DNA from: Chytriomyces cf. hyalinus JEL632
Lineage: Eukaryota > Chytridiomycota > Chytridiomycetes > Chytridiales > Chytriomycetaceae
Assembly: GCA_025435555.1 (NCBI GenBank)
Contig: JAIWWG010000004.1
Location: forward strand, 1 to 64,000
Length of the DNA: 64,000 bases
Direction of reading: 5' to 3'
The position numbers were made by a program, and so were the translations under genes. Below, piece after piece: positions 1 through 64,000 of this stretch. How positions within the stretch are numbered: the stretch's first letter is position 1; each line of letters starts with the position of its first letter. The notes beneath the pieces were generated by a model that worked only from the letters and a program-made list of their open reading frames with translations, had not been told where the DNA came from and made no database searches.

Positions 1-254
1 CATTCCTTAAAGTCCCGATCATTTGTTTGCGACATGACATTCTCGTATTGCAATGGTCTGCTTATATAGTTGCGCTCGCTCAGATACCGAGTGCTTTCGA
101 CGGCAGCATAGAGGTATCGAAGGGCGTCAAAGTAGTCATCATCAACAGTTGAAACCTGGCCGGTCAATTGTCTGGTAGTGAGATGATATCCTTCAATAGC
201 CAGCCGCTCTTCTAGCTCTCTCATGAGCTTCGCGCGCTCAGACTGTTTCGGCAT
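1..254 (-). CDS. Partial protein, possible harbinger-type transposase N-terminus
   Basis: An open frame starts at the ATG at 254 and runs leftward off the window without a stop, giving about 84 residues. It begins MPKQSERAKLMRELEERL and contains a run of Tyr/Arg/Leu (LRYLYAAVESTRYL), then NYISRPLQYENVM and NDRDFKE. The last part resembles the region before the catalytic domain of PIF/harbinger nuclease-like proteins, but no catalytic residue lies inside the window. The family suggestion is weak; only the open frame is solid. Confidence 0.35.
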   Translation of the reverse strand, partial: MPKQSERAKLMRELEERLAIEGYHLTTRQLTGQVSTVDDDYFDALRYLYAAVESTRYLSERNYISRPLQYENVMSQTNDRDFKE

Positions 255-320
255 ATTCGATGTTCAGTTGAAATTGACGCCCCTCGATGGACGCCACGAT
301 GTTGGACAAAAGCAAAAAAT

Positions 321-623
321 TCAAAAAAAAACAGGCCCGATTCTTTCCGACGCTCTTTTTTGTTCCAACAAGAAATCCATCACCACCTGAAATTGAGACC
401 CACTATTATCTTGATTCGCAAAAATCAATTTATGGCTGCCGACCCAAGTGAAACAGACTGCGACAGGGTCCTGCGAGTCCCGTTCCTTCGAGATGCGATT
501 CCCGTGGGCGCACAGTGCTGTCAGTTCAAGGACAGCACCGTCCAGAACTCCCTTGTCATCCAGTGCGATGAGGCCGCCAGGATCACCGTCTTGTGAGAAA
601 ATGCTCACCCATTCAAACCTCAT
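321..623 (-). CDS. Small protein, possibly roadblock/LAMTOR-like
   Basis: A 100-residue ORF with an even amino-acid composition. It has alternating hydrophobic stretches (GGLIALDDKGVL, VLELTALCAHG, PVAVCFTWVGSHKLIFAN) of the kind seen in roadblock/LC7 proteins such as LAMTOR4 or LAMTOR5, which scaffold Rag GTPases on the lysosome. Length fits that family (about 90-100 residues). No diagnostic motif exists, so this is only a suggestion. It lies head-to-head with the LRR gene and upstream of the partial gene on the same strand. Confidence 0.35.
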   Translation of the reverse strand: MRFEWVSIFSQDGDPGGLIALDDKGVLDGAVLELTALCAHGNRISKERDSQDPVAVCFTWVGSHKLIFANQDNSGSQFQVVMDFLLEQKRASERIGPVFF

Positions 624-2679
624 ACCACGCCATCCATCGAATCGTACCCAGTACTCCTTCCCATGTCATTAAGTTTGCTGCTTCATCAGCTGCTTCATCG
701 GCTCCTTGCTTCAACGACCACCCCCCTTTGACTCCAACACTAACTCAAACACACAGCCAGTACGATGGATACGGGCGGGAGTTCAAGCTGAGCGGTGATT
801 TGAGCCTATTCGCGCAGTTGACGGAGCTCGCGACGCTGCATGTCCCCAGCAACAAGTTTTTTGGTCCCATACCTGCTTTCAAGACTTGGAAGAATCTAAA
901 GCGTCTGTAAGGATGACCTCCATCTTCCACGCATTGCTATTTTCATAACTGTTCATGTTTCAGGGATATAAGCAACAACGCAAACCTGACGGGGTCCTTT
1001 CCCGAGTTTAGCGACAACATGAACGAAATGTAACTTCCACTACCAGTTTTCAAACTCCCTGTTTCCTTTTTTAAAATGCGCTGTCGTTAATGCTTGTTTT
1101 CTCGGTGTCTTTGAAGCTTCATGCAGGGTCTCAGATTCAATCAGCCTCTGCCGTTGAGCTATCCAAAGAACCTGTCAGCCCTGTAAGAGAAACAGGCATA
1201 TTCAACCAATCAGCTTGTATCGACTGAATTTTTCTTCCGAATTATACAGATCTGTTTCAAATTCAAGCTTGTTTGGTACCATTCCAACTCAGCTTGGGAA
1301 GTTGACGTCCTTGGTTTCAATCGACTTCTCGAATAACCAACTCTCAGGGTCCATACCATCTGAGCTTGCGCAGTCGCGCAGTTTGGGGCTCTTGTAATGC
1401 TTGTCATTTTTGTTTTCTTCTTTGGTGATCGGTTTGCTTAACTCTGCGCGCAAATCCAGGCAGCTGAATGGCAATCAACTGTCCGGATCCATACCCTCTG
1501 AAATTGCAACAATGCAAAGTCTGGTAAAATGGTAAATTGGTTTGCACTCTCTTAAAACGTTCCCAGATTTTTCCTGACAACAAGTGTTCCCTTTTTTGTT
1601 TGGTTTTGGTCACAGTTACTTGCAGGACAATTTCCTGACTGGCAGCATTCCGTCATCATTCAAGCACAGGGCAAATCCAGACATGGTGTTTAATGTCGGA
1701 AATAACACCCTCAGCGGGCCATATCCATCCAATTCCAGGCCCTTGGATACTCTGAGTGTGAATTGTTTTGACGGCCAGTCGCCTCGAAATGGTGCATGTC
1801 CGCAAGTGCAAGAAAAGAGAGGTGCAATTTTTGTGGTATCGCTCTTTATTTTTTTCCCCCTCCTTATCACCCCTTGATCTTTTATTGCCACAGGTGATGA
1901 TTTTAAAGTTCCAGGCATTGCAATTGGATGCGGGATTTTCGGACTTGTTGCAATATTAGTTGTGGCTGTGATTTTTCGGCGGCGGCAGCAGCCGAAGGAG
2001 ATTATTCCTCCAAGTTCGCCCCCCGTTTCGGAACACATGCCACGCATCAAGTTAATACCCTCCGACGCCGACGATGGAGCATCCATGCAAAATCAAGTGG
2101 AACAGCATCGCGTCTCGATGGAAAGGTTTGCTTGTTATAATGCAACTTCAAAACTGCTGCCCTACTAAAATGCGCAACCTGCCCTCAGCTTGGTAAAAAT
2201 TATAGAATACGACAGCAATGGGTTACAGCCACCCGAAAACAAACAAGGCATTTCCATGCTGAATGTGTTGCTCTCAGATGCCGGCCCTGTACAAAACGAC
2301 CCCCTGAAACACAAAAAGAATCCCGAGAACATTTTAGCACTTCAAGAATTGGAAGACACGGATCCAAAAACATGGACAGTTCAACAGACCGCTACTTGGT
2401 GCGCGAGCGTGATTTCTTCTTCGAACAGCATACATGACACTGTTTTTGGTGAGATTGCATCGTTTTGCTTGTGGGGTATAGAGGAAGATCGATTTTTGTT
2501 GACATTCGATTTTCTCAGCGAAAGGGATCAGCGGGCGCAAGCTGACAGAAATGAGCCGCGTTGCTGTTTGTACTGAGTTGGGACTGGTGTTCGCCGACGC
2601 AGTTGTTTTACAAGATCTTTTGCTGAAGGCTGTCGAACGGCACGGACGCATCGGGCTTCCAGCGTATGACGACGCGTGA
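593..2679 (+). CDS. Leucine-rich-repeat, single-pass membrane, SAM-domain protein
   Basis: Exons that join in one frame are about (593)-906, 964-1029, 1135-1182, 1250-1393, 1460-1532, 1616-1821, 1894-2125, 2189-2448 and 2519-2679. They encode plant-type LRRs (LSGDLSLFAQLTEL, NLTGSFPEF, FGTIPTQLGKL, LSGSIPSELAQ, LTGSIPSSF), a Cys-bearing juxtamembrane part, one hydrophobic helix at 1906-1968 followed by an Arg stop-transfer run (FRRRQQ), and a cytoplasmic tail. The tail ends in a probable SAM domain (TWTVQQTATWCASV, then GISGRKLTEMS and LGLVFADAVVLQDLL). This is the layout of a cell-surface receptor or adaptor with SAM-mediated oligomerisation in place of a kinase. The 5' end is unresolved: no clear signal peptide is in frame, and ATGs at 593 and 664 are candidates. 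The domain order is read from sequence; the receptor role is inferred. Confidence 0.72.
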
Positions 2680-2755
2680 CAGAACCCAAATCATTATTTT
2701 ATTCACCTGGATGTTGCCTTCGCATCGAGGACCATACAAATAAACCGGATAGAAG

Positions 2756-4753
2756 ATGATGGCAAGAAGAAAAGATTCACATGACATACAGAGGCCTTTT
2801 TTTGATAAAACTCCCGCGACGGGTGGTCTTGATTTTGGTTGCTTTCAAGGAGTGAATATTTTCATGCCCAAATCTGAAAAACAACCTCTCTTCGCTCACA
2901 TAGAAGCGTTCATCATCCCAGCTGGAATATCGCGCGGGCAGCAGCATCTTCTCTCAGCATCCATCACAGACCGAGGTGAGGGAGACCGGGCCGCCTGCCC
3001 CCCTGTGTTTTTTTGTCCGAGAACTGAAGCAACTTGGACACACACACAGGCGGAATCGTTGTCAAAGCACCGTCCGAAACAATGACGCATATAATAACAG
3101 CCCTGCGTTCGGCCAATTCAATCAGAAGCGCTCTTCACTGGGTTCACAGCGATGGTGTTCTCAAACAGTGCAAAGTGGTTTCGCATTTGTTTGTTGCCAA
3201 GTCCATTGTGACTGGGAGATGCATGCTCGACGAAGGGGTCATCAAAATGGATGAGGAAAAGAAAGCTCATATAGGCGTGAATAAGATGGTTCTTGATTCT
3301 GGTGTTGGTGGCTTGCCCAAGTCGGACGTGATTGATCTCGATCTCTCAGACGCGGACACGGAGCCTTTGAGTGAGCCGGACTATGTATCCAGCCAGATTC
3401 CTTCTTCTCCAACCCTCGTACATGCGTCATCCGTCCAGCTGCCCACTTCCCCGCTTCAGTTGCCCACGTCACCCATCCAATTGCCTTCTTCACCCATGCT
3501 AGGATCAGAATCTCAGTTCGAAGAAGTCCAAAACAGCGACTTAGAGGACTCGCAGCCAGCAAACAAAACCTACATTCCCGAACCCCTTCTCAAATACATT
3601 AAAGGAGAACACCTCACAAGCACAACTTCACAACCGAATGAACCCAACAAACTAATTCTCGACGAATTTAATCTTCTCGTTTCGCGGGCTGAGGCTGAAG
3701 GAAATCAGTGGCGGATCCGTGCGTATAAACGAGCTGTCAAGCTGATTTCTGCTCTTGATTTTAAAATCTCGAGTTCTGCGGATGTGACGCATGTTCCAGG
3801 GATTGGAAAATCCATGCGCGAAAAGATTGACGAGATTATAAAGACTGGGCAGGCGAGGAAGGCCCATACGGTTCCAGAAAAGTTTCAGCCAATTGACGTG
3901 TTTAAAAAGATTTATGGTGTGGGGCCGAAAGTTGCGGAAAAGTTTTAGTTGAGTGAGCTGTCCTTTGAACGTCGAGTATGTGCTGACTGTTTCAAACAAA
4001 CTTTGCTCAACTTTTCAGCGCAAAAGGGTTTCGGACGCTTGACGACGTGCGAACGAACGCAACACTCACGCGTGACCAGCAGCTGGGTCTCAAATACTAT
4101 GACGACTTTTTGGAACGTATTCCACGCGCTGAATGCAACGCTATATCCGATTTAGTTGTTGGAGTTGTAAAAAAAATCGATCCAATGATCACCTGCCAAA
4201 TGATGGGCTCGTATCTTCGCGGAAGCGAGTCTTGTGGCGATGCCGACTTTATCATTTCACATCCAGATGGAAATTGGCACCCAGGTATTTTTGCCAGTTT
4301 TGGGCCCAGTCTTTTGAGTTTTTCCCTGACATGGTTGCCCCCCGCACAGATCTTTTGGACCAAATCGTGGCTGAACTAAAGGCATGTCACTTTATCATTG
4401 ACAGCCTGTCGTCTACTCATTTTGGAGACCCCGCATCAACCACAAAAGTCAAACCTGCCGGCGAAACTACATTTCGCGGCGTGTGCAAGCTTCCAGGTGG
4501 CTCCGGGATTGCTCGAAGACTCGACTTGCTCGTGGTGCCGTACAATGAGCTCGGTGCTGCGACCATTTATTTCACAGGAAACGATTATTTCAATCGATGC
4601 GTGCGCTTGTATGCTCGAAAAAAGGGGTATTCGTTGAGCCAGCACGGGTTGACGACGAGAGAAGACGGTCAGTTGGTTGCATCCAAGACAGAAAAGGAGA
4701 TTTTTGATGTGTTGGGGATTCCGTGGCGGCCACCGAATGAGCGCAATTTTTGA
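2756..4753 (+). CDS. POLL: DNA polymerase lambda-like (family X)
   Basis: Four exons: 2756-2975, 3050-3947, 4019-4284 and 4350-4753. The N-terminus is a BRCT-like domain (FAHIEAFIIPAGISRGQQ, then SALHWVHSDGVLKQ). A Ser/Pro-rich linker follows with a short repeat of LPTSP type. Next come the 8-kDa domain with a helix-hairpin-helix (VTHVPGIGKSMREKIDEI), a second HhH (IYGVGPKVAEKFYAKG, spanning an intron) and the palm. The palm has the nucleotidyltransferase signature GSYLRGSESCGDADFIISHP, with GDAD supplying metal ligands, then RRLDLLVVP and YFTGNDYFNR. Length, about 595 residues, matches pol lambda, which fills gaps in base excision repair and end joining. The intron after 3947 has the less usual donor GTTGAG; only that splice restores the HhH. 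Confidence 0.93.
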
Positions 4754-4970
4754 GTGTCGCGTTTACCCCCCGCGTTTCTACGTGATTTATTTTTGGCTGC
4801 CTTTTTGGTTGAAAGGGGTTGTATGTATATTTTGGTGCCTTTTTGCGAAAGCAGTTTGTGTAATAATGTCTGTCTTATTTTCAGCATATGGGCTGTGAGA
4901 GACAAGAAATAAATAAGATGACCCTAAATCCACCGTTTTTTCAAACAACTATATCAATGCAAATGTTTTA

Positions 4971-6467
4971 TTATGCACTAGAAGATGCAAATTTGCCAAC
5001 ATCAGACGCGTGGCTATCAAACTTTCCGTGAGCAATCGCTATTGCCCGCTCGTGCACAGTCAGTTTCACCTTCGTCTCTCGCTCATTCTGCCTCTGCAAC
5101 GAAACTTTCAACCCCAACAAGACACCCTGAACAGCAGTGAAAATAGTATACATGACGGCGTCAAACGTGTATTGCGGTAACGGATTCTTCAGCTGCTCAC
5201 TGTTTGTCAAAATGCGGTAGATTTGTAGGACAAACGCGGAAATGCAGAGCAAGTTTGCAGCAATGCCGTAGTAGCAAATTCTCAAGAACCGAGGCGACAC
5301 GGGGTCAGTTGCCGAGACACGTGTGTTGCGGCGGATATGGATTGAGAAACAAACGAGGAGGCCGAAATCTACTGCAAAGATTGCAATAGTGCCTGCCATG
5401 TCTATGATGAACAAAGCACCTCCAGTGGTGACGGAAAATTGGGGATTGGTTTCGTCCAAGTTGACGAGTATTGCGGCTGGTATTACAACGGAATACAGCA
5501 AAATGGGGGATCCGTATATGAATGCCCTGAAGTATTTGAGTCCGTCAGACCACACTGAACTGATGACTGCAGATCCTCTGCCCCAGCTGTAGAGTAGAAA
5601 GCAGGATTTGAAGGTTGCCGCCAGAAAGGCGTTAAATGGGAGTATCTGTACAACGACGAGATCAAGTTGCATCGTTTCGATGACAAGGCAGATGAACACG
5701 GTAATTAAGGATAGGGCCATGGTTAGGAGCTGAAAGTTGAACGGTGTTGCCAGATGCTTAATCCAAGCCTTGGTGGTGAATGCGCGCATTTCGTTTTTGA
5801 CATAGTAAAGGAGAAAAAGACACTGGAAAACATTCATTCCTAATGCTGAGTAGCAGAGAATCTGAGTTGCTCGATTCAAAGGAACTGTGATTTCTCCCTC
5901 TGAGCAGCTTGTCGAAAGCGGAGATATCGAATAGACGGCGAGGTACGTGGAGGTCGCGTCCAAGCCACCGCACATTTGCTCACCGCTTGGGCAAAGTAAA
6001 TCGCAGCTCGAATCTGACACTCGGCCAAGGGTTTGCCCCACTTGCGCCAGAGTACACATGGTGGAGCAGCCGCATTGCTGAGCGAAGGTATCGTCCGGAT
6101 AAAGCATTATGAAGTAAGGGTCGTCATGCGCAGAGGTTGGGCAAAATGATGCGCAGTCTGAAATATTGGAGACTGGGATGTGGAATGAAGCAATTTTCGC
6201 GTCTCGTTTGTCTCGTTTGCCTTTAAAACATCCTGTGACTCCAGGCTGATATCAGAAACGACGAGTATGCTTTGTTAAAACAGCTGTGTACCTGCATAAT
6301 GCCACCGATGTTGTATGACTTCCCTGGTAGGGGTGGACATGTCTGCTGAAAATCCTCTTTTGTAAATCAATGAAACCAACAAAGTTTAAGAGTTGCCAGG
6401 TTTGGTCAATTACGTTCAGAAGATATTGCGGCATATTATAAGCAGCTGCAGGTAATTTGCCGAACAT
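4971..6467 (-). CDS. WSC-domain seven-helix membrane protein (receptor-like)
   Basis: The 3' exons 6345-6292 and 6245-4971 join in frame, preceded by an exon ending at 6414. The extracellular part has YNIGGIMQPGVTGCF followed by a Cys-rich WSC fold (SDCASFCPTSAHDDPYF, FAQQCGCSTMCTL, CPSGEQMCGG). WSC domains bind carbohydrate and occur in yeast cell-wall stress sensors. About seven hydrophobic segments follow (for example ILCYSALGMNVFQCLFLLYY, LLTMALSLITVFICLVI, GALFIIDMAGTIAIFAVDFG, ICYYGIAANLLCISAFVLQ) and then a short cytoplasmic tail. A WSC head on a seven-helix body suggests a wall-sensing receptor; coupling to G proteins is inferred. An in-frame stop at 6477-6479 separates this from an upstream open stretch, so at least one more 5' exon probably exists and the start is not known. 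Confidence 0.7.
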
Positions 6468-6642
6468 GCCGGCACTTCATTGGAAGACTTTGACCACAGA
6501 TGAATTCCTGCCCTCCAGTGCGCTGAAAGAAAACGCATTCGCCTTGCGTAAAACCTGAACACACCCAACATTAGTAAATGCTAGCGTAAGAGCTGAGCAT
6601 ACTTTTCGTTGCAGATACTGTGTGTGGAAACCATGCCCCAAG

Positions 6643-6690
6643 GTGAGTCTCAGCTGTTGTTGATATAAATACAGCGCTAACATCTTCCAG
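6643..6690 (+). other. Probable 5' leader intron of the first B12D-like gene
   Basis: A consensus donor (CAAG|GTGAGT) and an acceptor (TCTTCCAG) bound 48 bases. If spliced, an upstream ATG at 6633 reads in frame into the downstream ATG at 6750 and adds about 23 residues rich in Lys, Gln and Pro. Otherwise this is a leader intron. The second gene copy shows no such intron before its ATG. Confidence 0.5.
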
Positions 6691-6749
6691 ACGAACCCAT
6701 CCCCAAACGTGCTCAACTTGCTCAACTAAAGCTTCCAAAAACACAAGCA

Positions 6750-6974
6750 ATGCGTTCCATGACTATTCCCGCTGAAGTGTACCCAATCATTGGCATGATG
6801 TCCGTCGCCTTCGGATTCGGCACATACGTAGTCCACAAGCAGCTTACTGCTGGCCAGGATTTGCGGCTAGGCAGTCGCGGTTACAACCCAGAACACTGGC
6901 AAACTCGCTTGAATCGGGAGCCGGACGTGAAACAGCCTTTTGGAAACTACTTCTACCGACACTGCAAAGATTGA
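6750..6974 (+). CDS. B12D / NDUFA4-like small mitochondrial protein, copy 1
   Basis: A 74-residue protein with one hydrophobic helix (YPIIGMMSVAFGFGTYVVHK) near the N-terminus and a polar C-terminal part ending YFYRHCKD. This layout fits the B12D/NDUFA4 (MLRQ) family of small inner-membrane proteins associated with respiratory complexes. A near-identical paralogue lies about 630 bases downstream in the same orientation. The start at 6750 matches the paralogue; a longer form using the upstream ATG at 6633 and the leader intron is possible. Confidence 0.82.
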   Translation: MRSMTIPAEVYPIIGMMSVAFGFGTYVVHKQLTAGQDLRLGSRGYNPEHWQTRLNREPDVKQPFGNYFYRHCKD

Positions 6975-7603
6975 ACAATGGCACCAGTTCCTTCTTGTTC
7001 TTATTTATTTACATTCTGTTCAACTTTCCATAAACTTCAAATGTTTGCAATAAACCAACTTACCTACCGATACTTTCACTCACCAACCTTTTTGGGCTTC
7101 TTGGCGCGTTAAATCCCATCTGCCAGAGTTGCAATTTCTACATGTCTGGAGGGTATCAGACATCGTTAAAGTCTCTCTTTCGAAAATCTGCCAGGACATG
7201 AGCCGGGGGTAGCGAAGGTGTGCATCTTGACATTCAACGTGTCTGCATCGGCATTGCGGCACAAGAGATTGAGGATTCCCAGTATTAACGCGACTCAGTC
7301 CATTTCAGCAGCCGATAATACCACTAACGATGCTGGAATATCGACTTCTGATGGAAGACAGGGGTGATGGCTGCGTGTGTTGGATTGACTCAAACTCGCG
7401 TCATTTTGTCCGGTAAAAATAAAATTTAAATTTTTTGCTGTCACACCCTGACTCACAGTTTGCACTTGTTACCAGTGACACCGCATGAACAACCGTGACT
7501 CCAAACACGGCCAAAGCCAAGCTCATCCATAAAAAGCAGCCAAAGACATCAGTCCCAAAACATAACACAAAACACACAACCAAACAACCCAACAGCAAAA
7601 ACA
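6975..7603 (+). other. Intergenic region between the two B12D-like copies
   Basis: About 630 bases with no ORF that looks coding on either strand, only short chance frames. It presumably holds the terminator of copy 1 and the promoter of copy 2. No repeat that would mark the duplication boundary was seen by eye. Confidence 0.5.
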
Positions 7604-7828
7604 ATGCGTTCCATGGCTATTCCCGCTGAAGTGTACCCAATCATTGGCATGATGTCTGTCGCCTTTGGCTTCGGCACATACGTAATCCACAAGCAGCTTA
7701 CTGCTGGCCAGGACTTACGGCTCGGTAGCCGCGGATACAACCCAGAACATTGGCAAAGTCGCTTGAACCGGGAACCTGAAGTCAAGAAACCGTTCGTCAA
7801 CTACTTCTACCGTCACTGCAAGGATTAA
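7604..7828 (+). CDS. B12D / NDUFA4-like small mitochondrial protein, copy 2
   Basis: A 74-residue paralogue of the gene at 6750. It differs at only about eight positions (T/A at residue 5, V/I in the helix, and several near the end: QTR/QSR, PDVKQPFGN/PEVKKPFVN). Both copies keep the hydrophobic helix and the YFYRHCKD terminus. Third-base changes are scattered while the protein is conserved, which suggests a duplication kept by purifying selection. Confidence 0.82.
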   Translation: MRSMAIPAEVYPIIGMMSVAFGFGTYVIHKQLTAGQDLRLGSRGYNPEHWQSRLNREPEVKKPFVNYFYRHCKD

Positions 7829-7987
7829 CGTGGACCCTTATGACCCAAACAATAGCCTTCTTTCGTATAAAGCTGCGTGTAAAATAAAGCGACAGTATAA
7901 AACTCGTAACAAACCTCGTCATAGCCATTCTCTTGTACAGGAAATGATGCGCGCTCCTTTTATTTACTGATGCAAAACTTTCTCTAT

Positions 7988-10900
7988 TCACCACCTTCGA
8001 CCATAAAAACCACTTTTTCGCAACTCATCCATACTTTTTACAGGAACCCCGCACCTCAAACATTCCTCCAAAACTTCATCGTCTTCACTCAAAACCCAAA
8101 CACTCGCATCACTTTCCACCAACTCCACACCCAGCTCTTTCATCTCCTCAACTCGTGCCTGCTCCGCTGCCCGAGATTTCTGGATCGTGTGCACGGCACT
8201 GCCCATAAAACTGCGCAAATGCCGGGGTGGCTGCACCCCGTCTTCTGGGCTCTTGAATTCCTCCAAATACGACACGTCCTTCACAGCTTCTCCCGCCTGT
8301 TGCGCAACGAGTCGTTGCACACCGTCGGCTTGGTATCGGAACCGCTGTTCAAGGTATCGTGTTGCTTCTCTTGCCCGTGCGTTGATACCGCCGTTGCCCT
8401 TTTTCAAAACATCCAGCTGGTGGATTACATCCATGGGAACAAGGACTCGACATTGTGATGACGGCATGAGGAGAGTTTTGATGAGGTTTAAATGTGATGT
8501 GTAGATGGAGGCGTCTGGAATATATGTGGGGAGAGATGCTGGGTTCGCGCGGGTGAGTGTGGATTCGAGAGTCGAGATTTGTGTTTTGAGGAGCTGCAGA
8601 GCGAGTGTTTTTGCAGTCTTGATACGAGCCAATCGCTGCATTAAACGAAAAAAACGGCAAGGTTGAGCATTTGTTTTCTGAAACCCCCCAAAAAATAAAA
8701 ACTCACCTTTGATTCTTCATCACGGACAATGAAGCCAGCTTCACTGCCGTTCGATCGTCGATCTTCATACGCAAACAAATCAAAGTCTTTCTTTTCGCTC
8801 ATTTTCCGAGCGAGGACCAACACACGGCTGGCTCGCGCCATAAATACTGTGTCGGAAAATGATGCGTTTACACTCATCTCCGGTTCGGGGTGGACATTAT
8901 CCAAAACCGACTGCAACCCGCGCACTTCGAGGGTCGAACAGTAAAAGGTTTTCAATGGAGCAAACCCGAGGAGAGGGATATCTTCGTTTAGAGTTCGGGA
9001 ATCGCCATCCGTATCTGCGAATGATAACAGTGTCGTGGATAGGGATGCTAGCGACCTGCAAAACCTCGGAAGACCCTGGTGGGAATCAAGGAAAAGTAAG
9101 TCGACCAGAAGCACACACACCAAACGAATGTGCACCTAAAAAAAATAAAAAAAATAAAGAGCAGCAGCAGCTTCGAACGCCTAATATTCACCTCATGTTG
9201 CTCCTTCATCACATCTGATACTCCCGCACCAGTGGTATACTTGGAAAAAAGAATGAAAACGTCCGTTGCAACCGCAGAACTCGCAGCTTTTTGCAACCCA
9301 TTTTCGTTTCCAGAATTGCGCTGATTCTCATGTGACGGTGCAGTCATGCTCGATTCCCCAAGATGCCCTGATAACCAACAGCAAAGAACACCCATGGGTG
9401 CAAACAACATGGCCGCATGATCTGGCACGGAATCCACTGTCACATTCGCCCGCGTCATGTGCAGCTGCAGTCGTCCCAAACAGGAATCCGCAATTTGAAA
9501 TAGCGTGGAAAGGATGATGCATTGGATATCTCGAATCTTTTGACGCACAATTGGAGTTTTGTCTGACCAAAAAAAAAAAAAAAATGGAAAGGCTGGTTGT
9601 GAGCTTAAGGTCCAAAAATGCGCCCACTAACACTTTGGAAAATGCGCTCACCTTTCTCCAAAAACATTGCGCCCAGTTCAGAAAAAGCAGAAATGAGAAT
9701 CGCACACGTTTTCGAAACCACATCGATTGCAGATTGAGTGACCGCCGCACTATCCCTATCTGAATGCACGTCATCCACAGCTTCATCTTCTGTTGATGTC
9801 CCGTTGACGAAAAAGTCGAAAATTTCGCAAATTTTTTTCTGATTTGCAATCGCTTCGGTATGTGTGTCTGATGTCCAGCTGACAAGGCGAGAATCGGTGG
9901 GATGAAACAGGTATCTTCCGTGGAAATAAATCACGGCGTTCGTGAGCGTGTCTAAATTTGACCTTTTTTTTTTTTTTGGTCGTCACAAATTGTGGATCAG
10001 TTAAATTGAGAGTGGACTTCAGAAGGACTGTATACCTTCTGGGATCCAATGCCAGGTCTGGTTTAGGTATCCGCCTCATTTCGTTCTTGTAAAATAAATT
10101 TAAATTGCCCTTGGCAATGGGTGGAGGATTTGAACTTGACAAACTGAAACAACAATCATGAGCTAGTCAGTTGCCAGTAAACGACAGGCGTTCATGTCAT
10201 ACCTCAAGCAATACCAATAAAGAACGTTAAAATGCTGCTTGCATGCTGTTGCCACAATTGCCAACTGGCAAAGCGGCTTCCCTGATAATCAAATAGGTTT
10301 AAGATATAATGCTCATGATATTTTGCAGTTGCGATGACTGTAACCACCTTGATTGGGATCTATTCGAATGGCGTGTTCGTACACAGAATGAACGTTCGTC
10401 CATGTTTCCTCCGTTTTCGAGGAGCGATTGTATGTTGCTCGATATCGCTCTGCAGGTATCAATCTTTAGAGATAGAAATAGGAGAGATATCGAGTATGGT
10501 ACCCAAGTCTCCTAGATACAGCATGCTCCGGTACAAGACTCTTTGAATCAGCTTTGCCCTCTCTTCGTCCACTGGGCTCCACGAATCCAGAAGGCGCCGT
10601 TCCGAATCTTCTGGTATTGATAGATACAAGGCAGACGTCATAGCGGGAATTCGAAATGATTTGGAGCAGCAGATGGAGACATTTTGAATCAACGTCCTGT
10701 AGAAGGAAGTGGCTGTCGACAGAAAGGCGAGCAAGTTTTTCGACGCTGTTTGCAAAGAGGGGTCGAGCTGTTGCTGCGTCTGCGCATGATTTGTTTTAAT
10801 GAGATGCGGCGGAAGGGGGACGAAGGGTGTCGAATATTTTGACACGCACCCGAACAGCAGCCCTCAGCTCCTCAATCTTGCGGTGAAACACGGAAGTCCA

Positions 10901-11344
10901 AATAAGCTCGTCCACATTATTCACGACCAGACACTCGCGAAGGGCCTTTAGAGCGTCTTTGCTGTTGGACGAGAAGGCTGTATGGACACCGCACATTAAA
11001 ATGTCCTGCATGGTATATAGAAGCTGCAGACGCAGCGCTGCCTCAGAGTTTGTATTGATTCCTTTCGGTGGGCTGGTCTGCATTTGCGCTTTGCTACTGT
11101 GCTTCGAGAATTCATCGAGCTTCATCTGAATCGAGTGGGCCGTCCTGCAGAAACCAACTGTAAGCCACACCTCCATCACAGAAAACTCTCTTCGAACTCA
11201 CCCCCACATCCGATCGACAGTACCACCCTCTCTCCGAGCTTCCTTTTCCTTTTCCTTGTCCTTCTCCTTGTCCATCTCCAGCTGGGTCGTTGAAGGCGAT
11301 ACGGTGCGTGCAGATATCTTGACAGGAACCAGCAGAGCAATCAT
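7988..11344 (-). CDS. SMG5/EST1-like nonsense-mediated decay factor with C-terminal PIN domain
   Basis: Exons: 11344-11202, 11144-10850, 10779-10503, 10449-10348, 10281-10203, 10143-9652 (see below), 9562-9192, 9135-8707 and 8635-7988. The N-terminal part is the 14-3-3-like/TPR domain (ELIWTSVFHRKIEELRAAVR, LYLGDLERYRATYN, GKPLCQLAIVATACKQHFNV). The EST1 helical domain follows (LNEDIPLLGFAPLKTFY, RASRVLVLARKMSE) and then a PIN domain (YIPDASIYTSHLNLIKTLL, VLVPMDVIHQLDVLKKG). SMG5/6/7 recruit decay enzymes to UPF1; SMG6 cuts RNA with its PIN while the SMG5 PIN is inactive. Here one Asp is kept in PDASIY and other acidic ligands are unclear, so SMG5 fits better. The frame slips by one base across the T tract at about 9964-9977. 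An alternative start is the ATG at 11275. Confidence 0.82.
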
Positions 11345-11612
11345 TCAGATGGGGGGGGGTGACGAGCAGAGATGAGCACCGTTTTTTCAGAAAGACTGCA
11401 AAATCGGTGTGGAAGTAGTTCGTAATCGTGGGTCCCTCTGCCTCAGCTTTTTTTTTTTTTTCCCTTGGTTGGGTTGGGAGTTGCCAAATCGTGGGTCTTG
11501 AGAGTTTCTGTTCGATAAATATTTATTTATTTATCATCACTTATAAATTCCACATCCACTGTTTAGTCAGACGCGCCGTCCAACCACAGCGCACACCAAA
11601 ACGCGAGACTAC
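11345..11612 (+). other. Intergenic region upstream of the SMG5-like gene
   Basis: Contains a G10 run near 11350 and a T13 run near 11449. No supported gene. Confidence 0.4.
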
Positions 11613-11942
11613 ATGCCTTCCCATTCCCCCATCGCTGATGCACGTCCCCTCATGCCAAGATTGATACTAAAAAACGGTCAGAAGAGCACTCAATTTATTT
11701 TGAATGGTTCTTCCCCATTCACATTTTTGATTGGCCCATCAACGCATGCCGCTGGCGGTATGCCGCTCATCTGCGATATCCCTGAACCAAAGGAAACCGC
11801 ACTTGCCTCCTTGTCTTCAAACCAAGGGCACATCCCCATGAATGCGCAAACGGCAGAAGCGATCAGGAATAAATTGCAGTGTTGTTCAGTCACGACGTGT
11901 CGCAAATGGACCGAGGGGCTGTGCAGTTTTGATTCATTCTGA
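11613..11942 (+). CDS. Unrecognised 109-residue ORF
   Basis: An uninterrupted frame with a mixed, non-repetitive composition, including FTFLIGPSTHAAGGMPLICD and a Cys-rich end (CCSVTTCRKW). There is no signal peptide, helix or motif I know. An overlapping minus-strand frame of 71 residues (11905-11690) is less convincing. It could be a small gene, one exon of a larger gene, or chance. Confidence 0.3.
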   Translation: MPSHSPIADARPLMPRLILKNGQKSTQFILNGSSPFTFLIGPSTHAAGGMPLICDIPEPKETALASLSSNQGHIPMNAQTAEAIRNKLQCCSVTTCRKWTEGLCSFDSF

Positions 11943-12266
11943 CAAGCCGTTCGCTGGACAATTACAAATTTGAGTCAGGAAGATTCAGGCTAAACCAGCG
12001 GGTCCATGTATATGAGTGCATTTGCCATTCATTATTACTGCGCTCATTAAGTTCATATTTGCCAGGCAAGAATATCGCGAAAGAATGGAGTGGAGGAGGA
12101 GTTCCCTGGTGCAATTTGAAATAATGAATGCTGCGTTTCTTTGTCATAAACTGGATAATCACCAAACAAGAAAGCTCCATTCAATCGACGCCTGTTTAAA
12201 CGTATTTAAATCTCATGCATTCATCCAAAATTAGCTGCATTTGAAGCAGTAACTCAGGCGCCAAAG

Positions 12267-12952
12267 TCACAACAGTGCCAGGAATCTTTGAATTAAATTT
12301 CGGCGAAGACGCTCGATTTCATCTTTCGCATAGTGTGAGTCCTCAGCGAGCAAAATGGTCCATCTGCAGCACTTTGATTGTTATTCTCGCGTGTTTTCTT
12401 CTTCCATTATGAAAAAACGAACATGGACAGCTTTCCCCATACATATCAACCTGTTGGGGGGTGCATCTAGAAGGCCGGCTGCATCGAGATTCATTCGCTG
12501 CGAGATGATTTATAAGCTTCCCCAGTGTGCAGATCAAACACGTGATGGAAGATTGGACCAGACAAACACTATTGAGTGGAAACCTCCAGAGCCACAGCAG
12601 GATCAGAGTTATCACCCGAAGCAATTCTACGGATGTCAAAATGCATGGCATAGCAGTCCTACATTGCATCCTCAGCTGTTCTTGCAGCAAGTTCAGAGTT
12701 CAAGAGAATGATAGACTCGTTACCAACGCGCTTTTTGTCGCAATGCGAGTTTTCGCTCCATCAACTGTTTGGAGCAGCTCCACGGCAGTGACAACAAAAA
12801 AACCACCCTTACGACAATGTCCTGTCCGTTTGAATATCATTAATATCGATTGATGGTGCTCTGAAGTGAGTTATGTAGCTCCCAGCTCCAGCACGAGGGT
12901 CGTCAGTGCCACTGGGCATTCTATCTATGCCTTTAGCCTGGTTCATTAGCAT
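12267..12952 (-). CDS. Unrecognised 139-residue protein in five exons
   Basis: Exons 12952-12813, 12755-12663, 12626-12584, 12497-12451 and 12363-12267 total 420 bases in one frame. Introns run from 36 to about 87 bases. The product has no signal peptide. It reads like a soluble, partly helical protein: SYITHFRAPSIDINDIQTD, then ESIILLNSELAARTAEDAII, SDPAVALERMNLDAAGLLD, and a charged helix at the end (EDSHYAKDEIERLRRNLIQR). The consistent frame over four splices is strong evidence of a real gene. I do not recognise the family; the opposite strand also holds long chance ORFs, which hides it. Confidence 0.6.
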
Positions 12953-13171
12953 ACGTGGCAAGTGTAAACAACAAGGCAGATGTGATGGGAAAGTGCATCC
13001 TTATTTTTTGACAGATTTTAACATAAGTGGTGTTTCAATACAAATGTCTATATTGCAGCAATTACAAAAAAACAACCGGCCCAACCGTGTTGGGTCTCAT
13101 TGGTAAGTAACAGTGTCCTAATGTTCACGTCCCGAATCATTTCGCCTTCATGCCCTGGCGCCCCACCCTTT

Positions 13172-14277
13172 TCAATTTGCCACAAAGCACTTGTTGCGTT
13201 TCGAAAGGGGCCGCGTGGGATCCACGACCTTGGGCCACACAACAGCGGCACCTAACGGCACTACGAACTGATCTGTTCCGGAATCTCCGGTTTTATCTGT
13301 AGCTGCTGAGGAGGAGCCTGTCTTGGACGAATCATTTGAATTTGCGGTGCTTAAAGTCGATGCGCTTTGGGACGCTGATAACGTTGTTGATGATACTGAT
13401 GTGGATGAGAGTGTTGTGGTGCTGGATGAGACTGCTGATGCTGTTGATGCGCTTGTGCTTGATGGACTCCTGGACATGACCGATTCAACTGGAAATGACG
13501 ATGGATATTAAGAGGGAGAAATCACGGCGGAACTGAGGTTTAAAGCGGGAGAAGAGTTGAAGAAGAGCGCCACGAACAGCGAAATATTGACGAATGGGAG
13601 ATACTCAAGATGGATATGGTGAAGGATGAGGCGAGAGTGCGCTATTGCAGCGACGAATTACCTGACGAGGAGGCAGGGGAAGGAGGTGGCGGCGGACTTG
13701 GGGACGGTTGCTGGGATGGCTGTTCCTGCCTACCATTGCCCCCACTCCCACTCCCACCTCCACCACCGCCGCAGTAATCCCAGGTCACATCGAATCTGAA
13801 TGCAATTTCGAATCAGGGCTTGCAGAAACAAGCGCATATTCGAAAGATGCTTCACCTTCCCACTGACAACGGTTGGAACGCTTCGAAAATGACGGGCGTT
13901 ACATCCACGTCACCCGCAGAACAACCGGCACATCGGTCTGCAATTACGGCTGGGGATGGGCTGGTTAAAAATCTGAAATGACTACGCCATCCACTAGCTT
14001 GAGACCGACCTTGCACAGTTTTCCCTCCATAGCTGATACAGATCGTCTGTCCACACCTGTCCAGCGAGTATTCGACCGCATTCTGGGTTTCCGAATCAGA
14101 AAAGCAGTTCCGGACGTTCTCATGGGGCAAAAGCGGACTCACCATTGCAGCAACATAATCACCATCAAAGAGAGCATTTCCGCATGATCCAAGACCGCCT
14201 GCTGGATTGTAGTAGGTCATGGACCCGCACAAGGCGTGCGTCCACAGCTGCATCAGAAGAAGGTATCGTCGAACCAT
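13172..14277 (-). CDS. Secreted double-psi beta-barrel (RlpA/expansin-like) protein
   Basis: Exons 14277-13856, 13795-13662 and 13488-13172 give 290 residues. A signal peptide (MVRRYLLLMQLWTHALC) precedes the barrel: GSMTYYNPAGGLGSCGN, DYVAAMVSPLL, CGQTICISYGGKTVQ, VIADRCAGCSAGDVDVTPVIFEAF and the closing FDVTWDYC. This is the RlpA-like/barwin fold of expansin-like and cerato-ulmin-type secreted fungal proteins, which act on cell walls or inhibit proteases without known catalysis. A Gly-rich then Pro-rich linker leads to a Ser/Thr-rich tail likely to be O-glycosylated. About 15 extra residues sit between GKTVQ and the DRCAGC strand; a second tiny intron there (33 bases, in frame) cannot be excluded. 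Confidence 0.85.
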
Positions 14278-14518
14278 GGCTTTTTTCCTTTTTTTTTTTT
14301 TTTTCAAATTTTTTGTCCTCTCCGGAGCATAAATTTAAAACACAGCCAAGCGCTTCGAAACTTAAAATGTAAGATATTTACTCAGTGTGATGCATGAAAA
14401 GAGTTGCTAAGAAAGAAAGTAAACTAAAAAGAGGCAAGAATGCCCGAAAATGACTAAAACTGTTGTCCAGCTTCAACCCCTTTGGTACGCTCTCTCTCAC
14501 CGATTCTCCTTGCGCGTA

Positions 14519-15117
14519 TCATTTTTTACCACCCTTCTTGGCCCGCGGCACCGGTGCTGACTCCCCAGCAACTGCTGCCCTCAGATATGTCGCAATGGCA
14601 CACATCAGACACAATGCCCCAGTTTGTCCCGGGCACTGCAGCAAAGCAGGCACCAGAGCTAATGTGTAGATTCCGATACGCGGATAATAGTTTGTGAAGG
14701 CCACTCCCAATTTATGAATGCCTGGGAATGGGTATTCGATCGCCATAATCAGAGCTCCAAACACCCTAATTCACCGAAATTGAACAAAATTCTTGGGTTC
14801 AGATGCGTGAAAGATAAGAGTCCCAATTAGGCAGTTACATTTGTAAGACACCAGCAATGAGGGCTGTTGGGTTGTTTGGCAGCTTAGTGTAGAATATGAC
14901 GGTGAGAATTCCACCGCAGAGAATGACTGAAAAACCGGTATGTATCCAGTGGAGTTGGAACAGGTGAAGTTGAAATAGATTATGAGTAGTTGCAAGAATT
15001 GGGTTTGGAAGTTTGATTACAGAAGCCGGCCACATACGACTGCTGGTTCGCCCATCCGGTCCACGTGTATTTTGGCCCCAAAGGAGGAAGACCTGGCTCT
15101 CTTTCCTTCTTGCTCAT
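14519..15117 (-). CDS. CYBA: p22phox homologue (cytochrome b-245 light chain; NoxD-like)
   Basis: Exons 15117-15021, 14926-14839 and 14765-14519 give 143 residues. The sequence keeps the p22phox pattern: an N-terminal WANQQSYVAG, a Gly-Gly-bearing helix (FFILCGGILTVIF), IAGVLQMVFGALIMAIEYP, the NYYPRIGIYT segment and a final helix ending YLRAAVAGES. A basic tail (PRAKKGGKK) follows and the long Pro-rich SH3-binding tail of animal p22phox is absent. p22phox stabilises NOX enzymes in the membrane, and the fungal NoxD has the same role in superoxide production during development. No NOX catalytic subunit lies in this window. Confidence 0.82.
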
Positions 15118-15519
15118 GAGTGTGTGTGTTAGATATGTGGTAGTTTTGAGCTGATGAAAGTTGGTTCAGCTGACGAATGAAATGGCATTTGTAAAAAGTT
15201 TCATAATTACGTTTGTGTATATTTACGCAACGCGCGCGCAGAGGTCACTGTGACTCATTTGTTTGTTGATGCCCGCAACTGGCATCGCCGGGAGTGTGCG
15301 CAGTGGGGATCTGACTGCATCGTCATGGATTCAGGCTGAACGTTTTTTCATTCTCAGCAAGTTGTCCACTCTGATGTTTGCTGTGTGTTATGAATGCGCA
15401 ATCCTCGCTGAAGCAGAAGACAAGCTGTTTTGGCGAATGAAGTGCTTCTGGACATGCAAAATAATGTCCGAGGGACAAAATAAAATGCGACAAGTAAAAA
15501 AGAAAACAAACCGTAAAAG
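15118..15519. promoter_or_regulatory. Shared upstream region of the p22phox and UBE2C genes
   Basis: About 400 bases separate the two divergent start codons. No coding frame is convincing and no TATA box is clear. A short GCGCGCGC alternation lies near 15231. Confidence 0.4.
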
Positions 15520-16398
15520 ATGATATCCAGTGACGCAACAAACACAGCCGCAGCACCAGGCGCCGCCGTCACGAAGCGTCTTCAATCGGAGCTCATGCAA
15601 CTGATGGTGCCGTGTGTGATTGACCCAATTCCGTCTCTTTGCGACTGACAAACAACACACAAGATGTCAAATACTCCAGGTGTATCCGCGTTTCCAGAGG
15701 CAGACAATTTGCTTTCATGGGCTGCAACCATCGAGGGGCCTGTGGGAACGGTTTCACAATTTATTTATTTTTTTCAATGTTTTTTCTCAGCTCACGTCAT
15801 TCTATTGCTTGCAACGAATCCAGGTGTACGAAGGACTTACATACAAACTCTCCATGCGCTTCCCAATGACATATCCTTACAATGCACCGACAATCAAATT
15901 TGGTACGGTTCATTGCCCCTCCCGCTGTCGATAATCACCCTGACACCCGTTTCCAAAATCATTTAACCATTTCAGAAACACCAATGTATCATCCCAATGT
16001 TGACACTGCTGGAAATATTTGCCTCGATATTTTAAAAGTGAGAATCCATCCAAACGCCAACTCATGAGACAATGTTCCTCATTCTATTTACATTAAAACA
16101 GGAAAAATGGAGCGCCGTGTATAATGTTCAAACTGTGCTGCTGTCATTGCAAAGTCTGTTGGGTGGTGAGTTGAACCATTTAATATCGAAATTGTACCGG
16201 CCACAAACGAAGCCTTTATTCTGTCTCTTTCCAGAACCTAACAATGACAGTCCTTTGAACGGCCAGGCCGCGGATTTATGGTGCTTGATTTGTCTTTTTG
16301 ACCTTTGACCGTCTTCTCACGGAACTTCGATTATTCCCATCAGGAGCAACCCAGAGGAATTTCGAAAATATGTGCACCAGACGTGGCGCCAAATCTGA
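15520..16398 (+). CDS. UBE2C: Ubiquitin-conjugating enzyme E2 C
   Basis: Seven exons (15520-15606, 15664-15750, 15824-15902, 15976-16037, 16102-16165, 16235-16280, 16344-16398) total 480 bases, 159 residues. The UBC fold shows the E2-C N-terminus ([13 protein letters not shown]), [20 protein letters not shown], the HPN motif and the catalytic Cys100 in [14 protein letters not shown], and the C-terminal [22 protein letters not shown]2C works with the anaphase-promoting complex to start ubiquitin chains on mitotic cyclins and securin. Introns are 57-73 bases. Closest family members are UbcH10 and yeast Ubc11. Confidence 0.95.
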
Positions 16399-16831
16399 AT
16401 CTATCGGAGCATACTGACACAAAGCTGTCTACAGAGGTGTGGGCGGAAACGAATTGATATGAACCTTTTTTTCCCTTAGTCTTTTGTTCGCCTTATTTCT
16501 GTTGTTTTTTTCTATATATGAGGCTTGAAGGGTAGAGGCGGTGCGATTCGTGGGGTCCTGAATTTTTTACCTTGTTTCTGTCTTTTTTGGTGGCGGTTTT
16601 TGGTGTTTTGTCGGCTATTTAAAAGTGTTTCGTTGGAGTCTGTCTCTCTTTATGGCAACAACATAACAGGGGCCCTTTCTGCGCGAGGTTTATTGGCCAC
16701 GAGAAGTCGTAACTGGCTGTTGTGGTGAAAACAATTGCTGGTTCAGGCGGAAGAAAGTGTTTGAACGAAACCATATGGCTGATCCTACTCTGAATGAATA
16801 TCATAGAGCTGTTTTTCGAGAACAAACATCG
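16399..16831 (+). other. Intergenic region between UBE2C and the tRNA
   Basis: T-rich 3' flank of UBE2C (several T runs around 16468-16590). No gene is supported. Confidence 0.4.
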
Positions 16832-16906
16832 GCTCCGTTAGCTCAGTTGGTTTAGAGCGTGGTGCTAATAACGCCAAGGTCACAGGTTCGATCCCTGTAC
16901 GGAGCA
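16832..16906 (+). tRNA. tRNA-Ile (AAT anticodon)
   Basis: A 75-base cloverleaf without intron. The acceptor stem pairs GCTCCGT with ACGGAGC over seven bases, followed by discriminator A. The D-arm has TAGCTCAGTTGG and the anticodon loop has AAT (GCTAATAAC). The T-arm CAGGTTCGATCCCTG is canonical and holds the internal B box; the A box is TAGCTCAGTTGG. Confidence 0.95.
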
Positions 16907-17643
16907 CTTTCCTCCATTTTTTTCATGCACCTGGCATTCTCAAGGTGGTCATGTTGTGAGTAATTGAAATCCGGGTGTGACCCTCCTGAATCAACCCTTT
17001 CTGCTGCCCAATGCGTTTTGGCGCCGTTCAGCTTACGGCTTATTTTAACATTCGCGTCTTCTACCCTGGATTGTTTAGGAGAGGCGGCCACAACTAACAT
17101 GGGTCATTTCTAGCTATCACGAGTATAATTGGGCTGTCGGGGTTGTCTTTGGGTGCAGTACCAATCAAAAATAAAGGGATACTGCCACAATCTTGGATCC
17201 TCTCTCTTGTAATCTGAGGTTAAATAAGTTCAAATGCTTCCTCTTCTGCAGCAGTAAGCAACTTCACAATGACAAATGGAAATGCGTGTCATTTTTTTTT
17301 TCGACAATACTCTTTCGATACGTGCTTGGAATAGATGCAACGGCTGACACGTAAGCGATTTGATCCCATTGTTTACAAAGTTTAACTTTTTTTATCACTT
17401 TGTCATCAACTAGGAATGCGTATGCAGGTCAAAAGCTGACGATCGACGGCTCCCTTTCTGGTGGATTCATACACGTGCTTGCCCTCTGCTTACCCGCTCG
17501 TACGCTGACTGTTGCCAGCCAGTTTGGCGCCGGCTGTCACAAACCAAATTTCTCAAAAAAAGATTTGTCAGTTTATGTTTTGTGATAAACCAAAACACAT
17601 TTCACTCGCCGACAATACAAACAAACACTTGTGGCCTCCAAAA
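16907..17643 (+). other. Intergenic region upstream of the ABCA transporter gene
   Basis: About 740 bases with no convincing gene. Short frames on both strands (for example 17512-17643 in frame with the transporter) probably are leader sequence. A T run after the tRNA (16916-16923) could end RNA polymerase III transcription. Confidence 0.4.
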
Positions 17644-20600
17644 ATGAGTGGACAAGTGCACCCCATCGATGTGACCGCGATCGACATGAAAAATTCGTCT
17701 GGCCAAGTGCATCCAGAAGAGCAGGGGATTACAACCAACGAACCAGGCATGGAAACACGCAAAAGCCGACAATTCCGCGCACTCTCACGCAAAGCCATCT
17801 CGTTCCAAAAGCGACAAATGTTTACAAACGTTTGCTGCATCTGTCTATGCCCTCTCATGATGGTCGTCATCAGCGCGGGGTTGGGGACTCTAATCAACTC
17901 TCTTATTTCGCGATCTGCGACGGTGGAACGGATTTTATATTGCGGGAAGGAAGCATCGCTGAATGATGCCGGTTTCCCCATTTTTAATTCTTCTGATTCG
18001 AGGGTTTTTGGGTTTGATTCAGCGGATGGGAAAGTTGTGAATTTTATGAGGTTTTCAGCGTCTGCTCTTGGAACAGGATTGGGTGGGAAAAACTATCCAT
18101 GCGTGTACTGGCTTGGTGCATCATACCCGAAAAACTCGGATGTGTATGAGAAGAATGCGGCGTTGAAAGGGTTTCCCAAGTTGGACAGGTATAATGAACT
18201 TTCTGATGTCATTTGGATCTTATTAACACCCAAAGAACGACAGCACGTACATTCCACCTCCTGACGGCGGGTGGCTGGCAGCAGTGGGAACACTGGCTGC
18301 GAAGAAAAGCCCAGATCTGATCCCACTTCAATCTCAGTATTCAAAGTTACAATCGAACCAGTGGATCTTGGCAGCTTCTTCGAGTGACGCGTCGAGATAT
18401 TTGGGCGAGCGTCCCGAGCTTCCGCTTTTGAGCATACTTGATGCGCAAAAGTTCGGGATGGCGTCGGTCAATGCGTCGTTTGCAAACTGGACATCTTCGG
18501 CCGTTGACGGGACTGGATACTACGGCCTTCTCGGTGCTTTCGAGGTGACTGTGCTTGCGACTGCTTTGCACGTGTTTGTTGAATATGATGCGGTCAACAG
18601 ACCCGACTCTGGGCAAAACTGTCGACGACGGATCTCGGCTCACTCACATTCAACCGCGTGCCGTATGCAAAGAAACTTGCAACAGATTCTGACGACAGAC
18701 TTGACGATGAAGTGTCGAGCTTGCTGTCTGCCGTCATCAAAGACCTCTCGAACCTGGATAAGAAGGCCATCACGAACCGGCAGTCATCTACAAGTGATTT
18801 GCTCGCGTTCTACGCCAATGCGGCTGAGGTGACCAAGAATATGCCATACGGGGCACTATGGCTTGACAGCTTTAATCCGTCCGAACTGTCCATGAAAGCA
18901 ATCTTGCATTTTGGCGAAGACACACGAATCACGGCGAGCGGAAACTTTCCATCTCAGGGACTGCGGCAGCTGATTGTGGCGTCTCAACTAGGCCAAGCGA
19001 GTCTTCGCGGTCTTTCTGATGTAAAGTATGCAAATGCGACAGTGACGCAGGGCGTGCGTGCTTTTCCTCAGTCGAGAAGTACCGAGATTAGCATCCAAGC
19101 TGGCGGACTTATTGGCGGCATCTTGTACCCATTTGGAGTCTCGTTCCTGCTGCCCATCTTTACCATCATGCTTGTCAAGGAGAAGGAGGACAGAATGTGA
19201 GTATTCATCCGTTTCTCAAGCCGCGTAGTCACTCATGCAGTTCACACACGCAGATACATTATGATGAAGTTGAACGGCCTAAAGTCCATAACTTACTACT
19301 TGAGCCACTACTTGGTCTTTTTCATACTGTACATTATGTCCGCTATCATATTTATCATCACCGGAAGATTCTCTGGTCTCACGTTCTTCACCTTGACCGA
19401 GCTGCCAGTCCTTGTCATCATGTTCTTCATTTGGGGCCATGTCCAAATCGTCCTCGCCTTTCTATTCAGCACCTTCTTTAACAAGAATCGAATCGCCTTG
19501 GGTAATGATAACTACCCCCTTGACTCGGATTGTCTCTAATCCCTTGCAAATCCTGGTTCTTTCTGAGAACAGTCCTTGTCTTTCTTATTGTTCTCCTTGG
19601 GGTCATCATTTCCTTGGCCTCAGACACTCTGGTGGGCCAGTCTGCATCTTCCGCATTTTTGATTTGGCCGCCGTTTGGCTTCTACCGCGCCCTGAACATT
19701 ATCAACAAATCCAGCTACACCTCGTCATCTGTGGTTTGTCTCCGCCTGTTTTTCAAGTGCCATTTTTCAACCTGAAATGAAAAATTCAAAAAACCATAGC
19801 CTTACAAACTGTCCATGCTGAAGCCAGGCGATGAAGTGTTCAAAATCATGTGCTTCCTGGTCGTCGAAGTCTTTGCGTACGCATTGATTGCTATTTACCT
19901 GTCCTTTGTGGCTCCAAGTGAATTCGGAACGAGCTACGCCTGGCACTTTCCAATCACACTCCCAATTGCAACCATCCAGAAGCGTAAAAGGCGCCGTTTA
20001 AATCAAGGCATCGTAAGTATTAGTAGTTTTTTTGTTTCGACTTCTGTTGCCATGTCCACCCTTTGCTCACTTGGGGAAAAATCTAGGACCCATTGGCAGA
20101 GAGCCAGCTCGCCTTGACGGTCGTGATTAACGCTGCTGAAACCCAGTTTGAAGATTCGGATGTGAAAGCTGAAAAAGTTCGTGTCGAAACGGGAGAGTAC
20201 GCTCGCGACAGTCCACTCGTTGTCTCTCACATGCGCAAAATCTATGCGAGCAGAAAAGGGTTGGGCCCCAAATTTGCCGTCAAAGATGTGAGCTTTGCTG
20301 CAGAAAAAGGAACCGTGTTTGGGCTGTTGGGACCCAATGGAGCAGGTTTTTTTTTTCTTTTTTTTTCGTCCGGATTTCACTTCATGGCTGACCATTCCAC
20401 TTAAAAAGGGAAAACAACGCTTATTAGCATTCTGACCGGATTGTATCCTCCCAGTTCTGGAAACGCGACGATTGCTGGATTTGACATCCGAAGAGACAGC
20501 TCCGATATCTGCAAAGTGATGGGAATCTGTCCACAGTTTGATATTCTGTGGGAAGATTTGACCATTGAGGAGCATCTCTACTTCTATGTATGCTGTACTG

Positions 20601-21418
20601 TTTATTCTGAAAAAACCAAAACTGATCCAAAAAGTATGCGAAAAAAGGCTCGTCTGAAAGGCGCCACAGCATCGGAAGAAAAACAATACGTGGCCAAAGC
20701 TCTCGCAAACGTTTCTTTGACTTCCCTGAAAGATCGACAAAGCAAGCGATTGAGTGGGGGTGAAAAACGTCGGCTCTCCATCGCCATTGCGCTCATTGGA
20801 ACGCCTAAGGTGGTCTTTTTCGATGAACCGACCACTGGCTTGGATCCACAAGTTCGAAGACTGATTTGGAACATTGTTCATGATGCGCGCGAGGATAAAG
20901 CTGTTATTTTGGTGAATGTTTTCACCCTTGACTGAGGTGTGAGTCTTTTTCCTTAAATGACATTTTCTTCCAGACAACGCATTCCATGGAAGAAGCAGAG
21001 GCCCTGTGTCAAAAGATTGGGATCATGGCCAAAGGGACTCTGAGATGCTACGGAAACTCATTGCGCCTCAAGGAGTTGTACGGAACCGGGTTCAGGCTTT
21101 ATTTCAATGCGGAAGCCGCTGACATGGAACGCGCTTGTAAATGGGTCGAGGCGTTGCTGCCAGCTGGTTTTACGAAGGGGGATGCGTTTTCAACAATGTG
21201 AGCATTTCTTACGCTGCTTGCTTTGCATAATTTGAACTCTGGCAATATGTAGGACGTCGTACGAGTTTCCTTCAACTGGTAGTGCCGTTTCGGCAATTTT
21301 CGCGAATATGGAAGCTGGGAAAGTTGCGAATGGAGTGTTGGATTGGGGAATATCGCAGACATCGCTTGAGGACGTGTTCATCAAGATTATCTCGGAAGAC
21401 GACGCAAATGCGGATTAA
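17644..21418 (+). CDS. ABCA-type ABC transporter, half size
   Basis: Ten exons (17644-18188, 18244-18544, 18601-19196, 19254-19501, 19573-19730, 19800-20012, 20087-20345, 20409-20911, 20974-21197, 21253-21418) total 3213 bases, 1070 residues. An N-terminal helix (CCICLCPLMMVVISAGLG) leads into a large extracellular loop. Five or six further helices follow (GGLIGGILYPFGVSFLLPIF, YLSHYLVFFILYIMSAIIFI, LVFLIVLLGVIISLAS). The single nucleotide-binding domain has Walker A GPNGAGKTT (split by an intron), the Q-loop in GICPQFDILW, signature RLSGGEKRRL, Walker B KVVFFDEPTTGLDP and the switch His in TTHSMEEAE. Order TMD-NBD and the signature match the ABCA lipid-transport subfamily, here as a half transporter that would dimerise. 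Start 17644 is chosen as MSGQVHP; a longer in-frame start exists at 17512. Confidence 0.88.
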
Positions 21419-21580
21419 AGCACAACCCTTTTATAAGAGGGCTGTTCTCTTTTTTTCAACTCCAGTTTGCTTTCAGTTGGATTTATTCCCATGTTCAATT
21501 AAAATCTAAAAGTGGAATGTGCACATTGATGACGAAAAAATAATGATAATGGTTCATTCCATGTATCCACACGCGTACAG

Positions 21581-23020
21581 ATGCGCCGCGAAGGCTTCCT
21601 CTATTTTAGGCCTTTTCGGTTTGGGGAAATTGGCAAAGATTTTCATCGAGCATTTGTTTGCCATGCGGATCCTCCCTCCATCAGCCGCAACCGTGAGACG
21701 CGATCTTTGGGCTTTGCGCAATATTTAAAGCTCATCGATTTGAAACCCATGGTGTTGATAGTCCTCCTACAGCACACTCGCAGCCGTCTTTGCCGAGGCT
21801 GCTATCATCATACCACTGGAATCTTGGATCACCTCCATCTACTTCAGCAACACGGATCCGTTCAGTCCGGGAGAAGATAAATCAATTATCGTTTACCTGA
21901 TCATCTTTTGTCTGGCGCACTTGTTTCAAATTATTCTCTGCTGGGACGCAGTAAGTAGAGTTGTTTGGGAGGAATCGACACATGGCTCGCTCGCCCCCAA
22001 ACTAACCAAGTTTCTCTCCCGTCAAAAAAAAACAGTTGTATCATCAAAACACGATTCAAATTCTAGGATTTCTATTCTTTACGACTGCCGCAACAGCGTA
22101 CGCCGTGTTTCAGGGAGCCTCAATCACGAGCAACATTGCCGAAGGGGACGCGCGACACGACTTTTTTATGGACAACCCACTCCTTGCGTTAAATGCAACA
22201 AAGGCAGGCAATCTGTTGTACATTCCGGACAGTGCCCAAAAAGCACAGATGAAAGCTATGCTTCTTGCCGTGCCCGCGATTATGGCCGTATTTGCTGTTG
22301 GATATTTTGCAATCTTTTACAACTTGTACCAGGAATTTGGGTGGAAGATTTATAAGAAAATTGGCGCTGATCCGCACATGCGATGTAAGGATGCTCCTTC
22401 TTCTCTTTTCAAGATTTTGAATGAGAGTTTAAAACACCAAAAAACAACTGTATTGCAGACATGTACCGGCTGTACCAAATGTTCATCATGATGATCAAGT
22501 TGGACGTGTTCTTCATGTTTGGTTTCGGCATCCAGTTCCTCGTTTTGATTATTCAGCTGCATGATCCTGAATTTGCCATCACGATTGCCGCGATTCCAGT
22601 GTTGATGGGGATTCTTGCCATGGCTATTCACGGGGTTGGTTTTCTTTTGAGAAACTGATTCTGTCGGTCTTCTTGTCCTCAGAACCAGAAAAAAAACCAA
22701 AAAACAGATTCGAACGGAAAACAAGATCATCACCATCTCTTTCATGTGCGGACTCATGTTGGCAAACTCGTACTTTGCGTTCAAGATTTTCAGAATCTTT
22801 ACCCAGCCTGAAAAGTACCAGTACACCAAAAAGTACTTGACGTTCTTTGGTTCGTGTGTTCCTTTTATTCGGTGTTTGCATATCTCCCTTTTTTCGCTAT
22901 TTAAGATTATTTGAACTTAGCGCTGCTGAGTATCATTGTCGTGAGTGTCAGTCTGGGAATCACGGGTCTGTGTTATTCGAATTTCGGGAAGGGGTTGAAG
23001 GAGCACAGTTGAGTTTTCTT
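21581..23020 (+). CDS. UPF0658-like Golgi membrane protein
   Basis: Well-supported exons run from about 21790 to 21952 and then from 22036 (YHQNTIQILGFLFF) through four introns to about 23012. The protein has about seven hydrophobic segments (AAVFAEAAIIIPLESW, SIIVYLIIFCLAHLFQIILCW, AMLLAVPAIMAVFAVGYFAI, LIKLDVFFMFGFGIQFLVLII, MAIHGIRTENKIIT, LALLSIIVVSVSLGITGLCY). The NTIQ motif after an ILCWDA helix is typical of the UPF0658 Golgi apparatus membrane proteins of fungi, whose function is unknown. The 5' end is not resolved: the nominal start is the ATG at 21581, and a consensus GTGAGA donor near 21691 may join to an acceptor near 21775. The 3' end is either KEHS followed by a stop near 23013, or a further exon after a GTTGAG intron. 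Confidence 0.6.
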
Positions 23021-23595
23021 GTTATATCGTCGATGCATGCGCGGCGCTTACGAATCATCGAACGATAGTTGCGAGGGATCTTCCATCATGTCAGATTTCA
23101 AGCGCGCAGAGCAACGCAGAAGAAGGCAAAAAATAGAGAACACCCAAGCTTTGATCTGACTTTTTTCTGTTTCTTTTTTTACTGATTTTCATTGGTTGAG
23201 ATGAAACGTGTGTTTTTTGCCGTATCTTCCTGCAGGTTTATTTTATTTTAGAATTTTATTTATTTATTAAACGATAGCGTTGACATGCTTGCCCGCTACA
23301 CGCGTCAATACACGCGTCGGTACACCGAGAGCAACGCCTGGAGCATGTCGGCGAGTGGCGTAAAATGGCTTTTCGGAATTCGGAATTCGGAATTCGAGAT
23401 CCGGAAAAAATGTCATTTAAGTGACATGACATTTTTCGCACGGCTTGTTCAAGCAAAAGCAGCGGCAAAATTTCATGAGCCCCAATGAAATTTAAACCCG
23501 AGTCCGGCGCTTTTCCTTATAAAAGCCATGCTGTGACAGCAAATATCACAACAAACACATTCATCAAAAACAGACATAGAAAGATACATTCAGAG
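23021..23595 (+). promoter_or_regulatory. Upstream region of the first LPMO-like gene
   Basis: About 570 bases without a gene. A TATA box TATAAAAG lies at 23518-23525, some 70 bases before the ATG at 23596. Further upstream are TGAAATTTAAA (23486-23496), a three-copy tandem repeat of CGGAATT (23374-23394) and an imperfect inverted repeat around TGTCATTTAAGTGACATGACA (about 23411-23431). Confidence 0.55.
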
Positions 23596-25038
23596 ATGCT
23601 TACGATCCTCGCTATCCTTGCAATCGCTTCCCAAGCAACTGCCCACGGCTTCATGAACTGGCCCATCACCCGCATGCTCCCTGGAGACCAGCAAAGCGGC
23701 TACTCTTTCACTAGAACCGCTGCCAACCGCAACAACGACATTCACCCAGACCCTGACATCAGCTGCGCGTATTTACCGAAAGGACCCGTCTTTACTCAGA
23801 CCATGGCGCCCGGTCCTGCTACCGTTGACTACACCATCACGGCCCACCACAATGGAGGGTGTATTGTGATGCTTTCCACCGACGGACAAAAGAGCTGGAA
23901 GGAGATTGGACGAGACCCAACCTGCGGCATCCAAGCAAAGAACCCTACCGGACGTGGCTCCGTCCAAGTCACAATTCCAGATGGCACGTATTCGGCAGTT
24001 TTGCGTTGGAACTGGGTCGCCGACAATGGTGGCGCACCCAATGAAATTTACAACCAGTGCGCGGATATTCAAGTATCCCCTTCTGGAAGCAACACTCACA
24101 CAAAGGTTGAAATGATGGGCGGTAGCACTGCGGCGGGATTCACGGCCCTGCCCCGCGGTTCCACGTTCAACTCGGGCTGTTCGCAAGCTGGAGCGCTCAA
24201 GTGCGCTGAAAGCAACAAAGCTTTCATCAACCAATGCATTTCTATTCCTGCTGGAGGCGGCTACTCTGGTGGTATTAATTGGTACCAGTACCAGTGTCCA
24301 AACGGTGCTACATGCCAGACGTCCGGAGGATCGGACAAATGTGTCGGTGCCAGTGGACCCGTTTCTCCAGCCCCAGGCCCTAACCCAGTTCCAGCACCCC
24401 AACCAGATCAGCCTCCAGTCGATGCGCCATCTTCATCTGCAGCTCCAAACAAGCCAGTCACTACAAACGCTCCTGCACCCACTGGTGCCCCACAACCCCC
24501 AACCACCGGTCAAGCCTGTGCCACTGAAGGTGCATTGGTGATGCCCATTCCATCTGGTTCCACCTGCTCAGACGTGAAAAAGAAGTGCCAGACTTTCTGC
24601 CTCAACAGCCAGTTTTACAACGTGGAAAGAAACCAATGCTTTGGAGAGACTGGCAACTCAGCCACGCAATGGTGCAAATGCAACGGCGTCACGTACTACA
24701 ATGTCGCTTCTGGAACTCCAACCACCCAGTGCCCAACTGGAGGACAGCAGCCGCCTGCTCCAGCTCCTTCCAAGACTAAAAGCACTGCCGCGCCAGCACC
24801 ACCAGCTACTTCTGCTACCAAGCCAAACAAATCCACTCAGATTCCAGTTGCTACTACTGCGGGTAATCCTCCTACTCAAGGAGGTGTTTCGAACGGTGCT
24901 GCTTGCTCTACCAATGGCGGATACGCGTGCGCGTCTAACGGTGCGATTGCCGTATGCTCTGGTGGAGCGTGGGTCGAGCTGTCTTGCCCTGCTGGTAGCA
25001 AGTGCGGAGTCATGGGTGGAATGACATACTGCCTTTGA
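23596..25038 (+). CDS. Secreted LPMO-like enzyme with C-terminal Cys-rich modules, copy 1
   Basis: A single exon of 480 residues. The signal peptide MLTILAILAIASQATA is cut before His, so the mature protein starts HGFMNWP, as needed for the copper histidine brace. The second His is probably in TITAHHNGGC. The core ends with LRWNWVADNGGAPNEIYNQCADI, typical of the LPMO_10/chitin-binding type 4 fold (AA10/AA15/AA17-like). After Pro-rich linkers come a Cys-rich module (STCSDVKKKCQTFCLNSQ, NVERNQCFGE, WCKCNGVTYYNVASG) and a terminal six-Cys module (ACSTNGGYACASNGAIAVC, SCPAGSKCGVMGG) resembling small chitin-binding domains. LPMOs cleave chitin or cellulose oxidatively; the substrate is not shown by sequence. 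The upstream in-frame ATG at 23485 lies before the TATA box, so 23596 is the start. Confidence 0.82.
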   Translation: MLTILAILAIASQATAHGFMNWPITRMLPGDQQSGYSFTRTAANRNNDIHPDPDISCAYLPKGPVFTQTMAPGPATVDYTITAHHNGGCIVMLSTDGQKSWKEIGRDPTCGIQAKNPTGRGSVQVTIPDGTYSAVLRWNWVADNGGAPNEIYNQCADIQVSPSGSNTHTKVEMMGGSTAAGFTALPRGSTFNSGCSQAGALKCAESNKAFINQCISIPAGGGYSGGINWYQYQCPNGATCQTSGGSDKCVGASGPVSPAPGPNPVPAPQPDQPPVDAPSSSAAPNKPVTTNAPAPTGAPQPPTTGQACATEGALVMPIPSGSTCSDVKKKCQTFCLNSQFYNVERNQCFGETGNSATQWCKCNGVTYYNVASGTPTTQCPTGGQQPPAPAPSKTKSTAAPAPPATSATKPNKSTQIPVATTAGNPPTQGGVSNGAACSTNGGYACASNGAIAVCSGGAWVELSCPAGSKCGVMGGMTYCL

Positions 25039-25205
25039 GATTTTCAATTTCTTTTCGTAATTCGTTCTGCATTTCTTTCTTTTTGTCTCACCCCCGCACG
25101 TAATCAATGGTAATCTTCAAAAACAAAAACAAAGCTCTTGTTCACAAAATAAAACAAAACACATCTCAAAAAAAGCATTCGCATAAGCAGGCTTCAATTT
25201 GCAAC

Positions 25206-25871
25206 TCAGCCTCCTTTCACGGGAAGAACGCCGCCCATTCCAAACACTTCAAAATACGCGTCCAACTTGCCATGCACTTTTTCACCCGGTCCTTTCACGG
25301 CGTAAAAAAACCAACAGTTTCTATCCATAAACTCATCAAGCTTCTTTTCCAATCCCGGCACTTGACTTTCTTCGCTTCCCACGAGTTCCACTTCTCCAAA
25401 AACTCCAATCGGGGTGGTATCAATCATAATATTGAACTCCTTGTCCACGAGATACTCGGAACGATGTGTCGTGATATCACACAAGACGTCCAAGCCAAAA
25501 TTATTCTCTTCATTACAAGAAGGTGGTAACGGGTCTAACACCGACTCGATGTGAAACTTGATGTTTCGAGGATTAAAAACTTCGGCAAATGATGCGTTTT
25601 GGTACTTTTCCTCGCCGCCGCCTTTCAAGTTCATTTTCAGGTTCCAGTTTTCGTTTCGTTTGCGCAACCAGAATCCGTTCTTGGCAAGCGGCCATGCTGG
25701 GGCGCGGTCGTAGTATGTGTCCCGGATTTTGAACGTTTTGCCGTGTTCGACCGAGTTGAAGCGAGGATTGACGTTGGGTTGTGGCGTTATCAGAGCTCTT
25801 GCAATCAGGGATGGAAGGGCTGCGAATTTGCGTTCCACTTCAAACATTCGGGGGGTGTTTAGTTTTTTCAT
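25206..25871 (-). CDS. THTPA: Thiamine-triphosphatase (CYTH family)
   Basis: An intronless gene of about 221 residues from MKKLNTPRMFEVERKF; the start could also be the ATG at 25847 (MFEVERKF) or 25901. The EVERKF motif opens the triphosphate tunnel fold. RDTYYDRAP, GFWLRKRNENWNLKMN and EVELVGSEESQVP follow with the charged residues that bind triphosphate and metal. Length and pattern match mammalian-type soluble ThTPase (about 230 residues), which hydrolyses thiamine triphosphate. The end FYAVKGPGEKVHGKLDAYF is family-like. It is divergent from the viperin-like gene, with about 90 bases between start codons. An AATATATT element near 25930 could serve it as TATA. Confidence 0.85.
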   Translation of the reverse strand: MKKLNTPRMFEVERKFAALPSLIARALITPQPNVNPRFNSVEHGKTFKIRDTYYDRAPAWPLAKNGFWLRKRNENWNLKMNLKGGGEEKYQNASFAEVFNPRNIKFHIESVLDPLPPSCNEENNFGLDVLCDITTHRSEYLVDKEFNIMIDTTPIGVFGEVELVGSEESQVPGLEKKLDEFMDRNCWFFYAVKGPGEKVHGKLDAYFEVFGMGGVLPVKGG

Positions 25872-25957
25872 TAGGAAGATTTCAAAACCACACGCTTGCA
25901 CTTTGAAGGGGAAACACCCAAAGAAGTGGGGAATATATTTGCTTCATTAAACATACG

Positions 25958-27001
25958 ATGGAATCTATATTTGTGCGAACGACCGTGATCCTCATTACCG
26001 CGTCCTTGCTGGTCAGGCTGCTGGTGCATCGTTGGACCCTCAACGCGTCGGCACAGGACAAATGCCCCGTCCCAGTCTCCGTCAACTTTCACTTTACGCG
26101 CAAATGCAACTATGAGTGCGGGTTCTGCTTCCACACAGCCACAGACTCGTACGTGGCGCCATTGCAAGACGCACAAAGAGCTCTCGCTCTGTTGAAGGAA
26201 GCCGGCATGAAGAAAATCAACTTTGCCGGCGGAGAGCCGTTCCTGTATCCAAAGCATTTGGCCAGTTTGCTGCGTTTCTGTAAACAGGATTTGCAACTGG
26301 AGTCTGTATCGATAGTTTCGAATGGATCCAAGATCCGAACCTCCTTCCTACGAGAGAATGCTGCTTGGATCGACATTCTCGCCGTGTCGTGCGATTCCTT
26401 TAACGAAGAAACCAACTTGAAAATCGGACGCGGTGTTGGACTCAGCCATGTGTCGCAACTAAAGAGCATCGCCACTGCCTGTCGCGACCTTGGCATCTTG
26501 TTCAAGATCAACTCGGTCGTGTGTCAGTACAATGTCCACGAAGATTTGAGTGATGAGATTATTCAGATTGCGCCGTTCCGTTGGAAGGTGTTTCAAGTGC
26601 TTGCTGTGGAGGGCGAGAACACGGATGCTGCTTCCTCGACGGGCCCTGACCGGGATGAACCGAAACCAAAGCTATTGCGGAACGTTGAACCTTTCCTGAT
26701 CTCGTCTGCGGAATTTGATGAATTCTGTCAACGGCATAAGCACGTGCCCAGCATTGTCCCCGAGCCGAATCATTTGATGAAAGCGTCCTACCTCCTCATG
26801 GACGAACACTTGCGATTCCTGCCACGAGGGTCAAACAACAACACGCCCACCGGTTCGATCCTTGAGGTGGGCGTGAAAGAAGCGTTGTTACACGCTGGAT
26901 GGGATGAGCAGAGTTTCCGTGAGCGTGGTGGGGTGTATGAGTGGACGAAGCCGCTTGATTTGGGCTGCGCTGCTAAAGGGGCATCTGAACTGGAGTGGTG
27001 A
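25958..27001 (+). CDS. RSAD2: Viperin-like radical SAM enzyme
   Basis: An intronless gene of 347 residues. A membrane helix near the N-terminus (residues about 8-24, TVILITASLLVRLLV) matches the amphipathic ER/lipid-droplet anchor of viperin. The radical SAM CX3CX2C motif is at Cys50, Cys54 and Cys57 (TRKCNYECGFCFHTA), followed by KINFAGGEPFLYP, SIVSNGSKIR, ILAVSCDSFNEE, FKINSVV, RWKVFQVLAVEGEN and SYLLMDEHLRFL. The C-terminus ends in Leu-Glu-Trp, close to the essential C-terminal Trp of viperins. Viperin converts CTP to ddhCTP, an antiviral chain terminator, and counterparts exist in some fungi and in prokaryotic antiphage systems. The assignment is strong; the role in this organism is inferred. 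Confidence 0.92.
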   Translation: MESIFVRTTVILITASLLVRLLVHRWTLNASAQDKCPVPVSVNFHFTRKCNYECGFCFHTATDSYVAPLQDAQRALALLKEAGMKKINFAGGEPFLYPKHLASLLRFCKQDLQLESVSIVSNGSKIRTSFLRENAAWIDILAVSCDSFNEETNLKIGRGVGLSHVSQLKSIATACRDLGILFKINSVVCQYNVHEDLSDEIIQIAPFRWKVFQVLAVEGENTDAASSTGPDRDEPKPKLLRNVEPFLISSAEFDEFCQRHKHVPSIVPEPNHLMKASYLLMDEHLRFLPRGSNNNTPTGSILEVGVKEALLHAGWDEQSFRERGGVYEWTKPLDLGCAAKGASELEW

Positions 27002-27507
27002 TGATGTTTGTGCTGCCGACTTGATTTTTGGTGCTGACCTTTGGGGTGTTGCTTTTTTCGCGTTGCGGGGGCACCTGAAGGTGATGTCAGTTTTGCAGTG
27101 TCTTTTGTTATTCATTTTGTTCAATTGAATTATTTCGCGTGTGTTTGTCAAAATGTTTTTCATTCCGGGTCGTCGGTGCCCAATTGTTAAATCCGCTGAT
27201 CGTCGGGGAGAACAAACCCTGATTGTGTCACAAGCTGGCGGCCAATCAAAATCGAAAACTCACTGAAAATTTTTATAAAACAAGATTGGCTGCCTTCAAT
27301 TTCTAAACTGCGTCGTCCGGCGCACAGAACACGCGTTGTTGCAGTTGTTATTGTATAAACCACTCGTATGTATTTCTGTATATCTGTACTCAATCTCACA
27401 AAACTATTGATCATAAAGGGAAAAAGGAAAGAGAAACAGCCCAATCACATATTGGGTGCCCATGTAAATCGCGCGCCCCCAAAAAGACAAAACAAGAAGG
27501 ACTACAT
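27002..27507 (+). other. Convergent 3' region between the viperin and GH genes
   Basis: About 500 bases downstream of two converging genes. No gene is supported on either strand. Confidence 0.4.
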
Positions 27508-29105
27508 TCAGGCAATTGGCTCAACGCGAATCTGTGAGTACTTGGCAGCCTGGGACTGACCACCGATGGCAGAGTTGCACTTGCCGTTGCCGAAACCGCC
27601 GTCCAACCAGTCCATGCCACCCTCCCAGAAGGACAAGATCAGAGTCATACCGTCAGCCTGGCCAACACCCATCTGTGGAACACCGCCCCACTGAGTCGTG
27701 CAGGATCCTCCGTTAACGTCTCCAGTCTGGTAGTACTTTCCGTCCTGCTCAAAGATTTGCACGATGCTCTTGAGTGCGCCGTTGTCAGAGTTGCCTTCAG
27801 TGTAGAACTTGGTGGTGATTTTGAATGGCTTCAAGGAGTTGATGTAGCTGTTGGGACCGACTTTGTCAGAGTACTTGGTGTTGCTGCCAGCGGAGCATCC
27901 GTCGTGGTTGCACTGGTTTCCGGCAACTTGTCCGCGGTTTCTGCATTCGTGGGTGGTGAACTGGGTTCCGGCAATGTTTCCTTCGAAGATATCCATTTCC
28001 ATGCAAGTGCCCTGTCCATCGCAGTACTCGGATCCAACGTTGGGGGGCATGGAACTGAAGTAGAGGGCAGAGTTTTGGCCACACTTGACTCCAGAAATGT
28101 CCACATTGAAGACAATCTGACGGTTGTTGAGGTTGAATTGCTTGTAGATGCTACCGTTGGGGTCCACAAGGTAGAATCGGCCGAGTCCCATGGACATATC
28201 ACCGGACTCTTGAACGGTGGCAGGGAAGTTCCAGGCTGGGCTCAAGAACGTGTTTCTCTTGTAGCAAGTCTTGGTTCTGTCACACTCAATGATGGGGAAC
28301 TTGGTAGCGCCTGGTGGTGGGGCACCCCATGCGGAGGTAATGGTCTGTCCGGGCTGAAAAACAAAGGGCAGCGTGGTGAGCAACACAAGTTATGGTCGAA
28401 TAGGAGTTGCAAGTTGTTTGCTTACCGACGATGGATCGGTGGTTTTTGGAGGGTCGTTTGAAGTTTGAGTTGGGCCAGTTCCAGCAACAGCACCGCAGAC
28501 AGCAGCTGTGATCAAAAAAGTGGGGAAAAAAATTTGATTAGGGTTTGAAACGAGTTATTTTCTTGTGAACGAATCTGCAACTCACAGTCTTTGGTCATAA
28601 CAAAGGCCTGGCCCTTGCTGACACTGCCGCCCTTCATCCAGCAGGTTCCGCCGTTGGCGCTTGTCCAGGTGAAGTGGGTGCATCCAGAAGTGGTAGCGCA
28701 CTTGGAGCCGCACTGCTCGCCGCTGACCTGAGCGTTTGCAATGTCCCCGCCAGTCCAGTCACAGTTGAGGGCCCAGTAGCCGCCATCAGCAGCGTTGTTC
28801 CAGTTGATGCCTCCACTGCCAGAGTCAGATTTGGAGTAGCCACAGACAGCCCCGTCGCTGTTCTTGGCAACGGCTTGCGAAGCGGTGACGGAACCGGTCT
28901 TCATCCAGCAAGTTCCACCATTGGCGTTTGTCCAGGTGAAGTGGGTGCATCCAGAAGTGGTAGCGCACTTGGAGCCACACTGGTCGCCAGAGACCTTAGC
29001 GTTGGACAGATCCCCGCCGACCCAGTCGCAGTTGAGGGCCCAGGCACCGCCGCCGGACACTTGGTTCCAGGCAATGTCTCTTGGGATCATGAGTGAAGGA
29101 GCCAT
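27508..29105 (-). CDS. Apple/PAN-like repeats fused to a clan GH-B-like (GH7-type) domain
   Basis: Exons 29105-28586, 28505-28426 and 28353-27508 give 481 residues. Two repeats of about 75 residues open the protein (WALNCDWVGGDLSNAKVSG then QCGSKCATTSGCTHFTW and GTCWMKTGSV; copy two WALNCDWTGGDIANAQVSG). They resemble Apple/PAN modules that bind carbohydrate. A Pro/Thr linker leads to a catalytic-type domain with GTCMEMDIFEGN, the E-x-D-x-x-E pattern of GH7/GH16 nucleophile and acid/base, then QFTTHECRNRG, CNHDGCSAG and LILSFWEGGMDWLDGG. This points to a beta-glucan or cellulose hydrolase. No hydrophobic signal peptide follows the ATG (MAPSLMIPRDIAWNQV), which is odd for such an enzyme. A TATA box (29183-29176) lies about 72 bases upstream. 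Confidence 0.7.
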
Positions 29106-30395
29106 GGTTTTGTTTGTCTTGTTTGGATGTGTTTGTTGTTTTGATGAAGGGGAAAGGTGGAGTATTTTCGGGTCCGTTTTATACGAATTTGGCAGCCGAG
29201 ATTGCATCAATCAACCCGCCAAGCCGATTTAAATTTCATGCACTGCCATCTCCCTTCACCGAAACACGCATTTTTTATTTTCGCTGAGTTTGATCACTGC
29301 GCGCCATTCCACTCGCACCAGCGACGCGGCGGCAACGACAGCAGCGACAGCTACAACAAACAAACAGCAAGACAAACAACGCCCCCCCGCACACACACAG
29401 ACAGAAACAAAACGCCCGAAACGCGTTTTTGCTTCCCCTTATCACCACGTGATTCACGTGACGCTGAAACAAGTCACGCGCTTCATATCCAATTACAATT
29501 TGCAATTTTCACTCATCCCACCCCGACGATGTTCAAAGCCCGAAATGGAAAAATTGTGTCGTTCGCGGGGCAGTCAGCGCTCGTAACGAAAGCAGTCACG
29601 TGTTCGGCGTCGGAGGGTTTGGTACGATCATTTCTGGCGTGCATCGGCTTTTGAGGCGAGCTCTGTCCCCTTTCCCTTTCCCCCCCACTCCCCTGGGCTG
29701 GGCATCGGGCACTGGCGGCTCTGCTGGAACCATGCCTGGTGCTACTTCTGTTTTTTTCAAGGGCAATAGACTCCGTCGTCATCTGCCAAGCACGTGTTTC
29801 TTATCGGGCATCGGGTCCCGCCTGACGAATCTGAAAACAGCGATCACTTGCTTCTACCGATCAAGTGCCCAAAAAGACCCCTCTCTCAGGGCACCACCAA
29901 AACCAAAACAAGATCGGCCAATTTCAAATTGCTCACACTGGCAGTGACATGTTGTGACATCTTGACTCACTCTCATGATTCCCCGCACTGGAGGGTCATG
30001 GTGATTTGGTCTTTTGCGTGCTGCCGGAGTCGGAATGAGGAAATCACCCTGAAAACCTCCTGATCAAAAAAGACATGTTGCCGCATTTTTAGTCATCCCG
30101 AGTACCGGCTTCGGGGCCGTTGGTGATTTCGGTGCATCCGACGAATCCTCTCCGAACGGGACTGCTTTTAGTCACGATCAGTGCATGTTTTTCAGACACC
30201 GGGGCGAGACTTCATATAATTTAACGAGCTATTTATGAGCCTTCAGAACCTGCTGATGACGCATGAGGTGTCTTCTACAATAACAACAACCATGACCGAA
30301 ACAGTCATGTAAGGTACAAGCAGAAAAGAAGGAGGAAAGGAGTGCTGGGATTGTGTTTGTATTCTGAAACATAAAAAAACAAAACAAAAGGGTCA
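29106..30395. promoter_or_regulatory. Long intergenic region with a cluster of CACGTG boxes
   Basis: About 1.3 kb without a convincing gene. TATAAAAC (complement of 29176-29183) and TGAAATTTAAA (complement of 29228-29238) serve the GH-like gene. CACGTG occurs at 29446, 29455, 29597 and 29791, the second within TTCACGTGA. Weak frames at 29529-29654 and 29600-29947 have no recognisable content. Confidence 0.5.
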
Positions 30396-31977
30396 TCATC
30401 GCGTCTCCTCCACAAACTTGACACCCTCTCTCTCGAGCTTCTCCAACATGGGCTCATAAATATCGGCATACACTGGCGCAATGACACCCGTGTGTCGCAT
30501 TGTGCCTTCAAGAATCATTTCAGTCGCCATGGCAGCTGGAAGTCCGACAGTCTTGGCCATGGCACTGTATCCGTTCGGGTCTCCGTACGCAATCAGCGTC
30601 GACGTGAGTTCGTTTGTGGATCCGTTGGCCCATTCAACGCCAAACACGTGGTGCATCACGACGAGGTCACGTTCGTTTTCGGCGTACACGAGTTTGGATT
30701 GGAGAAGTGCACAGAATGCGTCCAGGACGGATGGGCTTGGTTGAACTGCGTGGTCTGTGGACAGCATCTTGAGCCTGAGCGGGGGTTTTTTTTTTTTTTT
30801 GAGTGGTTAGAGAGATTCAAAGCGCGACACATTGTCACGCGTATTCACCAGTTGAGCGATGCCATGACGCGGGCAAGGCGTCCAGACTCATCCGCAATCT
30901 TGTATGGGCGCAGTGTTTTGCCAACAGCGGCGGTCCATTCAGATTGAGTTTGTGGCACGCTTTTGAGACCCAAGAGTGACGCGGTCAGATCAGCCTGAAG
31001 AAAACCATGGTATCAGGCGCAGAACTTCAAATTTGACACCATTTGTTCACAAAATAGTTTTACCCAAGACATGCCAGTTTTGATGTCGGATCGAATCTTG
31101 GTGTCCAGCAATCCCAGTTCAGTAAATGCTCCCATCATTTCAGTGTATCCCTTGAAAGAAAGAAGTGCAAACAAATGAGTCAGCCACACATCGAGCATAC
31201 GAAAACCAAACTTCAAAATTTACCTTGTATCTCAAGGTTCCTCGGAACATGTTTTGGAGGCCTTCTCCTGTGCCCAGGTTGTATGTTTCCAGATATCCAA
31301 GTGAGTCACGGTTGGGAAGTCCCTCCAGGGCAAATCCTGGGTAGATGGGAACATCAACACTGTTACGCATCAAATCTTCGCCAGGAATGGTGTGAATCTG
31401 GAAAGGAATTGTTAGAACACATTCAGTTGACTGCACTCTCCTGTCATGAAATAAAGAGATTTGTACCTTTCCATCTCTCTTGAAAACAGCGCTGTTCAAA
31501 CCAGCAAGCAACACTCCGCGAGGACTCCAACTAAACTTGTATCCCAAAGGATTGTTACTCGCCTCTGGAGCTGGCAACCCACCACACCAAGACACAAACG
31601 ACGTAATTTTACCGCCTTTTGCCTTCACCTCATCAAACGCTTTCATGGCAGTCAAGTGGTCAATTCCAGGGTCCAAACCAATCTCGTTAATGAAAGTGAG
31701 TCCAAGCTGCTTTGCGCGCGAGTCAAACGCTTTCATTGCTGGGTTCAAGTAGCTGGCAGTCACGAGATGTTTTTTGGCATCGATACAGTGCTGTGCCACG
31801 GTCGTGTGTAGCGTGGCTGGCACAAAGGAGACGACAACATCATGGTCTGACACAAGTTTTGCAAGTGATTTCGCGTCGCTAACGTCGAGATGGGCGGTTG
31901 GTGCTTGTGGGCGGCCACCACTGAGTGCTTTCGCTTCGGCAGCGCTGTTGGATGCTGTTTATTTTTTTTTTTTTTTT

Positions 31978-32008
<31 letters not shown>

Positions 32009-34227
32009 GGGGGGGTGGGGATATTAGGCCTTGCAATTGGGTGGACTGAGTTTGAGCCCTTACCAATTGTGACAGATGTGTGAGTCGAACGGAGGAGGTA
32101 GTCGACAAGCGGGGCGGACACGTATCCGGATCCGAGGAGGAGAACTTTGCCATGTCCAGTAACAGTGGCTCCTTGTCTGCAAGAAAATAAAAAAAAAAGA
32201 AGAGATGGTTGAGCAAATGGACGGCCCAATTTTTTTTTCACTCACCCATACTCCTTCACCAGCTCGTTCAATCCTTCGTGCCTCTTGACAAGTTTACCAT
32301 CCTCATCCGTAATCATGGCACCTTGAATAACAGGATGGTCAAAGTTTCCTTGCACCATTCGCTTCACTTGCTTGTAAAGCGCGTCGCTAAAGTAGGCACT
32401 GGCTTCCAACGGCATTTCTGTGGGCAAGTTGTCGATCGACATGATTGTCACACCCTTTGCTTCGATTCTGTGTTTCATTCATTTGCATTAAGAATGGACC
32501 GCAGGATGGCGATGAAGATGAGGTCCGTACCCATCATGCGTTTTTCCGGAGATGGGTTCGTATGAAAAGAATGGTGCGTCAATGGTACTCGAGTGGCTCA
32601 TGAATTCGAAGGAGCCCTGAAAAAGTAAACTGCGTTATTCCCCGCCACGAATAGCAGCAAAACAAATGAGTCCCCAAGTAAGATGAATTACTCACTCCAA
32701 TGTCGCAAGAAATATCCGCCAATTGGAGCAAACGAAGACGGTCTTCCAATGCAAGCTTTTTGATTTGCGCTTTGGTGAGCAGGCGGGGGAATTTTTCGTC
32801 CCAGAAGATTCCATTCACAATCATGGTCGCGTATGGAGCAATCTGCAGCGTGCGTAAAATGACAGTAAGCACATGCATGGACTTTTGTGAATATAAAATT
32901 CGAGTGGGCTTCACCTTTTCATGGAAGATGGAATCATACTGCTCCGGGTTCGTCAGATATTCGCTGCGGTTAAAGCGTCCGCCCTTCTTTTTGACAAGGT
33001 AATCGGCCATGTCTACTTGACAGCCATAGACTTTGCGGTTGTCGTAGTCTGTGGACACACAATTTTGGGCGTGCGTGAGTTATTGTTTCCATGTGCAAAA
33101 GAAATTGGGAACCTACTTTTGTTTTCAACAAGCGCTTTCAAGTCCTCGGGCTTCACCCATTCATGCGGCAGACACTTGAATACATGCAAGGCTCCCTGCA
33201 AAGACAAAAAATGCATTCGTTTCAGAATTTAAGATATTTGTACGTAAATCCAAAATCAAAAGGCACCTTGGTCACATTTCCCTTTCCAGTAAACACGAAA
33301 ATCATTGGTCCAAACTCTCTTGGAAGACCGTCGTCCATAATAACTTGTCCGGTTCTCACAAGGTCGAGTCGAGCATCGGCAAGACAACGGTACTGAATCA
33401 ACAATGGGTCAATAAGCAAGCCTAATTGTCAATTGCATTGAACTAGCTTGCTCGCATATAATTTACCATGTATGTCATTCCGCAGGCCTAGGGGTTGTAG
33501 AGTTAATTTCACACATTCTTTCCTGTTCGATACAACAGCCTCACCATGAATGGAGAGCCGTATCCTTGCGCCAGCAGCTTGTGGCCCAATCCGTTAAGTC
33601 CATCCATCATTCCAGCATATCCCGCAAATCGCGAAAACTGAACGAGTCTCTTTCCAGTGTCGTCTTTCATCAGCTCGTAATCCACCAAACGGATTTTCTG
33701 AAAGCGGCAACGTCAGTTGGAAAACAAAGCGAATGAGAAGTCTGTGTATTTTATGTACTTTGTCCATGATGGATTTGAGCAGGGGCATGTTGTATCGTTG
33801 GCCCTTGTACGTGTGACTGAAGAACATGTAGGTCTTGTCTCTGACGAGATCGGCGATTGGAACTTCCTTCACACCAATGATGATGTCGGCCGATGAAATA
33901 TCTTCTTGGACGACTGCACCAGCCTGAAGCCGATTCGATAATTAGAAGCTGCACTGAAAAGGCAACACCGAACATACACACCTCCTTGTACTTTTCATCA
34001 GGAATCACACGCTTCATGGATGGCTGGACAAGAACATTGGCTCCGAGCTCGTCGACAAGACGTTCGACATGTTCGGGAGTCAAAGGAACCCTGCGCTCCC
34101 ATCTGTTCTTGTCCTCGCGGCGGATCGCGAGGGTGAGCGGGCCGTGGCTGGCAGTTACGTTGCTTGAGTAGCGGGTGAATGGTGTCCGCAGTGGGGCATG
34201 ACGGACGTGTCGCAAGGCAGCGATCAT
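30396..34227 (-). CDS. AASS: Bifunctional lysine-ketoglutarate reductase / saccharopine dehydrogenase
   Basis: Sixteen exons (34227-33982, 33923-33759, 33697-33545, 33487-33467, 33392-33267, 33195-33117, 33048-32915, 32842-32696, 32616-32531, 32467-32246, 32176-32064, 31954-31467, 31397-31224, 31150-31064, 30994-30849, 30774-30396) total 2766 bases, 921 residues. The N-terminus is a likely mitochondrial presequence (MIAALRHVRHAPLRTPFTRY). The LKR half has REDKNRWERRVPLTPEHVERL, FFSHTYKGQRYNMPLL and FTGKGNVTKG. The SDH half has the Rossmann motif VLLLGSGYVSAPLVDYLLR, then FINEIGLDPGIDHLTAMKA and PNRDSLGYLETYNL. In animals and plants this fused enzyme starts lysine breakdown through saccharopine; yeasts have separate LYS1 and LYS9 for synthesis. 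The start at 34227 is downstream of a TATTATAC element; an in-frame ATG at 34296 is too close to it. Confidence 0.93.
31968..32015 (+). repeat. Homopolymer block inside an intron of the LKR/SDH gene
   Basis: A T run followed directly by a G run with hardly any interruption, within the intron 32063-31955. On the transcript this is a C run then an A run just before the acceptor, in the place of a polypyrimidine tract. Confidence 0.9.
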
Positions 34228-34430
34228 GGATGGGTTGGTTGGGTTGGTGTTGGTTGGTGCTGTTTGAGTTTTTGCTGTTTTCTTCGGAAGCCACAATGCG
34301 TATAATAAATTAGGGGGTCAAGGGTCCTGCAATGGAGATCCGTCTTTTTCCGATAATTTACGCGTTTATTTTATTCTGACAGCGCTCTTGAATCCACGTC
34401 AAACAGTCCATCGTTCTAGCAAGTCGATCG
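34228..34430. other. Intergenic region upstream of LKR/SDH
   Basis: Contains a TATTATAC element (complement, near 34305) likely to be the LKR/SDH TATA box and the 3' end of the DNAAF6 transcript. Confidence 0.4.
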
Positions 34431-35226
34431 TCACATAAAATCTGGTTTGATGGGCATGGCAACAACGAGTTGGCTTCGTGACTTGTTCCACGTCGCCTGT
34501 CCGTCTTGGTCGCGCACCGTCCTTGGAAAGTGCAGAAGCAGCTTACTGCACATCGTGTTCTCTTTCAGTTACAACACAGCGCAACTCCCAGACTGCTGCA
34601 CTCACTACTTTGGACATCGCATGTCCAGGCTCGTTTCCGTGCACGTCAGAACAATATCGCTGAACTGCACTCCAGGCAAATCGATCGTCACAACGACTTC
34701 GTCCGAATCGTGGATCCCTGGAGTTTTGCCGCTCATTTGTAGGTACATGTCCTCGCTCGTGACTTTCTGGCGATACGTCAGTTTGTACCTGGTGTTTGCA
34801 TTTTCAGGTCAGTGCACGATTTGTGCAAAGCGGCAGATGTTTTTCGAAAAAGAAAAGGGAAAGAAGACAGCTGAATGACGGAGGAAAGAGATATTTCATT
34901 GAAAACCGCGTACTCAGGTTGGGGTCGTGGGTCATGCACGTCCACAGCTGCTTCGTCCACTTCGACGTCATCCCAAATATCTTTTGATGCCGGCATCGTG
35001 GAACTGCTGGAGAGCAACGTTTTCGCAGCTGCGGCGGATGGTCCGATCGAGCCTGGCGTCAGCTTTTCTTTTGTGTTGAGGCTGCAGTGAGATTGGAAAG
35101 CGACGCGTGGCTCACCTTCTGCACAGTTGTATGCGATCCACGCGCATCAGGTAGATCTCCACTCTCCTTCGCAAGTCCGGTTTGGAACAGAGCCGTGAGG
35201 GACGAAAAGTCTGAGATTTCATTCAT
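34431..35226 (-). CDS. DNAAF6: PIH1D3/DNAAF6 axonemal dynein assembly factor
   Basis: Exons 35226-35116, 35062-34914, 34788-34609 and 34545-34431 total 555 bases, 184 residues. The N-terminal half is acidic and Ser-rich (LTPGSIGPSAAAAKTLL, DIWDDVEVDE). The CS/p23-like domain follows with YKLTYRQKVTSEDMYLQMSG, DEVVVTIDLPGVQFSDIVL and ETSLDMRCPNKLLLHFPRTV. This matches PIH1D3 (TWISTER, DNAAF6), a co-chaperone with HSP90 and HSP70 that pre-assembles axonemal dyneins in the cytoplasm. Length fits the human protein (about 214) without its full tail. Its presence implies motile flagella. It is divergent from gamma-SNAP with only about 34 bases between start codons, so they must share a promoter. 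Confidence 0.87.
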
Positions 35227-35260
35227 TTGTTTTGCAAGTGAAAACAATATCCCACACAAA
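35227..35260. promoter_or_regulatory. Minimal bidirectional start region, DNAAF6 and gamma-SNAP
   Basis: Only 34 bases separate the two divergent ATGs, so each promoter must lie within the leader or coding region of the other, or the transcripts overlap. Confidence 0.6.
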
Positions 35261-36959
35261 ATGTCGGTCCAACATGGAATGGAGCTCATGAACCAGGCTG
35301 CCAAGTAGTACGTAAACAGATGCACACTCCATGGCTGATGAATGCTGCGACGGTTGCTGATCGTGACCATCTCTTGCCCCAACAGCATGGATAAGAAAAC
35401 CTGGCTCGGAAAACCAAACCCCGATCTGGATTCAGCACGGCCGCTCTACGAACAAGCGGGTGAATCTTGATCCTCTCCCTGTTTGAATTCGTGTCGGGCG
35501 AAACGTACTTATCCCGTCCCTCCCCAATTTGCAAAAAAACCCAGCCCTCCAGTTCAAGAACGCAAAAGCCACCGATTACGCCGTCGATGCCCACTGCAAG
35601 GTCGCCGAAATCTACAGGAAACAAGACGCTCTCTATCTTTCAGCCAAACAAATCGAAGCGGCTGCCTTGATTCTCGAAAAGGACAAAAAGCCGATCGATG
35701 CTGCGAAGCTGTTTAAACAAGCGAGTGACCAGTTTGTCATGTATGGGAGTGGCGAAAAGGGTGCAGAGGTGTTGGAGAAGGCAGCGAGGTTAGACACTTT
35801 TTATCCGCAATGAACAAGTGGGGTTGACAACGTTTTTTTGCGGCGGTGGGGATATACAGAGGCTTAGAGGCTGTAAATTTCGACGAAGCGCTGTTTTATT
35901 ACTCCGAATCTTGCGCACTGTACGATGTGGAAGACAAACCTCGAAGTGGCATTGACACGTACGGCCGATTCATCTCGTTCCTGGTGCGTAATAGAAGGTA
36001 TGCACAGTCCGACTGTTTCACTCTCATGATTCAGCCTGTTGACAAATGAAAATTCATAGATGGTCGCAAGCCATTGAAACCTCCGAGCGGCTTCTCGCCT
36101 TGAATCGGAAACTGGACATGCGCATCAACTTCAACAAGCAGGCCTTGACGACTGTCATTATTGTTCTTTTGAGTGGCGATTCGGTCGAAGCGAGAAAGAG
36201 ATTGATTTCGTACGAAGAGTTGAGTTTTAACTCTGTTTTGTGTGGCAATTTTCTATTCAAGATCTCTCAGTTGCATTGCACTGTCTTACTGTAGCAAGAG
36301 AGCATGTGGCGCGATTTATTTTAACCTTTCCTTTTTCTTAGATATCCCGGTTTCTATGACAGTCAGGAGGGACAGATTTCGTCAGAGTTGATTGAATGTT
36401 TTGAAAACTACGATGATGTTCGGTTGGCAGAAATCCTGAAAAATGCAACCATTCGGTATTTGGATAACGAGGTATTTCGAATTTTGGATACATCTCGCAT
36501 GCCGTTTGCTGCGAGTCTCCATTTCTCATTCTCATTCATTTTTTATTAAAGATTGCGAAAGCTTCTCAAACCCTTCGAATTCCGGGCAGCGGCGGGGCTC
36601 GTACTGCGGCAGCAGCACCTATTCAGACATTCACCCCGCAAATTCAACAGCAATTTGCACCAAGACCGCCCACAAACCAGCAACCACAAGGGAACGGATA
36701 CATTTCCCCAACATCATCGCAACATCAAATCTCTCCTCGCGAACCTGTCAACTACATGTCTGCAGCGCGTTCTGGATCATTACGCGGTCCTGGCGGAGAA
36801 CAGCAGCCGTTCCTGGCGGACGACGCGTTTTACCCGAATACAGCCAGTGCACCAGCAGTAAACCCAGCGGTTGCCGATGCTGGGTACCGGCCGTCTCCTC
36901 CACGATCGCAGCCGCAGAGTCGGGCTAATTTGGTGGATGACGATGATGACTTGTGTTGA
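35261..36959 (+). CDS. NAPG: Gamma-SNAP
   Basis: Seven exons (35261-35304, 35386-35459, 35545-35788, 35860-35997, 36060-36218, 36342-36471, 36552-36959) total 1197 bases, 398 residues. TPR-like helical repeats (DYAVDAHCKVAEIYRKQDA, KPIDAAKLFKQASDQFVMYG, NFDEALFYYSESCALYDVED, RRWSQAIETSERLLALN) are typical of SNAP adaptors, which bring the ATPase NSF to SNARE complexes. The gamma type is indicated by GFYDSQEGQISSELIE and by the acidic C-terminus DDDDDLC, which ends like animal gamma-SNAP. A Gln/Pro/Ser-rich insert of about 100 residues precedes that tail. The intron after 36218 uses a GTTGAG donor. Confidence 0.87.
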
Positions 36960-37131
36960 AAGACTTTTTTTTTTTCATACTTGCTTCTCTTTTGGTTTTT
37001 CGCTCGTTTCTACTTCACCAAGATGAACAGATTTATTATTTCTTGCACCGTTGGATTGGGGGTGTAAAAAAAATTGTCTCGCGTTTGTTTTTTTTGGTGA
37101 TTGAAGACGAATCCTGTGTTTGCTTGGTCTT

Positions 37132-37668
37132 TCACGAGTCTCCCTGCGGCGCCACAAACACCCACTCCTGTCCCAACTCTCGAAACTCTGCCAACTGTTT
37201 CTCCTGGCTTGCCGATAACTGGTACACCAACGTCACCATCCCCGGAATCAATTTCGGCGGCGCGTCAGGTGGATGCAAGCCCGACAACAGTTCCAGTTGA
37301 GCTTGTGTTAGCAAGATGCCTTTCATGATTGCAGCATGCATGTCTTGGATTTCTTGAGCGCGTTGGCTTGGGTCTTGGGTGGGATGTGTCGTCAGACAGA
37401 TGAGGCCAGAGTCTGACAGGGTTGACGGTGGGTGTTGCTGTTGGTGGTGGTGTGGAATCATTTGTGTAGAGAAGGGGTATGGGCGCGTCGCATCCACCGG
37501 ACTTTCTCCTTTTTGAAATGGATTGTGCGGCAGTGGGGGTTTTAAGTGCCTGTTTTTTTGTTTTTTTTGTTGGGTGGAAGTGTGCCTGTGCTTGGCATCT
37601 TCCACGTCGTTGCTTGGGGAAACGCGACACGCAGAAGCTTTGATCGTTGACTTCACCATTAGGAGCAT
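37132..37668 (-). CDS. Low-complexity protein with a C-terminal helical segment
   Basis: A 178-residue frame from the ATG at 37668 (MLLMVKSTIKASAC). An alternative frame starts at 37693 and would need splicing to reach the same end. The middle is rich in His, Gln and Pro (MIPHHHQQQHPPSTL). The C-terminal 75 residues look structured: EIQDMHAAIMKGILLTQAQL, PGMVTLVYQLSASQEKQLAE. These resemble weakly the stretch LAMTPQQLLAHVYG and AEQKQVLNFITHLQM of the large Q-rich gene at 40097. A TATA-like TATATAAC l (complement) lies near 37738-37750. Function unknown. Confidence 0.45.
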   Translation of the reverse strand: MLLMVKSTIKASACRVSPSNDVEDAKHRHTSTQQKKQKNRHLKPPLPHNPFQKGESPVDATRPYPFSTQMIPHHHQQQHPPSTLSDSGLICLTTHPTQDPSQRAQEIQDMHAAIMKGILLTQAQLELLSGLHPPDAPPKLIPGMVTLVYQLSASQEKQLAEFRELGQEWVFVAPQGDS

Positions 37669-37870
37669 GATCTGGCCATTCAGAGTTTGACATATAGGTT
37701 GCGTTCGAGTTGGACGCAAGACGCGCTTCAGGAACGAGTTATATACTATTATTGAGAGATGGAACAAAAGATCAAAGATGATAAAAAATAAAGACCCACG
37801 GACTCCTTCTCTCTCCCCCATAAAACTATCCAAACAGCCCATCCATATCCTGCTTGTGCGCATTTTTTTT

Positions 37871-38560
37871 TTAGAAGTCAAACCCATCCTCCGATTCATC
37901 AGAAACCAAAAAGAAATCGTCCACTTCATTTCTCGCTTGAAATCCTTCTGGTTTCGTACGAGCATCGGACTTGTCGCTATTGTGTCTGAGATGGTGATCC
38001 CCCGCACGGCAATTTGAAAACAGACCCTCCTTTTGTGCCATCACCAGCCGCGCCATTTCCACAGCCATTTGCTGCTGCTGAAGCATCATTTGGTTCATGA
38101 GCATTTGCATGCCGCTGATTTGCTCCTTCAACAGCATAATCTCATCGTGTGGCTGCGGCGCCGTTGCATTCGGTTGTGCAAGTATTCGAGAGTCTGCCGG
38201 AAAAGAAATGTATGAAGGCGGTTGAGGGAATAGAATCTGAAGTGAGTGTTGAATTTGGTCTGGCTGCGGCCGGCATGTGAGGTAGTTCAAGTAGTGGTGG
38301 CGTTTACGGTTGTTGCGTTGAGCACGGCTTCGCGAAGTTGCTGCTGCTGCGGGGAGTGTGGAGTTGGTTGTTGTTGTTGTGGTGTTGGTTGTGATCGGTG
38401 GTTGTTGGTTGTAGGTGTCTTGTGGTGCTTGGGGGTTTGGGCTTGGGGTCGGGGAGGCAGTTTTCGCGGACGCATCATCATCGGGCAGGGGTTTGGATGG
38501 AGTTGCTGGTGTCTTTTGGATCTTGTGGCCTGGAGGGTACGTGGATTTTGAGGGCGTCAT
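37871..38560 (-). CDS. Group A low-complexity coiled-coil protein
   Basis: A 229-residue intronless frame from MTPSKSTYPPGHK. The first half is Thr/Pro/Ser/Asn-rich with a basic patch (SRSRAQRNNRKRHHY). A Met/Gln/Leu helix follows (EQISGMQMLMNQMMLQQQQ, then MAVEMARLVM) and the protein ends with an acidic-aromatic tail, VDDFFLVSDESEDGFDF. This helix-plus-acidic-tail plan recurs in the genes at 40097, 46078, 47231 and 51835. The combination resembles transcription co-regulators, but that is inference. Confidence 0.6.
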   Translation of the reverse strand: MTPSKSTYPPGHKIQKTPATPSKPLPDDDASAKTASPTPSPNPQAPQDTYNQQPPITTNTTTTTTNSTLPAAAATSRSRAQRNNRKRHHYLNYLTCRPQPDQIQHSLQILFPQPPSYISFPADSRILAQPNATAPQPHDEIMLLKEQISGMQMLMNQMMLQQQQMAVEMARLVMAQKEGLFSNCRAGDHHLRHNSDKSDARTKPEGFQARNEVDDFFLVSDESEDGFDF

Positions 38561-39107
38561 TTCGGGGGTCGATTGCTGCGCCTGTCGGAGTTGGGAACTA
38601 AAAAACTGTGCCACTTGGAGAACTAGTTTTTTTTATTAAATAGTTGAAAACGACGTGTCCAACCACGCCGCCGTCAAACACCTGATCAAAGCATTCTCGG
38701 ATATCATGACAGAGTCATCATCCGGTTTTTATCGCTCATCCAGTGAGCGGCATGAACGTGTTTGAGGCAAGCTTCGACTCCCTGTTCAAGATGGCACAAA
38801 TCCATCCCTCAATTTACGTGCAGCTAAGCTTCCTCAGCACCTGTCTTACATAAGGAGCCTGCTCCTATTGTTGACAACGAATTTGGTTTGGATCTTTATT
38901 TCCACGAAACAGCGAGATTCCGAAGTCAAACTAAAGTAACTTATGTCCACGCTTTTTTGCAGTTTGATTGGGGTCTCTTGGGTTTCGGGCACCCATTTTC
39001 GTGGAAATCTGCTGAGCCACATTGCCTTCCAAAAAAGCACGAATCCGGCTGTTTATTTGCTCCATCAAAACCTTCCCAGTCATCTCAGCTAATACATCTC
39101 TCAAAAT
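38561..39107. other. Intergenic region
   Basis: About 550 bases between divergent genes. Long frames on both strands (38888-39319 and 39197-38931) overlap one another and have no recognisable content. Confidence 0.35.
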
Positions 39108-39356
39108 ATGCCTGCCTCCGCTTCCTTCACTTCCGCCAAATCCATGTTCCCACAAGCAAAGTCCCTCGGCATGTCTACTTCCACGAAATCTGTTCAACGC
39201 GCTACAACGGCATCACGTGCAGCCTCCGCCCAACCAGAGGTGAAATCTATAGTCTCGCAGAGCATTGCTCCCGAGTCGATGAAATCCGCGTCCAGCAACA
39301 AGAGTCAACAGTCTCTTAAAGCGAAGGCGTTGTCTGTCGGCAACAAGTTTATCTGA
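39108..39356 (+). CDS. Small Ser/Ala/Lys-rich protein
   Basis: An 82-residue intronless frame with strongly biased composition (SASFTSAKSMFPQAKSLG, SSNKSQQSLKAKALSVG) and a net positive charge. Its small size, lack of introns and Ser bias fit the surrounding low-complexity genes, but it has neither shared C-terminal domain. Confidence 0.4.
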   Translation: MPASASFTSAKSMFPQAKSLGMSTSTKSVQRATTASRAASAQPEVKSIVSQSIAPESMKSASSNKSQQSLKAKALSVGNKFI

Positions 39357-40096
39357 GCGCGGGTCTCTCTCTCGCCTTTTTCTGGCCACATATCAATACA
39401 TATCTGCATAATTACCGCGGTACATTTTTTAATGTCTTGAATAAAACTCAATATCGATTCACCAACACAGCACTAACGGTGAAAGAAGTTCCACGCTGCC
39501 AAAAAAAAAAAAATTGATAAATCACAAGACGCGCTGTACAGGAGTTTTATTCATCCACATGTGTTTTGTTGCGGGCTATCAAATCAGAAACGTGGATGCT
39601 TTTTGATGAAGTTTTGGGCTCTGCAGATGGTTGTTCGTTGGAACTCAGAGAGCAGCAGGGGATCGTTTACGCGTGTTGTTCAGCTTACATGCTTTTTGAT
39701 TTCAGGGAAGGGATCGGTAGATTCACACTTGGGGGCTCCTTATTGGGTATGTTGATGATCTGTTCAGTGTGCCGAACTGGTAAAGATGAATAGCTGTAAA
39801 CTTCTCTTTTTTTTTTTTTTTTTTTTTTGCGTTGGTCGATTCAGCTCTATCATAAATGCCTTCAAAAAAAAAAAGAAATATAACAGGGAAAATAAGACAA
39901 TAAAATAAAAAATGGGGAGGCTGATATCCCAATATACGACCATGACTGGAGATTCAAAAAAATATATAAATGTATGATGTGTGCGGGATAACCGCAAAAG
40001 GTAAGGAAAATAAACACAGTACAAAAGAGGGATGATCTCTACAACCAAGAGACATTTGGAATGAACAGTACGTCAGATGGCAAGAGAAAGTTCGGA
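39357..40096. other. Intergenic region with several homopolymer runs
   Basis: About 740 bases. Includes A13 near 39501, a T18 run near 39810 and A runs near 39867. No gene is supported. Confidence 0.4.
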
Positions 40097-41491
40097 TCAC
40101 TGCAACTCCAATGCTGCATTGTTGAAAATCTGATCAAACGACTCATCAAACGTAAAGTCATTCATCATTTGCTGCGATGACGCTGAATTCTGCATGAGAT
40201 TTGACACGGCACTGAGAGACAATGAACCAGTCATATTTGCTTGCTGCGCCAAACCGTCATCGTGCGTTGGAGACTTTGTGAGTTCAACAGGCGTTGAGGT
40301 TTGCAACGAAGGCGGGCTGATTGGCAGAGGACTTGTCGTCGTCACTTTCATGAGTTGTGTAAAGAGCTGAGAAATCTGGCCGTTCATTTGGTTTTGGTTC
40401 TGAACCAACTGAGAAATGTACTTTTGCATTTGAAGCATTTGAACTCGCATCTGCGCCATCTCGTACTCCATACCCGATTGTGACTGTTGCTGCTGCATTG
40501 CTTGCTGTTGTTGGTGTTGTTGTTGCTGATGATGTTGCAGTTGTTGGTCATAGTAATGTGACGGCTGTTGATATGATGATGGATCCATCTGATGTTGTGG
40601 TGGCATGTGAAGTTGTTGTTGTTGTTGTTGTTGTTGTTGAAGCGACTGCTGCGACATTGACTGGCGAAGGTTGCTATTAGAGTGATTTGGCGGTATGGAG
40701 TGAATTTGTTGCTGCGTTTGTTGGTGAGAGTATCTTTGCTGGAGCTGTGGGTGAGGGGGTTGAAATTGTCTGAGTGACTGCGGCACGTCATTGGACAGAA
40801 GGTGCAAAATGTCATCAGCAGAATGTTGCGCGTGAGACGGGACAGGTATCAGTCTTTGAGAAGCAGCAGCAGCAGCCTGGTTGGCGCTACTCGTCAGAAT
40901 GGGTGGGTTTTGCTGAAGGTCGGAGGCTGAACATGACGCCAACGAAATAGGGTTATTCGCTGCTTGAGATGGAGATGGAATAGATGTCGGAAGAATCGGA
41001 GCTGAAGCAAGCGAGGCGGCAGCGGCGGCGGCAACCCCATTCGTTGGTGTCAAAGGTGTAGCCACTGCGTGCGAGGCCTTGCTGAGATTTGCCGTATTCA
41101 GGCGGAGGATGGGCGGGTTGGAGGCTTGAGTTTGCAGGCTGTGTACCTTGACCATCTGGAGGTGTGTGATAAAGTTGAGCACCTGCTTCTGCTCTGCAGA
41201 CAGCATCGTCACTTCGCTGTCCGACATGCCGTATACGTGGGCCAGCAGCTGTTGCGGTGTCATGGCGAGGCCCAGTTGTGAGGCCATGATCTGGTGAACC
41301 CGAGACTGAATCACGACAGACACGGGTACAACGACCCCTTGGCTTGACTGTCCGTCAAGAGCTCGTCCTTGGGTGCTAGCTGGCAGTTGGTTGGTAGCCG
41401 GGGTGGAAGGGCCTGTGGAAGCTTGCATTGGGTTCATGCGAACTGCTTTGCGCTGATCCCTCTTTGCCTGTGGTGCTCCTGCTTTGCCCAT
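40097..41491 (-). CDS. Group A Gln-rich coiled-coil protein, large
   Basis: A 464-residue intronless frame from MGKAGAPQAKRDQRKAV. After a basic start it has a structured stretch (VVIQSRVHQIMASQLGLAMT, AEQKQVLNFITHLQMVKV), then Ala-, Ser- and Gln-rich regions with a Q9 run and many His. A Met/Gln/Leu helix follows (MEYEMAQMRVQMLQMQKYIS, NQMNGQISQLFTQLM) and an acidic tail at the very end (MMNDFTFDESFDQIFNN). The tail parallels those of the other group A genes. Likely nuclear; function not known. Confidence 0.62.
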   Translation of the reverse strand: MGKAGAPQAKRDQRKAVRMNPMQASTGPSTPATNQLPASTQGRALDGQSSQGVVVPVSVVIQSRVHQIMASQLGLAMTPQQLLAHVYGMSDSEVTMLSAEQKQVLNFITHLQMVKVHSLQTQASNPPILRLNTANLSKASHAVATPLTPTNGVAAAAAASLASAPILPTSIPSPSQAANNPISLASCSASDLQQNPPILTSSANQAAAAASQRLIPVPSHAQHSADDILHLLSNDVPQSLRQFQPPHPQLQQRYSHQQTQQQIHSIPPNHSNSNLRQSMSQQSLQQQQQQQQQLHMPPQHQMDPSSYQQPSHYYDQQLQHHQQQQHQQQQAMQQQQSQSGMEYEMAQMRVQMLQMQKYISQLVQNQNQMNGQISQLFTQLMKVTTTSPLPISPPSLQTSTPVELTKSPTHDDGLAQQANMTGSLSLSAVSNLMQNSASSQQMMNDFTFDESFDQIFNNAALELQ

Positions 41492-42162
41492 TGTCCTGAA
41501 TAACGTGTTGGTTGTCAACTTGTCGGCTGTTTTTTTTCTCTTGCGGCCCCACCTGACTCCTGGGAAAAAATTCTTCATTTCATTGGTGACTGAACATCCC
41601 GGAGTCAACAAGCCGTACCAGCACTACAAGTTACGTCGGACCTCGCTGCGGGTGATTAGGCATTCTATGAGTGTGTCGATCTTAATGCATTGGACTTGCA
41701 CTTAAGCGAGGGTCGGTGGTTGTACCTCTCTCTGGTGTTGCGCCTGGATGTTCGACAGTGACGGAGTCCTGCTTCTGTCTCTCCTCTCGCTCCTCCGTAT
41801 ATCCATCTATCTCTCTGTCTCTCTTCTATCCAGCATGCGGCATACACTCACGAATGCGCATTCCGTACCGCCTCTCCTTTATCTCCCCCGCCCACAGTCA
41901 ACTCTGCTTTCAAATTGCACATGGGATGCGAATCAAAAAAGAAAAAAACAGCCTCTTCTGGTCGCGTTACAAATGCTGCACGCTCTTGCCAAGTGGGTGT
42001 TGGTCAAGGATTAAAGGATACCGAGATGTCGAAAGTGATTTAAAGTATGCAATGATAAAAAACAACACGCGCATGCACAACTGACTCCCAACAAACACTG
42101 TGCTGGATGAATGCAGCAAGGGACTGACTCTTCCTAATCCCCTTCTCCCCTTCTCCTCCCAA
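41492..42162. other. Intergenic region
   Basis: About 670 bases rich in CT (TCTCTCTC around 41795-41825), probably the leader of the gene at 40097. Frames on both strands have no coding character. Confidence 0.35.
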
Positions 42163-42756
42163 TCAAGGATTCGATATAAGCTCAGCAAGGCGGTGATGAC
42201 TTTCAGACAACCTGTCAACATTCCTTTTCATCTCAACAAGCCTTTGTCGAATATCGCACTGAATTTCCAAACTCGATTTCCTCAACGCATTCAGTTCCGC
42301 TTCCAGCTCCATCGTGTTTTCTTTCTCCGCCCTTTCGTAACGATCAGAGTCGTCGTGCGAGTAGTACTTCTCATGGCTGGTGCTGCTCACGGATATCGCA
42401 CTGTCTGTTGCGCTCTTGGAACTGCTCGTTGAAGACCGGGAATTGGGCTCTGTTGCGACAGTTTCGTCATCATTGTCTTTTACATGTACAGGAGCTGTCA
42501 AGTTGGGATATACTCGTGCAACCGAGTGTTGTGAGTTTCTTGACTTGTGAATGAGATTTGACAGTGACTTTCGAGTGCTGAGGGATCGATTGGATGCATT
42601 GCTGGTGCTTTTTAGAACATGAGGTGCTGCATTGTTGTTGTTTTCTGAAGACGGGTATGCAGTTGAGGATGTGCGTTGGAGTTTCAATTGATGCGCTGCT
42701 GCAGTTGCCTTGACTTGATCGTTCAAGTTTTCGAGAAAGTTGCGGAGCTGGTTCAT
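42163..42756 (-). CDS. Group B protein with shared C-terminal helical domain
   Basis: A 197-residue intronless frame from MNQLRNFLENLNDQVKA. The middle is Ser/Asn/Thr-rich (SSTSSSKSATDSAISVSS). The last 45 residues form an amphipathic region: AELNALRKSSLEIQCDIRQR, then LVEMKRNVDRLSESHHRL and a short end. The same pattern (L-N-x-hydrophobic-R, then D/E-[IL]-R-x-R-[LM], then a second helix) closes the proteins at 43608 and 50259. I know no family with this signature. Confidence 0.62.
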   Translation of the reverse strand: MNQLRNFLENLNDQVKATAAAHQLKLQRTSSTAYPSSENNNNAAPHVLKSTSNASNRSLSTRKSLSNLIHKSRNSQHSVARVYPNLTAPVHVKDNDDETVATEPNSRSSTSSSKSATDSAISVSSTSHEKYYSHDDSDRYERAEKENTMELEAELNALRKSSLEIQCDIRQRLVEMKRNVDRLSESHHRLAELISNP

Positions 42757-43607
42757 CTTTTCGTTGCCTTTTGCAAGTTTTGTTTTGATCGGAGGTTTGG
42801 GAATACGTGACGCGCGCGCAAAATCGTGAGGAGGAGTTGGTTAGAGAACAGGTTTGTTTCCTTGTTTTTGATTCTCTTTTTTGTTCAGCGAATGAAAGCT
42901 GTTGAGAGGAGGGAGAAGGGCGTATGAAATTGTTGCGTTTGTTTTTATCCGCTTTTTTAGAGTGACATTTTTTTTTTTTTTTTTTCATTCATTTTCTCGC
43001 TCACCTCTCTCGTGTAAAATTAACTAACCCGGTTTTCCTTGCGGGGCTGAAAAGGGAAGGTATCAGCTTGGATGAAAAATTTGGTTCGCGGGATGTACTG
43101 AGGAATGAATGAAAACAAACTTGGAAATCAAGGAAAAAAGCGCCAAGGCAAGCGATCGTCGCGGCGGCGGTTTCTCCTTTGTGTGATGTGATACCCCGTA
43201 CCGAAAAATTAAATGATTCCATTCTCTGATTTGTGTTTTTTTTGCTTTGTTTTTGTGATGCGTCAAGAGTGAGTGAGAGTGAGAGAGTTTGGGGGAATGA
43301 GCTTTCTTTTTCGTGATTCAAAAGAATCGTGTTTTTTATATTCTTTCGTTTCGGTTGATATAACAGTCGTTGTTTTCGGCAGACCAGAACGGCACGACCT
43401 GCTGGTGACTGCTCAAGGCAAGTGGGGGGGAAACCCAGCCCCAAATTTTTGACGGGATTTTCATCACGACTGGGCAAAAGAAAGCACATGATCGGACAAA
43501 AAAAAAATTATCGGGTACTCCGCGTTCATTATATATAGCCAACACACTTGCCGTTCTTCCATTCACGCACACACACATTGATACAAACCCCACCCTTTCT
43601 TGCATAC
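42757..43607. promoter_or_regulatory. Divergent promoter region of two group B genes
   Basis: About 850 bases between the start codons of the group B genes at 42756 and 43608. A TATATATA-type element lies near 43529-43537, about 75 bases before the rightward ATG. A T20 run occurs near 42970. Long minus-strand frames (43001-43489) are not supported. Confidence 0.5.
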
Positions 43608-44102
43608 ATGAGTCTTACAGTTTCTCCCAGCAACAACAACGCTCCAACACGCCCTGTGGAATCAACGCTTTCATCACAGACTGGACTTGACGTTGCTAAA
43701 CACTTTGCAATGCACTCCGACAACACCTTTCAAGCAAGAACTTCCAGTCTTGGACGCATCCAACACATTGTGTCAGACACACCTGCGCAGGACATGAATG
43801 CACCACAAAGTTTCCGTAAAAGCCTCATCACGCCACGCTCATCAAGTCTATCAAATGTTCAAAAAGACGTACCTCAAGATCCCGCAGTGAACAGAACTGT
43901 AGCAATTCCAACAGCCACTGCAACGACAACAACATCAACGCCCATCTCACCTCATATCGACGATCAACTCAACGCGCTACGGATCCACAACTTGGAAATG
44001 CACATTGACATTCGGAAACGCATGAATTTGATGCGCGACAAGTTGATGTTGTTGGCGGATCGGCAGGCGTGTTTGTTTGACCTCATGCGTACATCAGCGT
44101 AG
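43608..44102 (+). CDS. Group B protein with shared C-terminal helical domain
   Basis: A 164-residue intronless frame from MSLTVSPSNNNAPTRPV. A TATATATA element precedes it by about 75 bases. The body is Ser/Thr-rich with a run of Ala-Thr (TATATTTTSTPISP). The C-terminal domain reads DQLNALRIHNLEMHIDIRKR followed by MNLMRDKLMLLADRQACLF and a short end. This aligns without gaps to the ends of the genes at 42163 and 50259. Confidence 0.65.
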   Translation: MSLTVSPSNNNAPTRPVESTLSSQTGLDVAKHFAMHSDNTFQARTSSLGRIQHIVSDTPAQDMNAPQSFRKSLITPRSSSLSNVQKDVPQDPAVNRTVAIPTATATTTTSTPISPHIDDQLNALRIHNLEMHIDIRKRMNLMRDKLMLLADRQACLFDLMRTSA

Positions 44103-44903
44103 AGAATCTCATTTTTTTTCACTGCGCGCGTTTTTTTTCTGATTCTCTCTTTTTTTTTTATGCATTGTTCTTGTTTTTTTCTTGTCTGTGTATATTTCCG
44201 GTTCTTGGTTAAATGAATCGCTTGCCTTTGCATTGCATCACTGGTTCACATCAAAAACAGATCATGAAATTTCAAAAAAAAAAAAAAAAAAAAATCAGTG
44301 ATGTTCTTTGAGTTTTTGCCGCCAAGGCGAGATCGAATCAGACATCAATCGAAACATATTTCTTTTACGATAACAGAGGAGACTTTTGTGTGCCAATTTC
44401 ATCGTAAGGCGAATGGCGGGTTTATTTATCAAAGTAATGCACATGCAATGTCAGCAAGAAGGAGGGCACCGGTGATGGACGTGTTGAAAGGATGCGAGAG
44501 TGTGAGAATTGTCGCCAAATCCATTTTTGTTGGTGATCATTTATATCAGTGGGACAAAACGAGGTTTGTCACAGTCAGACAAAAGATAACGATTACCAAT
44601 CAAGCAACAACAACACATGCGCGCCACCCCAAATGCAAAACATAAAAAATAAGGTTGTGTCAGCATTAAGAACATGGTTTAATGTACGTATATTACTTTC
44701 ATATTTATAGAGTTAGTGTCAAGTGCCCCAGGCAAAAGGGAAAGAGAAGAAGAAGGAAAAAAGAAAAAAGAAACGGAAAAAGCGAAAAGAAAAGAAAAGA
44801 AGAAAAAAGAAGGCAAACAAAAAGAAGAGGAGGCTCAGGGGGGAGTGTGTGTTTTTTTTCCAGTGATATTGGGCTCACTACTAGGGGGGAATATTGTCAA
44901 AAT
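44103..44903. other. Intergenic region
   Basis: About 800 bases. Includes an A23 run at about 44275 and a purine-rich (AAGAAAAAG) stretch at 44745-44835. Apparent ORFs here are low-complexity and not supported. Confidence 0.35.
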
Positions 44904-45656
44904 TTATAAAATGCGTGATTTTACATTCATGGATTGCAGGAATAGAGAATTGAGCTGCTCTTGCCACTCAGGAATACGATTTCGAACTTCCGTCGGTAGA
45001 CTCCCCGATGTTCCGGATCCGGACCCGGACCGACTCGCCGGCGTCTCCGGGTCAAACAAATAATCCATCAACGCATCCTCTGCATTACGGGACACCGGAT
45101 ACGATGCGTTGCTTGGGCCCGGATACGCAGCGTCTAATTCTCGGTTGGCAAATGTAGCGGAATTCGGGACAGAGCATGACATGGAGTGCGTTGCCGGCGC
45201 CGGCAGCCGCGTGTGGACCATGTCGTACGGGTGGAAAGACGTGGACTTGCGGCGTGGTGGTGTTGAGACTGGGATAGGGTTCGATGGTGGAGCGTGGATT
45301 TGGAATGGAGTTGGGGGGGTTGGGTGTGAGGGGTGCTTGGTAGCTGTGAGGTCTGTCGAATGGGGTCGTGAGCCCGTGACCATGCGTGAAGTGAAAAAGA
45401 ATGGAGCGGTTGGATGGTCGGATGAAGGGCCGCTGTGGTGGGGAGAATGGGTCTGTGTTGGAGATGGAGCGACGACGTAGACTGGGGAGGGTTGGTTGTG
45501 GGTGTGTCCTGGGGGCAGCCTGACGAGCACGCTGATTGCGTTGACGGGTGCGGAGTCTCTGCGAGCATTCTTTCCCTTCTTCCTGTCGCGGCTGATGGCG
45601 GTGCTGATGCCGCTGCTGCTGCTGCTGGTGCTTGTGGTTGCCGATGCCTTCTCCAT
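44904..45656 (-). CDS. Pro/Ser/His-rich protein with acidic-hydrophobic motif
   Basis: A 250-residue intronless frame from MEKASATTSTSSSSSG. A basic patch (SRDRKKGKNARRDSAPV) is followed by a long Pro/His/Ser/Thr-rich body. Near the end is EDALMDYLFDPE, an acidic-hydrophobic motif similar to the terminal tails of group A proteins, and then a helix (NRIPEWQEQLNSLFLQSMNV). It lacks the long Gln/Met coiled coil, so membership of group A is uncertain. Confidence 0.55.
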   Translation of the reverse strand: MEKASATTSTSSSSSGISTAISRDRKKGKNARRDSAPVNAISVLVRLPPGHTHNQPSPVYVVAPSPTQTHSPHHSGPSSDHPTAPFFFTSRMVTGSRPHSTDLTATKHPSHPTPPTPFQIHAPPSNPIPVSTPPRRKSTSFHPYDMVHTRLPAPATHSMSCSVPNSATFANRELDAAYPGPSNASYPVSRNAEDALMDYLFDPETPASRSGSGSGTSGSLPTEVRNRIPEWQEQLNSLFLQSMNVKSRIL

Positions 45657-46077
45657 TTAAACAAAAGCAAAAAAAGGTCTTTGGTCGTCAGCAAACGAGG
45701 TGTGGATCAAAAATTGTGTCGTGTGACCCAACGCCACCTGGAGCCACTTAGATCCTAGTTTTTTTTTGTATGCGTGTTTGACGACACACACGGGCCAGCA
45801 CCAACCACCGACCACCGACACCGACACCAACGGGCACCAGGACCCAGCAGCACTCCCACCACCCACCCACTCCTACCACAGACCCACCCCTGACAAGCAC
45901 CCCTTCGCAAGCCGCCGCCGCGTCGGAATCGGATCACCGCTTTAAAGACAAAATAATGGCCATGAGATCAGGCACGCATCGATGCAAACTTTAATTTCAG
46001 CCCCCAATTAAACAAACGTAAACAACCAAATGAACACACCCCACCCATTCCATCACCCCCCCCAGATTCAGACGGAC
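45657..46077. other. Intergenic region
   Basis: About 420 bases, with a CACCGACC-rich purine/pyrimidine-skewed stretch at 45786-45895. No gene is supported. Confidence 0.35.
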
Positions 46078-46923
46078 TCAGAGGGACTGCGCAAGATCAG
46101 CAAACAAATCATTGTCGCTGCTACTCACAGTGCTACTGTCTACCCGCGTCCGCTTCAGCTGCTGCTGCTGCATACCCTCTTCCATCTTGACCGCATGCCC
46201 TCCATCCATCTTACCTGCTTGTCCCTCTGGCGAACTCATCAGCGACGGCGTTTGGGGAGCCACTACTGCAGTTTGCATCACCGGCTTTGGCGATGATTGT
46301 TGCAGCATCAGAAGCTGTGCCATCTGCATCGACAGCTGCCGATTTTGATCGCACAATTGACTGATTTGCATCTGTTGCTGTAGAAGCTGTAGCTTGATTT
46401 GATTGAGTTCCGTCACTGATACCAACTGCTGCTGCTGTCCTTGTTTTTGTTGAAGCTGTTGTTGTTGCTGCTGTTGCTGCTGCTGTTGAAATTGTAGTAG
46501 GTGTTGGTTTTGCTGTTGCTGCTGTTGCTGTTGTTGCTGTTGCAGCTGTTGCTGAAACGCTTGAGAAAGGTTTGCTTGAGAAATCTGGGGTGAGGCTTTT
46601 AATAGGTTCAAGTTGGACATAAACGCTTGAGACTTTGGAGAGGCAACCGGTGTCGAGGGAGAATGCATCTGCAGCTGTTGTTGCAGGAGGCTATGATGCA
46701 GCTGAGCGGCATTACCAGACCCCATCGACATGGCCCGCTGGGACCGCACTGTACCGGTGGTCAGCTGTTCTTGCGGCATGGAGAACGGGTGGTTGAAGGC
46801 CATTTGGGCCATAAACTCTTGCGACTGGAGAAGCTGAGCTGGAGTATTGGAAGCTGGGGTTTGAGTTCGCTGTTGTTGTTGTTGCAGGGGCTGTGATAGA
46901 AGGGGGTGCGTGAGGGAAGCCAT
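46078..46923 (-). CDS. Group A polyglutamine coiled-coil protein
   Basis: A 281-residue intronless frame from MASLTHPLLSQPLQ. It contains two long interrupted polyGln tracts (encoded by mixed CAG and CAA codons at about 46470-46560), then a Met/Gln/Leu helix (ELNQIKLQLLQQQMQISQL, RQLSMQMAQLLML). The end carries a Lys/Arg patch (LKRTRVDSS) that could be a nuclear signal and an acidic-hydrophobic tail SSDNDLFADLAQSL. The layout equals the other group A proteins. Confidence 0.65.
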   Translation of the reverse strand: MASLTHPLLSQPLQQQQQRTQTPASNTPAQLLQSQEFMAQMAFNHPFSMPQEQLTTGTVRSQRAMSMGSGNAAQLHHSLLQQQLQMHSPSTPVASPKSQAFMSNLNLLKASPQISQANLSQAFQQQLQQQQQQQQQQQNQHLLQFQQQQQQQQQQQLQQKQGQQQQLVSVTELNQIKLQLLQQQMQISQLCDQNRQLSMQMAQLLMLQQSSPKPVMQTAVVAPQTPSLMSSPEGQAGKMDGGHAVKMEEGMQQQQLKRTRVDSSTVSSSDNDLFADLAQSL

Positions 46924-47230
46924 CTGATTAGTTGTTGGACAAATGAAACAGGGTGCCCTGAAAAAACCAGAATGAGAAAAATTCCACTTCGCGGATTCAT
47001 TTGGTGCCCGTACCGAAGAAAACGAAAAGCGTGACCTTCCGTTCCGAAGGCGCCGGTGTCAGTTTCCGTTTCCACGAATGCGTTGGTTTGTGCTGTGTGC
47101 ACGCTACCGTTCATGTTTGTTGTTACGTTGAAATATTTGTGTTTGTTTATTTTGATATTATCGCTTTGATTGCGCGGCCTTGTCAAACCCAGGACATTAT
47201 TATTATGATTGTATATGTAAACACACTTGA
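46924..47230. other. Intergenic region
   Basis: About 300 bases upstream of the polyglutamine gene. No gene is supported. Confidence 0.35.
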
Positions 47231-47782
47231 CTACATTTCGAACATTAGACCCGCTAGAATGTCCTCGTCAGCCATCCGATTCGTCGCATTCGCTTCTCTG
47301 ATATCATGTTCAACAAACGTGTTGGCTCGTTCTTGATTCATTGAAAGCAGCGTCGAGAGCTGCAACGCAATCATCCGCTGTTGCGCTGCCACATGTCGCA
47401 ACTGCTTTTGCAACGCAACTTGCTGTGCCTGCAAATGCACCAATGACACCAACTCTTGGTTTGATGGTGTGCTGCTGCTCGGATGGATAGGCGGAGACGC
47501 TTTCGCTGGCAGCACGCAGCGCACTTCGTATGGCGCTGAGGAAGACTGGTGACTGTTGATTGTGGTTGGGATATAGCTGGAGCGTCGAGACTGCGGGTTG
47601 GGGTATGGGGTGGCTCTTGGGGATGGTTTGGGTGTCAATGGAGGGGATGCATGTGCTGGGTAGTGGGTGAAGCTGTCGAGCAGCAGGTATGGTGCCGTGG
47701 TGATGGTGGTGGTGGTGGTGGGCTGCTGCTGCTGCTGCTGCTCTTGGATGAGCAGAGGGCGGAGTGCGGGTTCTGAGGGCAT
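47231..47782 (-). CDS. Group A coiled-coil protein with acidic tail
   Basis: A 183-residue intronless frame from MPSEPALRPLLIQE. A Q6 run and Thr-rich and Pro/Ser-rich stretches precede a Gln/Leu helix (ELVSLVHLQAQQVALQKQLR, MIALQLSTLLSMNQER). The tail is ADEDILAGLMFEM at the C-terminus. Length and order match the other group A genes, and an ATG upstream at 47854 in the same frame is the alternative start. Confidence 0.62.
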   Translation of the reverse strand: MPSEPALRPLLIQEQQQQQQPTTTTTITTAPYLLLDSFTHYPAHASPPLTPKPSPRATPYPNPQSRRSSYIPTTINSHQSSSAPYEVRCVLPAKASPPIHPSSSTPSNQELVSLVHLQAQQVALQKQLRHVAAQQRMIALQLSTLLSMNQERANTFVEHDIREANATNRMADEDILAGLMFEM

Positions 47783-48286
47783 GTTTTGTTTGTTAAAAAC
47801 AGCGCGATAATTATTTGTTGGGGGCCTTTGACAGGCGCTGTTGACAAGCACCACTTGCCTGGATAAATTTTTACAAAAATGTCATTGGCTCTGATTAAAC
47901 GGGCACAAGGCGGTTGAGAAATTAAATTTTTATTTGGCTTCGCCCATTACTAAGCACCCTCGGTGTGTGTCAGGCTGCATCAACAGTCGCCGCTCTTCAG
48001 CTTCTACGGTGCGCTCTGCGCCGCTGTTTGCATGCAACGGTTACTGCTTGCAGGGAGTCTACACTCGCTCTCAGCTGAGAATATTTCCGTCCGTTAGAAA
48101 CGAAATTACTTTTTATCCAAAGTCGTGTGTCTGCTTTTATTTTCATCGCAACAGTATTGCACTCAACTAAATGGAATTTTGCCTCTCCCACAGAAAGAAC
48201 AGCCGTTTAAAAGGGCGCCTATACCCAGCCATACTTCCCCATCAAAAAACAGTTTCCAAACACCGCAGCATCCACACATCCACCCC
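47783..48286. promoter_or_regulatory. Divergent upstream region, group A gene and second LPMO
   Basis: About 500 bases. A TTTAAAAG element (near 48206) lies about 80 bases before the LPMO ATG. No other gene is supported. Confidence 0.45.
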
Positions 48287-49774
48287 ATGCTTTTACTGCT
48301 TGCACTTGCATCCCAAGCCACCGCCCACGGCTTCATGAACTGGCCCATCACCCGCATTCTGCCTGGAGACCAGCAAAACGGCTACTCCTTCTCCAGAACC
48401 GCCGCGAACCGCAACAACGATGTTCACCCAAGTTCGGACATCAACTGCTCATATCTGCCCCAAGGACCTGTATTCACGCAAACCATGGCGCCCGGCCCTG
48501 CTACAGTCGATTACACCATCACCGCCCACCACAATGGTGGATGCATCGTCTATATTTCGACCGACAACCAAAACACTTGGAAACAAATCGGACAAGACCC
48601 CACCTGCGGCATTCAATCGCAGAACCCTACCGGTCGTGGCTCTGTTCCTGTAACGATTCCAGATGGCACGTATTCGGCAGTTTTGCGTTGGAACTGGGTC
48701 GCCGACAATGGTGGTGCGCCGAATGAAATTTACAACCAGTGTGCCGATATTCAAGTTTCCCCTTCTGGAAGCAACACTCACACCAAAGTGGAGATGATGG
48801 GTGGAAGCGTTGGCGCTGGGTTCACGGCACTTCCTCGCGGGTCTACTTATAATTCGGGTTGCTCGCAAGTTGGGGCCTTGAAGTGTGTCGAAAGCAGCAA
48901 AGATTTCATCAACCAGTGTGTGTCGCTTCCTGCGGGTGGAGGCTTCAATGGTGGTATCAACTGGTACCAATATCAGTGCCCCAACGGTTCGTCTTGTCAA
49001 GGTGACAAGTGTGTCGGTGCAGATGGTTCTTCTCCCGCACCTGCACCAGCTCCTGCTCCTGCTCCCGCCCCAGCACCAGCCCCGCAACCTCAACCCGAAG
49101 ACCCAACACCACCTGCTACTTCCGCCCAGGCGCCTCAACCGACGGTTGCCCCACAACCCCCAACTACTGGTGCCGGATGCGCAACCCCAGCTGCCTTGGA
49201 GCTTCCCATCCCTGCTGGTTCCACCTGCTCAGACGTCAAGAAAGCGTGCCAGTCCTTTTGTCTCGGAAGCCAACTGTACAATGTCGAGCGAAACCAATGT
49301 TACGGTGAAACTGCCGGGAAAGCTATGCAGTGGTGCCAATGCAACGGCGTTACATACTACAATGTTGCGTCTGGAAAGCCAACCACACAGTGTCCAACTT
49401 CAGGGGATGCACCTGCACCTGTTCCTGCGCCGCAACCACCTGTCCCAGCTCCCGTCCCAGCTCCTCAACCACCACCCGTTCAAGACTCACCTGCTCCACA
49501 ACCGCCCGCACAAACTGCCGATGCAACCACCACCACCGCCGCTGCTCCCCAGCAACCCGCCCCAACTGTCCAACCTTCCCCACCAACATCCGGCACAGTC
49601 ACTCTCGGCACGGCATGCACACCTGGCGCGTTCGCTTGTGGAGCACGCGACACGGCAAAGAACCAAGACACGGTTGCAGTTTGTAGCACCGAAGGATCCT
49701 ACGTGTTGCTGGCCAACTGTGATCACGGCTCATTTTCATGCCAGTTGATTGGCGGAGTTCCATTCTGCATGTAA
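48287..49774 (+). CDS. Secreted LPMO-like enzyme with C-terminal Cys-rich modules, copy 2
   Basis: A single exon of 495 residues, a paralogue of the gene at 23596. The signal peptide MLLLLALASQATA is cut before HGFMNWPITR, exposing the N-terminal His. The core keeps TITAHHNGGC and LRWNWVADNGGAPNEIYNQCADI. The Cys-rich module (STCSDVKKACQSFCLGSQ) follows a linker made of Pro-Ala repeats (about 49030-49085). The terminal module is shorter and diverged (ACTPGAFACG, CSTEGSYVLLANC, FSCQLIGGVPFCM). Long stretches match copy 1 almost base for base, for example around the LRWNW region, which suggests recent duplication or conversion. The in-frame ATG at 48125 is too far upstream. Confidence 0.82.
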   Translation: MLLLLALASQATAHGFMNWPITRILPGDQQNGYSFSRTAANRNNDVHPSSDINCSYLPQGPVFTQTMAPGPATVDYTITAHHNGGCIVYISTDNQNTWKQIGQDPTCGIQSQNPTGRGSVPVTIPDGTYSAVLRWNWVADNGGAPNEIYNQCADIQVSPSGSNTHTKVEMMGGSVGAGFTALPRGSTYNSGCSQVGALKCVESSKDFINQCVSLPAGGGFNGGINWYQYQCPNGSSCQGDKCVGADGSSPAPAPAPAPAPAPAPAPQPQPEDPTPPATSAQAPQPTVAPQPPTTGAGCATPAALELPIPAGSTCSDVKKACQSFCLGSQLYNVERNQCYGETAGKAMQWCQCNGVTYYNVASGKPTTQCPTSGDAPAPVPAPQPPVPAPVPAPQPPPVQDSPAPQPPAQTADATTTTAAAPQQPAPTVQPSPPTSGTVTLGTACTPGAFACGARDTAKNQDTVAVCSTEGSYVLLANCDHGSFSCQLIGGVPFCM

Positions 49775-50258
49775 TCTGGCACACACACGCGCTTGTTAAC
49801 TTAAAATGATACAACTTTTTTTAGAGCATCTCTACCCCCCCTTTCCCCCTCACCCCAACTTCATTAGCTCAGAACTCTTTTAGTTTTGTAATCGGACATT
49901 TTCAAAAATAAAAAGCTGCTCGTTTGTTTTCAATTTCAAGTGATGGGCAATTTTTTTTCTTTGAGACTGATGACGCTGAGTTAACACCGTGGAAGTTTTA
50001 GGCAACAGCAAGGTCTGTGATGCCCTTAGATGTTCCTGGCGGCACGCGCGCTACACACTGACAATGGCAGCAAGTTTTCTCCTTACTCCTGAGGTATCCA
50101 CCTTGCATTTCGAATAATTGAAAGAGTACAAAATGCAGGAATGTTTTATTATTCATGAGATGCTGATGCTTGGGATCATTAAGAGGTCGTTAAATGCAAG
50201 AAAGAAAAAAAAAGGGAACCTTTAAAAACACAGCGTTATTATAGACAAATGTAAAAAT
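49775..50258. other. Intergenic region after the second LPMO
   Basis: About 480 bases of 3' flank between converging genes. No gene is supported. Confidence 0.4.
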
Positions 50259-51431
50259 TTAAACTGCATACGTGGCGCACAAACGCGCCGACATGTTATC
50301 ATGTTTGGAATTCAGAGATTCAATGCTCTTGCGCAACAGAGTCAACCGGTCTCTCAGTTCCACTTGAATCAAAATCTGCTCAATCCGAATCCGGTTCAAC
50401 TCTGCCGCCGCGTCAAACATGTTGGTCGTGTTTTCAGCGTTTGTAATGAGCGGGAGTTGCTTCTCGGGCATAGGTGGAAGCGGCTTTTTGACAGGTTTGC
50501 CCACGGAAATGGAGCGTGCAACTCCTTGCGGGTGGGGAAGCTGCTTGTCGCTTGGAGTAAAGTGAGTTTCGTCAGACGACATGGATCGTTTGAATTTTTG
50601 GATTCCCTTCATTTTGTTTTCCACAAAAATTGTGTCCGTGGCTGAAAGAATGGCGGATGCAAAGTCATCTGAGATGGTTGAGTTCGTGCTGGGTTGGTGG
50701 TGTGGTTGTTGTATGGATGCAGGCTTCATCAATACGGAGACGCGTCGCTGCTTGGCGGCCATGGACATTCGTTTGATGGATTTTGCACGCATGATTTCAA
50801 CGCCTCTTGCTGTGTCGTCCGAGACTGCGGCTGGAATGAATGCGGAATCTCGCCTTGTGGGTATCCGTACTTGTTCCACGTGTTCTGATGCTTGTTCTGA
50901 GGCTCGTTGTGATGATGCTTGTTCTGATGGTTGTTCTGGCGCTTGTTGTGATACTTGTTGTACTACTGGCACTGACTCCACTTGCATGGATACCTCCAAG
51001 ACTGGTTCCTGCTGTTCCGGTACCGGTTCAACTTGCTCCAATGTTGGCTCCACTGGTTCCACGACTTGCACTTCAGGAAGTTTGTCTGAGATTTCAATAG
51101 CACTGTCGGTACTTGTTCTTGTGGAGTTGATTGTATCGGCCGAGTCTCGTCGAACTTGGAAAAGCTGATCGGAAACATCCTCTGCAGCAGTAGTAGTAGT
51201 TTTCAAACTTGTCGAAGTCGTTCTCAAGATGGCCGAACTTCTCTTCAGCGCCGGTTTGGGTGGTGCCTGTGATTGGCCAAGTGCTTTCGAGTTCGACTGC
51301 AGCGGTTTTGAAGTTACTGGCGATGCACTAGAACCCCCGATCAGGGCATTGACAAGCTTTTTCCCAGTGGATTGGAATCGTTTTGACTGGCCGATTCGGC
51401 CCTCGTACTGTTGGACCAAGTTCTTGAGCAT
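50259..51431 (-). CDS. Group B protein with shared C-terminal helical domain, large
   Basis: A 390-residue intronless frame from MLKNLVQQYEGRIGQSKRF. It has two copies of a basic-Ser motif (VRRDSADT and TRRDSAFI, candidate PKA-type sites), a Glu/Pro/Val-rich repeat (VEPVEPTLEQVEPVPEQQEP), a Ser/Gln/Ala stretch, and a basic patch (MRAKSIKRMSMAAKQRR). The end is the shared domain: AELNRIRIEQILIQVELRDR, then LTLLRKSIESLNSKHDNMS. This is the longest of the three group B proteins. Confidence 0.65.
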   Translation of the reverse strand: MLKNLVQQYEGRIGQSKRFQSTGKKLVNALIGGSSASPVTSKPLQSNSKALGQSQAPPKPALKRSSAILRTTSTSLKTTTTAAEDVSDQLFQVRRDSADTINSTRTSTDSAIEISDKLPEVQVVEPVEPTLEQVEPVPEQQEPVLEVSMQVESVPVVQQVSQQAPEQPSEQASSQRASEQASEHVEQVRIPTRRDSAFIPAAVSDDTARGVEIMRAKSIKRMSMAAKQRRVSVLMKPASIQQPHHQPSTNSTISDDFASAILSATDTIFVENKMKGIQKFKRSMSSDETHFTPSDKQLPHPQGVARSISVGKPVKKPLPPMPEKQLPLITNAENTTNMFDAAAELNRIRIEQILIQVELRDRLTLLRKSIESLNSKHDNMSARLCATYAV

Positions 51432-51834
51432 TGCTCACACCGTTTTTGCTTGTTGTGTTTTTTTTTGTGGTGGGTAGTTGGTGGGGGGAAAGAAGATGAT
51501 GAGTTTCTTTAAAGGCGCTTCCGTTCCCGTAAAGATGACTTTGTTGTTTTGTCATTGATGTCTCCTCTGGTGCAAATTTAATTTATGCTTGCTTTTTGCC
51601 TGACCATGAATGAGATTTGGGGTCGTCATTAATAAGTCGCTGCTGTTGTTATTAGTGCCTTGCTGCCGGTCTTAAGCTCGTCGGATGTATCATCGCTGTC
51701 TTTCGATCCTATGTCATCGATGCCCTTATACACACTGCCGTCGTTGTAGAAAACACCACCTCCGTCTTTTATTCTCATAACGTTGAATGGAACTATGTAC
51801 ATGAAACCCATAGCAAAATGTAAAAACGACACTG
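51432..51834. other. Intergenic region between group B and group A genes
   Basis: About 400 bases. A minus-strand frame 51832-51629 (67 residues) shows no family features. Confidence 0.35.
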
Positions 51835-52392
51835 CTAAAACAACAGACTTGACATGAGCTCTTCCGCTTGCAACACCTTCCGCTTGACCGATCTTGGCAG
51901 CGGCTGCTGCTGCTGTTCGTTCGTAGGCGTGCTCACAGTATTACTTCGGCTTCTGCTTGTGCTGGTGGCCGTGGATGGTGGTGGTGGTGGCGGCGGCGGA
52001 GTCAGTTGGTTTGCAGGCGGAGGTGCTTCATTGACATTGGGTGGTGGTTGCACAAAAATTGAAGATTGGGATTGATTCCTGAACTGAAGCGCCATTTTCT
52101 CCTGGTTCTGTGTCAGCCGCATGATTGTGTCTTGCATGGCCTCCATTGCCGCTTGCATCTGAGCTATCTGGGTCTGCATCATGAGCAGCTGTGCTGCCTG
52201 GAGTTGGATCACGGCGGCGTCTTGGCTTTTCATGAGCTGGTGAGAGTGAGTTGGGAGGGTGCGGAAGGTTACTTGCGGCAGGCCTGCTGCTGTCGCTGCT
52301 GTGTTGTTGTTGGTCTCGCCCAGGGTTGTTGCTGGGGATGAGATGGCGCTGTTGGGTGAGGTGGAGACGAGGGCAAGTTCTGGGGTCCGCAT
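51835..52392 (-). CDS. Group A coiled-coil protein with Pro run and acidic-hydrophobic tail
   Basis: A 185-residue intronless frame from MRTPELALVSTSPNSA. The Met/Gln/Ala/Leu coiled coil (VIQLQAAQLLMMQTQIAQMQ, AAMEAMQDTIMRLTQNQEKM) is followed by a P8 run, a Ser/Arg patch, a Q4 run and a basic segment (LPRSVKRKVL). The end AEELMSSLLF is the acidic-hydrophobic tail. It marks the right edge of the gene array. Confidence 0.63.
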   Translation of the reverse strand: MRTPELALVSTSPNSAISSPATTLGETNNNTAATAAGLPQVTFRTLPTHSHQLMKSQDAAVIQLQAAQLLMMQTQIAQMQAAMEAMQDTIMRLTQNQEKMALQFRNQSQSSIFVQPPPNVNEAPPPANQLTPPPPPPPPSTATSTSRSRSNTVSTPTNEQQQQPLPRSVKRKVLQAEELMSSLLF

Positions 52393-52569
52393 TGCCTCTG
52401 ATTTTTTCTAGTTTCTGCGACTCAATTTTTTACCTTTCATCGATTTTTTTTGGGACGGTTGAAAATTAATTTTATGAGCGTCTTTTGTCCACGCCAAATT
52501 GCGCGACAAAAGAACGCTGTTGTCCCAACACAAACAGGCGCGCGCTCGGACGATCGTTTGACGGTGCGT

Positions 52570-55259
52570 TCACGCATGCTGCTGCGTGCTCTGTGCGCTG
52601 GTCTGCTCGAACGCGTGTGTCTTTGAAGTGAGGAGATGCTTGTTTTGAGGCTGCCCATCTCCACCTTCAACTGAGTCGTCCGCTTCACAGCTTGCCTCAC
52701 CCACGGGAACCCCATTCGCACTGCTCTCATTAATCGATCGTACGCATTCGGTTTCGGCGAGATTCGCTGATTGTGGTGGCATGTCTCCATTTAACGATCC
52801 ACCCAATCCATCCATTCCAGTTTTTACATTTGCCACTGGCTCGCACATTGAGCACACAAATTCTTGCGAATCCCAGCGAGATGACGATCCATCTGTCACT
52901 GGTGCAGGAGTGCCAAGCTCTTTTTCGATACAATAGATATGCTGCCAAATGTTACATTGTCCGCACGAAATCATGGGCAGCCCATCTGAGAACAGCAAGA
53001 TGAAGAATGCTTGTAAGTAAACGTAAAAGCTGTCTTGAACAAAGTTTGCAATATCATTCACCATCCCAATTTTTGGCATTGATGCCACAGCTGCACTTGA
53101 ATCGCCAGGAATCCCCAGTATCCTTCTTTTTCCGACTGTTTGAATCATCTGTGCTGTCTGCAGACGAGCCGTCTGATAACCTTGGCCTCTTTTCTCTCTG
53201 CCCAGTCGCTGACACTGCAGACCTAGCCTGATACTCTCTTTGCGCTTTCTTTGATGGCGCCATTTCAGAGTCGATCGATATTGCATCCTCATGTGATGGG
53301 GCCGCCGACGATGTTTCCATGGATTTCCGCAACAATTCTTCGGGAATCGGCGAATCACCAAACCTTGCAGCTCGCCGTTTTGATCGCTCTTCTCTCATCT
53401 GCGTCACGTCTTTCGGGGGTTCGTGAGCACGTGCTGCGGATGCGCGTGTGGTGCGCAATGACCGATGGCCTGCATCATACTGCCACATTGATGAATTATT
53501 TAACCAAATGTCCGCATTTTGATGGAAAATAGGGTGTTGAACCAAAACAAAATACGTACAATATGAACCGATTCCCCTCTTCCTACTCGAGCATCCCGTT
53601 CAATCATGTCAAGCCTTTCTCGCTCCATTTGCTCCAACATGCGAGATTCCAGCCGCGAAGATCGTTTTCGGTACAGTGTTTGCTCAATCACAAGCCGTTC
53701 TCGCTCGGCTGCCAGGAGAATCTCTCGCTCCGCTTCTTCCTCCATTCTCTGCTTTTCGCGTTTGCGTTCCTAATGGCAATAGTTTCGATGTGAGAATGAG
53801 AGCAGCGACCTAGTCAAAAAAAAAGAGAATACCTCAATGGCAAGTTGCCGATCCTGTTTTTAAATAATTTATTTGCTGATTTAGACGGTGTCCATTTGCT
53901 CAGCAGAAATTAAAAAGGACTCACTTGCATCGATTGAATTACAGTCAGTCCTACACTCCTCGTCAGCTTATTATACAATGATTTCTCGTATGGACTTCGA
54001 CTGCTCTCAAATCGCTTCGGAAACTCGCCCCAATCATCCACCGTCCTGCAAACTAATTCCCACAAAGGTTTCATTTCGTTTTCTTCAAGCGCAACGCTGA
54101 GTTCTGGCGGTGGTGATTTCGTCAGCCCTGCGGCAAATGCGCGAGATTTTCGGCGCACTTCTGCTGTTGCTGCGGCTTCTGGATCGTGTTCGCGATAGAG
54201 CCGGTTGTCTTTGAAAATTCGAATGATTGTGTCAGTTTCTTAATAATCTTTTTTTTTCCCAGTCATCAGTGTCAAATATGACCATTGACCCACCATCAAA
54301 TAGCCAGTATGTTCCGCCCATTGAATCCCATCCAAGTGGATCCACTCTCCAATGTCTGCATTCATCTTCATCCTTTGCGGCGGCGCGAAACCGGTCCGGG
54401 TCATCGAATTGCCATTCGCAAATTTGGTTCAAGACGAGAGTCTAAATACAGAAGGGTGGCATGCGTGCATTAGAGTTGCGTGATAATGATTTTGGGAGAG
54501 CAATTTTTTTTTTTTTTTGTGTACCTTTTCAAAAGCCGAGAGATGATGGTACTCCTTGGATTCAGGAAATAGATTCGACCATTCTTGGCCCTTCTTTTCG
54601 GATTCTCTGCGGAACCAGCTGGCCCAAGTTTCTGCGCTGAATATTTCGGGAAAGGAGGAGGTTCATGAGTCGGGCGAGGCAGACAATTTTCGAGGACGGT
54701 GAAGATAAAGAGTTGATTTTGAGCAGCTGAATTGGGGATCCCAACAAAGTCGGAGATTTGTAGAAGACGCGTGAATTGAATTGCAGAACATAGTTCCTCA
54801 TGAGCAATAGGTGAAAGATTTGTGGCAGGCGTGCTCCAGGTATTACGTTGAACACTCACGTCACAAATCTATTGTAAGTCATGATTCTAAGAAGCTTAAC
54901 GTGCATCTGGATTAGTTCTGCCGACGGTGTCCCTGCTGCCAACGCAGTCTCAAAATCCTGTGTTTTTTTAGTTGTCAGTAAGCAGATAATCAACCAGAGG
55001 TGGGGTTGTAAGCTGGGACAGACGCTCTTCCGAAGGTGGAGAGAGAAAGGGGTGGGAGATAGACTACCTCTGTTGTCTCAAAGGGGTATTCGACGGCAGC
55101 GGCAAACAGCATCAGAAACTGGGTGACAGCAGCAAACTGCCATGCGCTTCGAAGCTGATCAATCTGGACATGCGCTGGACTGTGTTGGACAGCATCGAAG
55201 CTTGGTTCGCTCTTTTCGCCTGTTTTATCGGCCTCGTCCGGATTGCCTTCCCCGTCCAT
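52570..55259 (-). CDS. RSF1-like DDT/WHIM and PHD-finger chromatin protein
   Basis: A multi-exon gene. The first exon (55259 to about 55069) and the next encode a DDT-type domain (SAWQFAAVTQFLMLFAAAVE, then SAELIQMHVKLLRIMTYNRF). A WHIM-like stretch follows (LNQICEWQFDDPDRFRAAAK, WRVDPLGWDSMGGTYWLFDD). A Glu/Arg-rich coiled coil (REILLAAERERLVIEQTLYR) comes next, then a basic linker and a PHD finger (FKCSCGI, PMISCGQCNIWQHIYCIEK, SQEFVCSMC). The C-terminal tail is acidic. This order matches remodeling and spacing factor 1, the histone-binding partner of ISWI ATPases. Exons between 54860 and 53500 were recognised from content and their borders are approximate. It is divergent from DNAJC21 with 120 bases between starts. 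Confidence 0.78.
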
Positions 55260-55379
55260 AAATATTCGACTTAATTTTATGCTTTCTTGAAAGTAAAATA
55301 AATTTTGCTGCAGCGTGATAAAGAAAAGCATTCCCAGAACTGTCTCACTGAAAGAAACTTGGCCACAAACTCACCAACG

Positions 55380-57408
55380 ATGAAGTGCCACTACGAAGTT
55401 CTCGCAGTCGATAGAACTGCAGATGATGCCGAACTGAAGAAGGCGTACCGCAAAAAGGTTTCCTTAACGGGAGTACTTCCAAACAGCGACGATTCTGACA
55501 GCTGCTTCACAAACAGGCGCTTGAACTTCATCCCGACAAGAACCCGCATCGCATCGAAGAAGCAACTCAGTTGTTTGCTTTAGTCCAGAATGCATACCAA
55601 GTGCTTACAGATCCGCATGAACGAAGCTGGTGACCTTTCTTTCTTTTTTTTTTTTCCCCCACTGCATTCGTTGTTGCATGCATGTGCCGAATCTGCTACT
55701 ACATGTATTGAATAAGCCTATGCTCTTGTTAGGTATGATTCGCATAGAGAATCGATTCTGCGAGGAGACGATGACCCCGTCCAGAGCGCATCTGCACCCA
55801 CTTCGAAATCGTCCATCTCTCTCTCTGCATTAATGGCATTCTTCAGCTCATCCGCATACTCCACCTTCGATGACCGCAACCCTGCCAACTTCTTTAGCGT
55901 GTACTCCAAGTTGTTTGATCGTCTGCAAAAGGAGGAAATCGACGCTTTAAACACCGATCCGGACGCTTTGGTCAACACGGAACCCAACTTTCATTTCGAG
56001 TTTGACGAACTTGTTCATTTTGGACACAGTGGGAGCATGTACCCGCGCGAATTTTACAATCGGTAAAATGGCTTTTTTTTTTTTTTTTCTTTTTGAAAGT
56101 TTCGAAAACCTCATGTTTTGTATGTGAAATCAGGTTCCTCACATTCCAAACAAACAAATCGTTCCGATGGCATGATCGGTACCGGCTCGGCGATGCGCAA
56201 GATCGGGCCGTGCGTCGCGCGATGGATGTCCAGAACCAAAAACTGCGCAGCGCCGCACGTAAAGAATTCAGCGAAATTGTTCGAAACCTGGCGCTATTCG
56301 TGCAAAAACGCGATCCGCGATACCGAGCCATGCTTGACCAAGAAAAAATTGCGCGTCAACAGAAAGAAGCCGAACTGAAAGAAAAGCGGAGGATTGAGAA
56401 GGAGCAAGTTTTGAAAAAAGTGGAGGTGTTTGAAGTTGCCGATTGGGCAAAAGGACCCCAAGTGGAGTATGATGACGACGAAATTGATGGTGACGTAGAG
56501 TTGAATGAGTTTTATTGCGCGGCTTGTTCGAGATTATTCAAGTCGGATCGCCAGGTAATTTTTACAAAGTTTAATGCTTTGCTCGTGAGGCAATATCGAT
56601 GCTGATTCATTTCGTGATACACGAACAGTGGAGGAATCACGAAGTGTCCAAAAAGCATTTGAAAAACGTCGAAATTCTGCGTCGACAGCTTTTAGAGGAC
56701 GACGAATTACTCTTCAACAGCAACGACCAATCAGCAGCTTCGATTCAATCCGACGACGATGATGATGAAACCGATGGAGATGCAGTCGAGCAAGATCGGC
56801 AAAACTCCAGCGCTCTTGCGGCTGCTATTGAAAAGGAGTTGCGCGAACTCGATCTTGACTTGGAAACACCGGAAGACGCAACCTTGTTGCAGGACGAACT
56901 TCCAATATCGGACTTTTCCGAAGCTGAACAAGATGAGCCCATCGCGATTCCCATCCGATCAGAAAAGTCGAAAAAGAAGAAAAAGGACAAGAAGAAGAAA
57001 ACGGGACTCGCTGGGTTTTCGGATGCGGATGACGATTTGGATGAACCTGCTTCCATTGTCGAAGAAGAGATGGACCGTGATATAGGGCATGCTGAAAGTT
57101 CAAAAAAATCGAAACCACTGGCGAAACCGAAATCAAAACAATCGTTTGGGTTCTTAGATCCTGAAGACGAACCTGACGTAGAAAGCAATGCGTCGAAAGT
57201 GAACACCTCGGTGGAAGAGTCCAAATTGTCTGCAAAGGAAAAGAAAAAGCTGAGAGAAGCCAAAAAGGCCGAAAAAGACGCAAGCTTGAAACTCGTTTGC
57301 AGCGTTTGCTCTGCAAAGTATGCAACACGGAACGAACTGTTTGACCATTTGGACGTATCGGGACACGCGGTTGTTAAAGGCGGCACGGGCAAGAAGGGCA
57401 GAAAATGA
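55380..57408 (+). CDS. DNAJC21: DnaJ/C2H2 zinc-finger ribosome-biogenesis chaperone (JJJ1/DNAJC21)
   Basis: Five exons (55380-55457, 55517-55629, 55733-56062, 56134-56554, 56629-57408) total 1722 bases, 573 residues. The J domain starts MKCHYEVLAVDRTADDAELK and has the HPD motif in LELHPDKNP, which activates HSP70. A JJJ1-specific middle follows (FYNRFLTFQTNKSFRWHDRY, VRRAMDVQNQKLRSAARKEF, VQKRDPRYRAML). The first C2H2 finger is FYCAACSRLFKSDRQWRNHE, spanning an intron. Acidic and Lys-rich stretches precede the second finger (LVCSVCSAKYATRNELFDHL). JJJ1/DNAJC21 helps release the Arx1 export factor from 60S ribosome precursors. Confidence 0.93.
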
Positions 57409-57639
57409 ATAGAAATGGGGAAATCTGCCAGCAACTTTCTCAAAATGAGGCATACCCTCCACAGTTAACTGCATTTTAAGAGAATAAACCACACTAAATA
57501 AACAACATAGTACTATATAATGTTTTGAAAAGTAAAGCAACAAAACAATGAAAAGAGGGACTCGCGGGTCGTCAGATCGTGAAGCCCACTTGCCAAAAAA
57601 AAAAAAAGGGACAAAACGCCAAGAGATCCATCACTCAGT
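57409..57639. other. Convergent 3' region
   Basis: About 230 bases between two converging genes, with an A12 run near 57596. Confidence 0.4.
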
Positions 57640-60600
57640 TCAGAATTTCTTCGTAATGTAATTGAACAGAGTCAGGATCTTGGACTTGTTCCCATCCATC
57701 ATGTCTTGTGGTGAAATAAAGCCCGTGTTGATTCCTTTTTTCGAAATGAAGTTCAAGGCTACGGCAATGTTGTCAATTTTGTGCACTGGCAGCATTGCAC
57801 GCTTGTTGTACTTTCCGACAGTTTCGCCAGTTGCATCCTTGACACCATAGCCTTGTTAAACCACCGAAATATAAAAACGACATTCAGAATAATGTACCTC
57901 TAGTGCGTAAATCAAGTTAAGACCATTTCCAAGGGAAGAGAAAAGGTCATCAATCTGAATTTCTTTGCTCGCAAGGTGTTGATTCATCCACTCCAAGGCA
58001 TGCTACATTGTTCGTTTGTTAATGCACAGACCATCCGAAACTGGTAAATTACCTTTTCAATCGCCTTGTCATCTCCACTGTTTGAGTTGTCCGCGCGTTT
58101 GATATTCTGATGACGAAAGATTTAGAAGAGATGATTGCTAATGCAGTGAATCTACCAAATAACTAACCAGTTTGACTTGTGGGAATGGGTCATGCTGAGG
58201 TTCTGACGGGCGTCTTGGAGGAACAAGACCTTCTGCACTCATGTGAACTGGAACTGCGGACGCCTATATGATCCCAAAAAAAGATGCACGACTCAGTATT
58301 CCATCTTTAGCAAATGCAATCATGGAGATGTCAGACCTGAGCAGTTTCGTCGTTCTCGCCCTCTGTTGACGCGGCCGGTGCGTCAGCATCGTCAGATCCC
58401 TTGTCTAAACCTTCTTCTTGCGACTGAGAGCCACTTAAGCGACTGTTCATTGCACTCGCAAGCGCGGCCATTGCATTATGGCCGCGCTGATTGGCGAAAA
58501 TTCCAGGAATCTTCTTTGGGGGTGGCTTTGGTGGAACAAGAGGACGTGCTGGGACATCAGCGACTTCAGACTCGGGAGCTGTTGTTGTAGAGTGAGATGG
58601 CGATGGATCTTCGAATGCTTGAGGTGGCAGTGGGACGCTAGCAGAAGGATCACTAGATTCGTTGTTGTGTGCGACTGGCTGCTCGTGAATTGAGGAAGCG
58701 CTTTGAGACACAGAGGATGATGGTCGAATTGAGCTTTCGGGACGAGGAGCAGGACGCGGACGTGGTGGAGGAGCTGGCCCTGAATTGAGTGAATGTGCAG
58801 AGGTGGAGATTTCTTCTGATGATGCGACTTTAGAGTCAGATTCGATTCCGCTTCTTCGAGGATCTGACGCTATGCTTGTGCGAGATTCGCTTGGTGGGGC
58901 AGGAACCGGTCGTCTGGGAACTGGGACGGGGGGACGAGGAGGAATGGTAGCAGGTTCAGTTGTTGGTGAGACTGGAGGAGAGTCAACTGGCGAAGTTGGA
59001 ATGACTAGTTCGCTTTGAGCGTCTTCTTTTTCCAAAATTTCTGCGGGCACAGGGGCAACTGGTGTTGGTTCTTGGATTTGAACAGTTGGGGGTTCAAAAT
59101 GTTCGATTTTGACGGATGGTTCCTCTTCGGTTCTGTCATTTGTAGCAGCAATCGCGTCTGATGAAGTCGTTGGTTCATTCTAAATGAACAGATTCCGCAG
59201 GTCAGATTGAGAATGATCAGTAAAGAATGCAAGCATACCTCATCCTTGTGCTTTTCTGCCTCAGAGTCACCCTTTTTGCCCATTGCTCTGGCAGCTTTTG
59301 GACGACTTTTCGTCAAGGAGCTCAACATTCCCATAAAACTCTTTTTCTTTTCTGGTCCGCTCGCGTTTGGCTGCGAAGTCGACGCGTGACCAATGTCCGC
59401 GTGGGTGCCTGAAGCACGCTTCGGCGGCACATCCGCAAGTGAATTCGCGGAATTGTGAGCAGACGCAACTGCCGCGGGTGACGGCGTTACAGGAGGAGGT
59501 CCAGTGGTTGGTGAGACTGGAGTGGAAGACGGGGCTTCAGTCGATGCTCGAATGGGTTCGTGTCCATCATGTGACATCGATGCAACTGCGTCTGTCTCGA
59601 CATCTTCTTTTGGAATTGGCTCATCGTCATTTGCTTGTGCAGGCGCTTCAACGGGTGCTGAAGTGTATAGTGGGGACCGCGGCGTGGTTCCATCCATTTC
59701 AGGATTTTCTTCGGCTGCCACATCCACAGAGATTCCATGCGTCTTTTTGGGTGGTCCTCCTGCAAGCATTCGATTCAAGTCGCCCATCAGTCCAATATTC
59801 CTCGCCTGCACTGGGGGCGGCTTTGCAGAATCTATTTCGGATGGCAATGAAGCATCATCATCATGTGGAGCAACCGCCAGATCAAGATCAATTGGAGACT
59901 GTGGGGCTATTTGAGGGAGAGAAGGCGCGGCGGCCTCTGCATTTGATGCTGCGATTGACGATGCAGGTCTCGGCCTTGATGGCACAGCAGGAGGCCTTGA
60001 TGGAGGTTCAGAAGGAACAGGTATTACAGTAACTGGTCTCGGAGCTGTGACTGATTGTCTGCGCGGTTCTGGGGCAGGCGGTTGCTCATGAACAGGTTCA
60101 ACAGGGGTCTTTTCTTTTTCCACTTCGTGCTTGGGAACGACCGGTTTTTTGCTTCTAGAAGAGGCAGCAGCATCAAGTTCTTCCTCAATGGCATTGAATC
60201 TCCCGTCGAAAGTGTCGCTGAGAGACATTTCAGCGGTGTGAACAAATTGGTGGTAGAGAGATTGAGCCTTTTGCGCCACATTCGACTGGTACTCGGACAG
60301 AGCTACTTCGAGGGAAAGTCCGAACGAAAGCAACGCGGGCAGCTGCTGGGAGACAATTTGCTGCAGCTGTGCCTGGAGAGCTTCGTTGTCTGGGTCGACA
60401 ACTTCCACATCGCGCGCAACGGATTCCGCAAATCGCAGCAATTCTGTTTTGGCAGTAAAAGAATCGAAAGTTGTGAGATGCCACGTTGCCAGGTGAAAAA
60501 AAGATGTGAAGAATGGAGTGCGGCATCAGACACAATCAAATACCTTTCTTGACGGCACTTTCAACCTTCTGGAACACGTCCTTCATCTGCACTTTCACGA

Positions 60601-60841
60601 CAACTTCCACCCGCTCGCCAACTTTCTTGTTTCCCTCCCGCAGTTGGGAAACAATCTCGGCGGCTGTCTGAGCATCCGTCTCAACAGCTTCTAACGCAGT
60701 TCTCACTGACTGTACAGTGTTCTCGCTGATAACGCTTGCTTCTTCGTCCAGCCGGGCTGTGTTTTATGTGGTAAGTCTCGTTTCGCGTGCCACCAGATTG
60801 GGCCAAGTCCAACCTTGAAGTTGCGTGAACCGGCCACTCAT
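57640..60841 (-). CDS. Large low-complexity protein with C-terminal calponin-homology domain
   Basis: A multi-exon gene starting MSGRFTQLQ at 60841, with a first intron to about 60757. The N-terminal region is helical (ARLDEEASVISENTVQSVRT, MKDVFQKVESAVKKG, LLRFAESVARDVEVVDPDNE). A very long Pro/Ser/Ala/Glu-rich stretch with many PPxPxP motifs (58.3-60.2 kb) follows, containing KKKSFMGMLSSLTKSRPKAA. The last exons give a CH domain: ALEWMNQHLASKEIQIDDLF, SSLGNGLNLIYALE, GYGVKDATGETVGKYNK, NIAVALNFISKKGINTGFIS and a final ILTLFNYITKKF. CH domains bind actin or regulate the cytoskeleton. Domain content is clear; exon borders between 59.2 and 57.8 kb are approximate. Confidence 0.72.
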
Positions 60842-60933
60842 TTTTTTAATGGAATTTCTGTAGATTTTATTACGCTCCACACAAAGGTAAAATAAGATAG
60901 CAACAACTAATTCCCTTCTCAGTAACTGGGGTG

Positions 60934-63318
60934 CTAGTAGCCTAGCGCCGCTTGTGCTTGCTCGCGCTGCACCTTCTGCACTCCCCACGTATTCTCAAGC
61001 CCTTTTCTTGTCATGAAGTTTGTCTTTTTGATGGACTGGATATCCTTCTGCAGTCTGAAATACACATGAACATTAGCAGTAGGCCCGTTTGTCATTTCAA
61101 ACGAGGCACGTACTCTTTGCGTGACACCGAAAGACGGTCCAATGAGTGCTGCTTCTCCAATTCTGCGACTTTAGTTTCGTACTCTCGTCTCTGCTTCAAA
61201 ATCGCGAGCTGCTCCTGGTACAACTGCTTTGCCTTTTCTTTCTGGTACAAAAACATTAAGCTTTCGCTTCTGGCAAAGCAGTTTTCCGTCATGGGTTCCA
61301 GAATCGCTTCCTGCCTGCGTGCATTTTCTTGCGTGACCATCTGCTCGGTGAGTGCCTCTTGTTGTTGATGACGGCGTCTGAGTTTGTCAAAGTGGTTTTG
61401 GACTTCGGCTGTCTTGAACCTGATTTTGAAAAGAAAAAAAACGGGATTTTGGTTATTTTTTCCAAGACGGGGGATGGCCAAAATGTAAAAAATGCTTCAT
61501 ACTCTTTCAAAAGCCGCTCGTTCAGTTCTCGGTCTTCGAAATCTTTCAGCGCCTGCTCGCGTTGGCGATTGCACTTTCGAATGGTCATTTGATCATACAA
61601 TCCAGCACGAAGTTCTTTGGCTTGTAAGACTCTGTCTGGGCCTGGGTCACGATTTTCAAAAATGTTGCCGAGCGGCAAATTCTTTCTGTCCCTTTGCCGA
61701 ATCGCCTCCTGGAAGGGGAAGTCGGCGAATTGAGTTGCTGAAAGAGTTTGGGCTATGAAAGGAGCTATTTGAGACTCACCTTGTGCTGAGCCTCTGCGTA
61801 ATTGTATTGAGCAGTATTCACAGCCGCTTTCAATCGTTTCCCGTCCGTCTCTTTTGTCTCTTTGAGAAACTCACGGTCCACTTCGAGGGAAAGAAGCAGT
61901 AACATCTTGTCTTGCATTTTCTCCTTCTCATCGAGCGCGTCTTTTACTTCAACAACAGTAGCGTTCTTGTGGCGACAAATTGGGCATTTTGCGTCACTCC
62001 AAAGTCTTACGTCTGCATGTGGATGAGTGTGATGCTCTGTTTTGTGGTTTGGAGCATGAATACACGTTAAACTGAGTCAAAATGATCGCACCTCCACGGG
62101 TAATGAGAAGATTTGCAAGTCTTTCGATTTCCTCAATCTCAGCTTGCTTCGGATCCACTGGTTTGGATGGTGCATTTTCCGTGACTTTTGGCTTTGAAGC
62201 AGATTCCTTCGCAGCAACAACTTCATGCACAAACTCTTTCAAAGCGGGTTCTTCGTGATGGTGTGTGTCGGCGTGTGCGTGCTTTGAATGCGCGATTTCT
62301 TCAGGGATATGAATCGGGAGCTTCTCTGCCAGTTGTGATGCGTTTGCGGTGACTTGCAGGTCCACTTTCTTTTTCGCATCTTGCGCGGACTTTTCAGATT
62401 TGCGCGGCTTGACCGTCGGAGACACGGACGGAATGTGGCTGCGTTCAAGCGCAAATTTAAAATTAAATTTGTGGGTCAATTTAAAATTTCTCACTCTGGA
62501 ATTCTCAAGGGCCCTGCCGCGATCAAGTTCAGGAACTCCACGTTGAATCTGGATTGTTAGCAAATCTGTTCAAGTTTTCTGGTGAATATATTCGGACACA
62601 AAAGCGTACGAACGTGAATTTGATGTCGCAGTTGTAAAAGACAAGTCGACCCATTTCAGGAAACAGCAGAGAAACGTTCGATCCCCGCTTCAGAAGAAGG
62701 AACAGTGCGTGCACCATGTCCTTGATCCCAGGCTCCACATCGTCTCGACTGAATCCGCTGATGGTTGCAATTGCGGCAAAGTTGAGCGGTTCGGCGGCGT
62801 TTGATCCCGTTCCTGACCATATTAAATGAAAAACATCAATTGAATATTCTATTATGGACGCCTCGGGAGGGCGGGCATTGGAATCGCGCACTGACCAATG
62901 ATTTTGTTTTGTACAACTTTGTAGCCAGGAACTTTTTCCCATGTTTTTGAGGGGACAAACGTTGGCACCCATTTTTCTGTGAGTTCTCCTGTCGCCAGTT
63001 TATACTTTCGGACATAGAAAGATCCTACACCCGGAAAGTTGATTGCCTGAACAAGAATTTGGATTGCATCAGAGAAAAGGGGGAGGATAGTTATCATCAA
63101 CGCAAACATACCCTTTTATGGCTGACTTGCTGCTGAACGTATGCAGTCGTGTCTTTCCATAAGCTTGAAAGCTCTGGTTGTGGAATACTGATCAAACGGC
63201 GCTGGGTTCCGAGACGTGTTTTGTACTTACCGAGTTGCGACAGACTGGAGAAGCGTTTTGTTTTGGGAATCGTGTCGCATGTGTAGCTGAGCAGATCGTT
63301 GATGCCGAGTTTGTTCAT
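60934..63318 (-). CDS. CCDC81: CCDC81-like HU-domain centriolar/flagellar protein
   Basis: A multi-exon gene starting MNKLGINDLLSYTCDT. The N-terminus matches the eukaryotic HU-type domains of CCDC81 (WKDTTAYVQQQVSHKR, INFPGVGSFYVRKYK, then PLNFAAIATISGFSRDDVEP and LFLLLKRGSNVSLLFPEMGR). A Cys/His cluster follows (HHEEP, then SDAKCPICRHKNA), and the C-terminal half is a long coiled coil (ALDEKEKMQDKMLLLLSLEV, FENRDPGPDRVLQAKELRAG, KLRRRHQQQEALTEQMVTQE). CCDC81 localises to centrosomes or flagellar structures in animals. Together with DNAAF6 it supports a flagellated organism. Exon borders are approximate. Confidence 0.75.
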
Positions 63319-63798
63319 GGCTGGGGGCGTGGTGGAAGCTGGTACGCGTCGGAATGAGAGGGAATGATGGGAGAAAATGTGGGAGCCACAATAGTAGAAA
63401 TCTCCTTTGTTCTAGAAATGCAACAAATTTATGAAAGCGGGTTTGGCAGTGCCGCAAAAAGATGTTTGAATGTATGCTTCACATGCAAGCGGCTTAAGTT
63501 GAACGCAGTGCTAGGGTTAGTCCATGACAAATGCGGGAGCAGATAGCGTTGGGAATGCAGCTGCTGGGAGGGCGGGCGTCCCTCTGCATCTCGCCAGCAG
63601 GTCACCGGGAGCAGTCTCCGCATCTGCCACCCTCGCTTCCTGTGTGACGCCCGTGGATAAGTCCGCAAGCTTGTTGGCAATCAAACAAGGAAAACACATT
63701 TTTTTCTTTTTCAGTGTCGGACGTTCCGCGCATCTCCCAAAAAACACCCGTCATTGAAAAAGCGGCCACTTGTCTAAAAAAGAGTAGCTTAAACACAA
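63319..63798. other. Divergent region between the CCDC81-like and secreted-protein genes
   Basis: About 480 bases. Frames on both strands are short and lack recognisable content. Confidence 0.4.
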
Positions 63799-64000
63799 AT
63801 GCACATCTCGGCAGCTCTATTACTCGCTGCTGCTGGCTCCCTCAGCGTGCATGCAGCCTCTATGAAATTCACTCTCTCCAAGGTCACTCAGGGAGGCATC
63901 CCGCTCATCAGCGGCCAAAACCTTGCTCCGCCAAGAACTGTGGACGTTCGTGATGGATGTCTTGAGGAGTTCACGTTTGATCCAGCAGACCCGGCGTCAG
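63799..64000 (+). CDS. Secreted protein, N-terminal part (leaves the window)
   Basis: An open frame from the ATG at 63799 to the window edge, 67 codons. It starts with a clear signal peptide (MHISAALLLAAAGSLSVHA) followed by SMKFTLSKVTQGGIPLISG and a mature part with one Cys so far. The rest is outside the window, so the family is not known. Confidence 0.6.
   Translation, partial: MHISAALLLAAAGSLSVHAASMKFTLSKVTQGGIPLISGQNLAPPRTVDVRDGCLEEFTFDPADPAS

Follow-up and report, generated by a model that had tools for sequence, protein, structure and literature searches.

A eukaryotic viperin gene head to head with a CYTH-domain triphosphatase gene in a zoosporic fungus

Two genes for enzymes of triphosphate chemistry, a viperin-like radical SAM protein and a CYTH-domain triphosphatase, lie head to head in Chytriomyces cf. 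hyalinus JEL632. Is this a functional pair, in which one enzyme would act on the product of the other, or do the two genes merely share an address? A preliminary description of the locus offered both options: control of modified triphosphates, or simple chance. The stretch of DNA analysed here, called the window, is 64,000 nucleotides long; it lies on a contig (C177) of a 37.8 Mb genome in 242 contigs, which was searched in addition. The relevant features are:

25206–25871, minus strand: CYTH-domain triphosphatase resembling THTPA, 221 amino acids from the upstream ATG at 25871
25872–25957, no strand: stretch between both start codons, a possible shared promoter region of 86 bp
25958–27001, plus strand: viperin (radical-SAM nucleotide dehydratase), 347 amino acids, an uninterrupted frame from ATG to stop

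The answer that we favour, with good confidence, is that the two genes are ordinary and function independently of each other: one encodes a eukaryotic viperin inherited vertically, and the other is a THTPA-type CYTH gene that became its neighbour by chance. The zoosporic fungal host proposed in the preliminary description agrees with the genome, where a protein of the axonemal RIB43A family is encoded outside the window (E=1.3e-33; none of 14 prokaryotic controls matches), and with the saccharopine dehydrogenase and GH7 genes of the window itself.

Family, fold and active site of the viperin

The viperin protein scores 238.9 bits against the NCBIfam model NF038283 (viperin_w_prok), above the cut-off of 180. 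Against TIGR04278 it reaches 367.7 bits (E=5.2e-110), under a cut-off of 450 that is of the kind 'exception', stricter, and names one subgroup; we did not take it as defining the viperin enzyme family. Matches to Radical_SAM of Pfam (E=1.2e-13) and to pVip of PADLOC (E=6.6e-66) complete the assignment. The nearest relatives in the PDB are the viperins of Trichoderma virens (6b4c, E=5.5e-101), mouse (5vsl, E=3.6e-96) and Nematostella, to which the protein is 56.7% (165/291 columns), 53.3% (152/285) and 49.1% (140/285) identical, respectively. AlphaFold, given the window protein together with 20 prokaryotic relatives, produced a model with a mean pLDDT of 83.6. In Foldseek this model is closest to the T. 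virens viperin-like enzyme in complex with CTP and SAM (E=1e-39), with a TM-score of 0.95 when normalised to the target and 0.77 when normalised to the query length. The family matches of both the viperin and the CYTH protein are beyond chance. A protein search of the genome found a single viperin, the gene itself.

Several elements can be placed along the viperin frame:

25967–26023, plus strand: N-terminal hydrophobic helix, residues 4–22, a likely membrane anchor
26105–26128, plus strand: CX3CX2C iron-sulfur/SAM motif, with C50, C54 and C57 read from the sequence
26636–26674, plus strand: 13-residue insertion, residues 227–239, shortly after the GEN motif in the alignment
26828–26863 (approximate), plus strand: C-terminal loop, with T298-G299 by residue mapping
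26990–26998, plus strand: C-terminal LEW, which fits the CIA targeting tripeptide [LIM]-[DES]-[WF]

The cluster motif, C50-x3-C54-x2-C57, is present as previously described, and its three cysteines are invariant in three alignments, with the solved eukaryotic viperins and with prokaryotic sets. All six residues aligned with mouse K120, K220, N222, R245, K247 and R347, which from the Fenwick papers we take to be contacts of the nucleotide (triphosphate), are conserved. Together with the NF038283 score, the PDB relatives and the fold model, the motif bears out the initial reading as a viperin-like radical SAM enzyme: the gene is a well-preserved but ordinary eukaryotic viperin.

Both termini also look as first described. 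At the N-terminus, the Kyte-Doolittle hydrophobicity peaks at 1.99 over residues 4–22, and a helix spans residues 2–33 of the model, so that a membrane helix is plausible and the anchor stands as a prediction. At the C-terminus, the terminal aromatic residue is the W of LEW. The tripeptide [LIM]-[DES]-[WF] recruits the cytosolic iron-sulfur targeting complex, and the terminal tryptophan of viperin is reported to be critical for cofactor maturation (PMC10623007). A profile search of the genome for CIA2 (PF01883) gave no match; it is uninformative, as the same type of search missed the CYTH gene of the window.

The protein departs in two ways from the three solved eukaryotic viperins in the alignment. 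The 13-residue insertion is missing from all of them, and in the model its region falls below pLDDT 50 at residues 225–233 and 235–237. We considered an unspliced intron and rejected it: the stretch, read through in the sequence, has no GT. In the C-terminal loop, presumably the P-loop that binds the γ-phosphate (Fenwick 2020), T298-G299 replaces the S-K of the solved enzymes. Loss of the lysine as a sign of altered chemistry was set aside, because this position varies among prokaryotic viperins in two alignments; we therefore read no change of chemistry into T-G. With T-G in the loop and the insertion present, substrate affinity could differ.

The closest characterised likeness is the T. virens enzyme (6b4c, 7n7i, 9dgw), which shares the fold, CX3CX2C, the CTP-site residues and LEW at 57% identity; it differs in having P-S-K-S where the window viperin has P-T-G-S, and in lacking the insertion after GEN. 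The Thielavia terrestris SAND (TtRSAD2), likened here by description, is likewise a fungal radical-SAM nucleotide dehydratase. Mouse viperin (RSAD2; 5vsl, 6q2p) has the C-terminal W and, at 53% identity, the six nucleotide-contact residues (6/6). The N-terminus of mammalian viperin is longer and amphipathic, whereas the window protein has a single hydrophobic helix; nor does a CMPK2-like kinase adjoin its gene. Prokaryotic viperins (pVips, NF038283) have the same catalytic core residues at 28–42% identity in two alignments, but the window viperin groups with eukaryotic sequences and has no linked nucleotide kinase.

A CYTH neighbour with a THTPA-type signature

The CYTH frame, which has a second in-frame ATG at 25847, matches PF01928 with 37.7 bits (E=2.4e-9), above the cut-off of 23.2. 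Its best match in the PDB is human THTPA, a weak one by phmmer (E=0.0011); a pairwise comparison with the human THTPA fragment gives 28% identity (45/161 columns, E=9e-9). A protein search, on which the copy number depends entirely, found one CYTH gene in the genome, the gene itself. Not even this copy was recovered when the genome was searched with the Pfam profile, and others can escape such a search.

The ExExK motif reads E11-V-E13-R-K15. Residues Y53, W68 and K79 align with Y39, W53 and K65 of human THTPA (counted along the 230-residue chain 3tvl), and the blocks RDTYYD, WLRxR and W-x-LK are common to both proteins; apart from these likenesses, the window protein is only 28% identical to its human counterpart and its host is a fungus. 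The catalytic dyad of THTPA consists of Tyr39 and Lys65, and Trp53, stacking on the thiazole ring, is the likely basis of its specificity for thiamine triphosphate (ThTP), which in the bovine enzyme is near-absolute (PMC8615392).

How unusual is this signature? From the 40 CYTH matches in viperin-bearing prokaryotic genomes we fetched 20 regions, one of which was misread, leaving 19 proteins. At the Trp53 column, W occurs in one of these (L198). At the Tyr39 column, Y occurs in 17 of the 19, so only the tryptophan discriminates; the Lys65 column is gapped or misaligned in the prokaryotic rows and was not counted. Class IV adenylyl cyclases are recognised by an N-terminal HF motif (PMC8233210). 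The CYTH protein of the window lacks it: its residues before E11 are MKKLNTPRMF, with no H. A single-sequence structure prediction reached a pLDDT of 27.6, too low to show the fold.

With W68 at the Trp53 position, ExExK and no HF motif, the name ThTPase given in the preliminary description is a good one as a prediction. An enzyme with this signature should prefer ThTP, and the animal-type thiamine-triphosphatase signature in a fungus is the less expected part of the locus. A 2021 review treats ThTPase as metazoan and the fungal TTM activity as RNA triphosphatase (PMC8615392); unlike that picture, the CYTH gene of the window suggests that thiamine triphosphatases of the THTPA type may extend beyond animals.

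Spacing, kinases and viperin neighbourhoods elsewhere

The two genes diverge with 86 bp from ATG to ATG. As a control we took 23 pairs of head-to-head ORFs, 7 from the window and 16 from a stretch of 200 kb on contig C193 (249 kb). In this set the 86-bp gap is the second shortest after one of 66 bp, and these two are the only pairs at or below 100 bp (2/23). The control is rough: the ORF calls are crude and include exon fragments, and the 66-bp pair consists of ORFs, not of verified genes.

The viperin is flanked by the CYTH gene on one side and GH7 on the other, with no nucleotide kinase adjacent. Elsewhere in the genome, the thymidylate-kinase family is represented by a single plausible gene on C193 and by copies on C127, C106 and C150, and we saw no sign of a CMPK2-like partner among these family matches; a search of the genome with a cyanobacterial viperin-linked kinase gave no match and is uninformative. 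The copies on C127, C106 and C150 (L172, L173 and L175) are closely similar and lie on contigs of 12–20 kb, one of them with a stop inside the match, and other shared ORFs accompany them, a pattern suggestive of a gene that was duplicated or is carried by a mobile or repeated element.

For comparison, an alignment-based search for viperin relatives confirmed 190 prokaryotic loci, of which 80 were kept, and 74 viral loci. The alignment of eukaryotic viperins alone found no relatives in the genome contig collection; it was the broader alignment that found the prokaryotic and viral loci. In viral contigs, no relatives turned up with the viperin alone, with the eukaryotic viperin alignment or with the CYTH protein alone. 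Protein searches gave two records with weak radical-SAM matches in the phage collection and 19 records in the plasmid collection, 10 of which were opened. In four of these ten plasmid loci an annotated nucleoside or thymidylate kinase adjoins viperin; none has an annotated CYTH protein in its gene table, such tables being incomplete.

The 80 prokaryotic viperin loci form sets of 45 and 35, for which 44 and 35 genomes were searched; with G033 in both sets and locus L067 left out, this makes 78 distinct genomes. The profile search, which can miss copies, recognised no CYTH gene beside viperin at any of the 79 loci, out of 80, whose genomes were searched. CYTH matches do occur in 37 of the 78 genomes (40 matches in total), and 11 of the 40 could by their coordinates sit in the viperin locus, if on the same contig. 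Reading these 11 places in the viperin loci, two of which extend past the locus end, revealed no CYTH frame: ten contain stops, and the one in L020 is open but without ExExK. The other 29 matches were judged to lie outside the viperin loci on comparing coordinates by eye. The window CYTH protein had no phmmer match among the 5811 ORFs of the 80 loci, in a comparison that is weak for distant CYTH proteins. As evidence, this lack of CYTH genes at prokaryotic viperin loci carries no more than moderate weight, because the same profile search missed the CYTH gene of the window.

Origin, role and possible linkage

We built a tree with 97 rows, of which 4 are eukaryotic and 10 come from plasmids, the others being taken from prokaryotic genomes or viral contigs. 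A branch with SH-aLRT 100 separates the four eukaryotic rows, that of the window included, from all the others. The input of the tree was the 154 loci L018–L171, with a phmmer match in 141 and 84 passing the length and score filter; L019, a record identical to L008, was left out. The method was quick, with SH-aLRT as the measure of support and no bootstrap. This grouping, among the sequences available, agrees with the published tracing of viperin to the last eukaryotic common ancestor, with fungal and animal viperins in one clade (PMC10732462), and with the Asgard origin of eukaryotic viperins (PMC11291487). Viperin in that ancestor is thus already in print, and viperins from fungi have been described and characterised biochemically before: eukaryotic viperins are described as restricted to CTP or UTP (PMC11249213), and a fungal SAND converts both (PMC9642334). 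Among the papers listed by a literature search, judged by titles and the starts of abstracts, we found none that describes a chytrid viperin; the species set of PMC10732462 may include one.

By analogy with these relatives, the viperin would sit on a membrane through its N-terminal helix and, by way of LEW, have its [4Fe-4S] cluster supplied by the cytosolic machinery for iron-sulfur assembly. It would then cleave SAM to a 5′-deoxyadenosyl radical and dehydrate CTP, perhaps also UTP, to a ddh-nucleotide, a chain terminator for viral RNA polymerases. The CYTH protein, of the thiamine-triphosphatase type, would hydrolyse ThTP or another small triphosphate. An intact viperin from a flagellated fungus joins the Trichoderma virens and Thielavia terrestris enzymes named in the accessible literature, and it is a simple candidate for asking whether viperin restricts fungal viruses.

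Vertical inheritance and an antiviral role each have a competitor. The gene might have come recently from bacteria by horizontal transfer, as in some green algae: bacteria-to-alga transfers of viperin are published (PMC10732462), and cyanobacterial homologues reach 42% identity to the window protein. The 49–57% identity to the T. virens and animal enzymes, the common position of the eukaryotic rows (four only, at SH-aLRT 100) and the CIA-type tail all point the other way, and we hold such a transfer to be extremely unlikely. A role other than defence, such as the production of ddh-nucleoside natural products or metabolic control, is the other competitor. Synthesis of antiviral natural products has been put forward as a hypothesis for a fungal SAND (PMC9642334), and the viperin and mycovirus literature, at the level of titles and abstract starts, yielded no test of a fungal viperin. 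The residues, anchor and CIA tail, in turn, resemble those of the antiviral enzyme, and a partial check of the surroundings, 10 window ORFs scanned with Pfam, four of them without a match, brought up no biosynthetic-cluster gene; we regard a non-antiviral role as rather unlikely.

There remains the linkage itself. A bidirectional promoter might serve both genes, and the CYTH enzyme might trim or recycle ddhCTP (to ddhCDP), which would protect the host's own polymerases or reset the response. The short distance between the ATGs of a head-to-head pair makes co-regulation possible, the genome searches found one copy of either gene, and CYTH enzymes act on triphosphates, an archaeal member converting ATP and GTP to diphosphates (PMC8233210). 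On the other side, the W53 equivalent points to ThTP, and the viperin reaction as described, dehydration of CTP or UTP (PMC9642334), involves no thiamine compound. No such pairing was recognised in prokaryotes by a search that can miss copies, and another pair of ORFs, not verified as genes, is closer still at 66 bp. In the literature searched, we found no paper that brings viperin and thiamine triphosphatase together and none on control of viperin or of ddh-nucleotides by a triphosphatase. We consequently think a functional pair very unlikely, and just as improbable the wider proposal of a co-regulated viperin–THTPA-like pair in zoosporic fungi, with a tunnel triphosphatase setting the level or lifetime of ddh-nucleotides. 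Of the two options first offered for the locus, control of modified triphosphates thus gives way, in view of the Trp53 equivalent, the lack of a recognised prokaryotic CYTH pairing and the closer ORF pair, and simple chance is the better one.

Some observations lie beside this argument. All ten viral-contig proteins tested pass the NF038283 cut-off, and eight of these contigs (L099, L100, L103–L108) make up one separate starred clade in the quick tree that contains no bacterial rows. The viperin ORF of L107 (7935–8804) lies directly before, and slightly overlaps, an ORF (8786–10852) that matches the phage DNA polymerase family phrog_1252 (E=2.1e-153); helicase-family ORFs are present in the same locus. 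Because the viperin ORF of L107 adjoins a phage DNA polymerase ORF, some phages may, on the evidence of their gene order, encode a viperin of their own.

Within the window, the proteins with Pfam matches among the 10 scanned ORFs are a CBM19 protein, GH7, PAN, saccharopine dehydrogenase and an AA9-like protein. The last of these (48287–49774, plus strand) falls just below the Pfam cut-off, at 25.1 against 27.8 bits. The GH7 frame (27511–28386) and a frame with two PAN domains directly upstream on the same, minus, strand (28515–29102) are probably one spliced gene (27511–29102). Two small neighbouring ORFs on the plus strand (6681–6971 and 7499–7825) both contain IPAEVYPIIGMMSVAFGFGTYV and are apparently a tandem duplication.
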